Source of the DNA: Sulfurimonas sp. HSL3-7
Lineage (GTDB): Bacteria > Campylobacterota > Campylobacteria > Campylobacterales > Sulfurimonadaceae
DNA: 64,000 bases
Assembly (NCBI RefSeq): GCF_039645985.1
Contig: NZ_CP147919.1
Span: forward strand, 1,984,001 to 2,048,000
Direction of reading: 5' to 3'
Part shown: in pieces, positions 1 through 64,000 of the stretch
How the letters are laid out: each line of letters opens with the position of its first letter
Numbering within the stretch: the stretch's first letter is position 1
The notes under the pieces: model-generated
Told to the model about the DNA's origin: nothing
The model's database searches: none
The model's input: the letters and a program-made list of their open reading frames with translations, nothing else
Position numbers and translations under genes: made by a program

Positions 1-2837
1 CTGTTGTCTTCGATCCATCGGCCGGAGCGCGGGTTAAGGTGTATCTTCTGGCTCTCCTCCTCACCGTTGCTGCCGCTCTGCCACGGATACATCGCCCCTT
101 TATAACCCTGCTCCTTCGCTGCGCGTCTGGCTTTGGAAAGCCTGCGGTAGCGGTAGAGTATAAGCGAACGTGTTACCTGGGGAAGTCGGTAGTTAAAGAA
201 AGGAAAGATAAAGACCTCATCCCAGAAAACATGCCCCCGATAGGCCTCTCCGTGCCAACCTCTCGCCGGGATACCGACATCCATGCCGATGCTATGGACT
301 GACGCGGTCTGTAACAGCTGATAGGTGTAGAGGTGCAGCGTTCTTTTTACAAAGTAATCTTTTTTAATATCCCGGAGCGTAAGACCGATATCGAAATAGT
401 TCCAGAGATGTTTCCAGACGATTTTATGGTCAACAAGAAGGTTTTGAAACCTTCCCGCATCTTCCAGAGCATCCCTTGCTTCGATATAACAGTTTGATAC
501 AGCCTGGTCTTTTGACGTAAAGAGCGAAACGATCTTTTCTATACTCACCGAATCTCTACTGCTGATGGACTCCAGCAGAAAACGTTTAGCGATATAGGAT
601 CTGTTCTCTACCGACTCGCTTTCAGCAGCGGGCTGCTCGCCGTTGACAAAGAGTTTTGTCTTCGCAGCCAGAAATACGGTGTGATTGGATTGCACCGTCT
701 CCATCCTCAAAAAGACCCTATCCTCTTGCGCCTCTTTCTCTATATACCGCAGATGTTGATTGCTTAAATTGCGATAGCGTTTGACCCCCTCGTTTTTTAT
801 ATTTCCGTCTATCCCTGATTCGACTTCAAGCCTTCCTTCCCAGTTGATCGGCATAATCGTCAGTTCAATGGCGGCCATATGCTTGTTTCCCATATGGACA
901 AAACGTCTCTCTATGATGCGGGTCTCCCGTGCCTTGGCGTCACTAAAGTGGACCATTCTATGCAGAACCCCCTCCTGCATATCGAGCTCCTGGCGATAGG
1001 AGAGGATCGCCGTATCATCTATGCTGAACCACTCCCCCTCATCTATCCTGAAACGTAATGTCAGCCAGTTGGGAAAGTTGACCAGATCCTCATTGATAAT
1101 CGCCTTCTCCTGGATCACTGTCTTCAGACGGTTATACCCTCCTGCGATATAGGTTCCGGGATAGTGTATCTCATCAGCCTGCGATTCGGTTGCGGCGGAT
1201 CTGGTCACAAAATAGCCGTTGCCCAAAGCGCAAAGCACTTCTCTGAGCTTCTCCTCCTTAGGCTCATAATGGCTATAAGCCAAGGACCAGATATTACCCT
1301 CCTCAACTGAGGAGGAGAGTATCTCCAGAAAACGCAGGGCCTGCTCCGTGTCCTTTAACTTGTATTGCGCCCCGGTCGTTCGCTTCTCTCTACCGACCAA
1401 TATCCCTATTCCATAGCTCTTTATAGCCGAAAAAGCATCTTCATCGGTGATGTCGTCACCGATATAGAACACCTTGCTGATACGCCTGTCTATATGCAGC
1501 GCTTTCATCAGCCATTCCAGGGCCTTGCCCTTGTTCCACTGCAGGTCCGGCTGCAGCTCATACAGTTTTTTGCCGTAATTCTTACGCAATCGGGGATATT
1601 TATTGACAGCGTCATCAGCTGCTTTTTCAACACGTGCTACGTTGCGCTTTGCAACATTTCTGTAGTGCAGTGCTATACTGAACTTTTTCCGCTCGACCAG
1701 GGCCCCTTCAACATCAGCCAGGCGTTCGGTCAATTCCCCTTCCAGGGCATCAAAGGTCTCTACAAATGCCAGAGCCGGTTCATGTTCCATCTTGATACTG
1801 GGCCCTTCGATCTCGTAACCGTGGCTGCCGGAATAATAGATCCCTTTAATGCCCACCCTGCTCTTGATATCGTTAAGCCCTCTGCCGCTTATCACGCCCA
1901 GGGTACACTGGTTGGAGAGTCTGATCAGCGTGTTTCGCATCGTTTCTGAGAGGTAAGCATCTTTGGGGTGTGAGACAATAGGCGTCAGCGTCCCGTCAAA
2001 ATCAAGAAAGAGTACAACCTCCTTGTCTTTGCATTGCGCCTCTATCTTCTTGAACGATTGTAATGCCGAAGGAAGTTCTGTTGTCTTCGTCTCGATATCG
2101 AACTTTTGAAGGCTCTTGACGACCAGATCGGCCCCGGCACGCTTCAACGCCCTGGCGTGTCTTCCCCTGTCCACGCCGACCACTTTCGCAAATCCCCCTT
2201 TTTTCCCCGCCGCAACCCCGACCACGGCATCCTCTATGACAACAGCTCTGCCCGGTCGAACATTAAGTCTTTTAAGCGCTTCGAGAAAGAGGTCAGGTTC
2301 GGGTTTTCCCTTGAGATCCAGGGCAGCAAGGTCCAGACCGTCGACGACGACATCAAAATAGCTCTTAAGATTCGCGGATTCCAAAATATGGTGGCAGTTT
2401 TTACTCGAAGAGACCACGGCCGTTAAAAAGCCGAAATTTCGCAGTTTTAAGAGCAGTTTTATGGAGCTTTTGTAGGTTTTCACCCCCTGGGAAAGCAGCT
2501 CCAGAAAACAGCTGTTTTTCCTGTTTGCCAAAGCGGCAATACTCTCTACTTCCTCTCCATCGGTATCCTTTCCTTCCGGAATCTCCATATTTCTGGAGGC
2601 GAGAAAACTGCGTATGCCCTCTTTTCTTGGCTTCCCATCGACATAAGCAAGGTAATCGGCTGTTATGTCGAAAGGGGTAAAAGCATCGGTTTCAGCGCTC
2701 TGTTTTAAAAAGTCGTCAAAGGTCTTCTTCCACGCTTTTGCATGGATCTTCTGTGTCTGCGTGATCACACCGTCCAGGTCAAATACAACAGCGTCGTACT
2801 GCGACTTTTTGATTGTATATGCCTCTCTACTCTCCAT
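1..2837 (-). CDS. OtsB1-like fusion: HAD phosphatase + trehalose-6-phosphate phosphatase + GH65 (C-terminus outside window)
   Basis: The first 945 codons are visible on the minus strand; the gene runs off the left edge. Residues 1-250 form a beta-phosphoglucomutase-type HAD domain: nucleophile motif DLDGVIT with D20/D22, a VVSSSKN motif, KGKPEPDLF, and IEDAVVG. Residues ~270-500 form an OtsB domain: DFDGTLTPI with D279/D281, VISGRG, GDDITDEDAF. From ~510 on is a GH65 N-terminal beta-sandwich, then the start of the (alpha/alpha)6 catalytic domain (RGHVFWDEVF near 870, MYPWQSGSNGEE). The GH65 catalytic acid lies outside the window. The order matches mycobacterial OtsB1 (Rv2006). Such proteins are tied to trehalose or other disaccharide metabolism, but OtsB1 itself is not the main T6P phosphatase in mycobacteria, so the reaction is inferred. 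The ATG at 2837 follows a GGGAG Shine-Dalgarno. Confidence 0.85.
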   Translation of the reverse strand, partial: MESREAYTIKKSQYDAVVFDLDGVITQTQKIHAKAWKKTFDDFLKQSAETDAFTPFDITADYLAYVDGKPRKEGIRSFLASRNMEIPEGKDTDGEEVESIAALANRKNSCFLELLSQGVKTYKSSIKLLLKLRNFGFLTAVVSSSKNCHHILESANLKSYFDVVVDGLDLAALDLKGKPEPDLFLEALKRLNVRPGRAVVIEDAVVGVAAGKKGGFAKVVGVDRGRHARALKRAGADLVVKSLQKFDIETKTTELPSALQSFKKIEAQCKDKEVVLFLDFDGTLTPIVSHPKDAYLSETMRNTLIRLSNQCTLGVISGRGLNDIKSRVGIKGIYYSGSHGYEIEGPSIKMEHEPALAFVETFDALEGELTERLADVEGALVERKKFSIALHYRNVAKRNVARVEKAADDAVNKYPRLRKNYGKKLYELQPDLQWNKGKALEWLMKALHIDRRISKVFYIGDDITDEDAFSAIKSYGIGILVGREKRTTGAQYKLKDTEQALRFLEILSSSVEEGNIWSLAYSHYEPKEEKLREVLCALGNGYFVTRSAATESQADEIHYPGTYIAGGYNRLKTVIQEKAIINEDLVNFPNWLTLRFRIDEGEWFSIDDTAILSYRQELDMQEGVLHRMVHFSDAKARETRIIERRFVHMGNKHMAAIELTIMPINWEGRLEVESGIDGNIKNEGVKRYRNLSNQHLRYIEKEAQEDRVFLRMETVQSNHTVFLAAKTKLFVNGEQPAAESESVENRSYIAKRFLLESISSRDSVSIEKIVSLFTSKDQAVSNCYIEARDALEDAGRFQNLLVDHKIVWKHLWNYFDIGLTLRDIKKDYFVKRTLHLYTYQLLQTASVHSIGMDVGIPARGWHGEAYRGHVFWDEVFIFPFFNYRLPQVTRSLILYRYRRLSKARRAAKEQGYKGAMYPWQSGSNGEEESQKIHLNPRSGRWIEDN

Positions 2838-3034
2838 ATCATCTCCCTTTCTTTTCTAAAAAAGAATCATCGAGAATTCATTTTAACATTATTTTTAACT
2901 TTGGAGATTAAATAAAATTTTCCTATGGAAATCACAGGAGACAGGAGATGGGAGTTCCCTTTAGATGTCAGTTGTAAGGAGATTTTGAAAAAAAGAGATA
3001 AACGTGACGACGCGTCGTCACGTTTGGAGCGGCG
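2838..3034. other. Intergenic region, trehalose-fusion gene / acsA
   Basis: About 200 bases between two minus-strand genes. It carries the ribosome-binding site and presumably the promoter of the downstream fusion gene, plus the acsA terminator palindrome. The stretch at 2870-2925 is AT-rich. No further gene was recognised. Confidence 0.6.
2985..3025 (-). terminator. Rho-independent terminator of acsA
   Basis: On the minus strand, just after the acsA stop codon, a perfect 13+13-nt palindrome (arm AAACGTGACGACG, 3000-3025) is followed by a T-rich tract (ATCTCTTTTTTTC). A GC-rich stem followed by a U-tract is the classic intrinsic terminator layout. Confidence 0.85.
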
Positions 3035-5005
3035 TCAGCAGCTGCCGTTTTTGACACACGACTCGATCTGTCCGACCACTGCAGGATCCTCAAGTGTCGA
3101 AGTGTCCTGGGTGATCGCTTCGCCTTTAGCAATAGAGCGCAGAATACGACGCATGATCTTGCCCGAACGTGTTTTCGGCAGACCCGGTACGAAAACGATA
3201 TCGTCACAGAGTGCAATATTACCGATCTCCTGCTTGATGACATTGTTGATCGCTTTCATCGTATCAACCAGCTCGCCCAGGTTCTCTTCGTTTTTGAGCA
3301 CGACATAAGCGAATATCCCCTCACCTTTGAGTTCATGCGGTTTTCCGACGACGGCGACTTCGGCAACATCCGAAGACTTTTTGATCGCCGCTTCAACCTC
3401 AGCCGTACCCATACGGTGGCCTGAGACGTTGATGACATCATCCGTACGGCCCGTAATGGTGATGTAACCATCCTCGTCGTAGTTCGCACCGTCACCGGTA
3501 AAATAGACCGGCTTGCCGTCTTTCGTAACGTCGCCGAAGTAGGACTTCACAAAGCGTTCCGGATCACCCCATACGCCGCGGATCATCGACGGCCACGGGC
3601 GTGTGACACACATGTAGCCGCTCTCGCCGGCACCGACTTTCTCGCCGGTTTCAGGGTCAAGAATCTCGCCCATGATGCCCGGAAGCGGGAAGGTCGCACA
3701 GGCCGGCTTGATCGGTGTCGCACCAGGAAGCGGAGAGACCATGTGGCCGCCCGTCTCTGTCTGCCAATAGGTATCGACGATCGCACATTTGCTGTTACCG
3801 ATATCTTCGTAGTACCATTTCCATGCCGGCGGATCGATCGGCTCACCGACCGTACCGAGGACTTTCAGACTGCTAAGGTCATATTTCTTAGGCTCTTCGG
3901 CACCTGTCTTGTGAAGGACACGGATCGCAGTCGGCGCCGTGTAGAACTGGTTGATCTTGTACTCTTCAACCATCTTCCAAGGACGGCCCGCGTCCGGATA
4001 GGTCGGGACACCTTCGAACATGATCGTTGTCGCACCCATGGCAAGCGGACCGTAGACAATATAGGTGTGACCGGTGATCCACCCCACGTCTGCCGTACAC
4101 CAGTAGGTGTCGTTCTCTTTGACATCAAAGACCCACTCCATCGTCATCTGTGCCCACAGGATATAGCCTGCAGAATTGTGCTGGACCCCTTTTGGTTTGC
4201 CGGTTGAACCCGAGGTGTAAAGCAGGAAGAGCGGATCTTCCGAGTCCATCGGTTCAGCATCACAGACAGGGGACTGCTGATCGATCATTTCGTTGTAGGA
4301 GTAATCACGTCCCGCGACCCACTCCACATCTTCGCCGTTGCGCTCGACGACCAGGACTTTACCGACACATTCACATCCCTCTTCGAGTGCTTTGTCGACA
4401 ACCGGTTTAAGCATATACGGCTTGTCTTTACGGAAGGCGCCGTCCGCCGTGATGACCGTTTTGGCTTCGGCGTCAATAATACGGTCGCGCAGTGCTTCTG
4501 CCGAAAAGCCGCCGAAGACGATCGAGTGGATCGCACCCAGACGCGCACAGGCCAGCATTGCATAGGCCGCTTCAGGGATCATCGGCATGTAGATGACCAC
4601 ACGGTCACCTTTCTCTACGCCGAACTCATTCTTGAGAAGGTTCGCCATTTTGTTGACATTGTAGTACAGTTCAAGATAGGTGATGATCTGTTTGTCACCG
4701 CGGTCACCTTCGAAGATGATCGCCGCTTTGTTTTTACGCGAATCCAGATGACGGTCGATACACTGGTGGGCAACGTTCAGTTTACCCCCTTCGAACCATT
4801 TGACGAAAGGCATGTTGCTCTCGTCCAGAACATTCGTATACGGTTCAAACCAATCGATCTTCTCTTTGGCAAAATGATCCCAAAAGCCTTCATAATCTTC
4901 ATGGGCCCAATCTTGCAGCTCTTGATATTCGCACATGTTTTTGATGCGCGCCTCTTTAGCAAATGCTTTATTCGGTTGAAAGACAGGTTTTTTTACTTCA
5001 CTCAT
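3035..5005 (-). CDS. acsA: Acetyl-CoA synthetase (AMP-forming)
   Basis: 656 residues, the usual length for Acs. It converts acetate, ATP and CoA to acetyl-CoA via acetyl-AMP in the cytoplasm. The ANL-superfamily P-loop [12 protein letters not shown] sits near residue 263 and the A5 motif YWQTETGGH is downstream. The C-terminal [11 protein letters not shown] carries the lysine (~615) that is acetylated in many Acs enzymes. An AAGGAG ribosome-binding site precedes the ATG. The gene closes a minus-strand acetate locus (porin, DUF485, ActP, CBS/DUF294 protein, exonuclease) that also includes a two-component system. The upstream intergenic space is almost filled by a long hairpin that could set acsA expression apart from the genes before it. 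Confidence 0.97.
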
Positions 5006-5030
5006 AGAATCTCCTTAATTTTTTGAACAT

Positions 5031-5073
5031 GAGTTCTGGATAAAAGACATAAAATATCTCTTATCCAGAGCTC
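5031..5073 (-). other. Long hairpin between the exonuclease gene and acsA
   Basis: On the minus strand the arms GAGCTCTGGATAAGAGA and TCTTTTATCCAGAACTC pair over 17 positions with one mismatch and one G-T pair, around a 9-nt AT-rich loop. The structure begins inside the exonuclease stop codon and ends about 25 nt before the acsA start. No U-tract follows, so a processing or stabiliser stem, or an attenuator, is as likely as a terminator. Confidence 0.75.
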
Positions 5074-5686
5074 ACGTCAATCGTTTTGTATGCAACAATT
5101 TTATGTAGATCATGGCCGTCATAATTGCATCGTTAACGGCGTTATGTTGCCCCATATTTGGGATCTGCAGGTCGTATAATATTGTATCAAATCGAAGGTC
5201 TATATTTCCTTGCGGAATTAACTCTATTTTTTTATTATAATAGAGCGCTGAGACCTCTATTTGACGGTTTGGAAGGGTGATTCCTAGCCACGGTTTAATA
5301 TACTTATTTATCATCGCGACATCGAACTCAAGATAGTATCCGACGAGGGGTCTCGAACCGATGAATCTAAGGAAGGCATCGATCCCTTCATAAGGGTCCA
5401 GTGCACTCTCAACATCACAGGGACGAATGTGATGAATTTCGATACTTTTTTTGGAAATCTGCTGTGATGGTTTGAGAAAAAGTTCAAAGGTTTTTGACGT
5501 GACAATGGTGTTGCCACGGACCACTACGGCCCCTATGGAGAGTATCTCATCCTTCTTTGGGTTCAACCCGCTTGTCTCCGTATCATAGACGACCACTTCG
5601 TCACCCTCGTAATCGTCAAACAGGAATGCGTAAGTATCGTCTTTCAAACGCTTGCGATTCAATTTCTGCTTGAGTCCGTTAAACAT
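5072..5686 (-). CDS. DnaQ-like DEDDh 3'-5' exonuclease
   Basis: 204 residues with the exonuclease fold of the DNA polymerase III epsilon family. The Exo I motif is VVYDTETSGL, Exo II is the LEFDVAMINK segment, and Exo III is GQHNAVNDA, so the DEDDh acidic residues and His are present. It starts immediately after the stop codon of the CBS/DUF294 gene, suggesting co-translation. From memory, exonuclease-DUF294 pairs recur beside actP/acs in proteobacteria, so the gene probably serves acetate signalling or nucleotide turnover more than replication. The true substrate is unknown. Confidence 0.85.
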   Translation of the reverse strand: MFNGLKQKLNRKRLKDDTYAFLFDDYEGDEVVVYDTETSGLNPKKDEILSIGAVVVRGNTIVTSKTFELFLKPSQQISKKSIEIHHIRPCDVESALDPYEGIDAFLRFIGSRPLVGYYLEFDVAMINKYIKPWLGITLPNRQIEVSALYYNKKIELIPQGNIDLRFDTILYDLQIPNMGQHNAVNDAIMTAMIYIKLLHTKRLT

Positions 5687-7507
5687 CTAAACCACCATAT
5701 TCAGATGGTAATGGTAGGTCAGAAACTTCTTGAACGTGTTAACCACCTTAAAACTATCTTTCAAAAGATCGCGTTCCATTTTATCCAGTTTGGACGGGTT
5801 GATAAAATTGACATGTTCAAGCTTGTTCGGATGGCGCAGCATCGCCTTGAGCCGGATGCCTGAGAGGGTGTCAAAGGCCTCGATCAGTTCAGTCGCAAAC
5901 TTTTTGTCAAAGAGCCCGCGGTTGTTAAGCTCTTTGATGCGTTCGATCGTATTGGTCTGCGTAATATGATACTCGAGCGCCAGGGTCCTGATGCCGTGAA
6001 CGATAGCAAATATCCCCCCTTTTTTTAGGTCGATCTCGTTGGCATGCGACTTTTCGACAATAAAGCCCGAAAAGATGCTCAGCGGGGTCTCAAAACTGAG
6101 TGTTGACTTGGCCATATGCGCCAGAATATCCTCTCTGCCTGTGAATCTTTTTTGAAGGTACTCTGTCAGCTCGTCGAGCAGTCTGCTGTTGCCGCTGATG
6201 CATTGGGCATCCAAAAAGATAGAGAGTGCCTGCAGTGCATTCTCATCAAAACTCTCCACCCAGCCGTCGATGCGTTTTTTGAAGAGAGAAACAGTGCCGC
6301 GCCAATGGGGGTTATTGACCATGACCTGACCCGGGCACGGCGGGAAACCCAAGGTCTGCAGATGTTCGCTGAAGGCCTGCATGTATGGCGTGAAAACTTC
6401 TGCATCGGCACTCTCATCGATGATCAGTGCATTATCCTGATCGGTTCTCAACACCTGTTCATGCCGCCCTTCCGAACCCATCACGATCAAAGCTGCCTTC
6501 TCCCGAAGTTCCCGGGGCACTGTCAATTCATAGACCTTTTCATAGACCTTGGCATTGATCTCGCTGACCAGCTTCGAGATGTAGCGGACCTTCACCCCTT
6601 TTGAGTTCAGCGACTGCACCAGATAAAGCTGCTCTTTCTGAATGCTGCTTAACTCCTCGATACTCTCGGCTTTGTTGACCTGAACCGCGATAAGATGCGA
6701 ATGGCTGGCGAAATGGCTCAGTAGGTCCAGCTGTTCCAGGATACCTATGATCTCACCCTCCTCCGTCACGGCGACACGTTTGATGCCGTGTTTGGTAAAG
6801 AGCAGCAGCGCATTGAAAAGAAAGTCGTTTCGATCAATGGTAATTAACGGGTAGTTGGCAATCGATCCGGCATTCGCATCGAGCGCCGTCTCTCCCAGCA
6901 GTATCTTATCTCGCAGGTCAGTGTCGGTAATAATACCGAACACCCCGTTGTCCCAGACCAGGATGGAGGAGGTTTTAAGCTCTTTCATCTTTACCAGTCC
7001 ATTGCGTATCGGTTCGGTATACTCGACGATACAAGGTTCATGAAGAAAAATATCGGAAACCCTTGCAATCATAAACGGCGTCAGGTCGTTCTGTTGCTGA
7101 CGCTCTTTAAGCGACTGGTGCTTCGCGATGAAGTCTTTCATGAAATAGCTGCGAAACGGCTCATAATCCTGTATGAGGTTTAAGAAAATCTCTTTTGGCA
7201 GCAGGTAGCAGATAAGATCTTCTTGAACCACAAATGTGGACTTGACATCATTATAGATCAGCGCATTGGCATCAAAACTGTCCAACGCTGTGTAGACATT
7301 ATGCAGTTCACCGTCAATAAGCTCGTTTACACTGCCCTTGATGATGATGTAGAGGTGTTGCGCCTCTACACGCGGTCCGATAAGAACCGTCTCATTCGGA
7401 TAATAGGCGATATCCATCTGGGAACTCAACTGTGCGATAACCCGCTGAGTCAACAGTTCGAACGGGTGGATAGAGGCAAGCAGCTGCTGCTGATCCAAAA
7501 TACTCAT
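5687..7507 (-). CDS. cNMP-binding / CBS-pair / DUF294 nucleotidyltransferase-like signalling protein
   Basis: 606 residues. Domains in order: a cyclic-nucleotide-binding beta-barrel (~1-125), a CBS pair (~145-270, adenosyl ligand sensor), a DUF294 nucleotidyltransferase-like domain (~290-430) with the motif MGSEGRHEQVLRTDQDNAL, and a helical DUF294 C-terminal domain (~460-600). This GlnD-related architecture is probably a cytoplasmic signalling protein. It forms a pair with the downstream exonuclease and lies just downstream of actP, which supports a role in acetate control. AGGAG precedes the ATG. The cognate ligand and any nucleotidyl-transfer target are not deducible here. Confidence 0.88.
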   Translation of the reverse strand: MSILDQQQLLASIHPFELLTQRVIAQLSSQMDIAYYPNETVLIGPRVEAQHLYIIIKGSVNELIDGELHNVYTALDSFDANALIYNDVKSTFVVQEDLICYLLPKEIFLNLIQDYEPFRSYFMKDFIAKHQSLKERQQQNDLTPFMIARVSDIFLHEPCIVEYTEPIRNGLVKMKELKTSSILVWDNGVFGIITDTDLRDKILLGETALDANAGSIANYPLITIDRNDFLFNALLLFTKHGIKRVAVTEEGEIIGILEQLDLLSHFASHSHLIAVQVNKAESIEELSSIQKEQLYLVQSLNSKGVKVRYISKLVSEINAKVYEKVYELTVPRELREKAALIVMGSEGRHEQVLRTDQDNALIIDESADAEVFTPYMQAFSEHLQTLGFPPCPGQVMVNNPHWRGTVSLFKKRIDGWVESFDENALQALSIFLDAQCISGNSRLLDELTEYLQKRFTGREDILAHMAKSTLSFETPLSIFSGFIVEKSHANEIDLKKGGIFAIVHGIRTLALEYHITQTNTIERIKELNNRGLFDKKFATELIEAFDTLSGIRLKAMLRHPNKLEHVNFINPSKLDKMERDLLKDSFKVVNTFKKFLTYHYHLNMVV

Positions 7508-7521
7508 AGTTTGCTCCTTCT

Positions 7522-7540
7522 ATATTCTAATACGGAATAT
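7522..7540. promoter_or_regulatory. Inverted repeat ATATTC-N7-GAATAT between actP and the CBS/DUF294 gene
   Basis: A small perfect 6-bp inverted repeat lies in the 45-nt gap just before the ribosome-binding site of the CBS/DUF294 gene. It could be an operator half-site pair or a weak mRNA stem; function unknown. Confidence 0.3.
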
Positions 7541-7552
7541 CAGCCCAAAAGC

Positions 7553-9220
7553 TTAATGCTCCGTTGCCCCTTCGGCACCGATACCGGTCTGAGCACGTAC
7601 GTATTGTGCTTCAAAAGCCTCGATCTCTTGTGCCACGCCCTCGCTTTTGTCCGTGATCGAGAAGAACCAGATCCCGATAAATGAAACGACTACCGAGAAC
7701 AGAGCCGGATATTTATACGGGAAGATCGCTTCCGCATTGCCCAAAATCTGAACCCATACGATCGGACCGAGGATAACCAGCATGACTGCTGTCGCCAGAC
7801 CTAAGGAACCGCCGATAACCGCACCGCGAGTCGTCAATTTTTTCCAGAACATCGACAGGAAGAGGATCGGGAAGTTCGCCGACGCAGCAATAGCGAAGGC
7901 AAGACCGACAACAAAAGCGATGTTCTGTTTCTCAAATGCGATACCCATAATAATGGCGATGATACCAAGCGCGACCGTCGCCATTTTGGAGACTTTCATC
8001 TCCGCCATACCGTCCGCTTTGCCTTTTTTGATCACCGAAGCGTAAAGGTCATGCGAGATCGCCGAAGCGCCTGCCAGCGTCAGACCCGAAACGACCGCAA
8101 GGATCGTTGCAAATGCTACCGCCGAAATAAAGCCGAGGAAGAAATCGCCGCCGACGGCATGTGACAAGTGGATCGCCGCCATGTTGTTTCCGCCAAGGAT
8201 CGGTGAACCGCCTTCAACTGCCTGTTTCGCCATATCCAGGTACTCAGGGTTTTTAAAGACCATGACGATCGCACCGAAACCGATGATGAAGGTCAGGATG
8301 TAGAAATACCCGATGAAACCTGTTGCATAGAAGACCGATTTACGGGCCTCTTTTGCATCCCCGACCGTAAAGAAACGCATCAGGATATGCGGAAGACCCG
8401 CCGTACCGAACATCAGCGCGATCGCAAGCGAGATCGCCGAAACAGGGTCACTGACCAGTCCGCCCGGACTCATGATCTCGATCCCTTTCATCTCCGTCGC
8501 CGTAGCAAAGAGTGAACCGAAACTGAAGTCATAGTGGGCCATAACCGCAATCGCCATAAACGTTGCACCCGAAAGCAGCAGGAAGGCTTTGATGATCTGA
8601 ACCCATGTTGTCGCCAGCATACCGCCAAAGGTGACATAGAGGATCATCAATACACCGACCAGAACAACCGCGACCTCATACTGAAGACCGAAGAGAAGCT
8701 GGATCAGCTTACCCGAACCAACCATCTGTGCGATCAGGTAGAGGATGACCGTCGCGATAGAGCCTGAAGCCGCCAATGAACGGATCGGCGTCTGGCGCAG
8801 ACGGTATGACGCAACGTCGGCAAAAGTGTATTTACCGAGATTACGCAGCTGCTCCGCTACCAGGAAAAGGATGATCGGCCAACCGACAAGGAAACCGATC
8901 GAATAGATCAGCCCGTCATACCCTTTAAGGTAGACAAGGCCTGAAATACCGAGGAATGATGCCGCAGACATATAGTCACCTGCGATCGCCATACCGTTTT
9001 GCAGTCCGGTGATACCGCCGCCGGCCGTATAGAAATCTTTGGCCGTCTTGGTACGTTTTGCCGCCCAGTAGGTAATACCCAGTGTACCGCCCACGAAAAG
9101 CAGGAACATCACGATCGCTGACATGTTCAGCGCCTGTTTTTCAACTTCGCCTTCCAGTGCACCCGAGGCAAACAACATAGCCGCTGAAAGACCCATAAAT
9201 ATAAGAATACGACCCAACAT
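7553..9220 (-). CDS. actP: Cation/acetate symporter (SSS family)
   Basis: 555 residues of multi-pass membrane protein in the solute:sodium symporter family, closest in layout to ActP: an N-terminal signal-like segment, then ~13 helices. The segments [25 protein letters not shown] and [12 protein letters not shown] are typical of ActP. It imports acetate or other small monocarboxylates with a cation. Its start codon overlaps the stop of the DUF485 gene by one base (TAATG), the usual yjcH-actP pairing, and acsA lies downstream to activate the imported acetate. Confidence 0.93.
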
Positions 9221-9537
9221 TATTCATTTTCCTTTGCAGTCTCTTTGATCTTGGCCGTCAGCGCATCGAACTCGCCGTTGGCACGTCTGACATAGATTCC
9301 TGTCAGGGCAAAGGCAAATACGATGATCGCCACGCCCACCGGGATACCCACTGTCGTAACCGTATCATCACCCAAAGGTGTTCCCAGTGCACTCGGGTCG
9401 AATGCAATGGTTAAAATAAATGCAAAGTAGACGACCAGCATCAAAATGGTCAATGTCCACGCGAATCGGGTCCGCTTGGCTACCAGCTCCTGAAAGTTCG
9501 GATCGTTTTTGATCGCTTCAACTTGTTCTTGTCTCAT
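9220..9537 (-). CDS. DUF485 membrane protein (YjcH-like), ActP partner
   Basis: 105 residues with two predicted transmembrane helices ([22 protein letters not shown] and a second near 65-88) and charged ends, as in DUF485/YjcH. The ATG at 9537 is preferred over the TTG one codon upstream because AAGGAG lies 7 nt before it. It is translationally coupled to actP. The family accompanies SSS-type acetate permeases; its molecular role is not established. Confidence 0.88.
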
Positions 9538-9584
9538 CAAGACTCCTTTTTAATGTTCTGACTCAATAGTAGCCGAAACGGCTG

Positions 9585-10943
9585 CTAAAAATTGTAATTG
9601 ACGATAAAACGGTACTCGTCCCAATCGACGGCACCGTTGTCCGCGACAAAGTAATCCGATGTAAAGTTCCCGCGCAGACGCAGCTGCAGGTTCTCTACAA
9701 AACCGGTATTGTAGATCACGTCAAATCCCGCCTCGCTAGCATCGTCGGAGGTATAGCCGTTAAAATCGGCCATATCGAAATCAGCATAATAGAGCGCCGT
9801 ACTAAGATCCGGTCCGAACCCTTTCCAGTTATAGGAGAGCGCCGCTTTCGAGGCTTTTGTACCGGCCAGGAACATATGGCGCGTCACCATTCCCTGGGTA
9901 AATGCAGGCATGCCGCCCCAGGGCGTGATAATTGCATTGGCATAGGGCGCATCGCTGCTTTTGTTGGCCCCTGTCTGCGAATAGGCGATATACGCCGTCA
10001 AGTTCTCGACGGTCAAACCCGCTTTGGCAGCCCAGTAGAGCGAATCTATCTTGCCGTCACCGCCGAGGTTGCTCAACAATTTATCGCCGAGGTCATCCTC
10101 TTTGATGAACTGCCCGGCGACGAAGGGCTTGACCATACCAAACGCCATACTGTAATCAAGCTGACCATAGACGGCGTTTAAGATATCGTAGGCGTAGTAA
10201 TCCCAAAGCTGGACTTTAAGACCCTTGACGCCGGTATAGGTCGCCGATGCGACAGAGACGCCGTCTGTTGCTGTTCCTACCGCATACTTGCCCATATTCT
10301 CGAACGAACCGACCTGGTTACGGGGATCGACAGCCGAGTAGCCCGATGTTGCCGAGAGCATCTGATTCGCCAGATTCGAGCCGTTATAGACGCGGCCGAA
10401 AGTACCCTGCGCAAAACGGGTCACGTGCCCGACGACAACTGTTGTGTCCGGAATGTCCGTGTTGCTGAGGAGATACGCTTCAAACAAGTTGGGAAGCATT
10501 CTCGCATCATCGGCACCCGCCAGCGGCGTATTAAGCTTTTGGCGTCCCCCTTTGAAGATCGTATTGCCGCGCTTATACTGAAGATACGCCTCACCAAGGA
10601 TCGAATAGTCTTCGTTATCCGGACCCAACAGTGACGGATCGACAACCGTGTAGTCCGTTCTTGGGCTTCCCAACAAAAACCCGTTGGTCGTATAAAATGC
10701 CGTCCCCAGCGTCAAACCATGCAGCTCCGCCGTCTCATATTTCAGGAAACCGCCGATCGCATTCGCTTTTCGCGTATAGTCGTCCCCCGCGGGGCGCGTA
10801 TCGGTGATGCTCCTCGCAACACTGAACTCGCGGATCTGCCCGCCGGCCTTACCTTCACTGAACATACTGCTTAAATCTTCAGCAGCATATATACCCGATA
10901 CAGCAACAATTGATGCTATACTTGCACCGAACGTTTTTTTCAT
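9585..10943 (-). CDS. Outer-membrane porin of the acetate locus
   Basis: 452 residues from the ATG at 10943. This start is chosen because it begins a signal peptide (MKKTFGASIASIVAVSGIYAA) and follows an AAGGTGA ribosome-binding site; an in-frame upstream start would bury the signal. The mature protein is rich in alternating aromatic/polar strands and ends in F (VNYNF), typical of beta-barrels. The organisation resembles Campylobacterota OprD-type porins. Its place between the two-component system and the DUF485/ActP genes suggests it admits acetate or another small organic acid. An 11-bp direct repeat upstream may bind the neighbouring response regulator. Confidence 0.85.
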   Translation of the reverse strand: MKKTFGASIASIVAVSGIYAAEDLSSMFSEGKAGGQIREFSVARSITDTRPAGDDYTRKANAIGGFLKYETAELHGLTLGTAFYTTNGFLLGSPRTDYTVVDPSLLGPDNEDYSILGEAYLQYKRGNTIFKGGRQKLNTPLAGADDARMLPNLFEAYLLSNTDIPDTTVVVGHVTRFAQGTFGRVYNGSNLANQMLSATSGYSAVDPRNQVGSFENMGKYAVGTATDGVSVASATYTGVKGLKVQLWDYYAYDILNAVYGQLDYSMAFGMVKPFVAGQFIKEDDLGDKLLSNLGGDGKIDSLYWAAKAGLTVENLTAYIAYSQTGANKSSDAPYANAIITPWGGMPAFTQGMVTRHMFLAGTKASKAALSYNWKGFGPDLSTALYYADFDMADFNGYTSDDASEAGFDVIYNTGFVENLQLRLRGNFTSDYFVADNGAVDWDEYRFIVNYNF

Positions 10944-11011
10944 TTGCTTCACCTTATAAACGGGTATCGCCAAATACCCGATAATTCTTCTACACTGTTA
11001 TCATAAGGTGA

Positions 11012-11032
11012 GAACGTAGCACGAACGTAGCA
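11012..11032. promoter_or_regulatory. 11-bp-spaced direct repeat GAACGTAGCA upstream of the porin gene
   Basis: Two exact copies of GAACGTAGCA at 11012-11021 and 11023-11032 are exactly one helical turn apart. They lie in the intergenic region between the response-regulator gene and the porin start. OmpR-family regulators bind tandem direct repeats with ~11-bp spacing, and such a regulator is encoded immediately next door. Confidence 0.6.
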
Positions 11033-11115
11033 AATTGGAAAAAGCGGCTTCTCTGCGCTAATAGATAATGAAAATCTACTATCTTGCGTCATAAGATGGG
11101 AAAGATTGTAACACC

Positions 11116-11778
11116 TTATTTGGACGGAATGTCTATCATATACCCCTGCGAACGGATATTCTGTATAAAATCCTCTTTCAGACTCTTTTTCAATCGGTTC
11201 ACCTCTGCCCTGATCGTCGCATTGTCGACAAAGGTATCGTCCCATACATAGTGTTGAAACTGCTCAAAGTCGACGATCCGTCCGCGGTTGCGTGCCAGCA
11301 GATCGATAATCTGTGACTGGCGCTTGCTGAGGACCTGGACATCGCCCCTGAAGAGCAACTGGTTGTGTTCCTGATCGTAACTATAGTGGGAAGAGAGGCG
11401 CAGATGCACCCGCGGTACTTCGGTAGAGAGCTTGATCTTGTCTATCCGCAGGGCTAGCTCTTTGAGATGGAACGGTTTTTTCAGGTAGTCATAACAGCCC
11501 AGATCGTAGGCGCGCGAAATATCTTCGATATCGACCAATGCACTTATATAGATAGCCGGTGTGTGTATTTTCAGCGCATGCAGCCGCTCCAGGAGCGTCA
11601 GACCGTCCACACCCGGCACATTGATGTCTAAAATAAGCAGATCAAAATTCTCTTCCTGAAGCATCCCCATCGCTTTTTCGCCGTCCACGCAGCTTATCAC
11701 CTGATGGCCGATCGCCTCCAGATACTCCTGGATCGACTCATTAAGCATGATTTCATCTTCCAACAAAAATATTTTCAT
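11116..11778 (-). CDS. OmpR-family response regulator
   Basis: 220 residues. The receiver domain has acidic pocket E7/D8, phospho-acceptor D51 in LILDINVPG, and the conserved Lys near 101 (YDYLKKPF). The C-terminal winged-helix DNA-binding domain (~125-220) contains a RAEVNRLKKSL recognition-helix region. The ATG overlaps the kinase stop by 4 bases (ATGA), so the two are co-translated. It probably controls the adjacent porin and acetate genes. Confidence 0.92.
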   Translation of the reverse strand: MKIFLLEDEIMLNESIQEYLEAIGHQVISCVDGEKAMGMLQEENFDLLILDINVPGVDGLTLLERLHALKIHTPAIYISALVDIEDISRAYDLGCYDYLKKPFHLKELALRIDKIKLSTEVPRVHLRLSSHYSYDQEHNQLLFRGDVQVLSKRQSQIIDLLARNRGRIVDFEQFQHYVWDDTFVDNATIRAEVNRLKKSLKEDFIQNIRSQGYMIDIPSK

Positions 11779-13349
11779 ATGCCCATCACCTTGAATATGT
11801 AGCTGAACCGTGTCACGTCCTCACTCGAGTCGATCTTGATCACAACCCCCTCCTCTTCACAGATGGACTTCACCAGGTTCAGTCCCAGCCCGAATCCTTC
11901 CACTTTTCCGTCTTCACGGTAGTAGGGTTCCAGCACCTTGTTCGTATCTTCTATCTTTTTCGAACGGCTGTAGATCTCAAAACAGATTTCCGTACCGTCG
12001 ACACTCGTCCTGATGGTGATCAGTTCCTCCGGCAACGTATATTTTATAGCATTGGTGATGTTATTGTCGACAATGCGCTGCAGTTTGGTCTCGTTGAAGT
12101 AGATGTAGTGGCTGCCTTCGCACGGTTCAAACACAAAGGAGAGGTGCGACTGCTCGGCCACCTCCTCAAAAAACTCCTTGCGGCTCTGAAGGTAGTCGTT
12201 CAGATTGATCGCCGTCCGCGGGTATTCGACCTGGTCTTTTTTGACCAGGTAGCTCAGGTCGTCATAGATATTGAAGATATTTTTGACCGCGGCATCGATT
12301 TTGGCAAGCTGGCTGTTTTTGCCGTGCTTCAATGTAAAAAGATCGATATTTGTCATAATAACGCTCAGCGGGGTATTCGTTTCATGAACGGCGTGGCGCA
12401 GAAACTGCTTCTGCGAATCCAGCAGGCTCTGCGAAAACTGCTGTGCTTTTTCCAGCTCTTCATAGTTTTTCTGCAGGGCCAGCGTTTTCGTTTCGACCTT
12501 CTGTTCAAGCGATTCGTTCAGCTGCGCCAGCGAGTGTTTCTGATGCATGATCGTCTCGACCATCTCATTGGCATAGCGCACCATCGTACGGAACTCTTTA
12601 AAGAATATCTGTTTGTAGTTGATCACCTGATCATTATGTGCGGCCCGCTCGAAAAAAAGCAGAAAAGTATCGACATCGCGCTGCATGACGGCACTGATGA
12701 TCTTGTTAATACCAAAGATGACACCAAAAAGTATAAAAGCCAGTGTGGCGATCTCCAGGACGATCTTTACGATCTTGCTTTTTTGTTTATTGTGGCGTTC
12801 AAGCAGCAAGGTGTGTGCCGGCTTTGTATAGATACCGCTGATAAGCGTGTAGCCGTTGTCCAGCTTGAGCACATAGAGCAGTGCATCATGCAGTTTAGTA
12901 TGTTCGAGCTGTTGCAAGTGAATAATCGAAGCATCTGCAAGTTGACGGATATCGCCGAGTTTTTGCTGTACTGCAACGGGTTTGAAAAGTGCGTTTGCAT
13001 TATAATCAAAGAGTTGGACAAAGCTGTTTTTATCATCGGTAAAAAGGTTCTCGATCCGCTTTAACGCTTCGCCGGTATGGTTTGAGGGATTTTGCAGCTC
13101 GTACTCCATCAAAGCGGCCAGCCGGCGTGTCGAACGTATTAATGATAGTTCCTGCTCTTTGACAAAAGTGTTGTACTCCAGAGCAAGCTGCTTTTCATAA
13201 TCCTGATATTCATCCTGGATCAGTAAAGAGGCAAACACGATAGTGAACAGAAGTATTACCAATGTTGCGAACGCGTAGACCTGAGAGAGAGCGAAATTAC
13301 TTAAATACTGTGATGCCCATAAGGCAATTTTTTTACGTGGCGTTAACAT
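11775..13349 (-). CDS. Membrane sensor histidine kinase
   Basis: 524 residues from the ATG at 13349; an upstream in-frame extension would enter the cyclophilin promoter region and lacks membrane-protein character. TM1 is near residues 20-42, a ~150-residue periplasmic sensor follows, and TM2 is IVLEIATLAFILFGVIFGI. A coiled coil (~280-330) leads to the H-box HAVHETNTPLSVI, then N-box DNNITNAIKY and G-box GFGLGLNLVKSI. The kinase is complete and paired with the downstream OmpR-type regulator. Its signal is unknown; acetate or a related metabolite is a guess from context. Confidence 0.9.
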   Translation of the reverse strand: MLTPRKKIALWASQYLSNFALSQVYAFATLVILLFTIVFASLLIQDEYQDYEKQLALEYNTFVKEQELSLIRSTRRLAALMEYELQNPSNHTGEALKRIENLFTDDKNSFVQLFDYNANALFKPVAVQQKLGDIRQLADASIIHLQQLEHTKLHDALLYVLKLDNGYTLISGIYTKPAHTLLLERHNKQKSKIVKIVLEIATLAFILFGVIFGINKIISAVMQRDVDTFLLFFERAAHNDQVINYKQIFFKEFRTMVRYANEMVETIMHQKHSLAQLNESLEQKVETKTLALQKNYEELEKAQQFSQSLLDSQKQFLRHAVHETNTPLSVIMTNIDLFTLKHGKNSQLAKIDAAVKNIFNIYDDLSYLVKKDQVEYPRTAINLNDYLQSRKEFFEEVAEQSHLSFVFEPCEGSHYIYFNETKLQRIVDNNITNAIKYTLPEELITIRTSVDGTEICFEIYSRSKKIEDTNKVLEPYYREDGKVEGFGLGLNLVKSICEEEGVVIKIDSSEDVTRFSYIFKVMGI

Positions 13350-13405
13350 AATACGGATTATACACATTACGTTTAAAAGTTTGTTTGCGGTTAAGATTCT
13401 TCTAC

Positions 13406-13411
13406 TATAAT
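13406..13411 (+). promoter_or_regulatory. -10 box of the cyclophilin promoter
   Basis: A consensus TATAAT lies 35 nt before the cyclophilin ATG, in the divergent gap from the sensor kinase gene. An AAGGA ribosome-binding site follows just before the start codon. Confidence 0.6.
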
Positions 13412-13445
13412 TCGCACCATTAATTCTAAAAAATAAAGGATAACA

Positions 13446-13952
13446 ATGGCTTTTGGAAGACAAGAACTCAAAACCTATGATTTCTCAGCAGAAGAGATGG
13501 CCTCTTTTCAATGGGCAAAAATGACAACCAGCAAAGGTGTTATGTGGATCAAACTTTATAATGACGAAACACCGAACACCGTTGCAAACTTTGCTTCACT
13601 TGCAAATGACGGCTATTACAATGGTCTTAACTTTCACCGTGTTATTCCGGGTTTTATGGCACAGGGCGGTTGTCCGCACGGTACAGGTACAGGCGGTCCA
13701 GGCTGGGCGATCCCGTGTGAGACGGCACTGAACAAGCACCGTCACGTCAAAGGAACCCTTTCTATGGCACACGCCGGCCCGAATACAGGCGGCTCACAGT
13801 TCTTTATCTGTTTTGTACCGTGTCCTCACCTTGACGGCGTTCATACGGTATTTGGCGGCATTGAGCCAGACGATGCAGACTCTATGTCTGTGCTGGACAG
13901 CATCCAGGGCCAGGATAAGATCGAAAGCGTTGAGATTTTAGCGTCCCGCTAA
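13446..13952 (+). CDS. Peptidyl-prolyl cis-trans isomerase, cyclophilin type
   Basis: 168 residues covering a single cyclophilin domain: FHRVIPGFMAQGG holds the catalytic Arg/Phe region, followed by GTGTGGPGW, then LSMAHAGPNTGGSQFFI and HLDGVHTVFG. There is no signal peptide, so it is a cytoplasmic prolyl isomerase assisting protein folding. It has its own promoter (TATAAT) and an AAGGA ribosome-binding site. Confidence 0.93.
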   Translation: MAFGRQELKTYDFSAEEMASFQWAKMTTSKGVMWIKLYNDETPNTVANFASLANDGYYNGLNFHRVIPGFMAQGGCPHGTGTGGPGWAIPCETALNKHRHVKGTLSMAHAGPNTGGSQFFICFVPCPHLDGVHTVFGGIEPDDADSMSVLDSIQGQDKIESVEILASR

Positions 13953-13969
13953 TATAAGGAGAATAGAAA

Positions 13970-14080
13970 ATGGAGCATGGTAAAAGGGCAAAAGCTAAGC
14001 AGAACACTCTTTGCCATGCCCCCTTCACTATTCACCGTTTGCTATTCACGGCACTGTCATCGGGAGGTTCCCGATGCTAG
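13970..14080 (+). CDS. Possible 36-codon leader ORF before queH
   Basis: This ORF starts 8 nt after a good AAGGAG and its TAG overlaps the queH start (ATGCTAG). The interior looks non-coding: CTATTCAC is repeated with a 14-nt period and there is a GCATGGTAAA/TTTGCCATGC inverted repeat. It is either a translated leader coupling queH or a coincidence in a repeat-derived spacer. Confidence 0.2.
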   Translation: MEHGKRAKAKQNTLCHAPFTIHRLLFTALSSGGSRC

Positions 14081-15156
14081 TGCATATCTGCTGCTCGGTT
14101 GACAGCCACTTCTTTCTGGAAAAACTTCAAAAAGAGTTCCCCGAAGAGAAACTCACCGGCTTTTTTTATGATCCCAATATCCACCCCTATTCGGAATACC
14201 GATTGCGCTATTTGGATGTTCAAAGAAGCTGTAAAAAACTGGGCATTGACCTGCTCGAAGGCGAATATGACTTCGAGAACTGGCTGGACGCCGTCCGCGG
14301 ACTGGAAAAAGAGCCTGAAAAAGGGGCGCGCTGTGAGGTCTGTTTTGACAAGCGCTTTGACGTCAGCGCCCATAAAGCCCTTGAACTGGGTGAAAAGAAG
14401 ATGACGACAACGCTGCTCGTCAGCCCGCTTAAATCCCAGGAACAGCTCAAACGTGTGGGTGACGCCTTCCACAAAAAACACGGTGTCGAGTTTATTGCCG
14501 TCGATTACCGTGCAGACGGCGGAACGCAGGATCAGTCCCGCGTCACCAAAGAGGAGCAGCTCTACCGCCAGGATTACTGCGGCTGCATCTTCGGGCTTAC
14601 CATGCAGCGTGAACAGCAAGACAGACTGATGGACGAGATGTTCTCGCCTATCAACAACCGTACTCTGCCGGCCTCGATCGAAGAGCGCCTGGCCATGTAT
14701 ACAAAAAGAATGGAATTTGAAGATGAAGGCAAGCCCTATCGCATCGTCCGCCAGAAGTTTTTAAACTACCGCCAGTTCTCCTGCACCCTGACCAAAGGAA
14801 AAACGACGTCGATACCGGCCCATGCCCTCGCCTACTCGACCCTCTCGCGCAAGCGCGCCCAGGGAAAGATCGAATACAGCATTGATAATGTCCACTACAT
14901 GAATCGCGACGAGATCCGCTTTATCACCCTTGAACACTACAACCGACTCGCAGAGAGTTCTTTTGAAAATGTCCGGGAGCTGATCTTCAACGCCCCCACT
15001 TTTGAGATCGAGTTGATGGTCCGCCAGAAGATCGTTGCTCTGCCTTATGATCTTACGCCTATCGTCGTCGTGGATACCATTCCGGAGGGTAAACTCACCC
15101 TCTCACTCGATGCCAAGACCTATGAAGACACCAAAGAGTATTTGATCTCTCTCTAA
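14074..15156 (+). CDS. queH: Epoxyqueuosine reductase QueH
   Basis: 360 residues from the ATG at 14074, which follows GGGAGG; the upstream in-frame start would add repeat-like sequence. It reduces epoxyqueuosine to queuosine in tRNA wobble modification. Cluster-binding motifs are present: HICCSVDS near the N-terminus, CEVCFDKR, and DYCGCIFG with a preceding YRQ. The first motif lacks the CCAPC form of many homologues. About 150 residues follow the ~210-residue core, an extension I believe is usual in Campylobacterota. Confidence 0.88.
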   Translation: MLVHICCSVDSHFFLEKLQKEFPEEKLTGFFYDPNIHPYSEYRLRYLDVQRSCKKLGIDLLEGEYDFENWLDAVRGLEKEPEKGARCEVCFDKRFDVSAHKALELGEKKMTTTLLVSPLKSQEQLKRVGDAFHKKHGVEFIAVDYRADGGTQDQSRVTKEEQLYRQDYCGCIFGLTMQREQQDRLMDEMFSPINNRTLPASIEERLAMYTKRMEFEDEGKPYRIVRQKFLNYRQFSCTLTKGKTTSIPAHALAYSTLSRKRAQGKIEYSIDNVHYMNRDEIRFITLEHYNRLAESSFENVRELIFNAPTFEIELMVRQKIVALPYDLTPIVVVDTIPEGKLTLSLDAKTYEDTKEYLISL

Positions 15157-15286
15157 AAAACCTGCCAAGCGCCTTTGATAATAATCTCTTAACAGACATT
15201 TGGATAAAATAAAGCAATTTATTTTATGGCACGTTCTACTGAAAACACAATCATTTCAAGAAGTGCCGATTCAAAAGGTTTTATAT

Positions 15287-15730
15287 ATGATGGACGTCGT
15301 TGAAATTCAAGAGATCCTGCCTCACCGTTACCCGTTTTTACTTGTAGACAGAGTTGTCTCACTCGAAGTGAAAGAGAACATTGTCGCTTTCAAAAACGTA
15401 AGTATCAGCGAGCCGGTATTTGAAGGCCATTTTCCGGGTCACCCGATCTACCCTGGCGTCATGATTCTGGAAGGTATGGCACAAGCCGGCGGTTTGTTGG
15501 CATTTCAAAGTATGGAACTGACAAAAGAAGAGGTCAAGGAGAAGGTGGTCTACTTCATGAGTATCGACAAGGCCAAATTCCGAAAACCGGTCCGTCCCGG
15601 TGACCGTCTTGAATACCGCGTAAGTGTAATCAAGCAAAAAGGCGCCATCTGGCTGCTTGAAGGTAAAGCTTTTGTTGATGACGAGATGGTCTCGGAAGCA
15701 GAACTTAAAGCCATGGTCGTAGACAAATAG
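15287..15730 (+). CDS. fabZ: 3-hydroxyacyl-ACP dehydratase FabZ
   Basis: 147 residues from the ATG at 15287 (AAAAGG upstream), matching the usual FabZ length; an upstream in-frame start would add 29 atypical residues. It dehydrates 3-hydroxyacyl-ACP in fatty acid synthesis. The hot-dog fold signature [20 protein letters not shown] contains the catalytic His and Glu, and [11 protein letters not shown] is near the N-terminus. It heads the fabZ-lpxA-clpX-mreB-mreC run. Confidence 0.95.
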
Positions 15731-15738
15731 GACTGGAT

Positions 15739-16524
15739 GTGAGTATGATTTCACCATTGGCCATTATTGAAGATGGTGCACAAATCGGAGAGAATGTCAG
15801 GATCGATGCGCACTGTTTCGTATCCGGCGAAGCCAAGATAGGCGACGGCACGACGATTGCCCACGGTGCCTGCATTTACGGCAAGACGACGATCGGTAAG
15901 AACAACCGCATCTTTTCGCATGCCGTGCTTGGTTCGATCCCGCAGGATCTCAAGTTTCACGGCGAAGAGGTCGAGCTGATCATCGGCGACAACAACACCA
16001 TCCGCGAGTTCACTCTTTTCAACCCGGGTACCGAAGGCGGCGGAAGTGTCACACGTGTCGGAGACAACAATCTTTTTATGGGATATGTCCACCTCGGCCA
16101 TGATGTGATCATCGGAAACAACTGTATTCTGGCCAATGCGGCGACGCTGGCCGGTCATGTCGAGATGGGCAACAATGCCGTTATCGGCGGCATGACACCG
16201 GTACACCAGTTTGTCAAGATCGGCGACTTTGCTATGGTCGGCGGCGCCTCGGCACTTTCGCAGGATGTCCCTCCCTACTGCATGGCAGAGGGCAACCGGG
16301 CAACGCTGCGAGGCCTAAATCTGACCGGCCTGCGCCGTCACGCCGAGCGCAGCGATATTGATGCACTGAAAGCAGCCTATCGTGAACTTTTTGAGATGGG
16401 AAAACCGCTGCAGGAGGTAGCAAAAGAGCTGCTTGAAAAAAGTGAGAACGACTTGGTCAAGAACCTTTGTAATTTTATCAGTAACACCAAACGCGGAATC
16501 CCGTTTGAGAGGAAAAATATATGA
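15739..16524 (+). CDS. lpxA: UDP-N-acetylglucosamine acyltransferase LpxA
   Basis: 261 residues of left-handed beta-helix hexapeptide repeats (positions ~5-190) with a helical C-terminal domain. It catalyses the first committed step of lipid A synthesis in the cytoplasm. [18 protein letters not shown] holds the catalytic His, and [14 protein letters not shown] is conserved. GTG at 15739 is favoured because AGGA lies 6 nt upstream; ATG at 15745 is an alternative. The end overlaps clpX by 4 bases. Confidence 0.95.
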
Positions 16525-17768
16525 GTGAACACCGCCACTGCAGTTTTTGTAATGCCGTAGAGAGTGAAGAGAATCCGCTGATCGCCGGCAACAGTGTCTA
16601 TATTTGTAAGAATTGTGTCTATTCAGCATACAAGATCATGTTTGGTGACACACAAGGTGAGGTCACCAAAGAACAGAAAGCGCTCGTAGATGCGACCACG
16701 CAATTGATGACGCCCAAAGAGCTTAATGCCTTTTTAGGCGAATATGTCATCGGCCAGGAAAATGCCAGAAAGCTGCTTTCGGTTGCTGTTTACAACCACT
16801 ACAAACGTATCTTCAAAACCGGTTTGGTTGAAGATGACAATACCGAGATCGCCAAATCAAATATCTTGCTGATCGGTCCGACAGGGTCCGGTAAGACACT
16901 GATGGCACAGACCATTGCACGTGTTTTGAACGTACCGATCGCAATCGCCGATGCAACTTCTCTGACCGAAGCCGGTTATGTGGGTGAGGATGTCGAAAAC
17001 ATCCTGACCAAACTGTTACAGGCAGCCGACGGTGACGTCGAACGTGCCCAGCAGGGTATTGTCTTTATCGATGAAGTGGACAAGATTGCGCGCATGAGCG
17101 AAAACCGCTCGATCACCCGCGACGTCTCAGGAGAGGGTGTTCAGCAGGCCCTTCTTAAGATCGTCGAAGGCGCCCAGGTCAACCTTCCGCCAAAAGGGGG
17201 ACGTAAACACCCTAACCAGGAGTTTGTTCAGATCGACACCTCGGGTATTCTTTTTATCTGCGGAGGTGCGTTTGACGGGATGCAGGATATCCTGAAACGC
17301 AAGCAGGGTAAGAATATACTCGGTTTCGGACATGAAAAAAAGAGCAAGGATGAGCAAAAGCCGACGCTTGAGATGGTCGAACCCGACGATCTCGTCCACT
17401 ATGGCCTTATCCCTGAACTTATCGGCCGTTTACCGATCATCGCATCCCTCAATGAGATCAAAGAAGAGGATATGGTTCGCATTTTGACAGAACCGAAAAA
17501 CTCGCTGGTCAAACAGTATAAAAAGCTTTTTGCGATCGATGATGTTGAACTCACGTTTGAAGAAGATGCCCTTCTCGCCGTTGCGGCAAAAGCAATAGCC
17601 CGTAAAACAGGCGCACGCGGTCTGCGGGCTATTATGGAAGAGAGTATGATCGACATCATGTACACTCTTCCGGAGTACAGCGGTTATGAGATAGTTATTA
17701 CCAAAGAAGTCATCGAAAAAGGTGATGAACCTCTTTATATTAAGAAAAGCAAACAAAAAAGTGCATAG
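16521..17768 (+). CDS. clpX: ATP-dependent Clp protease ATP-binding subunit ClpX
   Basis: 415 residues. The N-terminal C4 zinc finger (CSFC ... CKNC) is followed by the AAA+ core: Walker A GPTGSGKT, Walker [12 protein letters not shown], the pore-loop region GYVGEDVE, and [13 protein letters not shown]-type sensor II. It unfolds substrates for ClpP in the cytoplasm. Its start overlaps lpxA, as in many Campylobacterota. Confidence 0.97.
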
Positions 17769-17778
17769 GAACGCATAA

Positions 17779-18813
17779 ATGATATTTAATAAACTTATCG
17801 GTCTTTTTTCAAGCGATCTTGCGATTGACCTTGGAACAGCTAATACCCTTGTTATTGCCAAAGGTCATGGGATCATCATCAATGAGCCTTCAGTTGTCGC
17901 CGTTAAAAACGGAAAATATGGTCAGACTCAGGTTCTGGCCGTTGGACAGGAAGCCAAAGATATGGTCGGTAAAACACCGGGCAACATCCGTGCGATACGC
18001 CCTATGCGCGACGGTGTCATCGCGGACTTCGATATGACGGAAAAGATGATCCGAAAATTTATTGAAAAAGCGCACGGAAGAAAAGCGCTCATCAGTCCGC
18101 GTATCATCATCTGTGTTCCTTACGGTCTAACCCAGGTCGAACGAAAAGCGGTTCGCGAATCTGCTCTCTCGGCCGGTGCCCGTGAGGTTTTCCTGATCGA
18201 AGAACCGATGGCTGCAGCCATCGGTGCCGGTATTGATATCCGTGAACCGCAGGGGCACCTTGTCGTTGATATCGGCGGTGGTACTACGGAGATCGGTGTG
18301 GTCTCTCTAGGAGGGCTGGTTCTTTCAAAATCGATCCGCGTTGCCGGCGACAAAATAGACCTCTCGATCATCAACTACATTCGCCGTAAATATAACCTCC
18401 TGATCGGTGAGCGTGTGGCCGAAGAGATTAAGATCTCCGTAGGGACAGCAATGGAGCTCGATGAGGACCTTACCTACAACATCACCGGCCGTGACCAGGT
18501 AGAGGGGCTGCTCAGTTCCATCACGCTGACAAGCGAAGACGCCAGAGAAGCGATGGAAGAGCCGCTTAAAGAGATCGCCGAAGCACTTCGCGACGTTCTT
18601 GAACAGATGCCGCCTGATCTTGCAGGTGACATCGTCAACCACGGAGTCGTGCTTACCGGCGGCGGCGCACTGATCCGCCAGCTTGACAAATACCTCTCCG
18701 ATATCATTCGCATTCCGGTCTATGTTGCCGACGAGCCTCTGTTAGCCGTTGCCAAAGGCACCGGCAAGGCGCTCGACGAGATCGATCTTTTGCAAGAACT
18801 GTTTGACGAATAG
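17779..18813 (+). CDS. mreB: Rod shape-determining protein MreB
   Basis: 344 residues, an actin-fold cytoskeletal ATPase that guides lateral wall synthesis. The phosphate-1 motif DLGTANTLV, DIGGGTTEIGV and LTGGGALIRQLD are all seen. A short gap from clpX with an AGGA site, and 2 nt to mreC, indicate one transcription unit. Confidence 0.97.
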   Translation: MIFNKLIGLFSSDLAIDLGTANTLVIAKGHGIIINEPSVVAVKNGKYGQTQVLAVGQEAKDMVGKTPGNIRAIRPMRDGVIADFDMTEKMIRKFIEKAHGRKALISPRIIICVPYGLTQVERKAVRESALSAGAREVFLIEEPMAAAIGAGIDIREPQGHLVVDIGGGTTEIGVVSLGGLVLSKSIRVAGDKIDLSIINYIRRKYNLLIGERVAEEIKISVGTAMELDEDLTYNITGRDQVEGLLSSITLTSEDAREAMEEPLKEIAEALRDVLEQMPPDLAGDIVNHGVVLTGGGALIRQLDKYLSDIIRIPVYVADEPLLAVAKGTGKALDEIDLLQELFDE

Positions 18814-18815
18814 AG

Positions 18816-19577
18816 ATGAACAAAGAAGTCCTGTCTATTTTTGTTCTCTTTGCACTCCTTTTCGGTGGTGCACTCTTTTTCATGACAGATCTACAGCGCC
18901 CTATACTCTCTCTATCGAACGCCATCAAAAGTTCTTATCATAGCTTTACCGCTTCTGTCGGACAAAGTTATGATGAGCATTTCAACCAGCAGGACACTAT
19001 CATAGAACTGCGCAAGCAGCTAAGTCTCTACGAAGAGAGCCACCTTCTGTTGCATCAGGTCGCTACCGAGCTCAATGCACTCTTTGTTGAAAACAACTCT
19101 TCGTTTAAAGTCCTGCCGCAAGTCGAACTGGTCCGTGCTATCTCTTATGCAAAATTTGGCGATATCAACAAGGTCTGGATCGATACACCGCCTTTCGATC
19201 CGACCAAAGTCTACGGACTGGTCCATAAAGAGAACGTCGCCGGCATTGTTGTGATGAAAGAGGGACGGCCCATGGCACTGTTAAACGGCGCGCTCAAAAG
19301 TTCCTATGCCGTCTATGTCGGTGCGAACAAGGCCCCGGGCATCGTGCACGGTCTCAAGACCAGAGAGCTGATCGTCGAGTTCATACCGACATGGATCAAG
19401 ATCAAAGTTGGAGACGAAGTGCTTACATCCGGACTCGACAACCTCTTTTTCCCGGGGCTGAAAGTAGGGAAAGTGGTCTCGATAGAACAGTCCCAGGGGT
19501 ATCAGAATGCCATAATCGACCCTTACTACAACGCGAGCAACCCCGACTATTTCCACCTTATCAAACGGATCCGCTAA
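18816..19577 (+). CDS. mreC: Rod shape-determining protein MreC
   Basis: 253 residues. One N-terminal transmembrane helix (ILFVLFALLFGGALFFM region) is followed by a short coiled coil and periplasmic beta domains. It links MreB to periplasmic wall synthases. It lies 2 nt after mreB. The C-terminal DEVLTSGLDNLFFPGLKVGKV is the typical MreC signature. Confidence 0.92.
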   Translation: MNKEVLSIFVLFALLFGGALFFMTDLQRPILSLSNAIKSSYHSFTASVGQSYDEHFNQQDTIIELRKQLSLYEESHLLLHQVATELNALFVENNSSFKVLPQVELVRAISYAKFGDINKVWIDTPPFDPTKVYGLVHKENVAGIVVMKEGRPMALLNGALKSSYAVYVGANKAPGIVHGLKTRELIVEFIPTWIKIKVGDEVLTSGLDNLFFPGLKVGKVVSIEQSQGYQNAIIDPYYNASNPDYFHLIKRIR

Positions 19578-19620
19578 AAGTCGCGGTATACTATCATCAC
19601 CCTAAAAGCAGACAAAACCC

Positions 19621-20436
19621 ATGAAAAAGCTACTATTAATTTTGATATCATTAAGCACCTTGCTTCATGCCAAAGACGATACATATATCGGTCTTGGCCC
19701 CTATTTCCAGACACAGCCCTACAAAGATGCCGATCCTGTTGTTCTCGCCTCGCCGGTCATCTTTTTCGATAATTCACTCTTCTATGTTCGATGGACACGT
19801 GTCGGAATGTACTTTTACGGACAGAAAGGCGACAAGTTCAGCTGGGGTGCTTCGATCACCGCCCAGCCGCAGATCATCGGCTATTATGAGACCGATGCCT
19901 TCAACGCGCTAGGCTCCCGAGACAAGACCCCGATCTTGGAAGGGATGGAGCCGCATGAGAGCAGCTGGGAAGGGGGTCTGGCCCTGAGTGCCAGCTATGA
20001 AAACTATTTCGGCGAATTTTTACTGCTGCATGATATTTTCAACGAGTACAACGGCCTCAAAGCACGTATGGAAATAGGCGCAGAATACACCGTCGGCAAT
20101 TTTTACTTTGTACCGAGTGTGCTGGCAGTCTATCTTTCACCAAAGTTTACAGACTACTATTTTGGTATTCCCCAGGATGAGACGGATGCAGGGCTGAGAC
20201 CGGACAGCTATAAAGCCGGTGCGGCACTCAACCTTGCCGCCCAGACCTACATCGAATACAATCTCAATGAGCATTGGCATCTTTTAGCCAATCTTCGTGC
20301 CGATTATCTTGGGAAAAGCATTCAAGACAGTCCGCTTGTTGATGACAAAATGATGTATTCCGGGATGCTCTCTGTTCTGTACTCTTTCAATCTCTTTGGC
20401 GAAGATCAAGCCTTACTGAATTTACCGAAAAAGTAG
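19621..20436 (+). CDS. MipA/OmpV-family outer-membrane protein
   Basis: 271 residues with a signal peptide (MKKLLLILISLSTLLHA) and beta-barrel-like alternating sequence. YIGLGPYFQTQPYKDADPV near the mature N-terminus and the internal LSASYENYFGEF resemble the MipA/OmpV family. The precise role is unknown; family members scaffold murein-degrading machinery or act as osmotically regulated barrels. Confidence 0.7.
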   Translation: MKKLLLILISLSTLLHAKDDTYIGLGPYFQTQPYKDADPVVLASPVIFFDNSLFYVRWTRVGMYFYGQKGDKFSWGASITAQPQIIGYYETDAFNALGSRDKTPILEGMEPHESSWEGGLALSASYENYFGEFLLLHDIFNEYNGLKARMEIGAEYTVGNFYFVPSVLAVYLSPKFTDYYFGIPQDETDAGLRPDSYKAGAALNLAAQTYIEYNLNEHWHLLANLRADYLGKSIQDSPLVDDKMMYSGMLSVLYSFNLFGEDQALLNLPKK

Positions 20437-20550
20437 TCACGATCCACTCTTTTCGTCTTCAACAGCCTTAAAACCTCTCCAGCAATAATGATACGTTCAA
20501 AAGCCCTGTTTTCTTAAAGATCATTCACCGTTTTTTAAGCCCTTCTTGCC

Positions 20551-20556
20551 TATAAT
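20551..20556 (+). promoter_or_regulatory. -10 box of the carB promoter
   Basis: TATAAT lies 34 nt upstream of the carB ATG and is followed by an AT-rich leader and an AAGGG ribosome-binding site. Confidence 0.55.
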
Positions 20557-20589
20557 TAGCAAATTTTTACACATTTTTGAAGGGTCATA

Positions 20590-23500
20590 ATGCCAAAACG
20601 CGAAGACATAAAGACAATCTTACTTATCGGTTCAGGTCCGATCATTATCGGCCAAGCATGTGAATTCGATTATTCAGGGACACAAGCCGTTAAAACACTT
20701 AAAGAGTTAGGCTATAGAGTTGTACTCATCAACTCGAATCCGGCAACCATTATGACCGATCCTGAGTTTGCAGATCGTACCTACATCGAGCCGATCAAGC
20801 CTGAGGTCATTGCAGAGATCATCAAAAAAGAGAATGTCGATGCCATCCTGCCGACCATGGGTGGACAGACAGCACTTAATGCCGCAATGAAGATGTATGA
20901 AAACGGGATGCTTGAAGGTGTCGAGTTCCTGGGTGCAAAACCGGAAGCGATCACCATGGGTGAAGACCGTACCGCATTCAAAGATGCGATGATCAGACTC
21001 GGGATGGACCTGCCCCATTCACGTTATGCCCATAACATGGATGAAGCCCTTGAAGCTGCCGAAGAGATAGGTTTCCCGATCATCATCCGCGCTTCCTTTA
21101 CGCTTGCGGGCGGCGGTTCAGGTGTGGCGTACAACATCGATGAGTACAAAGAACTCGCGCAGCGCGGTCTCGATGAAAGCCCGATCACGGAGATCCTTGT
21201 TGAGGAATCTCTTCTTGGCTGGAAAGAGTATGAGATGGAGGTCATCCGAGACTCGGCGGACAACTGTATCATCGTCTGTTCGATCGAAAACTTTGATCCG
21301 ATGGGCGTCCATACCGGCGACTCTATCACCGTTGCTCCGGCACTCACCCTGACGGACAAAGAGTACCAGCGTATGCGTGACGCTTCATTCGCTATTTTAC
21401 GTGAGATCGGTGTCGATACAGGCGGATCGAACGTCCAGTTCTCAGTCGACCCGAAAACAGGCCGTATGATCGTTATCGAGATGAACCCCCGCGTATCACG
21501 TTCATCGGCATTGGCCTCAAAAGCGACAGGTTACCCTATTGCAAAAGTGGCGACCCTTCTGGCCGTCGGTTTTACCCTTGATGAAGTGACCAATGACATC
21601 ACCGGTACGCCGGCATCATTCGAGCCGGTCATCGACTACGTCGTGACGAAGATTCCGCGCTTTACATTCGAGAAGTTCCCTGAAGCCGAGTCAACGCTCT
21701 CGACCTCGATGAAATCTGTCGGTGAAGTCATGGCAATCGGACGTACCTTCAAAGAGTCTATCCAAAAGGCCCTCTGCTCTCTTGAGACCGGGCTCAGCGG
21801 CTTTGACGAGATAAAAGGTGATATGGAGTTCATCCAGCATGAGATCCGCCGTCCGAATGCTGAACGCGTTCTTTACGTGGCAGAAGGTCTCCGCCGGGGC
21901 ATGAGCGTTGAAGAGATATTTGAGCTCTGCAAGATCGATCCGTGGTTCCTCTACCAGCTTGAAGAGATCATCGCCTCAGAGAAAAAGATCAACCTTGAAC
22001 TGCTTAATGATGAAAAATCGTTCCGCAAGCTGAAAACTGACGGTTTCTCCGATAAGCGCATCTCCAAGCTTATCACCCAGAACTGTTCGACCGGCATGAG
22101 TGAAAACGACATCTACGCTGCACGCAAGCGTTTGGACATCCACCTTGAGTACAACGAGGTCGATACCTGTGCCGCCGAGTTCGAGGCATTGACCCCGTAC
22201 CTCTACTCGACGACAAACATTACAAAGCTGCCGAAAACTGCACCGCGTGTCAGTGACAAGAAAAAAGTGTTGATCCTCGGCGGCGGGCCCAACCGTATCG
22301 GCCAGGGTATCGAGTTTGACTACTGTTGTGTCCATGCGGCGTTTGCCCTTAACGATATGGGTATCGAAACCATTATGTACAACTGTAACCCTGAAACGGT
22401 CTCTACCGATTACGACACCTCCGACGTCCTCTACTTCGAGCCGATCGATTTCGAGCATGTACGTGAAGTGATCGAAACAGAAAACCCAGACGGCATCATC
22501 GTTCACTTCGGCGGGCAGACACCGTTGAAACTGGCCAACCCTTTGACCGCGATCGGAGCAAAGATCTCCGGGACACCTGCGCGTGTGATCGACCTGGCGG
22601 AGGACCGTAAACAGTTCTCTGAATTTGTTGAAGCCAACGGACTTAAACAGCCACAAAACGGCCTTGCAACGACCAAAGAGGAGGCTGTCGTCATCGCCGA
22701 GAGATTGACCTACCCTGTACTTGTACGTCCTTCGTTCGTCCTGGGCGGACGTGCGATGCGCATTGTCTACAACGAAAATGAGCTTCGCACCTATATGGAT
22801 GAAGCGGTTTCGGTCTCTCATGACGCACCGGTGCTTGTCGACAAATTCCTTGATCAGGCTGTTGAACTTGACGTCGACTGTATCTGTGACGGCACTGACG
22901 TCTACATCGGCTCGATCATGCAGCATATCGAAGAGGCGGGAATCCACTCGGGCGATTCCGCCTGTTCGCTTCCGCCGATGAACCTTACAGCTGAGCTGCA
23001 AAAGCAGGTAGAACAACAGACCAAGACAATCGCTCTCGGTCTCGGCGTTGTCGGACTGATGAATGTCCAGTATGCCATTTACCAAAACGAGATCTACCTG
23101 ATCGAAGTCAACCCGCGTGCTTCGCGTACCGTACCGTTTGTTTCCAAAGCAACCGGCGTTCCTCTTGCCAAGGTAGCAACACGTGTCATGATGGGTGAGA
23201 ACCTCCGCAGCGCGCTGGACTTTTACGATACCTATAAGGTGGTGATGGAAGAAGACGGTCTGCTTAAACCGCGTTTGAAAGACCATGTTGCCATCAAAGA
23301 GGCGGTCTTCCCTTTCCATAAACTCTACGGTGCCGACCTGGTACTCAGCCCTGAGATGAAATCGACGGGTGAAGTCATGGGGATCAGCCGTGCCTTCGGC
23401 AAGAGTTTTGCCAAAGCCCAGATGGCAGCCGGGAATATTATTCCTACGAAAGGAACCTGTTTCCTCTCCTTTATCGATATGGACAAGGAACACGCACCGG

Positions 23501-23850
23501 AGATCGCACGCGGACTTCACAAAGCAGGTTTTAAACTGATTGCGACCAAAGGCACCCAGAAAACAATCGAAGAGGCAGGTATACCATGCGAAGTCGTTCT
23601 CAAGATCTCTGAAGGCCGTCCGAATATTCAGGACACCATGAAAAACGGCGAAATTGCAATGGCGATCAATACCTCGGACAACAACACCTCTAAAAAAGAT
23701 GCCGTCGTTATCCGCCAGATCGTACTGGCAATGAACATCCCTTACTTTACGACACTCAGTGCTGCACGTTCAGCTATTGACGCCCTCGCGCAGATGGAAG
23801 ATCTTAACTGGAATGAACCTCAGGCACTGCAAGAGTACCTCAACAATTAA
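20590..23850 (+). CDS. carB: Carbamoyl-phosphate synthase large subunit
   Basis: 1086 residues, normal length. It makes carbamoyl phosphate from bicarbonate, ammonia (from CarA) and two ATP, for pyrimidines and arginine. Two homologous ATP-grasp halves are visible: [18 protein letters not shown] at the start and [20 protein letters not shown] near residue 560, each with an NPR motif ([14 protein letters not shown] and [14 protein letters not shown]). A C-terminal MGS-like allosteric domain begins near 940. It is not next to carA. Confidence 0.98.
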
Positions 23851-23851
23851 T

Positions 23852-24286
23852 ATGCACAGCGTGATACTGGCCCAAACCGACACCACTGTCGGTTTCCTCT
23901 CTCAGGATTCACACAAACTTGCCCGCATCAAAGAGCGCCCCGGTAATAAACCCTTTATCCAAAGTTTTGATTCGCTGAGACGTTACAGTGCCATGGGAGG
24001 GCGTGTGCCTCGAAAGTTTAAAAACAGACTCCGTCAGGCAAAAGCGACAAGCTTTGTCATCAACAATCGGGCCATCCGTATCGTTGCAGACGGGGAGCAC
24101 CATCAACTGCTAAAAAAATTCGGCTGGTTCTACAGCACTTCTGCCAATGCAAAAGGGTGTTCATTTGACAGAGCGTTTGCTGAAGCGCATGCCGATATTA
24201 TTATCGAAGATAACAGAGGTCTGTATGAAGGTGAAGCCTCCTCTATCTACAGACTAAATCGTAAAAAAATCAAACAATTACGTTAA
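23852..24286 (+). CDS. Compact YrdC/Sua5-like protein
   Basis: 144 residues starting at ATG 23852, one base after the carB stop. It shows the start of a YrdC/Sua5 domain (QTDTTVGFLSQD, IKERPGNKPF) and the later STSANAKG motif. The region between, including the usual PGP-T segment, is shortened; full TsaC is ~190 residues. It may bind a nucleotide or RNA, but activity in threonylcarbamoyl-AMP synthesis is doubtful. Co-transcription with carB and the following lipoprotein is likely. Confidence 0.7.
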   Translation: MHSVILAQTDTTVGFLSQDSHKLARIKERPGNKPFIQSFDSLRRYSAMGGRVPRKFKNRLRQAKATSFVINNRAIRIVADGEHHQLLKKFGWFYSTSANAKGCSFDRAFAEAHADIIIEDNRGLYEGEASSIYRLNRKKIKQLR

Positions 24287-24299
24287 CAAGGAAATATCT

Positions 24300-24863
24300 A
24301 TGAAACATCTTTCAACCATCGGTTCCGCGGCCCTGCTAGGCAGTATGGGTGTCGCCGTGATGAGCGTGCTCAGCGGTTGTGAAGCACCCCAGCAGGAGCC
24401 TCAAAACCGTTTTCTGGTCATCGAGCAGCAGCCGGGCGGAAAATATATTGTTGTCGAAGAGATGCCGACAGAAGGCCCTTCTCGCGCTATCATCCGTGAA
24501 CGGGACGAAAACGGCATCGTGACAGAACGGTTTATGAGCGAGGAAGAGATGCGCCGCCTGGCTGAGCAGGAGTATCAGAAGATGCAAAACGGCCAGTCTG
24601 AACTCAACAGTGCCCCTTCAGGCGAAGGGATGGGACTGGCGGGAACCATCCTTGCCGTTGCGGCGGGTTCACTGCTGGGGAATATGATCGGTAACGCCCT
24701 GATGGGTAACAAGAACTTTCAACGCCACTCCAACACCGTCAACAAATCGGCGTATCACCAAAATGCAGCGAAACGGGCTGCTGCCGGTGGTTCCAAACGG
24801 AGTTTCTTCGGTGGTTCAAAAACGGGAAGCTCGTCAACCCGCAGCAGCTCTTTCGGCGGCTGA
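24300..24863 (+). CDS. UPF0323-family lipoprotein
   Basis: 187 residues. The signal peptide ends in lipobox LSGC, followed by IEQQPGGKYIVVEEMPTEGPSRAIIRERD-type sequence recognised from the Campylobacterota UPF0323 family. A glycine-rich hydrophobic patch (GLAGTILAVAAGSLLGNMIGNALMG) and a Ser/Gly/Arg-rich tail follow. It is probably an outer-membrane lipoprotein of unknown function. AAGGA precedes the ATG, and the next gene begins 3 nt after its stop. Confidence 0.85.
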   Translation: MKHLSTIGSAALLGSMGVAVMSVLSGCEAPQQEPQNRFLVIEQQPGGKYIVVEEMPTEGPSRAIIRERDENGIVTERFMSEEEMRRLAEQEYQKMQNGQSELNSAPSGEGMGLAGTILAVAAGSLLGNMIGNALMGNKNFQRHSNTVNKSAYHQNAAKRAAAGGSKRSFFGGSKTGSSSTRSSSFGG

Positions 24864-24866
24864 CCG

Positions 24867-26042
24867 ATGATCAGACTTCGCGATGTCGCCCCTTTAAGCG
24901 ACCTGGAACTAGAGAAGATCGGCTTTAGCTGGCACACCGATACCGATGGGAGCAAATATGTTGCCGACCAGCTTGTCGAGGTATCACAAACTGAAGCCGA
25001 AGCCTATTACGAAGCGGCCAATACACTCTATGACATGTATGTCGAAGCCGCTGAATACGTCATCGAAAACGACCTCTTTTTTGAACTTGGCATCCCTTTT
25101 AATATTATCGATACCATTAAAAAGTCATGGGAAAATGACGTGCACTGGCACATCTACGGCCGATTTGACTTTGCCGGCGGCATCGACGGGCAACCCATTA
25201 AGCTCATTGAGTTCAACGCCGATACACCGACCGGGCTTTTTGAAACGGCCATCGTACAGTGGGCTCTTCTCAAGGCCAACGGTATGGATGACGCGATGCA
25301 GTTCAACGATATCTACAAGGCGATTGAAGAGAACTTCAAACGCCTCGTCACCCTTTTTGAAGACACCTCACTTTTTGGCGAGCGTTACGAAGGGTGGAAA
25401 ATGCTCTTTTCAAGTGTTGAAGGCAATGCCGAAGAAGAGGTGACGACGCGCTTGTTGCAGCAGATCGCCACCGATGCCGGGTTTAACACCGGTTTTGATT
25501 TTCTGCAGAATGTAGCATTTGACGAAAACGGGATCAGCGACGGTAACGGCATGGAGTATGAGTATTGGTTCAAACTCTACCCCTGGGAAGATATCGGCAG
25601 CGATGAGGGGGAGTTGGCGGTACTGCTCAACACGATCATACAGAACCAGAAAGCGATCATCCTCAACCCGGCTTATACGGTTCTTTTCCAGTCGAAAGGG
25701 ATGCTCAAAGTTCTCAGCGATCTCTTTCCTGACTCCCCTTACCTCTTAAAGACATCAGATGCACCGCTGGAGGGGGCCTATGTTGAAAAACGCCACTTCG
25801 GAAGAGAGGGGGCCAACACCAAAATTGTGGACGCTTCGGGCAGTACCGTTGCCGAAACAGACGGCCCTTACGAAAACTACCGCCCGGTCTATCAGGAATA
25901 TGTGGAGTTTCCGAAAGACAGCGAAGGCAACAAGTACCAGGCCGGTGTCTTTTTTGCGTACGAAGCCTGCGGGCTGGGCTTTCGTCGCGGCGGCGAGATC
26001 CTGGACAACATGAGCAAGTTTGTAGGACACGTTCTGGTCTGA
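24867..26042 (+). CDS. Glutathionylspermidine synthase-like ATP-grasp protein
   Basis: 391 residues resembling the C-terminal amide ligase domain of glutathionylspermidine synthase and the YgiC/YjfC proteins. Recognisable features are IKLIEFNADTPTGLFETA, NPAYTVLFQSKGMLKVLSDLFPDSPYLL, KRHFGREGANTKI, and the final YEACGLGFRRGGEILDN. It probably ligates an amine to a carboxylate using ATP; the substrate is unknown. In Campylobacterota the gene commonly follows a UPF0323 lipoprotein gene, from memory. Confidence 0.85.
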   Translation: MIRLRDVAPLSDLELEKIGFSWHTDTDGSKYVADQLVEVSQTEAEAYYEAANTLYDMYVEAAEYVIENDLFFELGIPFNIIDTIKKSWENDVHWHIYGRFDFAGGIDGQPIKLIEFNADTPTGLFETAIVQWALLKANGMDDAMQFNDIYKAIEENFKRLVTLFEDTSLFGERYEGWKMLFSSVEGNAEEEVTTRLLQQIATDAGFNTGFDFLQNVAFDENGISDGNGMEYEYWFKLYPWEDIGSDEGELAVLLNTIIQNQKAIILNPAYTVLFQSKGMLKVLSDLFPDSPYLLKTSDAPLEGAYVEKRHFGREGANTKIVDASGSTVAETDGPYENYRPVYQEYVEFPKDSEGNKYQAGVFFAYEACGLGFRRGGEILDNMSKFVGHVLV

Positions 26043-26092
26043 TCCGCCTTCGTTGCGCAAATGTATACTACATAAAGAGCCGTTCGTAACGG

Positions 26093-27136
26093 CTAGAAGT
26101 CATTCCGGGTTTTAACCTCTGCTACGCCTTCACCATTTCCCATCAGAACAGCCATCCAGCGCGTTTTCTCGTTCGTCTGTAAAATGATCTTTATCATAAT
26201 GGTCAGCGGTATCGAAAGCAGCATCCCTATCGGTCCGAGCAGCCATCCCCAGAAGATCAATGATAAAAATACGATCAGCGTGGAGATACCCAATCCCTCT
26301 CCCATAATACGAGGCTCAATGATCGAGCCGATCAGAACATTGATTGCAAGATAAACGGCCCCGACCTCTAAAGCGCCAAAGGTACCAAGCTGTACAAGGG
26401 CCAGTAATACAGCCGGGACTGCGGCCAAAATGGACCCGATGTTTGGTATGAAGTTAAACAAAAAGGCGACCAGCCCCCAAAGTACGGCATAATCCAGCCC
26501 TATCCACATCAAAACGATTGTAACGATCACCCCCGTTACAAGGGAGATCACTGCTTTCAAAGCCATATAGTGTTTGATCTTGGTAAGCACTTCGTTGACA
26601 TGCTTCATCGTCTCTCTTTCACCGCCGGCAATATCAAGTTTTTTAGCGAACTGTGTCGATTCCAAAAGCATAAAGACAATAATCAAAAAGATAATAAAGC
26701 TGTTGGTCAGAACCGAACCGGCGCCCTTCAAGACGGTTGCCGAATACTGCATTAACCTGGCCGGATCAAATATCGATTTCAGATCGCCCTGAAGCAGACC
26801 GTAACGACTTAACATCTCAGTTATAGAGCTCAGCTGCACATGGAGTTTTGCCTCGTAAAGAGGCATGTTCGCGCTAAAACTCTGTACAGAGGTACCTACG
26901 ATAACGCCTAACAGACTAAAAATGATTACAAGCCCCCCAACAACCGCTAAAAGGGCTAAAACGGTGGGGACTTTTTTCTGTATCAGCCAACTGTACAAAG
27001 GTGAAATAATAATAGCGATGAAACTTGCAAGCAGAAAGGGAACTACAATTGCAGCGGCCAGTTTCAACGCAGCCAAGACGATGATGATAGATGCCAGGAC
27101 GATGATGATATTTCCGGAAATTTTTACTTGTACCAT
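26093..27136 (-). CDS. AI-2E family (PerM-like) membrane transporter
   Basis: 347 residues, about eight transmembrane helices. The C-terminal LVAFLFNFIPNIGSILAAVPAVLLAL and LVFLSLIFWGWLLGPIGMLLSIPL are hallmarks of the AI-2E/UPF0118 exporters. Members move autoinducer-2 or ions; the substrate here is not deducible. GGAG precedes the ATG. It is divergent from the next gene across a 57-nt gap with an inverted repeat. Confidence 0.92.
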   Translation of the reverse strand: MVQVKISGNIIIVLASIIIVLAALKLAAAIVVPFLLASFIAIIISPLYSWLIQKKVPTVLALLAVVGGLVIIFSLLGVIVGTSVQSFSANMPLYEAKLHVQLSSITEMLSRYGLLQGDLKSIFDPARLMQYSATVLKGAGSVLTNSFIIFLIIVFMLLESTQFAKKLDIAGGERETMKHVNEVLTKIKHYMALKAVISLVTGVIVTIVLMWIGLDYAVLWGLVAFLFNFIPNIGSILAAVPAVLLALVQLGTFGALEVGAVYLAINVLIGSIIEPRIMGEGLGISTLIVFLSLIFWGWLLGPIGMLLSIPLTIMIKIILQTNEKTRWMAVLMGNGEGVAEVKTRNDF

Positions 27137-27145
27137 TATCTCCGC

Positions 27146-27178
27146 TTATGTTAGTATATGTTTAAAAGTTTAACATAA
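27146..27178. promoter_or_regulatory. Inverted repeat TTATGTTA-N17-TAACATAA in a divergent promoter gap
   Basis: A perfect 8-bp inverted repeat centred in the 57-nt space between two divergent membrane-protein genes. The position suits a shared operator; no regulator is encoded alongside. Confidence 0.35.
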
Positions 27179-27193
27179 TTAAGGGAAAATATA

Positions 27194-27907
27194 TTGGAAG
27201 ATCAGGGTTCATTGCACAAAGCAGTCAAAGGGGAATATTTTTTCACCGTTGGTGAAATCCTCTCGGAAGCATGGGGAAAAGTATACGGCGCCAAACTCAA
27301 AATCGTAGGTGCGATGTTGATCTATCTTATACTTGCCTCACTGACGGCAGGTATCATCAACCTTTTTCTCGATTCGCAACCCTATTACGATGCGCAAGAG
27401 ACATTCAAAGGGGTATTTATCGATATGCTGGTCGGCTGGCTTGCTGCGCCGATCACCATTCCGCTCTCATTAGGCCTGCTGCTGTTGGGGTACAGCCGTG
27501 CCAACGGTGAAGAGTTGAACATCGGTTCCATATTCAACTATTATGTTCTGGTCTGGCCGCTTGTTTTTGCATCTATCCTGATCACGGTTATTACCTATAT
27601 CGGTCTGGCTCTCCTGATACTGCCCGGTATCTACCTTTCCATCGCCTATAGTTTTACGCTTCCCTTGATGGTCGATAAAGGACTTGGTATCTGGGGCGCG
27701 ATGGAGGTCTCCCGTCAGGCCGTCACCAAACACTGGTTCACTGTCTTTGGGGTCAATATTACCTTGGTGCTGCTCACTGTCTTAAGTGCGATACCTTTTG
27801 GTATCGGACTGATATGGACTATCCCGCTCGTCATGATCGCCCAGGGGGTGATGTACCGCAAGATCTTCGGCTGGAAAATCCACGACCCGATCAACGAAGC
27901 GCAGTAG
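27194..27907 (+). CDS. Predicted integral membrane protein (YciC/DUF975-like)
   Basis: 237 residues with about six helices. It starts at TTG 27194 after AAGGGA. The segment GLALLILPGIYLSIAYSFTLPLMVDKGLGIWGAMEVSRQ resembles the YciC/DUF975 type of membrane proteins, with a G-x-W-x-A-M/L-x-x-S turn. Function unknown. Confidence 0.7.
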   Translation: MEDQGSLHKAVKGEYFFTVGEILSEAWGKVYGAKLKIVGAMLIYLILASLTAGIINLFLDSQPYYDAQETFKGVFIDMLVGWLAAPITIPLSLGLLLLGYSRANGEELNIGSIFNYYVLVWPLVFASILITVITYIGLALLILPGIYLSIAYSFTLPLMVDKGLGIWGAMEVSRQAVTKHWFTVFGVNITLVLLTVLSAIPFGIGLIWTIPLVMIAQGVMYRKIFGWKIHDPINEAQ

Positions 27908-28010
27908 CTGTTTTCTTTTCGATTTAAGATTTGGGGTCCATCCCCTGCTCCCATTGTAAAGTCTTCACGCCCATCCTAAATCCTAATAAAACATGACTGC
28001 AAGCGAAAGA

Positions 28011-28817
28011 CTACTTTTGGATATCCTTACTGCTATTGAGGTTTTGAAGGTAGTTGGCGATGTTCATCAGGGAAAAGGTGACCAGGAAGATCATCAGCCC
28101 CGGAAAGAAACTGACCCACCAGGCGATATCGAGCACCTCTTTGCCGTTGCTGAGGATGGTCCCCCAGCTCATTTGCGGTGCGACGATCCCCAGGCCGAGA
28201 TAGCTCAGCCCCGATTCCGACAGGATCGCACCCCCTACCCCAAAGGTAAAACTGACAAAAAAAATAGGGGTCAGAAGCGGGGCGTAGTATTTCAAAAGGA
28301 TCTTGGCTCTGCTGACCTTTGCTATGTTCAGAATCTTGATAAAGGGCTGTGAAGTGATGGCAAAACTCTCCGAACGTATCAGCCTGGCCGTTGTCATCCA
28401 CCCGGTGACGGAGATAATCAATATCAGCACCCAGACAGAGGCGTTGATGTAGCTCACCAGTGCCAACAGCAAAAAGAAGGTCGGAAAGGTCAAGAAAAGA
28501 TCGACCGTAACGACAAAGGCTTTGTCGACTTTGCCGCGAAAATAGCCCGCCGTCGCCCCCAGCATCAGACCGACGAACGAGGCGATAAAAGCGCTCCCTA
28601 TTCCGATGAGAAGCGAGACTTTACCCCCTTCGATCAAACGTGCCAACAGATCGCGCCCAAGCCTGTCCGTCCCAAGGGGAAAGAGTGAAGACGGGGCAAC
28701 AAGGATGGCCTCTTTGTGCAGTTCATAGGGGCTCTGTAGATAGACAAACTCTCCCACAAATACAAAAATGAAAACAGAGATAAGTGCTATAAAACTCAAG
28801 TAGGGCAAACGTAGCAA
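28011..28817 (-). CDS. Orphan DppC/OppC-type ABC transporter permease
   Basis: 268 residues, about six helices, with an inner-membrane BPD-permease signature (LGTDRLGRDLLARLIEGGKVSL; the EAA-like loop near ARLIRSESFAITSQPFIKI; LLTPIFFVSFTFGVGGAILSESGLSYLG). TTG start at 28817 with AAGG upstream and an in-frame TAG four codons before it, so the N-terminus is short but complete. No DppB, ATPase or binding protein lies beside it, so its partners, if any, are elsewhere. Confidence 0.85.
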   Translation of the reverse strand: MLRLPYLSFIALISVFIFVFVGEFVYLQSPYELHKEAILVAPSSLFPLGTDRLGRDLLARLIEGGKVSLLIGIGSAFIASFVGLMLGATAGYFRGKVDKAFVVTVDLFLTFPTFFLLLALVSYINASVWVLILIISVTGWMTTARLIRSESFAITSQPFIKILNIAKVSRAKILLKYYAPLLTPIFFVSFTFGVGGAILSESGLSYLGLGIVAPQMSWGTILSNGKEVLDIAWWVSFFPGLMIFLVTFSLMNIANYLQNLNSSKDIQK

Positions 28818-28996
28818 AACGGACCTTATCTAAATAAGATTTTTATAAAAACACTATAGCCAACAAAAGCTAAGTCCGCTGTTTAACCCACGACTCATAT
28901 AGGAATGTTTATATCCCTGATGCCAATCACAAGTATCCTGTCGACGCTAATCAAAGTGATTCATACCTTCTTCAGATAATAACAGGCAGTACCCGT

Positions 28997-31900
28997 CTAA
29001 TTAAGTATCGTCACATAAAGTACCTCTTGCACTGTTGTCCCATTGTCTTTGTGTGCCCCGACAACAATGACATATCGCTTATCACTACTGACTGGCGGGG
29101 CATCAACACGCAGAACCCCGCTGGAAGGCATACTGAAAATACGACTATCCGGATTACTTACAATCGTGTAATCCAATACACCATTACCCGGCGTCGGACT
29201 GAGTTCAAGGTCAGTCACTGTATTATTAGCCCAAAACAAGGTATATTCTCCGTCATCTACAGAAACATTGACCGTCGTTGTCGAAGAAAATGCAATATCG
29301 ACATCAAGCACACTGACCGTAAAGCGCCGCACCGTCGTGTTGACAGGGTGCAGTGTATCGGTGACACGGATTTCCACTTCGTAGACATTGTCCAGATCGG
29401 CATCTTCCGGATCTTCGTAATCTTTTGCAATATTGAATGTTAGGACCCCGTCACTCGTGACGTTGAAGTAGTAACTGTCAAGCCCCGATACTTTTTCATA
29501 CGTCAGCGGTGAACCGATCGGCGACGTGGCCTCAAGCTGGGCGATTGCTTTCTCATTTTCATTCACATCCTGAGCCGCAGGTGTCACAAAGACCGGCAGA
29601 CCGTCCACCGGTTCAATATGCAATTCACCCTGCTGGGTCGCACTGTGGCCCATATCATCACTTGCGACCACTGCACCGCGATAGATATTGGCTTCGGGGT
29701 CGTTACTGAAGGTATAGGCCGGTACATGAACGGTCATCACACCTGTCGAGGCATCGATCGCGAAGATAGACGCATCCGTTCCCTCTGCCATCGCATAGGA
29801 GATCGGTCTTCCGGCTGCCGAAGCTGCCTCGATCGGTACCTCGACCACACTGTTTTGCGGCAAGGTCGCGACATCCTGCGACGTAAAGGTAATGGCGTAG
29901 CTGAGTGCCGCAACATCAACACTGATTGTCGGTGCATAGGTTAACGAGCCGTTAAACTGGCTCTGTGCCGATATGGTCAGGTCATAATGCTCACCCGCAA
30001 CGGCTGGCGATCTCAAGTTCAATGCGCCGCTGACGGCATCAAGGATGAATACATCCGTATGATTGTGCAGTGTGTAACTGAGCGTGACCGGCGTCGAATC
30101 TTTACCGTTAGCCTTGATCGTACCGACAGCAGTCGTCCCTTCTGTCGGGGTAAAACTGTTCAATGAGGTGAACTGCAGCGTCTCGTCGACATCCGTCACA
30201 TTCACGACTATGGCTTTTTCATCCGAATAGTTGCCCAGATTGTCTTTGACCTGCAGCAGGAGATGGTAGCTGGTCGTACCGGCGGCCGAACGCATCGACT
30301 CAAAATCCGCACCGCTCTTGAAGCGCAATCCGTTCGAATCAAAGGCAAAGAGTGCACCGTCATCGCCAGCGGTGAGATAGGTATCGACAACACCGTTACC
30401 CTCGCTGCTGATCAGAATGTTCATATTTCCGGTACTGTTCTCGGCAATATTAAACGTCGTCGAGACAATGACAGGCCTGATCTTATCCGGGTCCTGAAGC
30501 AGTGTAACGGTAATGGTGTCTGTCGTAACGACATTGCCGTTGTTGTCCGTGATCACAACAGCAAACGTATAGACATTTGTTCCCGCTTCATCAAATGCCA
30601 CATGCGGTGAGACATTACCGTTGCCGTCAATAGCGAACAGATTGGCATCGGCACCGGTAAGTGCATAGGCAAGACTTTCAGCATTACCGTTGACCGTAGC
30701 CTGTATCGTCATCAATACCGCTTGTGTCTCTACAACCGATATCTCTCGGGGATAGTTGTTGTCTATTGTCGGCGCTATCTTGGCCGGATCATCAACGACG
30801 ACGATGCTGAAAGGTGCACTCAGGGTCCTTGAACCGTTAAGCTGGCTCTCAACAGCGACCTGAACCGTGATCTTGGCATCTTTTTGTGCCGTTGCTTTCC
30901 ACTGAATGACACCCGCATCATTAATAGTAAAATAGTCGCTGCCCTGGACTAGGGAAAAGTGCTTCTCTAGGTCTTCGGGCAGCGTTTTTGCGGTCGCTTC
31001 TACTGTTGTCACCACACCGCTGCTGCCTTCCTGGACAGTAAAGTCACGAATACCGGAAAAGAGAAAAGTCTCGTCAATATCGACAATCGTCACCTCGATC
31101 GGCTGCACAACACTTTTTTGACCATTGGCATCTTCGACCTGAAGCGTTATTTCAAAAGGTGCCGTGACGCTCTCATGATCCTGAGGCTCGATCAACGACA
31201 GCACCCCGTCGCTGTTGATTGCGAACATCGCGGCATCTTGGCCGCCGAGTGTATAATGGGTGATTTTCACCCCTTCTGCCGTAAATACCTCTACCGCGAT
31301 ATTGCCTTTGGAGTTTTCGACGATCTTGAAGCTTTCGGAAAGGATCACAGGCTGGATTTCGCTTAACGAATCGACCTTGGTAATGACAACATCGTTAATC
31401 CTGCTAATATTTCCGTAGCCGTCTTGGACAATGACATCGATCGTGAAGCTGCTCTTGCCAGACGTTTCTGCAGTACTTGTAAAACGCACCTCGCCTTTTT
31501 CATTGATGCTGAAAAATGCCTTATCCGTCCCCTCCAGTGTGTAAATCAGTTGACTTTGGCTGTCTGCCGCCTGGGCGAAGAGATTAAATACGACCCCCTC
31601 AAAACTGAGTACAGCATACTCTTTGAACATCATATCAATGACGGGAGGAAGTTTTGTGATGTCCGCAACGACTTCAACCTCTATGATCTGAACAGCACGA
31701 TTGGCCTCACTGTCTTCTGCCGAAACGATCACCTCATAGAGGTTTCCACTGTCCGGATCATAGGAAGGCTTTGCGATGAATGAAAGTTTGCCTGTCGTCG
31801 CATCAATGCTGAAAAGTGTACCGTTTTCGCCTCCGATTACGCTGTATCTGACATTGCTCGTGGTATCGGTCGTCACATCAGTGACATAACGCTCCTCACT

Positions 31901-32062
31901 GTTGACAATGACATAATCGCTGCTTGTAAATCCGAAACTCCCATTGATAAGGTCCAGACCGCTTAGTCTCTTAACCGTTTCAAACGAGTAGTCTGCTTCC
32001 CCGCATCCGGAAAAGATCAATCCGGTAATAAAAAGTGATGCCATTAATGCTTTTCTTATCAT
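28997..32062 (-). CDS. Cadherin-repeat surface lipoprotein
   Basis: 1021 residues from the ATG at 32062, chosen because AGGAG lies upstream and a lipoprotein signal (MIRKALMASLFITGLIFSGC) starts there. The rest is a chain of about nine cadherin-like repeats of ~100 residues, with recurring VxxxDxxGN turns and FxIdxxxG segments (for example VIVQDGYGNIS, LQVEDANGQKS, LQVKDNLGNYS). It is probably calcium-binding and surface-exposed or periplasmic, mediating adhesion or matrix contact. It is the third gene of the caspase-fold/OMP/cadherin operon, 8 nt after the barrel gene. Confidence 0.88.
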   Translation of the reverse strand: MIRKALMASLFITGLIFSGCGEADYSFETVKRLSGLDLINGSFGFTSSDYVIVNSEERYVTDVTTDTTSNVRYSVIGGENGTLFSIDATTGKLSFIAKPSYDPDSGNLYEVIVSAEDSEANRAVQIIEVEVVADITKLPPVIDMMFKEYAVLSFEGVVFNLFAQAADSQSQLIYTLEGTDKAFFSINEKGEVRFTSTAETSGKSSFTIDVIVQDGYGNISRINDVVITKVDSLSEIQPVILSESFKIVENSKGNIAVEVFTAEGVKITHYTLGGQDAAMFAINSDGVLSLIEPQDHESVTAPFEITLQVEDANGQKSVVQPIEVTIVDIDETFLFSGIRDFTVQEGSSGVVTTVEATAKTLPEDLEKHFSLVQGSDYFTINDAGVIQWKATAQKDAKITVQVAVESQLNGSRTLSAPFSIVVVDDPAKIAPTIDNNYPREISVVETQAVLMTIQATVNGNAESLAYALTGADANLFAIDGNGNVSPHVAFDEAGTNVYTFAVVITDNNGNVVTTDTITVTLLQDPDKIRPVIVSTTFNIAENSTGNMNILISSEGNGVVDTYLTAGDDGALFAFDSNGLRFKSGADFESMRSAAGTTSYHLLLQVKDNLGNYSDEKAIVVNVTDVDETLQFTSLNSFTPTEGTTAVGTIKANGKDSTPVTLSYTLHNHTDVFILDAVSGALNLRSPAVAGEHYDLTISAQSQFNGSLTYAPTISVDVAALSYAITFTSQDVATLPQNSVVEVPIEAASAAGRPISYAMAEGTDASIFAIDASTGVMTVHVPAYTFSNDPEANIYRGAVVASDDMGHSATQQGELHIEPVDGLPVFVTPAAQDVNENEKAIAQLEATSPIGSPLTYEKVSGLDSYYFNVTSDGVLTFNIAKDYEDPEDADLDNVYEVEIRVTDTLHPVNTTVRRFTVSVLDVDIAFSSTTTVNVSVDDGEYTLFWANNTVTDLELSPTPGNGVLDYTIVSNPDSRIFSMPSSGVLRVDAPPVSSDKRYVIVVGAHKDNGTTVQEVLYVTILN

Positions 32063-32070
32063 CTCTTCTC

Positions 32071-33063
32071 CTAATCCCAAAATTCGTAACTCAGCCCGAC
32101 CGTACCGATCGCACTCGATGTATTATGTTGGACTTTGACCCAGACGGCGAAATTCTCATGAAAATGGTACGCACCCCGAAGACCGGCGATCAGGTTGTTC
32201 TCATACCCCTGAAACGTCTCGCCCGAACTAACCGTACGATACAGGTACTGAAACTGGTAGCCGACCTGCAGCTGCAGATCATAGCGCATATGGTAGCGGT
32301 ACCCCAACCCGGTGTTGATACCCACACGGAAGATATAGGGACTGCCGCCGTCATAGATAACTTTTTCCGTCGGGTCAGGGTCCTTCGTGTTTTTCTGCTG
32401 CATGACCCAGCCCAGTTCCGCACCGCCCATGAGATAGAAATTGGCCGTCGGAAGTTTGTAGAGATAGGCAGCATCCAGCGTCATGGTCGGTGCGGACACA
32501 TATCTGTACTCAGCGCTTTTTTTGCCGGTCGCGCTCTCTACCAGATCGCCCTCGAAGGTGCCGGTACCGCCGCCGGAGTAACCCACACCGAAACCGAACT
32601 GTACCGCCTGCCACAGGCCGTCATCGAGCATCAACGACGCACCGTAGCCTTCGTACTCTTCTTTACAGACCGCGTCGATCTCTTTCATCTCTTCGGGCGG
32701 CAGCGTTGAAAGCGTATAGACCGCTTCGAGCGAACAGGTGTCGTTTCTGATCTTGCGGCTTGTCACCCTGACATTCTTGATCTCGACAGGATGGGCCAGG
32801 CGGATATCGATGTTGTGTGTTTCACAGAGATCAGCTTCGGCCATTGCATCTTCGGCCATCTGCTCTTTGGCATCCTCTTCGCAATCTGTCAGTTCAGAGT
32901 AATCTTCCAGTGCCGCTTCAAGAGAGAATTCCGCATCGGCGCTCAATGCATACGATTGCGTAACATCATACGAACGTGCGTCTGCACTCCGATTATCTGG
33001 CCATTCCGTCTCAGCGCCGGCAAAAAGTGAAAGGGAGATCATAAGTGCTGCATATCGTTTCAT
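32071..33063 (-). CDS. Outer-membrane beta-barrel protein of the caspase/cadherin operon
   Basis: 330 residues. The signal peptide MKRYAALMISLSLFAGA is followed by an acidic, Cys-containing N-terminal part (~20-115), then an eight- to ten-strand barrel-like region ending in an aromatic (SYEFWD). DGLWQAVQFGFGVGYSGGGTGTFEGD and LGWVMQQ are typical barrel strands. It lies 12 nt after the caspase-fold gene and 8 nt before the cadherin gene. It is unlike a named family I can place, and could anchor or export the lipoprotein. Confidence 0.75.
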   Translation of the reverse strand: MKRYAALMISLSLFAGAETEWPDNRSADARSYDVTQSYALSADAEFSLEAALEDYSELTDCEEDAKEQMAEDAMAEADLCETHNIDIRLAHPVEIKNVRVTSRKIRNDTCSLEAVYTLSTLPPEEMKEIDAVCKEEYEGYGASLMLDDGLWQAVQFGFGVGYSGGGTGTFEGDLVESATGKKSAEYRYVSAPTMTLDAAYLYKLPTANFYLMGGAELGWVMQQKNTKDPDPTEKVIYDGGSPYIFRVGINTGLGYRYHMRYDLQLQVGYQFQYLYRTVSSGETFQGYENNLIAGLRGAYHFHENFAVWVKVQHNTSSAIGTVGLSYEFWD

Positions 33064-33075
33064 CGTCTCTGCCTC

Positions 33076-34386
33076 CTACTTCTGCATCGCTAAATTGCGG
33101 TAACCGAAAAACTCGGGTTCCTGCGTGAACTCCGGACCGTAGGTTGTTGAGACCTGGAGCATCTTTAACTGCAGGTCATCAAACATCTCCCCGGCATCCT
33201 GCTCTTTTTCAGAGAGCGCCCCTTTGATCAGAAAGTAACTGAAGAGCCGGTACCCTTTTTCAAAGTAGCCATTCGCGGTCTGGTCACGGTTTGCCGCGTT
33301 GATGATGTTGAGGCGCTTATGATACTTTGTCTTTTTGACAGGGCCGCTCAGACGCTCCCCTTTCTTAAGCGGTATACCGTCACTCACCCCCATAAAACTC
33401 GCATCAATAAAAGCAAACGTCCGTTCTGCCCGACAACGCTGGAATGCGTTATAGATGCGTTCCATCCCCACAAGCCCATCATCGTCCAACATATCCACCG
33501 AACCGTCATAAGCAAGCAAAAAGTTTTTACCGGAAGGGCCCGACATGGCATGCCCCACAAAATAAAAGTAGACGGTATCTTCCTGCTGAATACGGTTTAT
33601 CATCTTTTCAAGCGCCGCCAGGATGTTTGCCGCTGTCGCCTTTTCATTCTCTACCACAATGGTATGACGCAAAGGCACGCCCATCTTTTTCTGAAAAGTG
33701 CTCACCACCGCTTTGGCCGTTCGGGAAGCGAACAGTACGCTATCTGCGTTGGCATAGTTCTCTATTGAGACAACAAAAAGCCAGGATTTGTAGTCTGGAT
33801 AGCTCTTTTTAGTGCGCTTGATCAGTCTAGCCAGTTCGTCATCTTTTGCATTATACGTTTTGTCAGAGTAGCTCGTTAAAAGAGGCAGGAAGGGGTCATT
33901 CAGGTTCGGATTTTGCAGTGTTGTATCAAATACTGTGCTGACATCTATAAGTTGGGGGTACTCTTGAGAGACACTTGCAGCGCCGTGTACTTTTGCATCA
34001 TAATCGAGGAAAGTACGGAGTTTCTGAAGTTTTTGATTGTGTTTTCTGACCTGTCTTTCAAATTCTTCTTTTGAACTGTTTGCGCTATTGTTGCGCTGGA
34101 GCACCTCGTCACGGTAACTCTTTTGAATGTCAAACGTTGCCTGTTGGCGTTTTTGTGTTGCGTTGCGAACACGTTTTAAAAACGCCGCCTCACTCTCGCC
34201 ACTCTTTTTCTGAAACGCCTTCAGAGAAGACAATTCGGGAACAGCAATCTTTTCTGTACTGGCAAAAGCATCCATTGATCCAAGATGGACAGCCGAAATA
34301 TCGAGTGGGACATAGTTCTGTATGAGATTTTCTTCTGCCAAAAGTGACACCCAGCTTATGGCTAACAGTACTAAAAGTTTCTGCAT
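33076..34386 (-). CDS. Exported caspase-fold (peptidase C14-like) protein with Ser at the Cys position
   Basis: 436 residues. The signal peptide is MQKLLVLLAISWVSLLA; a charged, partly coiled-coil region spans ~50-120; the caspase-like domain spans ~195-400. The His box VYFYFVGHAMSG has H279. The box that normally reads D-x-C-x-S/G is FAFIDASFMG, with S330 (codon AGT) at the position usually held by the catalytic Cys. SWLFVVSIENYANADSV is the family's strand 1. It could be a pseudo-enzyme or a Ser variant. It heads an operon with a barrel protein and a cadherin-type lipoprotein; a decayed relative lies directly upstream. Confidence 0.85.
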   Translation of the reverse strand: MQKLLVLLAISWVSLLAEENLIQNYVPLDISAVHLGSMDAFASTEKIAVPELSSLKAFQKKSGESEAAFLKRVRNATQKRQQATFDIQKSYRDEVLQRNNSANSSKEEFERQVRKHNQKLQKLRTFLDYDAKVHGAASVSQEYPQLIDVSTVFDTTLQNPNLNDPFLPLLTSYSDKTYNAKDDELARLIKRTKKSYPDYKSWLFVVSIENYANADSVLFASRTAKAVVSTFQKKMGVPLRHTIVVENEKATAANILAALEKMINRIQQEDTVYFYFVGHAMSGPSGKNFLLAYDGSVDMLDDDGLVGMERIYNAFQRCRAERTFAFIDASFMGVSDGIPLKKGERLSGPVKKTKYHKRLNIINAANRDQTANGYFEKGYRLFSYFLIKGALSEKEQDAGEMFDDLQLKMLQVSTTYGPEFTQEPEFFGYRNLAMQK

Positions 34387-34639
34387 TACGATCCTGTTGA
34401 TATCAATAAAATATCATTTATAAGAAATTTTTATTTTCTATTATGACTTTATCTTATATAAAATTATTTCAATCCATTCTACACAAAAACTGTATAAAAA
34501 CAAACATAAATGAGCTTGGATCGTGAAGTATATGCAAGGCCTATTTTATGTATAAAACACTCTTATTGGCATAGCTTCTACGGTGGAGGTTTGGAAAGGA
34601 GGTCAATGCTCGTAATGAATAGATTGTGAAAGTCTAAGT
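34387..34639. other. AT-rich intergenic region upstream of the caspase-fold operon
   Basis: About 250 bases, clearly more AT-rich than the flanking genes, presumably holding the operon promoter. No complete gene was found; the next ~190 bases are the pseudogene remnant. Confidence 0.5.
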
Positions 34640-34825
34640 TTGAAATTGCAAGTTCTCTGTAACCGAAAATTCCGGTTCCTGCAGATCGTCCCGGCCATAT
34701 TTTAACGATTCGTTTCGTATCAAAATACGAACAGTTCCCCTGTATTTTGGGATTTGGAAAGTGCCTCTTTGACCAAAAAACAACTGAAAGCCGATACGCT
34801 TTACTCAAGTAGACATTGGTACTGG
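34640..34825 (-). pseudogene. Frameshifted remnant of a second caspase-fold gene (C-terminal part)
   Basis: On the minus strand, stretches match the C-terminus of the intact gene in order, in shifting frames: NVYLSKAYRL (intact ANGYFEKGYRL), LVKEALSK (intact LIKGALSEK), LQEPEF (intact TQEPEF), IFGYRELA (intact FFGYRNLA). The base-level match is also colinear, with a modest deletion between the two blocks. Upstream parts of the gene are gone. It is a decayed copy from a tandem duplication or an older system. Confidence 0.8.
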
Positions 34826-34904
34826 CGTACACCTAATGAGCTGTTGGGAATGTTCAAATGAAAATAATTTTATTCAACCACATTCTCATTATACTCTTTA
34901 GGAT

Positions 34905-35498
34905 CTAAACCTCTTCAACTCCAAAATAGCTCAAAGAGGTCTTGCCGAATTTTTTGGACTTTGTCTTATGAAAAACACCGATTTCCTGGGGAAGTTCAAG
35001 GCCCGTCATATGTTCGATGATGATGAGTTTTACAACCTCCTCCGGCAGTTTTCCGATAAGATCGATCATCTTCAGATAGATGTCTTCATGCCCTTCACGG
35101 ATGGAAAACGGCGGGTCGATATAGAAGTAGGCATCTTCATTCAGGTTTTTAAGCCGCTTGACGACAGCGCCGATATTTGCAAAGGTATCACCGCGGTAGA
35201 CTTCACAGGCCTTCGGGTCAGTCTGAGCGATGTTCTCTTCAAGCGTTTTAAGGGCATTGCGGTCCTGCTCCATAAAGTAGATCCGTTTGGCCCCTCTGCT
35301 CAGTGCCTCCAGGCCGATCGAACCGCTGCCTGAAAAGAGCTCGACAAAATTGGCATCGATCACGTCGAACTGAACAGTATTGAAAAATGACTCCAGAACA
35401 ATGGTTTTCGAACTGCGGGTCGTACTCATCGACGGAAGTTTCAGCGTCTTGCCCTTGTATTTTCCGGAAATGATCTTCTTCGTCAGGTGTTTTGGCAT
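34905..35498 (-). CDS. rsmD: 16S rRNA (guanine(966)-N(2))-methyltransferase RsmD
   Basis: 197 residues, Rossmann methyltransferase. N-terminal KIISGKYKGKTLKLP, SAM-binding VELFSGSGSIGLEALSRGA, and catalytic motif YIDPPFSI are characteristic. It methylates G966 of 16S rRNA in the assembling 30S subunit. AAGGAG precedes the ATG; a 13-nt gap from the upstream exonuclease gene suggests an operon. Confidence 0.93.
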   Translation of the reverse strand: MPKHLTKKIISGKYKGKTLKLPSMSTTRSSKTIVLESFFNTVQFDVIDANFVELFSGSGSIGLEALSRGAKRIYFMEQDRNALKTLEENIAQTDPKACEVYRGDTFANIGAVVKRLKNLNEDAYFYIDPPFSIREGHEDIYLKMIDLIGKLPEEVVKLIIIEHMTGLELPQEIGVFHKTKSKKFGKTSLSYFGVEEV

Positions 35499-35510
35499 TG
35501 ATAATACTCC

Positions 35511-36218
35511 TTATACTGTTTCTAAATAGTGTCTTATACTGTACTGAAGGTCTTCGTCGATGTTTTGCTCCAACATCCAGCGGAGGTAGGCTGCATCATT
35601 CATCGCGACCTCTTCAAGATAATGTTCTTTATATTTTCCGAAATTGAGCCGCTTGATCAAGACAGGTTCCACGCTAAGCTCCTGCAGCTTCCTATCATCC
35701 GCCATTTCGTTTAGATATCGGTGCAGGAGCATCACATGAAAAGCATCACTGAGTGCATTATGCGCACAAATCCGGATGTCCAGTTTCCCGGCTTCCTCGG
35801 ACTCATTTCGGTAAAGCCCCAATTCATATCGCAGATACTGAAGCGAAAAATAATCGATCTCGTCGATAAGGTGCCTCGAACATTTCAGGGTGTCAATGAT
35901 CCCGCCCTGCCAGACAAACCCCTCTTTGGCCAGCATGGAGAGGTCAAAACTGATATTGTGTGCGACGAGCGTATTGTCAACACGGTTGTGCTCTTTCAGA
36001 AAAGCGGCTATTTCAGAGTCCTCAAAAGAAGGCACCTCCCTGACCATCTCATTGGTGATGTGGTGCACCGCCATCGCCTCAGGTCTGATCTTGCGCGGCG
36101 GCTTTACGAGTTCCTCTTTGCTGTCCCATTGGCCTTCATCGCTGAACACGATGGCAAGCGAACAGATCCGGTCACCCTCTTCCAGCCCTGTTGTCTCAAG
36201 ATCAAGGTAGATCAGCAT
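35511..36218 (-). CDS. DEDDh 3'-5' exonuclease family protein
   Basis: 235 residues. Exo I IYLDLETTGL, Exo II VAHNISFDLSML, Exo III AHNALSDAFHVM: all catalytic residues are present. The C-terminal ~60 residues contain an LRWMLEQNIDEDL segment resembling the 'DNA polymerase III subunit epsilon'-like proteins. It is probably a repair or RNA-processing exonuclease rather than the replicase subunit. It overlaps the upstream gene by 17 nt. Confidence 0.85.
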   Translation of the reverse strand: MLIYLDLETTGLEEGDRICSLAIVFSDEGQWDSKEELVKPPRKIRPEAMAVHHITNEMVREVPSFEDSEIAAFLKEHNRVDNTLVAHNISFDLSMLAKEGFVWQGGIIDTLKCSRHLIDEIDYFSLQYLRYELGLYRNESEEAGKLDIRICAHNALSDAFHVMLLHRYLNEMADDRKLQELSVEPVLIKRLNFGKYKEHYLEEVAMNDAAYLRWMLEQNIDEDLQYSIRHYLETV

Positions 36219-36654
36219 GACTCAGTTCTTCGTTTTTTGGCAGTTTTTCCAGCATAGTGTAATAGTGTTCCAAGGTACGAAAACTTTTCTCAAAACGCCA
36301 GGCAATAATAAACCTGACGATTGTCTCACGAAGTTCGGCATCAACTTTTTCCACACGACCATAATAACCGAGTGAGATGTTTCTGTTTTTCACCTTGGCC
36401 TCACGGTCGTATTTAATGCCGATTATCTGCAGGTATTTTCCCTCTTTGATCGTACCGATATCTTCTTCACTCAGGGAGATGCCCGAGAGGTTGATCGCTT
36501 TAAACTCGAATATCTCGTCAAACGCCCCGACCTTCTCGGAAAGGTTCAAGGCCGTAAAGAGTGCCGAAAGTGAGCGCAGGTTCTCTTTGCGTGCCAGTTC
36601 ATAACTCGATATCCTCGAAGTCAACTCTTTTAACCGGTCTAATGCTGAACTCAC
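36202..36654 (-). CDS. Conserved-looking hypothetical cytoplasmic protein
   Basis: 150 residues, no signal or membrane segment, GTG start with AGGAAG upstream. Mixed alpha/beta; a short central strand-rich part (KYLQIIGIKYDREAKVKNRNISLGYYGRVEKV) sits between helical ends. I do not recognise the family. It is translationally coupled to the exonuclease gene by a 17-nt overlap. Confidence 0.65.
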   Translation of the reverse strand: MSSALDRLKELTSRISSYELARKENLRSLSALFTALNLSEKVGAFDEIFEFKAINLSGISLSEEDIGTIKEGKYLQIIGIKYDREAKVKNRNISLGYYGRVEKVDAELRETIVRFIIAWRFEKSFRTLEHYYTMLEKLPKNEELSHADLP

Positions 36655-36794
36655 ATCTCTTCCTTTAGCGTACCTCTGGATACCTTCATATATTTATTCC
36701 TGTATTATACCAATTGAAACTTCCGAATATATGTTCAACCCGCCTTAACATATCAATCGGCGTAAATTTTACCTGCGATAAACCAACTCTGCTC

Positions 36795-36800
36795 TATAAT
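36795..36800 (+). promoter_or_regulatory. -10 box of the murA promoter
   Basis: TATAAT lies 25 nt upstream of the murA ATG in the divergent gap from the hypothetical gene. Confidence 0.5.
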
Positions 36801-36825
36801 TTCGTTATTAAAATAAGAGAATGTA

Positions 36826-38091
36826 ATGGACTACTTAGAAATCACCGGCCCGACCAAGCTTCACGGCAATGTAAAGATCTCAGGCGCAAAAAATGCCGCG
36901 CTGCCGCTCATTGCGATGACACTGCTCGCCAACAACACTGTTAAGATAGGCAATATGCCCTCTGTCGTCGATATCAAGACGTTATTAAAACTGATAGAGA
37001 ACCTTGGCGGCACATTCTCGTTTAAAGACGAAAACACTGTAGAGATCAATACCTGCTGCCTTACCAACACCAAAGCAACCTACGAGATTGTCAAAACAAT
37101 GCGCGCCTCCATCCTGGTCCTTGGCCCGCTGCTTTCGCGTTTCGGCCACTGCGAGGTCTCTCTTCCGGGCGGCTGTGCCATCGGCCAGCGTCCGATCGAT
37201 CTGCATCTCAAAGCACTGGAGCAGATGGGTGCCAAGATCACGATCCATGCCGGTTACGTCCAGGCCGAAGCACCGGACGGTCTTAAAGGCGCGCACATCA
37301 TCTTTGACAAGATCACCGTCACAGGAACCGCCAATGTCATCATGGCCGCCGCCCTTGCCAAAGGAAAGACCACCATTACCAATGCGGCCCGCGAACCCGA
37401 AGTTGTCCAGCTCTGTGAAGTGCTTAAGAACAGCGGTGTCTCCATAGAAGGGATCGGTACAGCAGAACTTGCCATCTACGGCACCGACAGACGCCTGGTC
37501 GACATCGACCCTTTTGATGTCATTCCCGATCGTATCGAGGCGGGAACGTACCTCTGTGCTGCCGGCATAAGCGACTCGACCGTCACCCTGGAGAATGTCC
37601 GTCCCGATCATCTTGAGGCGGTTACCGGGAAGTTGGAGGAGATGGGATTTACCTTTGATATTACCGAAAACACAATGACCATCCACCCTACCGACACGAT
37701 CAAATCCGTCAATATTGTCACGCAGGAGTATCCGGGCTTTCCGACGGACATGCAGGCGCAGTTTTTGGCGTTGGCGACACAGGCCCACGGGACATCTACG
37801 ATAGAAGAACGTCTTTTTGAAAACCGCTTTATGCATGTGAGCGAACTGCAGCGTCTGGGTGCGGACATCAAACTCAGCGGCCATACCGCAACGGTGATCG
37901 GCCCCTCGCAGCTTTCCGGAACCGATGTCATGGCAACCGATCTTCGCGCCTCAAGTGCGATGGTGATCGCCGCCAATATTGCCGAAGGCGTGACACAGGT
38001 GCACCGTATCTATCATCTTGACCGAGGGTATGAGAACCTGGAGAAAAAGCTGGGAGATCTCGGAGCAAAGATCGAGCGCCTTCGCGAATAG
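36826..38091 (+). CDS. murA: UDP-N-acetylglucosamine 1-carboxyvinyltransferase
   Basis: 421 residues. It transfers enolpyruvate from PEP to UDP-GlcNAc, the first committed step of peptidoglycan synthesis. The catalytic loop [14 protein letters not shown] has C117, the residue that fosfomycin alkylates in sensitive MurA enzymes. N-terminal [18 protein letters not shown] and the [12 protein letters not shown] segment are conserved. Confidence 0.96.
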
Positions 38092-38255
38092 CTTTTACCG
38101 CATTTGGATGCGGCAAAAAGCGGCCAAAAGTGCTTCTCTCTACAAACACCCTCAAAAATACCCGTAAATAGTTCTATTCCGACATCTTAGTAAATGGTAA
38201 TATATTTGGATTGGAGAAAGGTGGCGAAAGCTTACCGAAAACCAAGCTGACACAC

Positions 38256-38365
38256 TTAAAAGTTTTAGTCTTAGTGCAGATTGTGCGGAAGTGATCCCGA
38301 AGACGTACATCGGTACGTTGAGAGGTGAACTTCAGTGCAAGATGCGCTGAAATTAGAACTTTTAA
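38256..38365 (+). ncRNA. Structured intergenic element, copy A (three-tier hairpin)
   Basis: The outer arms, TTAAAAGTTTTAGTCTTAG and its distal partner, pair over ~23 positions with several G-T pairs. The middle stem is TTGTGCGGAAGT with ACTTCAGTGCAA. The inner stem is ACGTAC-atcg-GTACGT. Internal loops carry GATCCCGAAG and GAGAGGTGAA. Most non-Watson-Crick pairs are G-U only if the plus strand is the RNA. The 3' edge covers the hspR stop codon. Copy B at 43427 shares the core but not the stem sequences. Confidence 0.6.
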
Positions 38366-38742
38366 TCGTCGGTGAAGATCACCATTTCGTAATGACTGCG
38401 CTTTGTCACCAGTGATTTTTCCGGCGGTACAGAACCGGTATTGCGGGCGACAGAAAGGGCATGACGAAGTTCGGCAATCTCTTTCTCCATCTCTTCCATC
38501 TGCTCTTTCAGACGAAGGGCGACATCCACCCCCGCCAAATTCACGCCCAGTTCCCGGGTAAGACGCAAAATCATTTTGATACGGTCTATGTCACGCTGGG
38601 AATAAAGGCGGATACGACCGTCTGACCGCGAAGGGGTAATCAGGTTTTCACGCTCATACTGACGCAGTGTCTGTGGATGGATATCAAGGATCTTTGCCAC
38701 AATACTGATCAGGTAAGCCGGTTCATCGTAATGGTGCATCAT
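38362..38742 (-). CDS. hspR: HspR-like MerR-family heat-shock repressor
   Basis: 126 residues. The N-terminal MerR winged helix has the HspR hallmarks (LISIVAKILDIHPQTLRQYERENLITPSRS), with a C-terminal coiled coil (EQMEEMEKEIAELRHAL). It represses chaperone operons through HAIR elements. AAGGAG precedes the ATG, 11 nt after cbpA. A HAIR-like sequence overlaps the promoter of the pair, implying autoregulation. Confidence 0.92.
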   Translation of the reverse strand: MMHHYDEPAYLISIVAKILDIHPQTLRQYERENLITPSRSDGRIRLYSQRDIDRIKMILRLTRELGVNLAGVDVALRLKEQMEEMEKEIAELRHALSVARNTGSVPPEKSLVTKRSHYEMVIFTDD

Positions 38743-38753
38743 GCTCGTACTCC

Positions 38754-39656
38754 TTATACCGTTTTAGGTAGTTTCTCTTTCATCATAGCGACAAGGGATT
38801 CATCCAGGGTGTCAACATTCGGAAGGACGATATTTGCTTTAAGATAAAGATCACCTTTTTGATTTGTCTTGCGGTTAACCGCCCCCATCTCTTTGACGCG
38901 AAAACGCTGCCCGTTCTTCGTGTTTTGAGGCACTTTGAGCGTGATCTCTTTCTCTAAAGTATTGATCATGATCTTATCGCCAAAAAGTGCTGCAGAGAGA
39001 GGGAGATCAAAACTTTTGACCAAATTGTCGCCGTCACGTTCATACTCCGGGTTTTGTGCCACATTGATCTTAAGGTAGAGATCGCCGCTTTGTCCGCCCT
39101 GTTTGTGCCCTTTGCCGCGCACACGCAATTTCTCGCCGTCTTTGATACCGGCCGGGATCTTAATGTCAAAACTCTCACCCTGTACGGTAACACCGTGTTT
39201 TCCGCCCAGTATTGCTACGTTGAAAGGCACCGTAATGGCGCTTTCGATGTCAAGGTTGACCGTCTGACGGCCATGTCCGCCACCGAAACCGCCGAAACCA
39301 CCGCCGCCAAAACCGCCTGCACCGCCAAACCCGGCGCTTCCGCCAAAACCGCCGCCACCACCGAACATCTGACGCAGGATCTCATCAAGATCCACATTGG
39401 CCCCCTGGCCGCGTGCAAAATCATGGAAGTTCTGTCCGCCGAACATCTGGTCGCCGTAGGCATCATACTGCGCTTTTTTATCTTTGTCGCTCAAAACCTC
39501 GTAGGCAGCATTGATCTCTTTAAACTTATCTTCGGCCCCCGGGTCTTTATTGACATCCGGGTGATACTGACGGGCCAACTTACGGTATGCTTTTTTGATC
39601 TCTGCTTCGCTGGCGTTATCACTGACACCTAATGTCTCATACAGACTTTTACTCAT
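38754..39656 (-). CDS. cbpA: DnaJ-family co-chaperone CbpA
   Basis: 300 residues. J-domain 1-70 with the HPD motif ([10 protein letters not shown]), a Gly/Phe-rich linker (~85-135), then two C-terminal substrate-binding subdomains. There is no Cys-rich zinc finger, which separates CbpA from DnaJ. It stimulates DnaK ATPase. First gene of the cbpA-hspR operon; GAGGAA ribosome-binding site. Confidence 0.94.
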
Positions 39657-39697
39657 TAAAATTTTCCTCTTCTATACATATTCTATTATTTGTATCT

Positions 39698-39732
39698 ATT
39701 ATAGCAAAAAGGTTGAGTGCATGTCAATCAAG
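39698..39732 (-). promoter_or_regulatory. cbpA-hspR promoter with overlapping HAIR-like operator
   Basis: On the minus strand, TTGACA (39722-39727) and TATAAT (39698-39703) are separated by 18 bp. On the plus strand, GTTGAGT-N7-AATCAAG (39712-39732) matches the HspR HAIR consensus CTTGAGT-N7-ACTCAAG at 12 of 14 arm positions and overlaps the -35 box. Confidence 0.8.
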
Positions 39733-39796
39733 GTTCGCCGTTTGAAGCGAATAATAAAAGGACGTTGCACGACGTTTTATTTCTTTAATTTCCCTA

Positions 39797-39853
39797 TTTT
39801 ACGTGGTCATCTACCTTGATCGCCAAGGTCCGAATGTACATTCTCACGTAAAA
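39797..39853. other. Nested inverted repeat upstream of tRNA-Pro
   Basis: Outer arms TTTTACGTG / CACGTAAAA (9 bp, perfect) enclose inner arms ACCTTG-atcgc-CAAGGT (6 bp, perfect). It sits between the cbpA promoter and the tRNA promoter. It might be a small RNA, terminator-like fold or operator; no gene is evident. Confidence 0.4.
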
Positions 39854-39898
39854 CGCAGGCATACGGGTAATTTCAACTTATTTTTACTTTTCCCTATG

Positions 39899-39904
39899 TA
39901 TAAT
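39899..39904 (+). promoter_or_regulatory. -10 box of the tRNA-Pro promoter
   Basis: TATAAT ends 12 nt before the tRNA 5' end, an ordinary spacing for a tRNA promoter. Confidence 0.65.
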
Positions 39905-39916
39905 TCGGCTCGTTGT

Positions 39917-39994
39917 CGGGGCGTAGCTCAGTATGGTTAGAGTACCTGGTTTGGGACCAGGGGGTCGAAGGTTCGAGTCCTTTCGCCCCGACCA
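39917..39994 (+). tRNA. tRNA-Pro (anticodon UGG)
   Basis: A cloverleaf can be drawn: acceptor arm CGGGGCG/CGCCCCG, D-arm with AGCTCAGTATGGTTAGAG, anticodon stem CTGG/CCAG around TTTGGGA (anticodon TGG), T-arm GGTTCGAGTCC. The CCA end is encoded. UGG reads proline codons CCA/CCG (and others by wobble). Confidence 0.95.
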
Positions 39995-40084
39995 CTTTCT
40001 TTATTCCTAATACACTTATCAACAATCACAGTTTATCTTCATAACTCTATTTCCCAACTATGCCAATCTGCTTTATTCCATGCA

Positions 40085-42337
40085 CTATAGCGATCTGTTC
40101 GAATAATGGCTAAATCTGTTTTTCCCGCCCTCTTTAGCGCTATACATTGCCGCATCCGCATACTTGAGCAGTGTTAGAAGTTCACTCGAATCCTGAGGGT
40201 AGAGGCTTATACCGACACTTGAACCGATCTGTAAACTGGTGTTTTTAATATAGATGGGCTCCTTTAGAGTGTCAATGATCTTCTGTGCAATTGTCATGAT
40301 CAGCTCAATATCCCCTTCATACTCAATCGTCACAATAAACTCATCACCTCCATAGCGGGCCACAAAGTCATAATCACGTAAACTGGAGCGTAGCCGTTCA
40401 GCCGCCTCGATCAGAACATTATCGCCGTAGTCGTGACCGTAGGTATCGTTGATCACCTTGAAATCATCCAGATCAAGAAAGAGCAGAGCAAACTCGCTGT
40501 GGTTACGCTCCGCTTTATTGATCAGCGCCTTGGCATGGCGCAAGAAAAAGTGACGGTTCGGGAGCTGTGTCAAAAGATCATGATTGGCAAGGCGTTCCAG
40601 TGCCAGTTCGGCCTCCTTCTGCTGTGTCAGATCAATATCGATACAGAAGATCTCCGGCTCCTTCTCTTGTGATCGCAGCAAGACATGTGAGGAGTAGACC
40701 AGTACGTCAGACCCATCTTTTTTACGCAGGGTAAGTTCCGAAGCGGGAATAGGTTTATTGTTGTGTATCCAATTCTCAATGTCAGCGATAACGCGATCTC
40801 GCATCGCCTCAGGAATAATCAGCTCTTCAAATTTGCGTCCCAATGCGTCCTCTTCACTATAACCGTAAAGTATTTCACTCTGCCTGTTCCAGTAAATCAC
40901 CTTGCGATCTTTATCATACCCCTGTATCGAGATATTCGGTAATGACTGTATCAGTTCTCTAAAGCGCTGTTCATTCTCTTTTAGATAGAGCTCAGCTTTG
41001 CGCTGAAGCGTGATATCGGTGTAACTGCCTATCATGCCGATAATATTATGTTCGTTATCAAAAAGAGGCGCTTTGTTGACGAGAACATACATATCGCCTT
41101 GGCGTTCGACACGGTTGACAATAGGATTTTTCGTTTTCATCACCTGCAGGTCATCCTGGATAAACGCGTCGGCATGTTCTGCCCAGACAAGGTCCGTGTC
41201 TTTTTTACCGACGATATCCTCGATTCGGGAAAGGTCGGCATCCTGTAAAAAAAGTGCGTTACAGCCTCTATAGTACAAATATTTGTCTTTCCAAAAAATT
41301 CGGACAGGAACGGTAGCGATGATATTTTGAAGAAGCTGAGAAGAGTTTTTCAGTTCATCTTCGGTCTCTTTACGATGATTATCCGCTTTATGATAAGCAA
41401 TGGCGCTGCTGACATTTTGGGCCAGGTCTTCGAGAATATCGATCTCTTCATAACTAAAACTGTGTTCCGCATCGCCATAGATACTGATAACACCAAAAAG
41501 TTTTTTTTGATGAAAGGTTTTTATGGGAATAGAGAGAACGGAATGGATCGACGAAGCCTTCGCACGATATTTCCAAGGTTCAAAACGCGGATCACTCTGC
41601 GTATCTTCGATGAGCACACTTCTGCCCGTACGCATACATTCGCCGACAGGGCCATACGCGTGGGGATCGTCATCATCAAGTTTGATTTGAAAATTTTTTT
41701 GCAGATAGCTTGGCGTCGCCATATCAGCTTTGTAGGCGATATTTACAATATTGTTCTCTTCGCTCTGCAAACCGATCCAGACAACTTTATAGTGCGGAAA
41801 GGTTCCCAGTGAATTGCAAACATGCGTAAATATCTCCTTCTCTGTCGAACTCTCAATAAGCATTTTTTTGATCTTTGAGACGATCTCCAGCAGTCTGATG
41901 TAACTGCTCTGACGGTGGACATTTTTTTCCATACGTTTGGCGTCGCGCTTCAAACGCAAAAACGCTTCAAGCTCGTTTTGAAGCTGCTTACGCTTACGAC
42001 CGAATGAACCAAGCACAATGATAGCCAGAACAATGAAAGTGAAAATTGTGTCAATAATATCCAGGGTCGTCGGATGATAGAACGATGTATATAAAGGTGC
42101 AATAAACGGAACAAGCTCTTTTGGCAGCAGTGCCTGCTCCAGCGCAGTGGCAAAAGAGTGTATGGCAAATACAATAAAAAAACGGAATGAGAAAAGCGCG
42201 ATGAGCAGATAAATAGAATGGAACAATAACTGGCCGTTTTTAGATGCGTGGTACTGTATGACAGCGTGCATAAAAATATAAAACCATGAAAACGCCAATA
42301 CCAGATATAATATCAAAACTGAGATCTCTTCCAGCAT
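40085..42337 (-). CDS. Membrane diguanylate cyclase with GAF and PAS domains
   Basis: 750 residues. Three N-terminal helices (~5-30, 38-65, 92-115), a coiled linker, a GAF domain (~150-310), two PAS/PAC domains (~325-445 and 455-575), and a GGDEF domain (~585-745). The active site is GGDEF (ARYGGDEFIV), with an inhibitory RxxD site (RDYD) exactly five residues before it, so it should make cyclic di-GMP with product inhibition. No EAL domain. Its start overlaps the stop of the small ORF upstream (TAATG). Confidence 0.93.
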   Translation of the reverse strand: MLEEISVLILYLVLAFSWFYIFMHAVIQYHASKNGQLLFHSIYLLIALFSFRFFIVFAIHSFATALEQALLPKELVPFIAPLYTSFYHPTTLDIIDTIFTFIVLAIIVLGSFGRKRKQLQNELEAFLRLKRDAKRMEKNVHRQSSYIRLLEIVSKIKKMLIESSTEKEIFTHVCNSLGTFPHYKVVWIGLQSEENNIVNIAYKADMATPSYLQKNFQIKLDDDDPHAYGPVGECMRTGRSVLIEDTQSDPRFEPWKYRAKASSIHSVLSIPIKTFHQKKLFGVISIYGDAEHSFSYEEIDILEDLAQNVSSAIAYHKADNHRKETEDELKNSSQLLQNIIATVPVRIFWKDKYLYYRGCNALFLQDADLSRIEDIVGKKDTDLVWAEHADAFIQDDLQVMKTKNPIVNRVERQGDMYVLVNKAPLFDNEHNIIGMIGSYTDITLQRKAELYLKENEQRFRELIQSLPNISIQGYDKDRKVIYWNRQSEILYGYSEEDALGRKFEELIIPEAMRDRVIADIENWIHNNKPIPASELTLRKKDGSDVLVYSSHVLLRSQEKEPEIFCIDIDLTQQKEAELALERLANHDLLTQLPNRHFFLRHAKALINKAERNHSEFALLFLDLDDFKVINDTYGHDYGDNVLIEAAERLRSSLRDYDFVARYGGDEFIVTIEYEGDIELIMTIAQKIIDTLKEPIYIKNTSLQIGSSVGISLYPQDSSELLTLLKYADAAMYSAKEGGKNRFSHYSNRSL

Positions 42338-42543
42338 TACGATTCATCCTTTCTGTGTTTTTTCATGATAATACAAAAGCGTTTAAAACAGCTTAATAGA
42401 ACAATGCCATTGAACACGGCGATGAATAGGAAATTGGCGATAAAAGAGTTATTGCAAGGCAGGCACGTCAAAAATAAAGCGGACAAGGACATTAAAACAG
42501 ATCCCGTATCGCTCTGTTGTTTTAACGTCCCGACCCACTCCAC
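42337..42543 (-). CDS. Possible small membrane protein between DUF2231 and GGDEF genes
   Basis: 68 codons from GTG 42543, which overlaps the DUF2231 stop by one base; the stop overlaps the GGDEF start (TAATG). Two hydrophobic stretches (LMSLSALFLTCLPC and FIANFLFIAVFNGIVLLSCF) would make a two-helix membrane protein. An internal ATG at codon 18 has GGGA upstream and is an alternative start. Exact nesting between two genes and reasonable codon use favour reality, but no family is recognised. Confidence 0.45.
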   Translation of the reverse strand: MEWVGTLKQQSDTGSVLMSLSALFLTCLPCNNSFIANFLFIAVFNGIVLLSCFKRFCIIMKKHRKDES

Positions 42544-43301
42544 TAAGGTTTGGAACTGTTAGCGTCACCGCTTTTTGTCTTGTTTGGAGCGGCACTGCCG
42601 TTTAGATCGGTTTTTATGACGGTATCAGACGCATTCGCATCTACCGTTACACCTTGAGTACCGTTTGTATCGGGTGGCGTTTGAACAGCGGTAGCATTTG
42701 TTTCAGCAAACGTCAGGTTACAATCTGAATATCGCTCTTTGAGTGCGGCCAACTCCTCTTCACAGCTGCTTTGAAGTGTGTCGATATCTTCTTCCAGCGT
42801 TTCGATTTTATCTTCGAGAAGCTGTTGTGAGCTGACATTGGCACCATAACTGTAAACAAGCTCTCCGCCCTTTTTTGCCTGAAAAAAAGTCAAAGCGATC
42901 AAAATAATCAGCCCCAGCGAGTAGAGCGCCCTGCTCCACCCTTTTTTGACAAAGAGGCTTAGCACCTTCAGCAACAGAGGCAAAAGCGTCAGATAGACAA
43001 GATAGGTGCCAAGGATCTTATGCCCTTTGAGGGCCTCTTTGCCTTCATCGCTCAAAAACAGGCCGGCCTCTGTGCCGTCGGTCACGCCGGTAATGTAAGC
43101 GGCTACAAACAGACCTATGAGAAGGATAAACAGAACATAGACCGAAATACTCAAGGCCTTGCGTTTCGTGATCAGATTGATCAGCTCCAAAATCATAATA
43201 ACAAGCGGAAGAACCACGGCAAAGTGAACCGCGATGGGGTGTAACAGCACAGGAACAGTATCGGTGATCTCAATAGGAAGTGTAATGGCAGGTAGGTTCA
43301 T
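42543..43301 (-). CDS. DUF2231-like membrane protein with C-terminal coiled coil
   Basis: 252 residues. Four helices in the first ~150 residues with LHPIAVHFAVVLPLVIMILEL matching the HPxxVHFP-type DUF2231 signature, a coiled coil (~160-195: LEDKIETLEEDIDTLQSSCEEELAALK), and a low-complexity Thr/Asn/Ala tail. DUF2231 proteins are thought to be haem/redox-linked membrane proteins; the role here is unknown. Confidence 0.75.
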   Translation of the reverse strand: MNLPAITLPIEITDTVPVLLHPIAVHFAVVLPLVIMILELINLITKRKALSISVYVLFILLIGLFVAAYITGVTDGTEAGLFLSDEGKEALKGHKILGTYLVYLTLLPLLLKVLSLFVKKGWSRALYSLGLIILIALTFFQAKKGGELVYSYGANVSSQQLLEDKIETLEEDIDTLQSSCEEELAALKERYSDCNLTFAETNATAVQTPPDTNGTQGVTVDANASDTVIKTDLNGSAAPNKTKSGDANSSKP

Positions 43302-43426
43302 GGTGTGCCTTTATAAGAGCATTGTGCTTTGATTATATTGGATAAGTAGTTAAAAAACGGTGAGAGTATCACTTTGCGGTGATGATTAGTAATTTGTAAA
43401 AATTCGCTATAAAGGCAAAAGAACCC

Positions 43427-43538
43427 GCCTGCAGCTTTAGATTTAGTATAGATAGTACGAGAGTGAACCCGAAGGCGTACATCGGTACGTCAAGAGGTGA
43501 ACTCTCGTACAAGATATGCTGAAGCTAACGCTTCAGGC
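43427..43538 (+). ncRNA. Structured intergenic element, copy B (three-tier hairpin)
   Basis: Outer arms begin GCCTGCAGCTTTAG and pair with the segment ending in CTTCAGGC over ~24 positions, 19 matched plus two G-T pairs. The middle stem GTACGAGAGT/ACTCTCGTAC is a perfect 10 bp. The inner stem is GGCGTAC-atcg-GTACGTC. The core GAACCCGAAG ... AAGAGGTGAAC is nearly identical to copy A although stem sequences differ. The right edge touches the purH stop codon. Confidence 0.6.
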
Positions 43539-45073
43539 TAGTGGAGGAAGTGGCGGACTTCCGAGAAGTAGAGGGCCATGCCGAACTCATTGGCCGCTTC
43601 GATCACCTCATCGTCACGGATCGAACCGCCCGGTTCGATCACCGTTTTGACGCCGGCTGTCTGCGCCGCATCGATCGAGTCGCGGAACGGGAAGAACGCT
43701 TCGGAGGCAAGCGCCGCACCCGAAACATCGAGGCCCATCTCTTTGGCTTTTTTGAGCGCACACTGGGAAGCATCGACGCGTGAGGTCATCCCCATACCGA
43801 CAGCCACCATTGCCGCATCTTTGACATAGACGACACAGTTCGATTTGGTAAGAGAAGCGATTTTATAGGCGATCTCTGCATCTTTCAACTCTGCTTCTGT
43901 CGCCGCGCGTTCTGAGACTAGTTTCGCATTTTTGACTTCGTCCGCACCGACTTTGTCGGCATCCTGGAAGACGAATCCGCCGTCGATGTGCTTGAAGTCT
44001 TTGGCGTCGTTGGCAAGAACGATCTTGTCCGCGCCGTACTCAAAGAGTTTGATACGTTTTTTCTTCTCGAACACCGCCTGCGCCTCTTCGGTAATACGGC
44101 CGGCGATCACCACTTCAAGGAAGATCTCGTTCATCTTCTCGGCTAGTTCCGCGTCAACAACGCCGTTTACGGCAACGACACCGCCGAATGCGGAAACAGG
44201 ATCGCATTTGAGCGCTTCGGCATACGCTTCTGTCAGGTTGTCGCGGATCGCGAAACCGCACGGGTTGCCGTGTTTGCAGATAACAACGGCGTTCTCATCG
44301 CCGAAGGCCGCTGCGATCTTGACCGCACCGTTAAGGTCATTCAGGTTGTTGAAGCTCGCCTCCCCTTTGAGTGTCTTGAAGTTCTTGCTGAAGTAGTTGT
44401 CGAACTCGTAAAGCGCCCCTTTCTGGTGCGGGTTCTCGCCGTAACGCGTATCCATCACCTTCTTTCCGACGATGAACTGCTTCTCGCCGAAGCCCTGGTT
44501 GAAACGGCTGTTCATGTAATTGGCGATCATACTGTCGTAGGCTGCCGTGTGTTCATAGGCTTTGATCATAAGACCGCGGCGGAACTCGACCGTGTTGGTG
44601 TCGTTCTCAATCGCATTCAATACAAGCGAATAGTCTGCAACATCGGTAACGATCATCACACTGTCAAAGTTTTTCGCCGCAGAACGGACCATTGCCGGTC
44701 CGCCGATGTCGATGTTCTCGATGATATCTTCGAAGTCATCTGTTTTTTCAATCGTCTCTTTGAACGGGTACAGGTTGACACAGACCAGGTCGATCGCCTC
44801 GACACCAAGCTCTTTGGCCTGGTCAAGATGCGACTGCTTGTCACGTCGGTGAAGGATACCGCCGTGGATGAACGGGTTCAATGTTTTGACACGTCCCTCA
44901 AAGCACTCAGGAAACTTCGTGATCTCATCGATTTCGATCGCCGGCACACCGGCCTCTTTCAACATCTTGAAGGTACCACCTGTCGAGATGATCTCAAAAT
45001 CATTCGCAACAAGAGACTTTGCGAACTCAACAATATTACTTTTATCACTTACACTCAAAAGGGCGCGTTTCAT
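43538..45073 (-). CDS. purH: Bifunctional AICAR transformylase / IMP cyclohydrolase
   Basis: 511 residues. N-terminal IMP cyclohydrolase (MGS-like fold, ~1-195: [48 protein letters not shown]) and C-terminal transformylase (~200-511: [33 protein letters not shown]). It carries out the last two steps of de novo IMP synthesis. AAGG ribosome-binding site. Confidence 0.97.
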
Positions 45074-45177
45074 ACTCTAAACCTTGGAGAAAATATTTGT
45101 GGAATTTTAACGCAGTAGTTATTAGGACTGGGTAAAACAGTAACTCGATAGCCGCTAAAAGAAAAAAAGGAATTGAA

Positions 45178-45282
45178 ATGGTGGTAGGGATTATCGGGCC
45201 GTACAGTCCGAACAGAACGTTACGTACCCGGTATTATCTCCTCTTGACGGCCTCTAGAGAAGAGGCTTTGGACAGAACTTAG
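45178..45282 (+). CDS. Possible 34-residue small protein divergent from purH
   Basis: ATG at 45178 preceded by AAAAAGGAATTGAA, a strong Shine-Dalgarno at good spacing. The peptide is basic at its centre (NRTLRTRYYLLLTASREE) and ends in TAG. It lies in a 255-nt gap between purH and the cytochrome gene. Unrecognised; could be a chance ORF. Confidence 0.3.
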   Translation: MVVGIIGPYSPNRTLRTRYYLLLTASREEALDRT

Positions 45283-45328
45283 ATCTCCTCTGTCCGACGC
45301 CAAGTTCATCACTTATATACAGCGCTCC

Positions 45329-47698
45329 TTACGGCGCAGCGACTACTACTGTCTCTGAATGTGATGCCACTTCCGTTACAAGCAGTTTTTTCGCATCACT
45401 GGCTGCCTGGTCAAGAAAACCGTCGGCACCTGTCAGGAATTTCCCGTTTGCACCTTTTTGCATGTAGTAGACTTTATAGGTCACCGTCACGCTTGATGCA
45501 CCCGATACATCGTACTCCAATGTATAAACCTCTTCTTCATTCGGCACTAGACGCGTATCATTCGGCACCGTATTTGAATCAAAACCGGGGCGGACGATGA
45601 ACGTCTCTTTTGTAGTATCGCCGTCAAGATCATATTTTTTGCCCGTCTCATGACCGTAAATACGCGTAAATGTACTGTTATTACTGTCATCAGTGATCGC
45701 TGCATTAAAGACGCTGCCTTGAATAGCATACGTTGTCGTATTCACCTCTTGTGAACTCACCGTACTGTCTGCTCCAGTGATTTTCAAGGTACGTCCGTCA
45801 AACTTTTGTCCGCTGACAGCAGAGCCGTTAAGATCAGGTGTTTTACCCGGGAAGTCAATTGTTCTAGCTGCATCATAACCCACAGTGACACTCGACTCTG
45901 CACTTGCGTGAAGTGTTTTGTCTGCAACCGGTGTCACACTGTTTGCGACCGTTGCAAAGTTAGAAATTCCGGACTTGGTTGTTGACTCGATCATCGTTCC
46001 ATTTTCATCGGTCACGACGACACGTGTCAGGACACGACGCATCGGGTGTGCTCCTGGGAACATATGTGCTGTCTTGTTTTTAAGTGTCGTTGTTACCGTC
46101 AGCGTATTATTTGTAAGGACCGGGGTCGGTAACGTTGATTCAAACCCGCTTTTTATCTTCGCTACAACGCTTGTCTTATGGCCGCCTGTCTTGCTTGCGC
46201 CCAGGAAGGCATGCGAGTTCAACCAACCGGCTGCCACAGGGTTCTCATCACCCAGACCATCATTATCGTCGGGATCAAAATGGGCTGTCAACGCCGGGTT
46301 GTTTGCCAGTGTCCAGTTTTGATCAGGAGCTGCCCAGCGGTGCAGGACTTTGCCTTCAATACGTTCCATATGACATCGCTGGCATTTCGGTGATGTTTCA
46401 CTGTCTGCATAATTGTCTCCTACACCGTCACTGACAACGGTCCATGTTGAACAGAGCTCCATAAAGTTGTCCGTTCCAGGCTCTTTTGCAGCTGTGCCGG
46501 CAGAAGCCGGATCAAGTGCACCTGCAGAACGCTGGTGACAGCTTAGACAAAGTGCTTTGCCGTGCGCACCGAACTGGTGGACATTGGCCGATGTCTGGTC
46601 AAACTCAGGGCTGATCAACGCCGTACGGTTCGTATCATCATCTTCGTTTTCATTGCTCTTTCCGGTGACACCGAAAGGGCCATAGAACGGTCCGCCGGTG
46701 TAATGCGTCTTACTCTCATTCGTTTCATCATGGAGCATGACACTGTGCATGGTGTATCGGCCGTCTTTGGCTTTATCAACATCAAAGTCAGGTAGTGACT
46801 TTGGTGTGTTTTCCGGATCTTTGTATTTTTCCGGTCCCCAGAGACGGAAAAACGCATTCATCTCGATGTTAGTACCTTCAGGGCTGTAATGCAGTGTACT
46901 GCCTGCATCATACTGAATAGCACCGACCGGGCCTTCGCGCATTGCAGCTGCGAGTGTATACATGCCGCCGTCAGCGCCGTCCGTGTCACTCATCATGCGT
47001 ACCGTTTCAATACTGTGACAGAATGCACAGTTGATGCCCTCTTTGTTCGCTTCATGACCGATATCAAATGTCGCTTGATAGAGTGTGTCGTCAAAGCCGG
47101 ATACCGAGACGACATTGATCGGCTGTGTCGGATCAAATGCGCCCGTTGTAGCCATACTGTTGGCCTGGTTGTTAGCCTTGGCTGCATCAAGATCGGCTGT
47201 CGTAGGATTTACTGTAAGCGGTGTCAAAACAACCGATACATCATCCGCATAATAAGCGCCCGGTGCATGACACTTGATACATGTCTGTGCTGCCCCCTTG
47301 AACTGTTTCTCCTCATAGGCAAGTGTGCCTGTCGGGTTGCTGCCGATCTTTGCGATATGCGTGCGCAGGAAATCCTGGAACTTAGACTGGAATATCGGGT
47401 CCGTCCAGGAGTTACCGTGCATGGAACCTTTCCATGTATCGTAGAGTTCATTATGACAGTGCTGACACTTTTTATCGGCACTGTCAAACATCGTCTCTCC
47501 ATACCCTGTTCCCGCATGGTACTCTGCTGCACCGGCAGTTACTGCTGCCGTACGTGTGTCCCCTTTGTAATCAATGTATTCTATTGAGGTGGCCGGTGGT
47601 GTGCTTGAATTATCGGAATCCGAGCTACATCCGCTCAAAAGCAACATGGCACTGACGCCAACGACTGCTGCGAGATTGAGATAGTTACTTCTTCTCAT
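45329..47698 (-). CDS. Pentaheme c-type cytochrome lipoprotein
   Basis: 789 residues. Lipoprotein signal with lipobox LLSGC (MRRSNYLNLAAVVGVSAMLLLSGC). Five CXXCH haem motifs: CQHCH, CIKCH, CAFCH, CLSCH, CQRCH, all in the first ~455 residues; the remaining ~330 are haem-free and beta-rich. The haem part resembles cytochrome c554-type multihaem domains. It is probably membrane-anchored in the periplasm or outer surface, moving electrons; the acceptor is unknown. AAGGAG precedes the ATG. Confidence 0.88.
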   Translation of the reverse strand: MRRSNYLNLAAVVGVSAMLLLSGCSSDSDNSSTPPATSIEYIDYKGDTRTAAVTAGAAEYHAGTGYGETMFDSADKKCQHCHNELYDTWKGSMHGNSWTDPIFQSKFQDFLRTHIAKIGSNPTGTLAYEEKQFKGAAQTCIKCHAPGAYYADDVSVVLTPLTVNPTTADLDAAKANNQANSMATTGAFDPTQPINVVSVSGFDDTLYQATFDIGHEANKEGINCAFCHSIETVRMMSDTDGADGGMYTLAAAMREGPVGAIQYDAGSTLHYSPEGTNIEMNAFFRLWGPEKYKDPENTPKSLPDFDVDKAKDGRYTMHSVMLHDETNESKTHYTGGPFYGPFGVTGKSNENEDDDTNRTALISPEFDQTSANVHQFGAHGKALCLSCHQRSAGALDPASAGTAAKEPGTDNFMELCSTWTVVSDGVGDNYADSETSPKCQRCHMERIEGKVLHRWAAPDQNWTLANNPALTAHFDPDDNDGLGDENPVAAGWLNSHAFLGASKTGGHKTSVVAKIKSGFESTLPTPVLTNNTLTVTTTLKNKTAHMFPGAHPMRRVLTRVVVTDENGTMIESTTKSGISNFATVANSVTPVADKTLHASAESSVTVGYDAARTIDFPGKTPDLNGSAVSGQKFDGRTLKITGADSTVSSQEVNTTTYAIQGSVFNAAITDDSNNSTFTRIYGHETGKKYDLDGDTTKETFIVRPGFDSNTVPNDTRLVPNEEEVYTLEYDVSGASSVTVTYKVYYMQKGANGKFLTGADGFLDQAASDAKKLLVTEVASHSETVVVAAP

Positions 47699-47753
47699 CT
47701 TTACTCCTTAGTTCTATAGAGATGTAGGCTATAGTAGACGTTAGACTACAGCA

Positions 47754-47824
47754 TTAAAATGAAAAAATCATGAAAAGTTAGTATTTGATTTTTTTATACA
47801 TATTTAATGATTTTTTCATCTTAA
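47754..47824. promoter_or_regulatory. Inverted repeat between divergent cytochrome and lipoprotein genes
   Basis: Exact 13-bp arms ATGAAAAAATCAT (47759-47771) and ATGATTTTTTCAT (47807-47819), extendable to 18 bp with one mismatch. Next to them is a smaller hairpin TCATCTT-aaa-AAGATGA. The position is right for a shared operator of the two divergent genes. Confidence 0.45.
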
Positions 47825-47863
47825 AAAGATGATAATGACGCATCTTCATATTCAAGGATTAAA

Positions 47864-48706
47864 ATGAAAAATCTTCTTTTAGCGATTATGGCAGCAGCTG
47901 TCATGATGTTTAGCGGCTGTAGCTCCAAAGAGGCGACACCGGGATACGCGGGTCCAGCTGAAGTCAGCACCTATTTTATCGCCCCGTTGATGAGTACGGA
48001 CGAGGTCAAGTCAAAACTTGAAAGTGCCGGTTTCGAGATCGTAGCGGTCGACAAGGTCGGCAAGAAAAAACTTGACAGTATCGTCTTTACCAATGACCAC
48101 CTCAAAGCTCTAGCAGACAAACCCGGACGCGGTTTTTTGGCAGGCGCACTTCGCGTGTTGGTCAACACTGAAGGCAATGAGGTCCGTATCTCAAACCCGC
48201 GCTACTTCGTAAAGGCATTTTTGCAGGACGACTACAAGCTGGGTGACGAACAGCCTCTGCTTGATGCTATCAACAAAGCGTTTGGTGAGTTGAAACCGTC
48301 AGAAGACAAATGGGAATTTGCAGGTCTTGCCGATTACCAGTTTATGATGGGACGCCCTTATTATCAGGACGTTATCGTTGCCGGAGAGGGTGAGACGGCC
48401 GCGCTTAACGCAAAGATAGAGGGTGCTAAAAAGAAAGACCTGGTCTTCAAACTCGACGTCGGTGAGGGGCGTACGCTCTACGGTGTCAAACTGAACAAGC
48501 GTACGATGAAGTTTGTCGACAAGATCGGTGTCCAGAATGCCGCGATCCTTCCGTGGATGGTCCTGGTCGAGGACAACAAAGCAACTGCAATGCGTGCCGA
48601 TTACCTGATCGCCATCAGCTACCCGCTGCTTGACATGGGCGGTTTCATGGGGATTATGACCGTACCTGGTGCAGTCGAGAAAGATGTTTCCAAATACTTC
48701 AAATAG
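47864..48706 (+). CDS. Periplasmic lipoprotein with DUF302-like features
   Basis: 280 residues. Lipobox FSGC (MKNLLLAIMAAAVMMFSGC). The segment RVLVNTEGNEVRISNPRYFVKAFLQDDY and the paired helices around it recall DUF302-type domains; I cannot place it with certainty. AAGGA ribosome-binding site. It is divergent from the pentaheme cytochrome, so a related redox or stress role is possible. A strong stem-loop ends the gene. Confidence 0.6.
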   Translation: MKNLLLAIMAAAVMMFSGCSSKEATPGYAGPAEVSTYFIAPLMSTDEVKSKLESAGFEIVAVDKVGKKKLDSIVFTNDHLKALADKPGRGFLAGALRVLVNTEGNEVRISNPRYFVKAFLQDDYKLGDEQPLLDAINKAFGELKPSEDKWEFAGLADYQFMMGRPYYQDVIVAGEGETAALNAKIEGAKKKDLVFKLDVGEGRTLYGVKLNKRTMKFVDKIGVQNAAILPWMVLVEDNKATAMRADYLIAISYPLLDMGGFMGIMTVPGAVEKDVSKYFK

Positions 48707-48725
48707 TCTTTGACTTTACAATATG

Positions 48726-48754
48726 AGGGGTGCCGAAAACATTTCGGCACCCCT
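48726..48754. terminator. Stem-loop terminator between convergent genes
   Basis: A 13-bp perfect stem (AGGGGTGCCGAAA / TTTCGGCACCCCT) with a 3-nt loop, between convergent lipoprotein and sensor-kinase genes. No U-tract on either side, so it may act as a bidirectional or 3'-protective stem. Confidence 0.6.
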
Positions 48755-48781
48755 ATCCACCCTCTGCCCACTGATCGGCAA

Positions 48782-50011
48782 CTACCCTGCTTTTTCGGAG
48801 ACACCGAAAACAATCGTTGTATAGAACATCCCCTCTTTTTCCTGCACATTATAGGTATAATCAAGCTTGTCGGCAAGTCTTTCGATCATCTTTGAGCCGA
48901 TATAGGAACTGAAAAGCGTCTCATCGCTCTTGTCTCCCATCTCATTGACAATATGAAGACGACGATTTTTGGAGTCGACATAATTTGTAATGGTCGTATT
49001 GTTTTTCGTGTGCATGAAAATATTTTCAAAAACGGCCTGCATCACCTTCTTCATCGCCTCTTTATGAACAGAGAGGGTAAAATCCTCTTCCCAATTCGAA
49101 ACCATTGTCAGCCCTTTCTTCTCCAATATAGGTTTGAAAGCCTCCTGCATCATAGTGCACTGCAGCTGCATCGCGACCGACTCTTTTTTCTTCTGCATAT
49201 CCCACTCGATCTCTTTCAGAAAGAGCAGTTCACGCAGTTTATTGCTGATCGTCCTGATATCATCTTCACTCTCTTGAATGAATGTTGTTTTATCAAAATC
49301 TTTATTTTGTTTAAAAAGAGCGAGACGTGCTTTCAAGATCGCGATCGGCGATTTGATCTCGTGCGCCGCCTCTTTAAAGATATCCTGTTTCTGTTTGCAC
49401 AGTGTCTGGTTCGATTCCAGCAGTCCGACAATCGCTTTTTTAAGATCCGTCACCTCGGTACTGCCGCTGCACAAGGGCATATTTCTGTTTTCAACGGAGG
49501 AGTCCTGGCAAAAACGGACCAGGCAGCGCAGCGGCATAAACAACCGGTTGAGAAAGAAGGCAAATATCAAGATAAAAAGTAATAAAACGCTGCCGAATAC
49601 CGACAATAATTTATAGATAAAGAGCATTGTCTTGCTGTTGACGGCTTCGAGACCGGAACTGACGACCAGGTAACGATCATCCGGCAGTTCCCTGACAACA
49701 CGGCATGCCTGAGCATCTGAGGGTTTATCCTGGCTGAGATCAAAGCTAAGATGGTCAAAAAGAGCGACAAAAGGCGCTTCGTGATAGCCTTCCAAAAGAT
49801 GAAAGCTCTCTTTGATAGTGTTCGGATCATTTTGGTAGAGTTTGTGTCGTACTACATCATCGGCAAAAACACTCAGTGAGTTATGCAGATTGGTCCGCAG
49901 CTCTTTGTGGTAATCATAGACGACATAGCTTCCGAGCATCAAAAAGGTCACGACCGAACTGACGGCAAAAAAGAAGATAATCGAGAATTGCAGACTTTTA
50001 GGCCGGTTCAA
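48782..50011 (-). CDS. Sensor histidine kinase with degenerate G-box
   Basis: 409 residues. TM1 at ~8-32, a short periplasmic domain, TM2 at ~132-155, then HisKA with H-box EAAHEIKSPIAIL. The N-box region is AVFENIFMHTKN. The usual GxGLGL box is replaced by SSYIGSKMIERLADKL, as in several Campylobacterota kinases. It pairs with the upstream OmpR-type regulator (14-nt overlap). Activity is plausible but the ATP lid is unusual. Confidence 0.85.
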   Translation of the reverse strand: MNRPKSLQFSIIFFFAVSSVVTFLMLGSYVVYDYHKELRTNLHNSLSVFADDVVRHKLYQNDPNTIKESFHLLEGYHEAPFVALFDHLSFDLSQDKPSDAQACRVVRELPDDRYLVVSSGLEAVNSKTMLFIYKLLSVFGSVLLLFILIFAFFLNRLFMPLRCLVRFCQDSSVENRNMPLCSGSTEVTDLKKAIVGLLESNQTLCKQKQDIFKEAAHEIKSPIAILKARLALFKQNKDFDKTTFIQESEDDIRTISNKLRELLFLKEIEWDMQKKKESVAMQLQCTMMQEAFKPILEKKGLTMVSNWEEDFTLSVHKEAMKKVMQAVFENIFMHTKNNTTITNYVDSKNRRLHIVNEMGDKSDETLFSSYIGSKMIERLADKLDYTYNVQEKEGMFYTTIVFGVSEKAG

Positions 50012-50651
50012 TGGTATACCCTCGTGTTTTGACCGTCTTTATAATCGCCACAGGCAGCTTTTTACGGATGTGCCCTATCGTCACATCGATTGTATTTGAC
50101 GAGATGTTCTGCGGATTGAGGTAAAGTGCGTCCAGCAGCTCCTCTTTAGAGACGATAGCGCCCTGTTTTTGTAACAGATAGAAGAAAAGGTCGCTCTCTT
50201 TTCGTGTCAGTTTTATCGACTCGCCTTCATACGCCATGGATTTACGCCCTATATCACACTTGACGCCTTCAATATCGATCTCTGCAATATTCTGGTTTCG
50301 CCGTGAGAGTGCGTTGATACGTGCAAGCAGCTCATCATTGTCAAAAGGTTTGTCGAGGTAATCGTCTGCCCCGAGGTTCAGACCGCTGATCTTGTCTGCG
50401 ATCGTATCATAAGCGCTGATCACGATCACCCCTGTCTGCATATTTTTGGCTTTGACCTTTTGGATCAAAGACATCCCTATATCGGCCCCGTTGATATTTC
50501 TGTCCAGCAGGACGACATCATAGTGGAACTGGTCGATATAATCACCGGCTTCATCGATACTCGAAAGTGCATCAACAACATAGTGCTGCTGCAAATATGC
50601 CGTTACCAGTGCCGAGAGTTTCAGATCATCTTCAAGCATTAAAATTCGCAT
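49998..50651 (-). CDS. OmpR-family response regulator
   Basis: 217 residues. Receiver with acidic MLEDDLK and phospho-Asp in VVLLDRNINGADIG, conserved Lys in DYLDKPF, then a winged-helix DNA-binding domain (~120-217: SNTIDVTIGHIRKKL). Immediately upstream, a GTGTTA-N5-GTGTTA direct repeat may be its own binding site. Confidence 0.92.
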   Translation of the reverse strand: MRILMLEDDLKLSALVTAYLQQHYVVDALSSIDEAGDYIDQFHYDVVLLDRNINGADIGMSLIQKVKAKNMQTGVIVISAYDTIADKISGLNLGADDYLDKPFDNDELLARINALSRRNQNIAEIDIEGVKCDIGRKSMAYEGESIKLTRKESDLFFYLLQKQGAIVSKEELLDALYLNPQNISSNTIDVTIGHIRKKLPVAIIKTVKTRGYTIEPA

Positions 50652-50690
50652 TTCATCCCTTTTTATCTATGCAAAAAATATAACCGAAGA

Positions 50691-50707
50691 GTGTTACCTC
50701 TGTGTTA
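50691..50707. promoter_or_regulatory. Direct repeat GTGTTA with 11-bp spacing upstream of the response regulator
   Basis: Two copies at 50691-50696 and 50702-50707, one helical turn apart, ~40 nt before the regulator start and in the divergent gap with the zinc-type cluster. Typical spacing of OmpR-family boxes. Confidence 0.5.
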
Positions 50708-50780
50708 GTTGACGCGGCAGGTATAAAATATTGTGGCAGCCTTACGCACCCTGTCGCAGAATTATGTTAAAATTCCGTCG

Positions 50781-51047
50781 ATGAAACGGCAAATCAATAC
50801 TTTAGTAGCACTCTTTTTTATCATCACGACCCTGACGACAAGTCTGCATGAGCTGCTGCCCAACCACAACAGCAGCGACTGTCAGGTCTGTACTCTGGTA
50901 CAGCATGACAACGCGCTTGCACCGGAAACGAACGCCCCGGTCATTACACTTTTTATCGGCTATGAAGCACTCCTGTTCCCAGAAACAGAGATCACCGCTT
51001 CGATTATCTCAACACGCAACCCGCGCGCACCGCCTCTTTTTTCATAA
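50781..51047 (+). CDS. Small exported protein heading the zinc-type cluster
   Basis: 88 residues from the ATG at 50781; an upstream start would add an unrelated N-terminus. A signal-anchor-like segment (NTLVALFFIITTLTTSL) is followed by HELLPNHN...CQVC...QHDN, a His/Cys cluster that could bind a metal. No family is recognised with certainty (DUF2946-like small proteins are similar in style). It probably shares metal-linked regulation with the following genes. Confidence 0.6.
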   Translation: MKRQINTLVALFFIITTLTTSLHELLPNHNSSDCQVCTLVQHDNALAPETNAPVITLFIGYEALLFPETEITASIISTRNPRAPPLFS

Positions 51048-51136
51048 TACTCAGTCCCGATTATCAAAACTATATAAGAACAATGCACTGTATACTGTCC
51101 TAAGGTATATGCCGTGCGCTTAATTATGGAGAAACT

Positions 51137-52429
51137 ATGAAAAAAGCACTACTACTGTCCACCCTTGTCTCGGCATCACTTTTTGCCGTTGTCCCCTCTG
51201 TCAAACCGGTAAACGAAAGAAGCTTCTCACAGTCGCAATATATTCCCGACATCTCACTGGTCACCGACTTCTCCTATGTCTACCGAAACGTGGAAGATTC
51301 CGAGCTGCAGCACCTTGAAGTCCCGGGAATCGCACACGGTCTGATGGGCTCGCACAGCCACGGCACGACCAGCCACGCTACCTACAACGCCAACAACGGT
51401 TTCAACCTCAACTACGCGGAACTTGTGCTTTCAAGCAGTGTTGATCCCTACTTCAATATGGACGCTGTCTTCCATTTCAGTGAGCACGGCGTCGAGGTCG
51501 AAGAGGCCTATTTCACCACCACAAGCCTGCCTGCAGGTCTGCGTTTCCGCGCCGGTAAGATGCTCTCGGAGTTCGGCCGTATCAACTCCCAGCATCACCA
51601 CTTCTGGGACTTCGGCGACATGCCGCTGGTCTACGAGGCTTTCCTGGGCAACCACGGTATCAATGAACTCGGCGCACAGCTGCAGTGGGTTGCCCCGATG
51701 GACCACTACCTGATGATCGGAGTGGAAACCCTTCAGGGGACGAACGAGTCGATGTTCGGCAATGCGGCCATCAGTGACCCGAACTCTATCGTAGAAGATG
51801 CCGCACCGCTGGCATCGGAAGTACGTGCCCCTTCGCTCTTCGTCGGCTACGTCAAGACCGCCTTCGACATCGGAAACACGACGATCCTTCCGGGCATCTC
51901 CTACGCCTATGGTTCAAGCCGTCTCGATCACTTTGGCGACGAAGAGAGCCCACACGCCTTTGCCGGTAACAGCGCCCTCTACGGTGCAGATTTGACCGTC
52001 AAACACTACTTCGACTCCTACAGCTTCCTGACATGGCAGAGCGAGTGGATGATGCGCGATATGGACGGTACGCAGTATGTAAACAACACGGATACTAACA
52101 CAACGAGCAGTGCCGATCTTAACAAAAAACAGGCGGGCTACTACACCCAGCTTGTCTACGCCTACGACAAGAACTGGCGTGCAGGCGTCCGTTACGACAA
52201 CATCTACAAAAATGATGTCACGGCGGGCGGTACCAATCTGGACCTTCCTGACAATTTCAACCGCTACAGCGCGATGGCCGAGTACCACCCGAGTGAATTC
52301 AGCCGTATTCGTCTACAATATAACCATAACGAAGCGCTCTTCAACGAAGAGGGCGAACGCCAGGACATCGACACGGTGATGGTGCAGTTCAACATCGCCA
52401 TCGGCGCCCACGGTGCCCACGATTTTTAG
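51137..52429 (+). CDS. His-rich outer-membrane protein of the zinc-type cluster
   Basis: 430 residues. Signal peptide MKKALLLSTLVSASLFA, beta-barrel-like body. Histidine clusters at HGLMGSHSHGTTSHA, INSQHHHFWDF and the C-terminal GAHGAHDF suggest divalent-metal binding. I recall similar proteins labelled as zinc-regulated outer-membrane proteins in this group. GGAG precedes the ATG; the metal ABC genes follow. It could admit zinc when the metal is scarce. Confidence 0.75.
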   Translation: MKKALLLSTLVSASLFAVVPSVKPVNERSFSQSQYIPDISLVTDFSYVYRNVEDSELQHLEVPGIAHGLMGSHSHGTTSHATYNANNGFNLNYAELVLSSSVDPYFNMDAVFHFSEHGVEVEEAYFTTTSLPAGLRFRAGKMLSEFGRINSQHHHFWDFGDMPLVYEAFLGNHGINELGAQLQWVAPMDHYLMIGVETLQGTNESMFGNAAISDPNSIVEDAAPLASEVRAPSLFVGYVKTAFDIGNTTILPGISYAYGSSRLDHFGDEESPHAFAGNSALYGADLTVKHYFDSYSFLTWQSEWMMRDMDGTQYVNNTDTNTTSSADLNKKQAGYYTQLVYAYDKNWRAGVRYDNIYKNDVTAGGTNLDLPDNFNRYSAMAEYHPSEFSRIRLQYNHNEALFNEEGERQDIDTVMVQFNIAIGAHGAHDF

Positions 52430-52446
52430 GCAGCTCCTGCAAAGCG

Positions 52447-52488
52447 CCCGCTTCCAGGCGGGTCGCGCTGCCTACATCGTGACACAAC
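52447..52488 (+). terminator. Stem-loop after the His-rich OMP gene
   Basis: Arms around CGCCCGC and GCGGG(T)CG enclose TTCCA, extended by GCAGC-type outer pairs, in the 75-nt gap before the zinc-binding protein gene. No U-tract, so it may be a partial attenuator or an mRNA-stabilising stem. Confidence 0.4.
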
Positions 52489-52504
52489 AGACTAAAGGCC
52501 TGAC

Positions 52505-53383
52505 ATGAAAAACATCTTATTGCTCTTACTGCTTCCCCTCGCCCTCTCTGCCCATCTCAACATCGCGGTCAGCTACCCCTATATCGGTGCGATCACCAAA
52601 GAGATCGGTAAGGACCATGTCAAAACAGTCGTCCTGGCACAGGGGAACTGGGACCCGCACTTTGTTGTGCCGCGCCCTTCGCTGATCTCGAAGCTACGCC
52701 GTGCCGATGCGCTGATCATGAACGGGGGACAGCTTGAGATCGGCTGGCTGCCGCCGCTGATCAAGAGGGCCAACAACCGCAAGGTCAACCCCAATGCATC
52801 AACCTTTCTGAACCTCTCCCACCAGCTTGAACTGATTCAGAAACCGAAATCGGTCGACCGCTCGCAAGGCGACGTCCACCCCGACGGTAACCCCCATTTC
52901 CACCTCAATCCCAGCAATGTCCTGATCCTGGCCCGTTCTATCGCCGCCTTTATGAGCAACATGGACAGCGAGCACCGCAGCATCTACGAAACGAACCTGC
53001 AGGTTTTTGAGCAGGAGTGGCAGAAGAATATGAAGCGGTGGCAAGAGAAGATGGCCCCCAAAAGAGGAATGAAAGTGATCCAGTTCCACGATAACCTCGC
53101 CTACTTCAACCAGGCCTACGGACTTGTCAACATCGGCACCATCGAGCCGCTTCCGGGCATTCCGCCCTCTTCGCGCCACACGATGGAGTTGATCGAACAG
53201 ATCAAAAGAGAGAAGCCCTGCTGCATCTTTCATGATGTCTACCACTCTACCAAAACGGCCGAGTACATCCGCACCAAGACCGGTATCAAAATTATTCTGA
53301 TGCCGCACGACATCGGGGCACTTGAGTCTATAGACTCCCTGATCGGCCTCTTTGACCATCTGACCTCGGCGGTTCAGCCATGA
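52505..53383 (+). CDS. ZnuA-like metal ABC transporter binding protein
   Basis: 292 residues. Signal peptide MKNILLLLLLPLALSA, then the cluster A-I metal-binding fold. Candidate ligands: His in GNWDPHFVV, His in NPHFHLNPSN, His in QFHDNLAYF, and the acidic/His residue in MPHDIGALE. The usual His/Asp-rich ZnuA loop is absent. It captures zinc or manganese in the periplasm. The stop overlaps the permease start (ATGA). Confidence 0.88.
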   Translation: MKNILLLLLLPLALSAHLNIAVSYPYIGAITKEIGKDHVKTVVLAQGNWDPHFVVPRPSLISKLRRADALIMNGGQLEIGWLPPLIKRANNRKVNPNASTFLNLSHQLELIQKPKSVDRSQGDVHPDGNPHFHLNPSNVLILARSIAAFMSNMDSEHRSIYETNLQVFEQEWQKNMKRWQEKMAPKRGMKVIQFHDNLAYFNQAYGLVNIGTIEPLPGIPPSSRHTMELIEQIKREKPCCIFHDVYHSTKTAEYIRTKTGIKIILMPHDIGALESIDSLIGLFDHLTSAVQP

Positions 53384-54132
53384 TCGATATCTTTCTGGTC
53401 CCGATCGCCCTTATGATCATTCTTGTAATGATCCACGCCTGGTTCGGCATCCGCATTCTTGAGCGCGGTATCATCTTCACCGATCTTGCCATCGGGCAAC
53501 TGGCGGCCCTGGGTGCTTCAGTGAGCTACGGTTTCTTTCACGGCGAGTTTCTCTATATCTGGACCCTCGCATTTGCCCTTCTCGGTGCACTCTTTATCGC
53601 CTACGGGGCGCACCGACGGATCCATTTGGAGGCCTATATCGGGCTGCTCTATGTCCTGGGTGCCAGCGGGATCATGATGGTGCTTGCCCAGAGCGCCGAG
53701 GGAATGGAGCATTTCAAGTCACTGCTGGCCAACGACATCCTCTTCACTTCCGAAGAGGACCTGTACAAGAGCAGCGGCATCTACGCCCTTATCGCATTGA
53801 TCATCTATTTTCTCTACCCGAAAATAACGGGTTTTGTCAAAGAGCTGCTCTTCTTCTCCCTGCTTGCCGTCACCGTCACCTCTTCGGTTCAGCTCGCCGG
53901 CGTCTTCGTCGTCTTCACCCTGCTGATCGCCCCGGCGATGGTCGCCAGCATGCAGAGCCGTTTCAAAGCGCTATGGGTCGCCTTCGGCTACGGATGGTTC
54001 TTCTCCGTCACCGCCGTCGCCATCGGCTTCTATTATGATCTTCCGACCGGCTACAGTATCGTCTTTCTGGGCGCGCTGCTGAGCCTGATCTTTGTGCTGG
54101 CGAAGAGTCAGAAAAAAGAGATCGACGACTAG
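53380..54132 (+). CDS. ZnuB-like metal ABC transporter permease
   Basis: 250 residues, about seven transmembrane helices, ABC-3 family. Contains RILERGIIFTDLAIGQLAALGASV and VQLAGVFVVFTLLIAPAMVASM as in ZnuB/MntB proteins. There is no ATPase gene after it: the next gene is on the opposite strand and shares a CTAG stop-codon overlap (54129-54132). Confidence 0.88.
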   Translation: MIDIFLVPIALMIILVMIHAWFGIRILERGIIFTDLAIGQLAALGASVSYGFFHGEFLYIWTLAFALLGALFIAYGAHRRIHLEAYIGLLYVLGASGIMMVLAQSAEGMEHFKSLLANDILFTSEEDLYKSSGIYALIALIIYFLYPKITGFVKELLFFSLLAVTVTSSVQLAGVFVVFTLLIAPAMVASMQSRFKALWVAFGYGWFFSVTAVAIGFYYDLPTGYSIVFLGALLSLIFVLAKSQKKEIDD

Positions 54133-54467
54133 GCGAGACGTTCGATCATCTGGAGCTCGTCCTCTTCCGATTCGGGGTAGATCACCCCTCTAAGGGCAGC
54201 CCCTTCATCGTCTATGTCAAACATATCGTCATCTAAGTCGTCCAGAAGCACGCTTTGGCCCAGGGATTCGAGCCGGGGTCTGATTTTCACCCCTTTGATC
54301 AAGAGTATACCTATTACCTCCCCTTTTCTGGATCCTTTGATAACAGCGTCATCCGCATCGATCTGGCAGAGGAACATCTCTTCAATCTCCTGCTTTTCAA
54401 CCATCTCCATCAGCCTGTCCAGGACCTCTCTGTTCGCTATCTTTATTGCCCATGAACGAAATTCCAT
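54129..54467 (-). CDS. Hypothetical protein with acidic C-terminus
   Basis: 112 residues, cytoplasmic, no membrane segment. Acidic tail (LDDLDDDMFDIDDEG). GGAGG precedes the ATG. I do not recognise the family. It is convergent with the zinc permease, with overlapping stop codons, and divergent from the dipeptidase gene. Confidence 0.6.
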   Translation of the reverse strand: MEFRSWAIKIANREVLDRLMEMVEKQEIEEMFLCQIDADDAVIKGSRKGEVIGILLIKGVKIRPRLESLGQSVLLDDLDDDMFDIDDEGAALRGVIYPESEEDELQMIERLA

Positions 54468-54532
54468 CCGTTGCCCTCCTCTGTTTCATTATTGATCTTG
54501 TATACTACACCATTATTACAGAAAGTATTGGT

Positions 54533-55189
54533 ATGAAAGCACTCCTATTTATTCTACTTACCCTGACACTTTTCGGAAATGATAAAGCGCAGCGCTTTGT
54601 CAACGTCAACACCCTGATCCCCTCTATCCATTTTGATATGCGCTATGCGTCTAATGAGAACTTTGTCGGCCAAGCGATAGAAGGCTATGACGATCCCATA
54701 TGCTACCTTACGAAAGAGGCTGCCCTTGCACTGCAGAAGGCACAAAGTGACCTGCAGAGAGAGGGATATCGTCTCCACATCTTCGACTGCTTCCGCCCGC
54801 AGCGTGCCGTCGATCACTTTGTCCGCTGGGCCAAGGATCTAAACGATACCAGGATGAAAGAGACCTACTATCCCCATGTCGATAAAGAAGTGCTTTTCGA
54901 GCGGGGCTACATTGCCGCCAGGTCAGGCCACAGCAGGGGAAGCACAATTGACCTTACTATCGAAAAACTTGACATGGGGACCCCCTTCGACTTTTTCGAT
55001 CCCCGCTCGCATACCCATTCCGAAGCGGTCACGAAAAAGCAGCATCAGAACCGGATGAAACTCAAGAAGATAATGGAGAGAAACGGCTATGTGAACTACG
55101 CCGAGGAGTGGTGGCACTTCACACTGAAAGATGAGCCGTTCAAAACGACCTATTTCGACTTCAAGATCGCAGCAGCACAGCAGGACTAA
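54533..55189 (+). CDS. D-Ala-D-Ala dipeptidase (VanX/DdpX family, peptidase M15)
   Basis: 218 residues from the ATG at 54533, which opens a signal peptide (MKALLFILLTLTLFG); the upstream extension overlaps the opposite-strand gene. The zinc site is visible as SGHSRGSTIDLTI (His/Asp) and EWWHF (His). FDMRYASNENFVG and the CFRPQRAVDHF segment are typical. In the periplasm it would hydrolyse D-Ala-D-Ala, more for recycling than vancomycin resistance. Confidence 0.88.
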   Translation: MKALLFILLTLTLFGNDKAQRFVNVNTLIPSIHFDMRYASNENFVGQAIEGYDDPICYLTKEAALALQKAQSDLQREGYRLHIFDCFRPQRAVDHFVRWAKDLNDTRMKETYYPHVDKEVLFERGYIAARSGHSRGSTIDLTIEKLDMGTPFDFFDPRSHTHSEAVTKKQHQNRMKLKKIMERNGYVNYAEEWWHFTLKDEPFKTTYFDFKIAAAQQD

Positions 55190-55785
55190 TCGACCAGCGT
55201 GATCTCCAGCCCCTCAAGCAGCGTAAGCGCTTCGTATCGGCTGAACCGGGCCCCTTTGATCGTGTTGACATTGATATCGATCGTGTAGTTTTCGGCCAGG
55301 GTAAGATCGGCGCCGCTCAGATTCGTGTTGCGAAAGAGAGTGTCGGTCAGATCCGTCTCCCTCAGATCGGCCCCGGAGAGGTCGCACTCCCTGAAGTCGA
55401 CATCGTACGCTTTGCACTCTCTTATCACCATCGACTGCAGCGTAAGGCCGTAAAAAGAGGCGTAGTCCACTATACAGTTTATAAATGTGAACGGGGCGTC
55501 CAGCAGGATCTCCGAGTATGCGGCTTTCGTCCAGTCAATGCCGCTGAGCTTGCTCTCTTCAAAAACAACATTTGAGAACCTGCTGCCGTCGACCTTCACC
55601 ACACTCAGGTTGCACTTGAGAAAACGGCAGTCGTCAAAGATGCAGTGGCGAAGCTGGGCCTCGCTGAAATCGCAGTTGATAAAGGTGCACTCTTCAAACT
55701 CTTTTGAGACGATCTCTGCTTCGGAGAGGTCCAGATCTATGAACTCCTCTGCGAAGTTGTCCTCCTGAAAGGGGGCTGGCTTCAC
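55186..55785 (-). CDS. Pentapeptide-repeat protein
   Basis: 199 residues with A(D/N)LxX-type pentapeptide repeats (for example DFRECDLSGADLRETDLTD) forming a right-handed beta-helix from ~25 to ~180. The function is unknown; some family members protect gyrase. Its ATG overlaps the upstream pseudouridine synthase stop (ATGA), so the two are co-translated. Confidence 0.88.
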   Translation of the reverse strand: MKPAPFQEDNFAEEFIDLDLSEAEIVSKEFEECTFINCDFSEAQLRHCIFDDCRFLKCNLSVVKVDGSRFSNVVFEESKLSGIDWTKAAYSEILLDAPFTFINCIVDYASFYGLTLQSMVIRECKAYDVDFRECDLSGADLRETDLTDTLFRNTNLSGADLTLAENYTIDINVNTIKGARFSRYEALTLLEGLEITLVD

Positions 55786-56549
55786 GCTTCACCTCCGAAA
55801 ACGGCACTACTCTCTGTCAGCTCCGCGTCACAGCTCAAACCCAGCTGCTCAATGAGGCCCGAAAACAACTCATCAAGACCGGCCCGCAGGAGCAGCTCGC
55901 GCTCTGATACAGGATGGGTAAAGGTCAGGGCATTGGCGTGAAGCAGCAGACGGTGGGCATTGAACTGCTCTCTGAAAAAACGGTTATGCTCCCCCCGTCC
56001 GTACTTCGTATCGCCGACGATCGGGTGGAGGATATGCTTCATGTGGCGCCTGAGCTGGTGCTTCCGCCCTGTCTGCGGATTCAGCTTCAGCAGCGAATAC
56101 CGCGCCGTGTTGTAGCGACCCACCGCAAACGGCAGTTCGACCTGGCCGATCTTCTCATAGGCGGTCACCGCCTCCTGCGCTGCTTTGTCCTGCCGCGCTT
56201 TGGCATCCGTCATCTTGTCGAGCACCTCTTTGAGGGCATAGTCGATAAGACCTTTCTCATCGGTATAGCCTCGGACAAGGGCGACATACTGTTTTTTGAA
56301 CGCATTCGCCTGCATCTGCTCGGAGAGAGCCCTGGCAATCTCTTTGGTAAGGGCGAAGAGCAGCACTCCCGACGTCGGTTTGTCGAGGCGGTGCACCGGG
56401 TAGACATATTGTCCAATCTGATCGCGCAGCATCTGAATGGCGAAACGCGTCTCGTCCTTGTCGATCCAGGAGCGGTGGACCAGAAGGTCGGTCGGCTTGT
56501 TTATTGCAACGAGGTACTCATCTCGATAGATTATCTCTAGTTCTTCCAT
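55782..56549 (-). CDS. TruC-like tRNA pseudouridine synthase
   Basis: 255 residues from the ATG at 56549; a TTG start 18 nt further upstream is less likely. RluA-family domain with the catalytic Asp in VHRLDKPTSGVLLFA, and LKLNPQTGRKHQLRRHMKHILHPIVGDTKYG near the middle. Probably makes pseudouridine 65 in tRNA (TruC group), but RluA-family specificity is hard to set from sequence alone. Confidence 0.85.
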   Translation of the reverse strand: MEELEIIYRDEYLVAINKPTDLLVHRSWIDKDETRFAIQMLRDQIGQYVYPVHRLDKPTSGVLLFALTKEIARALSEQMQANAFKKQYVALVRGYTDEKGLIDYALKEVLDKMTDAKARQDKAAQEAVTAYEKIGQVELPFAVGRYNTARYSLLKLNPQTGRKHQLRRHMKHILHPIVGDTKYGRGEHNRFFREQFNAHRLLLHANALTFTHPVSERELLLRAGLDELFSGLIEQLGLSCDAELTESSAVFGGEA

Positions 56550-56674
56550 TCGCGCATTATATACCAAAAATGTTCCATTCTATTTGCAGCCATGCAGATC
56601 ATGGCTGAGGCGTGTTTCCTATATTGGTTCATCGTTTAAATCTATGATGCTCTTTTGAAAGTAAAACGGCTTGC

Positions 56675-59600
56675 CTATCTAGGCAGTTCCTGCTTTTCGC
56701 TTCTATCCGTTTTTGTCACTTCCATAAAATCGAGGTCATAGAACTTGCGCATCCAGAGATCGAGCGGACTTAGAAACTTGTAGATCGACGGCACGACGAT
56801 CAACGTCAGCAGCATCGACGAGATAAGACCGCCGACAACCGCCGTCGCCATCGGCGAATTGCTCTCGTAACCCGCCCCTTTCATAAAGACAAGCGGCAGC
56901 ATCGCAAAGACCATTGCAAAGGTGGTCATCAGGATCGGGCGCAGACGTTTTTCGCCTGCCAATATAAGCGCTTCACTGACACTCGAACCCTTGCGCAGCT
57001 GCTGGTTGGCAAAATCGACCAGCAGGACCGCATTTTTACCGACCATCCCCATCAGCAGGATGATCCCCATCATCGTAAAGAGATTGAAATTCTTGCCCGC
57101 GATGATCAGGGCCAGAAGCACCCCGATAAAGGACATCGGCAGCGCCACCATGATGATGAGCGGCTGCAGCAAAGATTCATAGAGGGCGGCCAGAATGATG
57201 TACATCATCAAAAAAGCGAGACCGAAGGCGAGGCCGAACTCTTTGCCCATCTTCTTCATCTCTTCCGCCATTCCTAGAAAGCCGTATTTCATCCCTTTTC
57301 CAAGGTCGTTGGCAATCCCGTTGACAGCCGTATCGACTGCTTCGCCCAGAGGGATGCCGTCGAGGTTGGCCGAAATGCTGATCTGGCGTTGTCGGTTGAA
57401 GTGGTGGATCGAGACCGGGCCTTCAGACTCGACAAAATTCACCAGCCCCTCCAGTGCGACAAAATCACCGTTGATCGTTTTGACCTCCAGATGTTTCAGG
57501 TCCTCCACCGTGCGGCGGTACTCGTCCGAAAAACGCATCGTGATGTCATACTGCTTGCCCCCCTCTTCAAATTGCGAAATCGCGCGGTCGCTTGAGAGTA
57601 CGGTCGCGATGATACCACTGATCTCCTGTGCAGAGACCCCCATATGGGTGCTCTCCTCACGCTGAATATCGATGGTAAGTTCCGGTTTTCCCGACTCGTA
57701 ATTGGTCGAGATCTCGACGATCCCCGGGTTTGTCTTCATGCGTGCAATGATCTTGTCGACAGTGGCCTGCAGGGAGTCGAAATCGTTGCCCTGGATGATC
57801 ATCTGAAACGGCGTCGCCGCACCCGCCCCTTTGATGTTCGGAATATCCGCGACCGCGATCGTCTCAAACCCTTTAAATCCGGCAAGTGCCTTACGTGTCT
57901 GCACGATGATCTCTTCCTGTGTCGTTTTACGCTTGGAAACATCGCGCAGTTTGACGTAGATCTGCGACCTGTGGGCATCGCGCGTCGTGTTGTAGGCGAC
58001 AGTCAACGCAGTGTATTCGACGAACTCGTTTTGACGGGTAAGCTCCGCCACCGCTTCCGAACGGCGCTGCATCTCTTCGAGACTGACGCCGATCGGCGCT
58101 TTAAGCGTGATCTCGAACTCGCTCTTATCCTCTTTCGGGACAAAGTCCATCCCGATGTTGCCCGCGAGCGAGAAACTTGCAAACAGGATCAGAAAGGTTG
58201 CCAAAATCGTTGTTTTGGCATACTTGACCGTCATACCGACCAGCTTAACGTAGCTGCGGTCGATAAAGACGAAGAGCGGCTCCGTCATATGGTAGAAACG
58301 CGACTCCCCTTTTTTCAGCACCCTCGCACTCACCGCCGGGATCAGCATGATCGCGACGAAGTAGGAGATAAAGATACCGATGGCCACCGTGAAGGCGAAG
58401 GCGTTAAAGAACTTCCCGACGATACCGCCCATCATACTGACCGGGATAAAGACGGCCAGAAGCATGGAAGAGATCGCCAGAATCGAAAACGCGATCTCGC
58501 GGGTCCCATCCTGCGCGGCTTCCACCTTGTCAAGCCCGGCTTCTATCTTTTTATAAATATTCTCGATGACAACGATCGCATCATCAATGAAGATACCGAT
58601 CGCCAGCGTCAACCCCAGCATACTCACCTTGTTCAGCTCGTAACCAAACAGGTCCATCAGGAAAAAAGTCCCGATGATCGAGGTCGGGATCGCGATCGCC
58701 GAGACGATGGTCGCCGTCAGGTTGCGCAAAAAAAGAAAGACGATAATGATCGCCAGAATACCCCCGTAGATCAGGTCGAACAGGACATGGTCGAGCGACG
58801 CGTTGATAAAGTTCGAGGTATCGTTGAAATACTGCAATGTATAGTCGCCGCCGATACGCTCTTCGACATCAGGAATCACCTTCTTGATGCCGGCGATAAC
58901 ATTGAGGGTATTCGCATCCGAGATCTTCTGGATCTGCAGGATCACGCCCGGTTTTCCGTTAAAAGTAGACAGGCTCTCCGCATCTTCGAGCGTATCCTCC
59001 ACCCGGGCGATATCACGGAGCTTGACCCCTTGAAGGATCTCAAAGTTCTCCAGCTCCGTAATGCTGTTCGCATTGGCCTGAACCTTGACCATCAGCTGGT
59101 CCTTGTCGGTGATCAGTTTGCCGCCGCTCATCTTGACATTCGAAGCCTGGATAAGCTGCTTCAGATCGACTGCGGAGATCCCGTATTTGCGTAGGGCAAA
59201 AGGGTCCGGATAGATCTTGATCTCGCGGTCCTGGTACCCGATGATGTTGATGCTACCCACCCCTCTTTGGCGCTCAAGCATCGGTTTGATCACCTCATCA
59301 ACCGTCTGCATCAGACGGGTACTCTTGACCTTGTCCGAGGCGACGAAGAGTGAAAGTACAGGAGCAGAGCCGACATCCAGCTTACTGACTATAGGCTTTT
59401 CGACCCCGCTGTCAAGCTGAATCGCCGAGACCTTGTCGCGGACATCGTTGGCTGCTTCGGTAATATCGACCTCCATATCAAAGATCAACGTGACGACCGA
59501 GACGTTCTCGCTGCTCTCGGAATTTAGCTTATCCAGACCGGCGACCGACGAAACCGCCTCTTCGATCTTCTCGGTCACCTTTGACTCTACTGTCTCCGGA

Positions 59601-59758
59601 TCGGCCCCGTAGTACATCGTCTTTACGGTCACGATCGGAAAATCGACCTTGGGAAAAAGCACGGTGTTCATGCTGCTGAAACTCATTAGACCGAAGATCA
59701 CCAATGACAAAAAGAGCATCAGGGTGGTGATTGGCCGGGTAATTGCAAATTTATACAT
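56675..59758 (-). CDS. RND efflux transporter, AcrB/MexB type (HAE1)
   Basis: 1027 residues, 12 helices in two repeats separated by large periplasmic loops. TM4 has the proton-relay pair in GIFIDDAIVVIENI; C-terminal LLMGMVGKNAVLLVDFANQ is the HAE1 hallmark. It exports drugs or toxic organics through the TolC-like partner. Its start overlaps the adaptor stop (TGATG). Confidence 0.96.
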   Translation of the reverse strand: MYKFAITRPITTLMLFLSLVIFGLMSFSSMNTVLFPKVDFPIVTVKTMYYGADPETVESKVTEKIEEAVSSVAGLDKLNSESSENVSVVTLIFDMEVDITEAANDVRDKVSAIQLDSGVEKPIVSKLDVGSAPVLSLFVASDKVKSTRLMQTVDEVIKPMLERQRGVGSINIIGYQDREIKIYPDPFALRKYGISAVDLKQLIQASNVKMSGGKLITDKDQLMVKVQANANSITELENFEILQGVKLRDIARVEDTLEDAESLSTFNGKPGVILQIQKISDANTLNVIAGIKKVIPDVEERIGGDYTLQYFNDTSNFINASLDHVLFDLIYGGILAIIIVFLFLRNLTATIVSAIAIPTSIIGTFFLMDLFGYELNKVSMLGLTLAIGIFIDDAIVVIENIYKKIEAGLDKVEAAQDGTREIAFSILAISSMLLAVFIPVSMMGGIVGKFFNAFAFTVAIGIFISYFVAIMLIPAVSARVLKKGESRFYHMTEPLFVFIDRSYVKLVGMTVKYAKTTILATFLILFASFSLAGNIGMDFVPKEDKSEFEITLKAPIGVSLEEMQRRSEAVAELTRQNEFVEYTALTVAYNTTRDAHRSQIYVKLRDVSKRKTTQEEIIVQTRKALAGFKGFETIAVADIPNIKGAGAATPFQMIIQGNDFDSLQATVDKIIARMKTNPGIVEISTNYESGKPELTIDIQREESTHMGVSAQEISGIIATVLSSDRAISQFEEGGKQYDITMRFSDEYRRTVEDLKHLEVKTINGDFVALEGLVNFVESEGPVSIHHFNRQRQISISANLDGIPLGEAVDTAVNGIANDLGKGMKYGFLGMAEEMKKMGKEFGLAFGLAFLMMYIILAALYESLLQPLIIMVALPMSFIGVLLALIIAGKNFNLFTMMGIILLMGMVGKNAVLLVDFANQQLRKGSSVSEALILAGEKRLRPILMTTFAMVFAMLPLVFMKGAGYESNSPMATAVVGGLISSMLLTLIVVPSIYKFLSPLDLWMRKFYDLDFMEVTKTDRSEKQELPR

Positions 59759-60501
59759 CAGTCAGCCTTGATCGTACCGTGCCCGAAAAGCCCGGCTTTG
59801 AGTGCAGTTGCAGGAACTTCCACCGTAACGGAACGTTTTTTGTCATCGATCGAAGGGTAGATCTTGACTATCTTGCCGCTAAAGCTCTTTTCGCTGCCGC
59901 TCACGACGTAGTCAAACGGCTGTCCCACTTTCAGCTTCTGCCAATACTTCTCGTCGACCGTTACCATCAGTTTCTGCTTTTTCGGTGTGATCAAAGTAAA
60001 TAGGGTTTCCATCTTTGCCGAACTTACCCCGTCGCCGAGTTCGATCTCTTTGGAGGCGATTACACCGGAAAACGGCGCTTTCAGACGGGTCTTCTCATAG
60101 AGCGCCTTTTTATAGGAAAGATTGGCTTTGGCGTTGGACAGTTCGATCTTGGAGCGCTCATAACTCGAAACATACTGATCAAACAGCTCTTCATCGACAA
60201 CATCCTGCACCTTTTCGAAACGTTCATACGCTTTTTTAGCGAAACGGAGGTTAACCTCAGCCAGTTCGATCTGCTTCTGTGCCAGGAGCATCGATGTTTT
60301 GAGGTCATCGTTGTCGAGCTCCAGCAGGACCTCACCTTTTTTGACGGTATCGCCGACATCGACATAGATTTTCTTCACCAATCCGCTTGTAGAAAGGACC
60401 AGATCCGCCTCTTTTTCCGCCTGCACATTGAAGGTCGCATAGATCTCTTCTGCAAGGCCCGCCGTTGCCAATAGTCCCAATATCATCATCTTTTTCATCA
60501 T
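59758..60501 (-). CDS. RND periplasmic adaptor (membrane fusion protein), short form
   Basis: 247 residues, shorter than the ~370-400 usual for AcrA-type adaptors. Signal peptide, then the barrel-sandwich half SGLVKKIYVDVGDTVKKGEVLLELD, a long helical hairpin (~70-140), the second lipoyl half LKAPFSGVIASKEIELGDGV, and a beta-barrel domain. The membrane-proximal domain seems reduced. It overlaps both neighbours by one to four bases. Confidence 0.9.
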   Translation of the reverse strand: MMKKMMILGLLATAGLAEEIYATFNVQAEKEADLVLSTSGLVKKIYVDVGDTVKKGEVLLELDNDDLKTSMLLAQKQIELAEVNLRFAKKAYERFEKVQDVVDEELFDQYVSSYERSKIELSNAKANLSYKKALYEKTRLKAPFSGVIASKEIELGDGVSSAKMETLFTLITPKKQKLMVTVDEKYWQKLKVGQPFDYVVSGSEKSFSGKIVKIYPSIDDKKRSVTVEVPATALKAGLFGHGTIKAD

Positions 60502-61730
60502 TTTACATACTCCTTCACATCAAATCCTGCATAATAGTAATAGCGTGCATAAGAGATCTCCAATGCACCCAAAGCCCTGTTGTACTGCGCCTGCGCTTCA
60601 ATCTTTTGCGTCAATGCGTCAAGGTATTTCACATAGTCCACCACGCGCACCTGGTACTTTTTGTCAATGACCGCAAAAGTACGGTCCGACGCGCGCTGCG
60701 ACAACAGTGCCGCTTCCAGAAGTTTTTTGGAACGTTCGATAGCCCGTTCCGCCAGTTTCAGGTCGGCATCTGCCTCTTTCTGCTTATAGGCAAGCTCCGC
60801 TTTAAGCGCGTTGTGCTCTGCCATCACGGCCTGACGCTGTTCGGAGGCGGCAGAGAAGTCCCAAAGGTTCATTGAAAGGTTGAGCATCAACACGTTTTGA
60901 CTGTTGACCCGCTCAAATCCGAAAGCTTCCAGATTATCGTCTTTATACTCCGTATAGCCGTATTTGTCCGATAAAACGATGGTCGGATAGTTCGTACTGT
61001 CGGCCTGTTCCGCCTGATAGCGGACCGCCTCGGCCTGCGATGCCAATGATTTCAAGGCATCCATTTCTTCTCTCTGAGCGTACAGCGGCGGCATAATCGT
61101 GCTCTCGTCCACTTTCTCGACCACCTCGTTGGTCAGAGTATAGAGTTTCGCGATCACCTCGTCACGACTGTAGAGCTGCGAAGCGATCTCGTAGTCGGTA
61201 TTGGCCACTGCTGCTCTGATCCGTTCGACATTGTCCTCGGTCGTGAGCTTCGCTCTGAAGAACTTCTCCTGGCGGTTGAGCTGTTCCTGAAGCTGCTCTC
61301 GCTTCTGATTGAGCGCGGCGAGATCGGCCTCTACCGTCTTGAGGTTAAAATAGTGCGTTGCCACCTCCATTGCGACCTCTTTCCTGGCCTGGGAGAGGTT
61401 GTAGCTGCTTGAACGTTTCAGACTGCTCTTCTCGTCAAGTATGTTTTCACGTTTGAAACCGTCCATAAGGACCAAGGAAGCCTCGGCATTGACATTATAG
61501 AGCTCTCCCGCATCCATCGGCCCTTTCGGGGAGGTGAAGTGTGCCGCTGCCCCCAGATCGATCCGGGGGTAGTAGGAGGACTTGACCGCTTCGTATGTCT
61601 GCTCCGAGGCATTCATCTTCTGTCGATAGACTTCGACCCGTTCGTTTTTCTGTGCCTTCTCGATCAATAGAGCCAGATCAGACCCGAAAAGAGAAACCGC
61701 GATCAGAGGTAGTATCAGTAGACGTTGCAT
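60498..61730 (-). CDS. TolC-family outer-membrane efflux protein
   Basis: 410 residues with a signal peptide and two OEP repeats of long coiled helices with tight Ala/Glu-rich heptads (for example AELAYKQKEADADLKLAERAIERSKKLLEAALLSQRA). It forms the exit duct of the tripartite pump. Its start overlaps the tetR stop by one base (TAATG). Confidence 0.92.
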   Translation of the reverse strand: MQRLLILPLIAVSLFGSDLALLIEKAQKNERVEVYRQKMNASEQTYEAVKSSYYPRIDLGAAAHFTSPKGPMDAGELYNVNAEASLVLMDGFKRENILDEKSSLKRSSSYNLSQARKEVAMEVATHYFNLKTVEADLAALNQKREQLQEQLNRQEKFFRAKLTTEDNVERIRAAVANTDYEIASQLYSRDEVIAKLYTLTNEVVEKVDESTIMPPLYAQREEMDALKSLASQAEAVRYQAEQADSTNYPTIVLSDKYGYTEYKDDNLEAFGFERVNSQNVLMLNLSMNLWDFSAASEQRQAVMAEHNALKAELAYKQKEADADLKLAERAIERSKKLLEAALLSQRASDRTFAVIDKKYQVRVVDYVKYLDALTQKIEAQAQYNRALGALEISYARYYYYAGFDVKEYVK

Positions 61731-62311
61731 TATGCTCCTTTTAGCATCGATATAAAAAGAGTACTAACCTCTTTTGTTTTGGCGTTAAGATCGTCGAACT
61801 CCCCTTCGATCCACCGCAGGACATAGGCGTTGCCGATGGCATTGAGAATATAGACGAGCTGAAGGGTGTCAACATCGACTTTTTTGTGGCGGTCGATCGT
61901 ATCGACGAAGAGACGGTGGATCCTGTCTATCCCCTCTTTATGGCTGATCTGCTGCGACTCAAAGAAAAACGGGTTGTTGATAATCCCGCTCTCGAGCGTC
62001 TTTCGTTTTTTGGACATCATATCGAACTTGATCTGCTGCGACCGTTCAATCAGTTGTTCGAAAGGGAGTTCCTCCTCGAACAGGCGCATAAACACCTCGT
62101 ATACGGCTTCGATCTGTACACCGACACAGGCGCTGAACAGCCCCTCTTTCGATTCAAAATAGGCGTAGATCGTTCCGACGCTCACACCCGCTTCATGGGC
62201 AAGATCAGAGACCTTTAGCTCTTCGAAGCCATGCTCTTCGAACATCTCCTCAGCCTTATCCAGAATAAGCGTGCGTTTCATGTTCTTTAACTCTTGGTTT
62301 AAACGCGACAT
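61730..62311 (-). CDS. TetR-family repressor of the efflux operon
   Basis: 193 residues from the ATG at 62311 (AAGGAG at 5-nt spacing; upstream in-frame starts have no such site). N-terminal HTH: LKVSDLAHEAGVSVGTIYAYFESKEGLF, the canonical TetR recognition motif. The variable C-terminal domain would bind an inducer. First gene of the efflux operon, with a perfect inverted-repeat operator just upstream. Confidence 0.93.
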   Translation of the reverse strand: MSRLNQELKNMKRTLILDKAEEMFEEHGFEELKVSDLAHEAGVSVGTIYAYFESKEGLFSACVGVQIEAVYEVFMRLFEEELPFEQLIERSQQIKFDMMSKKRKTLESGIINNPFFFESQQISHKEGIDRIHRLFVDTIDRHKKVDVDTLQLVYILNAIGNAYVLRWIEGEFDDLNAKTKEVSTLFISMLKGA

Positions 62312-62360
62312 TCTTCTCCTTCGTGACATAATCCGGAAGTGTATGCTAACTAAATTAAAA

Positions 62361-62393
62361 ATGAACTTAATTCATTTTATGAATTAAGTTCAT
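62361..62393. promoter_or_regulatory. TetR-type operator upstream of the efflux operon
   Basis: Perfect 15-bp arms ATGAACTTAATTCAT and ATGAATTAAGTTCAT separated by TTT, ~50 nt before the tetR start. This is the classic layout of an autoregulating TetR-family operator. Confidence 0.85.
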
Positions 62394-62581
62394 TATATTT
62401 GTTTGATTTTACTGCTGACTCTCTGAGTAAAGGGCATCCAAAATGCATCATACACGTTTATTGATACCGTCAATGACGTGTGTGATAAGCCTTAATGCAG
62501 CATTGTCGTATCAATCAGGTAGCGATTATCTCAGAATACAACGGTTATAATTCCGGCAAATTTATACATCAGGTAATGCTC
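62394..62581. other. Intergenic region with desaturase promoter
   Basis: A ~190-nt divergent gap between the efflux operon and the desaturase. A TATAAT at 62546-62551 lies ~30 nt before the desaturase start. The rest shows nothing recognisable. Confidence 0.5.
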
Positions 62582-63544
62582 ATGCCCGCAACCCCTTATC
62601 CAGATATTTTTGATGAGCTGAAAACCCAGGTTCGTGCCGCCGGCCTTCTGCGCCGGGTTCCTGTCCGCGGTTCGATCGAGATGATCGCGCTTGTTGTTTC
62701 TTTCATCGCTGTCTACAGCACGCTGCCTCTATGGAATCCCCTTCTGCTCGCTCTTTTTATGACCCTGCTCTTTACCCGTGCTGTTTTTGTGGCCCATGAC
62801 ATTTTGCACCTGCAGTATTTTCAAAACAAAAAACTCTCTTTTCGCCTCAGCCACCCGTTTTCAGCCATCATCCTGAGCAACTCATCATCCTGGTGGGACC
62901 TCAAACACAACATCAACCACCACCACTTCTGTAACACCGTCACCAAAGACCGGGACATCATGGCGCTTGACGGGGCCTTTACACCGAATAACCGCGGCAA
63001 CAAGCCTTTTATCAAAAAATATAAACGCATCATATTCTGGGGGGCGATGTTTTTTATGTACCCTGCTTTTATCGTACAGTCCTACAACTTTGTGATCAGA
63101 CGCAAAAACTACAGTGAACTTTTTTTAATGCTCCTGCATTGGCCGATCATTTGGGGCCCTCTCTTCTATCAGCTCCCTCTGGCCAATGCATTGACAACCT
63201 TTGTTACCCTCAACCTCGTTCTTTCTGCCTGGATGGCATTCGGTTTTATTACAAACCATCTGGGATGCGAAGTCTTCAGTGTTGAAGAGGTCGAAAAGAT
63301 GAGCTGGATGGAGCTACAGATGCGTTCATCGCGCTCGCTCAAAGGCGGCAGGTTCGTACACTGGTTCTATGGCGGGCTCAACACCCAGATTGAGCACCAC
63401 CTTTTTCCAAAAGCGCCACGGTTCAACCTCCTGAAAGTCCAGCAGATGACACGTGAATTTGCCAAAAGACACAATATCCCTTATTTTGAGACAAGCCCGA
63501 TAGAAGCCTATGTCCAGATAAACAAGGCATTGGACGCCTATTAA
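62582..63544 (+). CDS. Membrane fatty acid desaturase
   Basis: 320 residues from the ATG at 62582 (AGG at suitable spacing; ATG 62576 is an alternative). About four helices and the three His boxes of di-iron desaturases: HDILHLQ, HNINHHH, QIEHHLFP. It introduces a double bond into acyl chains at the inner membrane, probably adjusting fluidity. Electron donor partner not seen nearby. Confidence 0.92.
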   Translation: MPATPYPDIFDELKTQVRAAGLLRRVPVRGSIEMIALVVSFIAVYSTLPLWNPLLLALFMTLLFTRAVFVAHDILHLQYFQNKKLSFRLSHPFSAIILSNSSSWWDLKHNINHHHFCNTVTKDRDIMALDGAFTPNNRGNKPFIKKYKRIIFWGAMFFMYPAFIVQSYNFVIRRKNYSELFLMLLHWPIIWGPLFYQLPLANALTTFVTLNLVLSAWMAFGFITNHLGCEVFSVEEVEKMSWMELQMRSSRSLKGGRFVHWFYGGLNTQIEHHLFPKAPRFNLLKVQQMTREFAKRHNIPYFETSPIEAYVQINKALDAY

Positions 63545-63756
63545 AAAACTTTTTTTGTTGAAGAAAAACCGTTACCGCTCAATATTTGAAAATTTTATAC
63601 CATTTGAGCATTGATGTGATAGTATATATATAGAATTATGCAACAATGCCACGATAATACAAAAGTTTTTTTTATCGTAAATGTAACGTACTTTTGCCAA
63701 AAATTTTTCCAATAAAAATCTATGCGGTTGAATACAATATTTGATAAAGTAATATT

Positions 63757-64000
63757 ATGATGACTCCTAACAAAATAACGATCATAGCGGCAATAGTTTT
63801 TTTGATATTTATGACAGCGTACAGTGCCTGTAGGGACCTCAGTGCCGATAAGTGCCGAATTGACAATGCCCGCCTCGTTGAAGATCGTCTTCACCCTCTT
63901 ATCGAGATCAATACGATCATCAGCAAACTGCAAAAAGAGCGTTCACTCGCTACCATCTATACGGCCGATCCGACTGAAAGTGCGGCTTCGGCGCTAGCCG
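63757..64000 (+). CDS. Start of a membrane receptor, possibly nitrate/nitrite-sensing (partial)
   Basis: The first 81 codons are in the window, starting at ATG 63757. A transmembrane helix near residues 6-24 (KITIIAAIVFLIFMTAYSA) is followed by a periplasmic helix with LIEINTIISKLQKERSLATIY, close to the LQxERgls signature of NIT nitrate/nitrite-sensing domains. The output domain (chemoreceptor, kinase or GGDEF) is beyond the edge. Confidence 0.55.
   Translation, partial: MMTPNKITIIAAIVFLIFMTAYSACRDLSADKCRIDNARLVEDRLHPLIEINTIISKLQKERSLATIYTADPTESAASALA

Follow-up and report, generated by a model that had tools for sequence, protein, structure and literature searches.

Why would a bacterium export a caspase-fold protein and encode it next to an outer-membrane barrel and a very large cadherin-repeat lipoprotein? 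The question is raised by a three-gene operon of Sulfurimonas sp. HSL3-7, studied here in a window of 64,000 nucleotides (the whole stretch of DNA analyzed) from a genome that forms one contig of 2.87 Mb. The genes lie on the minus strand in the order casB (34386–33076), barrel protein (33063–32071) and lipoprotein (32062–28997), separated by 12 and 8 nt, just as the first-pass annotation of the sequence had described them. Its claim that all three products carry export signals holds as well, as read from sequence only: the Sec signals of casB and the barrel protein consist of a hydrophobic N-terminus with an Ala before the presumed cut, and the lipoprotein has the lipobox IFSG-C. The features are as follows.

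about 34638–34860, minus strand: frameshifted C-terminal remnant of casA (tblastn E 2e-9 to residues about 293–370 of congener casA)
33076–34386, minus strand: casB, predicted exported pseudocaspase of 436 aa with a signal peptide, a helical region and a C-terminal caspase fold
33550–33552, minus strand: codon of His279, the caspase catalytic His by alignment, kept in 11/11 proteins
33397–33399, minus strand: codon AGT of Ser330 (motif FIDASF), which aligns with the caspase nucleophile Cys
32071–33063, minus strand: outer-membrane barrel protein of 330 aa with a signal peptide, an N-terminal Cys-containing domain and a C-terminal barrel
32614–32973, minus strand: N-terminal domain of the barrel protein, about 120 residues
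32077–32610, minus strand: 8-stranded beta-barrel, OmpX/Ail/OmpA-like (AF2, Foldseek)
28997–32062, minus strand: cadherin-repeat lipoprotein of 1021 aa, likely start ATG at 32062
31976–32002, minus strand: GEADYSFET tag that immediately follows the acylated Cys

The named relatives of the window genome are MAGs labelled Helicobacteraceae or Campylobacterales. The locus was detected in five of the seven congeners, downstream of rsmD in all five; contigs of the remaining two, G002 and G006, stop at rsmD, and the locus count there carries no information. An oppC-like permease flanks the other side of the locus in G003, G004 and G001, where the contig reaches far enough. The window likewise has an oppC/dppC-like permease gene adjoining the operon (28011–28817), and the space between operon and permease in G003 holds a probable lipoprotein of 774 aa and an opposite-strand ORF of 176 aa (L032:11618–13942). 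The first-pass annotation had supposed that these genes belong together, and they do recur together elsewhere: besides the five congeners with the module, one genome of another genus, G023, has a caspase–barrel pair, and another, G019, an analogous run of genes.

In all five congeners with the locus, the operon begins with an extra gene, casA, located 129–202 nt upstream of casB. This order and the casA remnant in the window point to an ancestral arrangement casA–casB–barrel–lipoprotein(s), from which casA was lost in the window genome. The reduction of casA to a remnant would also fit an operon that is being lost in the window species as a whole, a reading that we consider very improbable, as the other three genes are intact and show low dN with high or saturated dS against relatives. 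For pairs with unsaturated dS, dN/dS was about 0.03–0.17 for casA, casB and the barrel gene, which indicates that these are maintained genes under purifying selection.

To judge from profile and structure comparisons, the caspase fold assigned to casB in the first-pass annotation is sound. The protein matches the NCBIfam caspase domain at E 7e-10, under the model's curated cut-off, and the PADLOC caspase at E 6e-9, and its predicted structure resembles metacaspases (Foldseek E 1e-4), the AF2 model being of low confidence. Window casB has no match to Pfam C14; for a close sister protein, the match to Pfam Peptidase_C14 has E 1e-17. A defence system was considered and rejected, PADLOC giving a generic caspase model only, with no partner. 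The first-pass annotation had overlooked the lack of the nucleophile Cys, as well as the decayed casA upstream: in all 11 operon caspase-fold proteins (6 casB and 5 casA) the aligned nucleophile motif DxC reads D[ATS]S. The catalytic His (GHG/GHA) is kept in each of them. Five of the six casB proteins are cysteine-free, and that of the window has a single Cys, at a non-conserved place. Elsewhere in the order, the caspase-fold proteins that were inspected, in sets of 15, 12 and 5, keep the Cys (DSC or DAC) without exception (32/32). By their sequences, casA and casB are thus predicted pseudo-proteases.

A hydrolase with Ser in place of Cys would offer another use for these proteins, which could then still cut envelope or foreign proteins. 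His279 and Ser330 are indeed invariant (11/11), but about a quarter of the columns of the casA/casB alignment are invariant, so that two such residues are not telling; moreover, GHG has become GHA in four of the six casB proteins, and a Cys-to-Ser change normally kills caspases. We regard residual Ser-based catalysis as improbable. An exported caspase-fold protein encoded outside the operon (L001:871–2064, G000:C1 about 1001100–1002300) is its genome's only Pfam caspase match; judged by eye, it has no Cys at the nucleophile place either (VLDGAKEAP).

In a maximum-likelihood tree of 35 domains, the 11 Cys-less proteins form a single long-branched clade (100/100), within which casA and casB, paralogs of about 42% identity, form sister clades (99/97 and 98/97). 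The simplest history is therefore one loss of the Cys followed by tandem duplication. The G023 caspase, with His and Cys intact, was placed beside the dead clade with modest support (87/88).

Caspase homologs with a broken His-Cys dyad are not new. The 2019 survey of orthocaspases counted 858 pseudo-orthocaspases among 9,994 sequences, 90% of them from Alphaproteobacteria and Cyanobacteria (Klemencic et al. 2019, PMC6426788), and the dyads common in Rhizobiales (YS, YA, FS, QC and HA) include Ser, a known replacement of Cys (PMC6426788). Pseudo-orthocaspases are defined by a caspase p20-like domain with a substituted dyad, no p10 and no proteolytic activity; casA and casB resemble them in the caspase-type fold and the broken dyad. 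Points of difference are that casA and casB have a His-Ser dyad, a pair missing from the common Rhizobiales dyads of that survey, come from Campylobacterota, are predicted to be exported, occur as a tandem duplicate and are tied to a barrel and lipoproteins. Nor is export of a caspase homolog as such the oddity that the first-pass annotation saw in it: an N-terminal helix, a possible signal peptide, was reported for 46 of 671 surveyed bacterial homologs (PMC3501461).

The outer-membrane barrel announced by the first-pass annotation was recovered in an AF2 model built from six sequences, which has 8 strands at residues 152–329 with pLDDT mostly >80, and in Foldseek matches to Ail, OmpX, NspA and OmpA (E about 1e-6); a PDB sequence search with the protein found nothing. 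Barrels of the OmpX/Ail/OmpA type have a common 8-stranded fold, to which the window protein adds an N-terminal domain of about 120 residues that contains Cys. This domain, modeled by AF2 with low confidence, has four Cys residues that are invariant in the genus (Cys61, Cys80, Cys110 and Cys133) and matches nothing in Pfam; the protein also gave no match to the OmpA peptidoglycan-binding domain. A search covering 228 genomes at family level and 397 at phylum level recovered the N-terminal domain in its own genus and G023 only, and a full-length barrel profile found no relatives in other genera across 398 order genomes. A match to the domain in G308 (E 0.004) was taken as chance, since neither a caspase nor a barrel was evident in the stretch that was read. 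Eight-stranded OmpX-like barrels have no wide pore, which argues against the protein being a translocator on its own; the model suggests an OmpX-like anchor and makes a role as secretion pore unlikely.

The same point bears on the contact-dependent module that the first-pass annotation had proposed, taken here as a surface system that works through contact or killing. Adhesins often carry cadherin repeats, and all products appear exported; given a dead protease, a barrel too small for a translocator and an operon in which no toxin or immunity gene was recognised, the proposal is hardly credible.

For the lipoprotein gene, the ATG at 32062 is preferred as start over the TTG at 32080 of the mechanical ORF, the ATG product being the lipobox protein MIRKALMASLFITGLIFSGC. 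A match to Pfam Cadherin at E 4.5e-25 and the lipobox confirm that this is a cadherin lipoprotein, as claimed from the first inspection. Further lipoproteins are encoded at the locus in congeners, two each in G001 and G004 and at least one each in G005 and G007. The third lipoproteins (LP3) of G001, G004 and G005 share 40–44% mutual identity and show no similarity to the cadherin lipoproteins outside the tag stretch (best blastp E 0.8). This stretch, G-E-[AT]-[DNS]-Y-[STN]-[LF] after the acylated Cys, was found in all 11 operon lipoproteins, and its variable pair is uniform within each genome: TS in three lipoproteins of G001 (ETSY), AD in three of G004 (EADY) and AN in two of G005 (EANY), with AN also in both lipoproteins of G007, which is closely related to G005. 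When eight tags are dealt at random over three lineages, 2 of 560 arrangements are equally orderly. In G001, two of the genes use AGT for the tag serines and the third uses TCG/TCT, and signal-peptide DNA shows no greater similarity within genomes than between them, which makes recent gene conversion a poor explanation for the matching. With three lineages and a pattern noticed while looking, we treat tag matching as a lead rather than proof. An ETNYSFE form of the tag also occurs outside the operon, at G007:C67:6458, G001:C142:25083 and G005:C265:2077 (L063, L060 and L069).

How firmly the lipoproteins belong to the module depends on spacing. The gap between casB and the barrel gene is 0–12 nt in all six genomes; between barrel and lipoprotein it measures 8 nt in two of them, the window and G003, and 264–298 nt in the other four, where the lipoprotein may accordingly be a separate transcription unit. 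Promoter and terminator scans gave no excess over shuffles. In G023, a 295-aa protein with the barrel N-domain is encoded directly downstream of the sister His-Cys caspase, and there is no lipoprotein. The wide gaps and the G023 pair are what one would expect if casB and the barrel protein formed one pair and the cadherin lipoproteins were mere neighbours with a separate role. On the other hand, each of the six genomes that carry the locus has lipoproteins downstream of the barrel, the operon lipoprotein is the only match to the tag pattern in the window genome, and the gene order in G019 is analogous. A loose cluster of this kind is a serious possibility, though on balance we think it rather unlikely.

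Our preferred, still tentative, reading is a non-catalytic envelope complex in which the pseudocaspases are kept as binding subunits, docked on the barrel and receiving the operon lipoproteins via their tag. It builds on what is directly established, namely gene order, nucleophile loss, purifying selection and the common tag. The starting state would have been an exported caspase that acted together with a small barrel, as still seen in G023. In the ancestor of the genus the nucleophile Cys would have changed to Ser, with later duplication into casA and casB, and the dead caspases would have retained the fold that binds peptides in active relatives. As the barrel with its extra N-domain is the constant neighbour of casB, we infer a complex of the two at the inner face of the outer membrane, with casB most likely periplasmic and docking on the N-terminal Cys-containing domain. 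The complex might read the tag beside the lipid anchor, for docking or sorting, and the lipoproteins would be held or sorted in the outer membrane, their cadherin-type domains possibly surface-exposed and serving as adhesin or matrix. A more specific version, in which the old substrate groove of the dead caspases binds the genome-specific tag and passes or holds lipoproteins at the barrel, is distinctly unlikely. Against the complex counts that shared ancestry accounts in part for a gene order conserved within a single genus (rsmD is next to the locus everywhere), as does the lipoprotein, which lacks tight linkage in four of six genomes and is absent from G023. The surroundings of the G023 pair differ, so that the association of caspase and N-domain is not accounted for by inheritance of the neighbourhood as a whole.

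Exported Cys-bearing caspases of Campylobacterales often adjoin LPP20/DUF4384 proteins, and 11 of 11 partners tested match LPP20 at E <0.01 (loci L038, L041, L042, L044, L046, L047, L050, L051, L072, L075 and L098). These caspases resemble casB in a caspase domain of about 30% identity, export signals and an envelope partner, but keep the catalytic Cys and have LPP20/DUF4384 instead of a barrel. They apparently represent a wider, undescribed pairing from which the dead-caspase operon departs. In G019, three genes with gaps of 15 and 12 nt encode, in this order, a Cys-bearing caspase, a barrel-like protein of 259 aa and a lipoprotein of 1101 aa that has Ig-like and cadherin domains. As a homologous operon this run was rejected and is treated as an analogy, for the 259-aa protein looks barrel-like from its residues alone, and no sequence similarity between it and the window barrel was detected.

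By analogy only, the operon also recalls PorU–PorV of type IX secretion, where an exported caspase-fold protein and an outer-membrane barrel act on surface proteins. PorU is a C25 enzyme with a Cys, PorV a 14-stranded barrel, and type IX cargo is tagged at the C-terminus rather than at a lipoprotein N-terminus. casB has no match to C25 peptidases in Pfam, its nucleophile Cys is absent and its barrel partner has 8 strands, which sets the pair apart from PorU and PorV.

Our literature search found no paper on exported Campylobacterota caspases with a barrel or LPP20, and no earlier description of an exported tandem pair of dead caspases with a barrel and tagged lipoproteins, which is probably a variant of the known pseudo-orthocaspases. 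Bacterial pseudo-caspases are known, their function mostly not; this operon, its pseudocaspase arrangement restricted to one deep-sea genus, offers an example with fixed partners and a nucleophile loss placed on a tree. With the active sister pair of G023 for comparison and the lipoprotein tag as candidate ligand, the role of the dead caspases becomes directly testable. Elsewhere in the window, an 18-nt tandem repeat (39304–39359) lies within an ORF (38754–39656) and resembles the glycine-rich region of DnaJ-type proteins.

Follow-up and report, generated by a model that had tools for sequence, protein, structure and literature searches.

REP elements mobilized by RAYT or TIRYT transposases (the GTAG- and CGTC-tagged repeats) are dispersed, intergenic and palindromic, are often found at the 3' ends of genes and are thought to serve as folded single-stranded DNA substrates; the REP unit measures 20-40 bp (PMC3733652). 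Integron attC sites lie directly after a stop codon, with the folded strand antisense to the gene and the structure conserved better than the sequence. MITE-like repeats such as RUP, BOX, Correia and ERIC are non-autonomous, foldable and about 100 bp long, and the structured non-coding RNA families in Rfam are recognized by covarying helices and conserved internal loops.

The element described here resembles all of these and differs from each of them. Compared with the 20-40 bp of REPs it is a longer unit, of ~108 nt, with a fold that covaries across families, a fixed 3' junction and a strict replication polarity, and it has no copies at Y1 transposase genes. Unlike attC sites, it is found at housekeeping genes and not in cassette arrays, and its variable part lies in the middle of the stem instead of at the tip; an attC identity was rejected, the RYYYAAC/GTTRRRY boxes being present at the hairpin foot in 0 of 69 copies. 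Whereas RUP, BOX, Correia and ERIC are defined by their sequence and often come with target duplications, the element is held together by an order-wide fold, and neither a duplication nor a parent transposon was found for it. In contrast to the structured RNA families, it has no Rfam match and no promoter signal. Copies A and B of the element gave no match to Rfam at the gathering threshold, nor at E<=10, and no description of it was found in the literature searched, so that the remark in an earlier note on this DNA that no named family could be recognized is correct for Rfam 15 and for that literature.

A small dispersed palindromic element is an already known kind; the combination of an order-wide covarying fold on one strand with stop-codon abutment and replication polarity is displayed by no known member that can be named. 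This structured and apparently undescribed element occurs in at least five families, which would include well-studied genera. Its strict polarity and exact placement at stop codons connect replication, transcription ends and small-repeat spread in a way that can be tested, and its single-copy guaA and porB sites provide a simple route to testing function.

The fold and the strand that forms it

The window, i.e. the whole stretch of 64,000 nucleotides that was analysed, contains copy A at 38256-38365 and copy B at 43427-43538, exactly where the earlier note had placed them, both with the structured strand on the + strand. Copy A is antisense to hspR (38362-38742, - strand), which encodes a MerR-type heat-shock repressor, and overlaps the hspR stop codon with its 3' end. 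Copy B is antisense to purH (43538-45073, - strand), which encodes the AICAR transformylase/IMP cyclohydrolase; here the copy ends, on its 3' side, directly against the purH stop codon. On the 5' side, copy A is faced by a convergent murA-type gene of the EPSP synthase family (36826-38091, + strand) and copy B by a gene for a DUF2231 membrane protein (42543-43301, - strand). Folded as RNA, the + strands of copies A and B reach -49.3 and -56.8 kcal/mol, respectively, with z-scores of -8.6 and an equally good fold in 0 of 200 shuffles; the complement strands are weaker, at -26.4 kcal/mol for copy A and -41.8 kcal/mol for copy B.

The unit folds into one long, rod-like hairpin whose mismatches are conserved. 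From the foot upward, ~12 bp lead to an A·G mismatch and a further 9 bp to a 2x2 GA/AG loop, which is followed by a longer variable stem; above this stem are an internal loop of the GAA/GA type that includes a bulged base, a tip of 6-8 bp and a loop of 3-4 nt. In copy A, the 5' half of the GA/AG loop is CAGATTG at 38277-38283 (+ strand; partner CAAGAT at 38338-38343) and the apical internal loop is CCCGAAG at 38296-38302 (+ strand; partner GAGAGG at 38320-38325). The earlier description gave three stems with two internal loops; in place of two loops there are four conserved irregularities, namely: the A·G mismatch; the 2x2 GA/AG loop; a second tandem G·A/A·G; and the 3x2 GAA/GA apical loop with its bulge. 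The second tandem is present in most of the genus copies and is replaced by Watson-Crick pairs in the other genus copies and in other genera. Wobble pairs are conserved at fixed positions of the fold, one U·G pair being present in 15 of 15 order-wide sequences and in 44 of the 51 sequences of the genus alignment. The middle stems of copies A and B are dissimilar and still paired in each, as had been reported, and this is true of the element at large: helix lengths and loop motifs are constant across families while the stems change, with whole-stem swaps between copies that lack intermediates.

Neither of the outcomes that the earlier note had named as refuting was obtained: further copies exist, and the stem changes among them also keep pairing. 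In the genus alignment, 94.3% of the cells pair and two-sided changes are seen at 29 of 44 pairs; these values are reached by 0 of 500 shuffles, and the signal is lost when the partners are slid. In a second, independent alignment, made from 15 copies of other genera, 93.9% of the cells pair and 33 of 43 pairs are changed on both sides, again with 0 of 500 shuffles as good. G·U occupies 354 cells of the genus alignment, as against 76 for A·C (40 of them at one loop position), and the G·U positions change almost solely to G-C or A-U and rarely to other mismatches. In addition, the element strand folds more stably than its complement in 68 of 69 copies from the genus (mean of -50.6 vs. -32.1 kcal/mol) and in 21 of 21 listed copies from other genera, and DNA folding parameters also favour it. 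Because G·U pairs far outnumber A·C pairs, pairing is selected on one strand, the element strand. A mutational strand bias behind the G·U excess was rejected by reasoning, since C-to-T changes in the coding strand would leave the G·U pairs on the opposite one. That G·U serves as a pair favours RNA as the active molecule, with single-stranded DNA, whose parameters also favour this strand, as the other candidate. Selection on a folded RNA or single-stranded DNA, as first suggested from copies A and B, is supported by covariation, strand-specific use of G·U and order-wide conservation.

Some copies carry additional sequence. A palindromic insert of ~20 nt, TACCCGAAGGGGCAGACCC, occupies the same 3'-arm site in L018, L021, L022, L029, L034, L144 and L152, and its reverse complement lies at another place in L028, giving a hairpin within a hairpin. 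The 5' arm of copies L020 and L034 has an insert of ~37 nt of the CAAGGAAACATCGCTACGCGAGCGGTACCCTTG type. The apical part is enlarged in L034, L072, L168, L174, L289 and L290, with the rod layout below unchanged. Tandem copies ~107-131 bp apart were seen in L055, L065, L066 and L178 (~350 bp in L178, beside a tRNA cluster).

The 5' flanks have features of their own. Many genus copies have on that side a spacer, a short hairpin (AAAGATGGCGAAGCTCATCTT type) and an array of 7-bp tandem repeats. In the window, the short hairpin AGGTGGCGAAAGCTTACC at 38219-38236 (no strand assigned) is of the type seen 5' of many copies and is terminator-like on the - strand. The arrays (5' flanks of L018-L066; G000:C1:17111) keep a constant period with a locus-specific unit, e.g. 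GGTGAAT, GTTAAGN, GTAAAGC or GATGTTG, among others. Another repeated hairpin, of the GATTCCTGCCTTCGCAGGAATGACGG type, occurs near elements in the 5' flanks of L037, L051, L057, L060, L064, L067, L071 and L075.

Distribution, gene ends and replication polarity

BLAST with copy A identifies 19 places in the 2.87-Mb source genome. The covariance model search that the earlier note had proposed, using a model (R1) based on 51 copies from the genus and its near relatives, brings this to about 32 distinct places, each counted once in its better orientation and the weakest near E = 0.002. By BLAST, 7 of 7 sampled genus-mates have copies, with at least 7 to 17 matches each, and other genera have few copies or none; over its sampled genomes the genus has dozens of copies. 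The core pattern also matches 29 contigs of metagenome assemblies assigned to 'Helicobacteraceae/Campylobacterales'. A second model (R2), built without copies from the source genus and used under strict filters, has matches in 65 of 397 genomes of the phylum, from 17 genera and five families. Outside the genus, there are one to seven copies per genome, in at least five families of the Campylobacterales. Plasmids, phages and viral contigs gave no match to the element. The groups g2, f9 and g28 referred to below appear to be Sulfurimonas-like, Arcobacter-like and Campylobacter-like, respectively.

In 62 of 68 copies from the genus, the 3'-side gene converges on the element, i.e. lies on the opposite strand, with its stop mostly -5 to +3 nt from the end of the element. 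Further copies of the source genome agree with this, except L135, whose 3' gene was not called, and two exceptions in the same genome (L023 and L032) look from their flanks like gene-calling artefacts. Gene frames that run 12 nt into the element stop inside it, at CTA or TTA on the element strand. The element strand is usually antisense to its neighbour, with the 3' end at the stop codon, as at hspR and purH here, and the orientation of the 5'-side gene is mixed (30 same, 31 opposite). Nearly all of the g2 copies checked lie at the 3' end of porB, the exceptions being one beside another gene (G413), tRNA-adjacent matches (G324) and weaker matches (G008), and the f9 copies checked lie at the 3' end of guaA. 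In a few cases, rpsK or a tRNA is the neighbour. About half of the g28 copies read in G209 and G238 are in the sense orientation, 22-25 nt ahead of a start codon (queC, nifU and a flagellar rod gene), and the remaining ones are antisense, at or near gene ends.

The element is present at the hspR stop codon in all 5 genus genomes whose neighbourhood was read (G000, G001, G003, G005 and G007). In the other sampled genera hspR is without it, and in several of them a convergent murA-type gene lies within a few nt. The hspR copy was gained within the genus and has since been kept there, its changes being paired ones. At porB and guaA, the element has been retained through whole clades. Four g28 genomes have 6-7 matches each. 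Recent spread is indicated by the near-identity of several g28 copies in G209 and G238, and by the 20-nt secondary insert and 5' flank that several copies in the source genome have in common. The nifS-nifU interval holds a diverged copy common to two species, one of which has an extra copy at the nifS end; a partial empty site at the nifS end of one genome is suggestive only. A clean empty site with a target duplication was not recovered, nor was a target duplication seen in the flanks inspected by eye.

Skew and gene bias in the source genome were taken from 20 sampled segments and the window. The GC skew locates the origin near 0 and the terminus at about 1.45 Mb. Below 1.2 Mb there are 15 copies, every one of them on the - strand, and above 1.59 Mb there are 17, every one on the + strand, so that 32 of 32 have one polarity with respect to replication. 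About 58% of the sampled genes are on the leading strand, and gene orientation alone would give 32/32 with p ~3e-8, a rough value given that highly expressed genes are more biased and that old copies are tied to the history of the genome. In G209 and G238, where the relations to genes are mixed, the polarity is kept in 10 of 11 copies (p = 0.006 against a coin, one copy near the terminus having been left out). Local skew is consistent with it in 19 of 20 other genomes, in which gene orientation confounds the comparison. In polarity, the element strand corresponds to the nascent lagging strand or, equivalently, to the leading-strand template. This is opposite to IS200/IS605 transposons and many retrohoming group II introns, whose active strand is on the lagging-strand template.

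A probable spreading element or a possible host RNA

Probably we are dealing with a small element that spreads, with a folded RNA, or with something that is both. Of the identities first proposed for copies A and B (a small RNA, a mobile hairpin or a protein-binding element), the mobile hairpin is favoured by the polarity, the lineage-specific spread and the lack of a promoter, and a host role is possible at the porB and guaA sites. Our leading reading, put forward tentatively, is that copies A and B belong to a small (~108 bp) non-autonomous dispersed element of the Campylobacterales, whose folded element strand is the working form and whose spread is specific to one replication strand. The folded single strand would spread via the replication fork: as RNA or single-stranded DNA, it might anneal to the lagging-strand template through its 3' end, which would then be extended into the gene, and such annealing and extension would account for the polarity seen and for a 3' junction that is fixed. 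Only the polarity points to insertion in the lagging strand; alternatively, long hairpins may be tolerated only if the lagging-strand template is not the strand that folds strongly. Insertions would persist where they fall just outside coding sequence, and recognition of the GA/AG and GAA/GA loops and of the G·U pairs by a protein would let the loops stay while the stems drift. Against this mobile reading, no mobilizing enzyme was found, Y1 transposases and reverse transcriptases being absent from the g28 genomes with recent copies, and retention through whole clades at porB and guaA is unusual for a purely mobile repeat; the failure to recover a clean empty site and the lack of matches in plasmids, phages and viral contigs also speak against it. 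From the old copies at these genes it would seem that the element may by now be needed by the host too.

A host-functional folded RNA is possible, if on balance doubtful, as an account of the whole. The element strand would be transcribed toward the 3' end of the neighbour and act as a small RNA or as a hairpin bound by a protein or RNase, the expansions being secondary. Constant helix lengths and loop motifs despite changing stems would be expected of it, and the service of G·U as a pair, with other mismatches avoided, is typical of RNA; the clade-wide retention of single guaA and porB copies and the sense copies of g28 in 5' leaders also agree with such a role. The replication polarity is left unexplained, however, and a 5' gene that lies either way offers no consistent source of read-through. 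Furthermore, a -10-like motif is not enriched upstream of 29 sites in other genera, and a small RNA with its own promoter was rejected on this ground. For the old copies taken separately, a host RNA role is nearly as likely as mobility. An enzyme-free copying of the hairpin into the nascent lagging strand at gene ends by means of host replication, in which the folded form is as old as the order and some copies are host-functional, is unlikely.

Read in the sense of the gene, the element could instead be a 3'-UTR hairpin that acts as a terminator, a protector of mRNA ends or a REP-like brake on translation termination. Its complement does abut the stop codon and folds better than shuffles (z-scores of -4.5 and -6.1), and E. 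coli REPs within 15 nt of a stop codon are reported to stall ribosomes (PMC12306157). We give this explanation a small chance, as in nearly all cases the gene-sense strand folds less well, and it has A·C where the other strand has G·U, its 3' arm is A-rich and not U-rich in L162, L174 and L266-L269, a separate terminator-like hairpin follows many genus copies, and several g28 copies are away from 3' ends. An intrinsic terminator was rejected in its own right: the strand is wrong, there is no constant U tract, and the 3' arm of several copies is A-rich in gene sense.

An even slimmer chance attaches to a neutral inverted repeat, whose arms would be matched by template switching during replication (quasipalindrome correction) with no selected fold. 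Hairpins can arise and persist through template switching (PMC8794818), which in E. coli is stronger on the leading strand (PMC6357072) and could in this way link the covariation with replication; stem swaps without intermediates are also in line with it. Yet it would erase the G·A, A·G and G·U irregularities, which are among the most conserved parts of the fold, and it explains neither the abutment to stop codons nor the spread. Template switching may drive the whole-stem swaps, and selection on the fold is still needed because the conserved mismatches would otherwise be removed.

Transposases and reverse transcriptases

Mobilization as a REP element by a RAYT or TIRYT (IS200/IS605-type Y1) transposase is very improbable: the source genome does have two Y1 transposase genes, of ~225-270 aa (L295 and L296), but both are flanked by TIRYT-like terminal inverted repeats of 22-36 nt unrelated to the element, none of the 22 Y1 loci tested has a match to the element model, and PF01797 is absent from G209, G238, G250 and G403, which have multi-copy g28-type elements.

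A retron partner was likewise rejected, as the reverse transcriptase of the genus has its own conserved upstream ncRNA-like fold and 14 other element-bearing genomes are without a reverse transcriptase. This single enzyme, conserved in the genus (L199:4166-5740, at ~240.7-242.2 kb of G000:C1; orthologues L200-L205), is retron-type and scores below the NCBIfam retron cut-offs. Upstream of its gene lies a compact msr-msd-like fold that is likewise conserved (AGGCAGTAGC...CTGCCT). The protein has a long C-terminal extension with a probable membrane helix and a PEGA-like end that is not called by Pfam, and the PEGA-like domain is also found in lipoprotein-like proteins, at L220 (G008) and L224 (G085).
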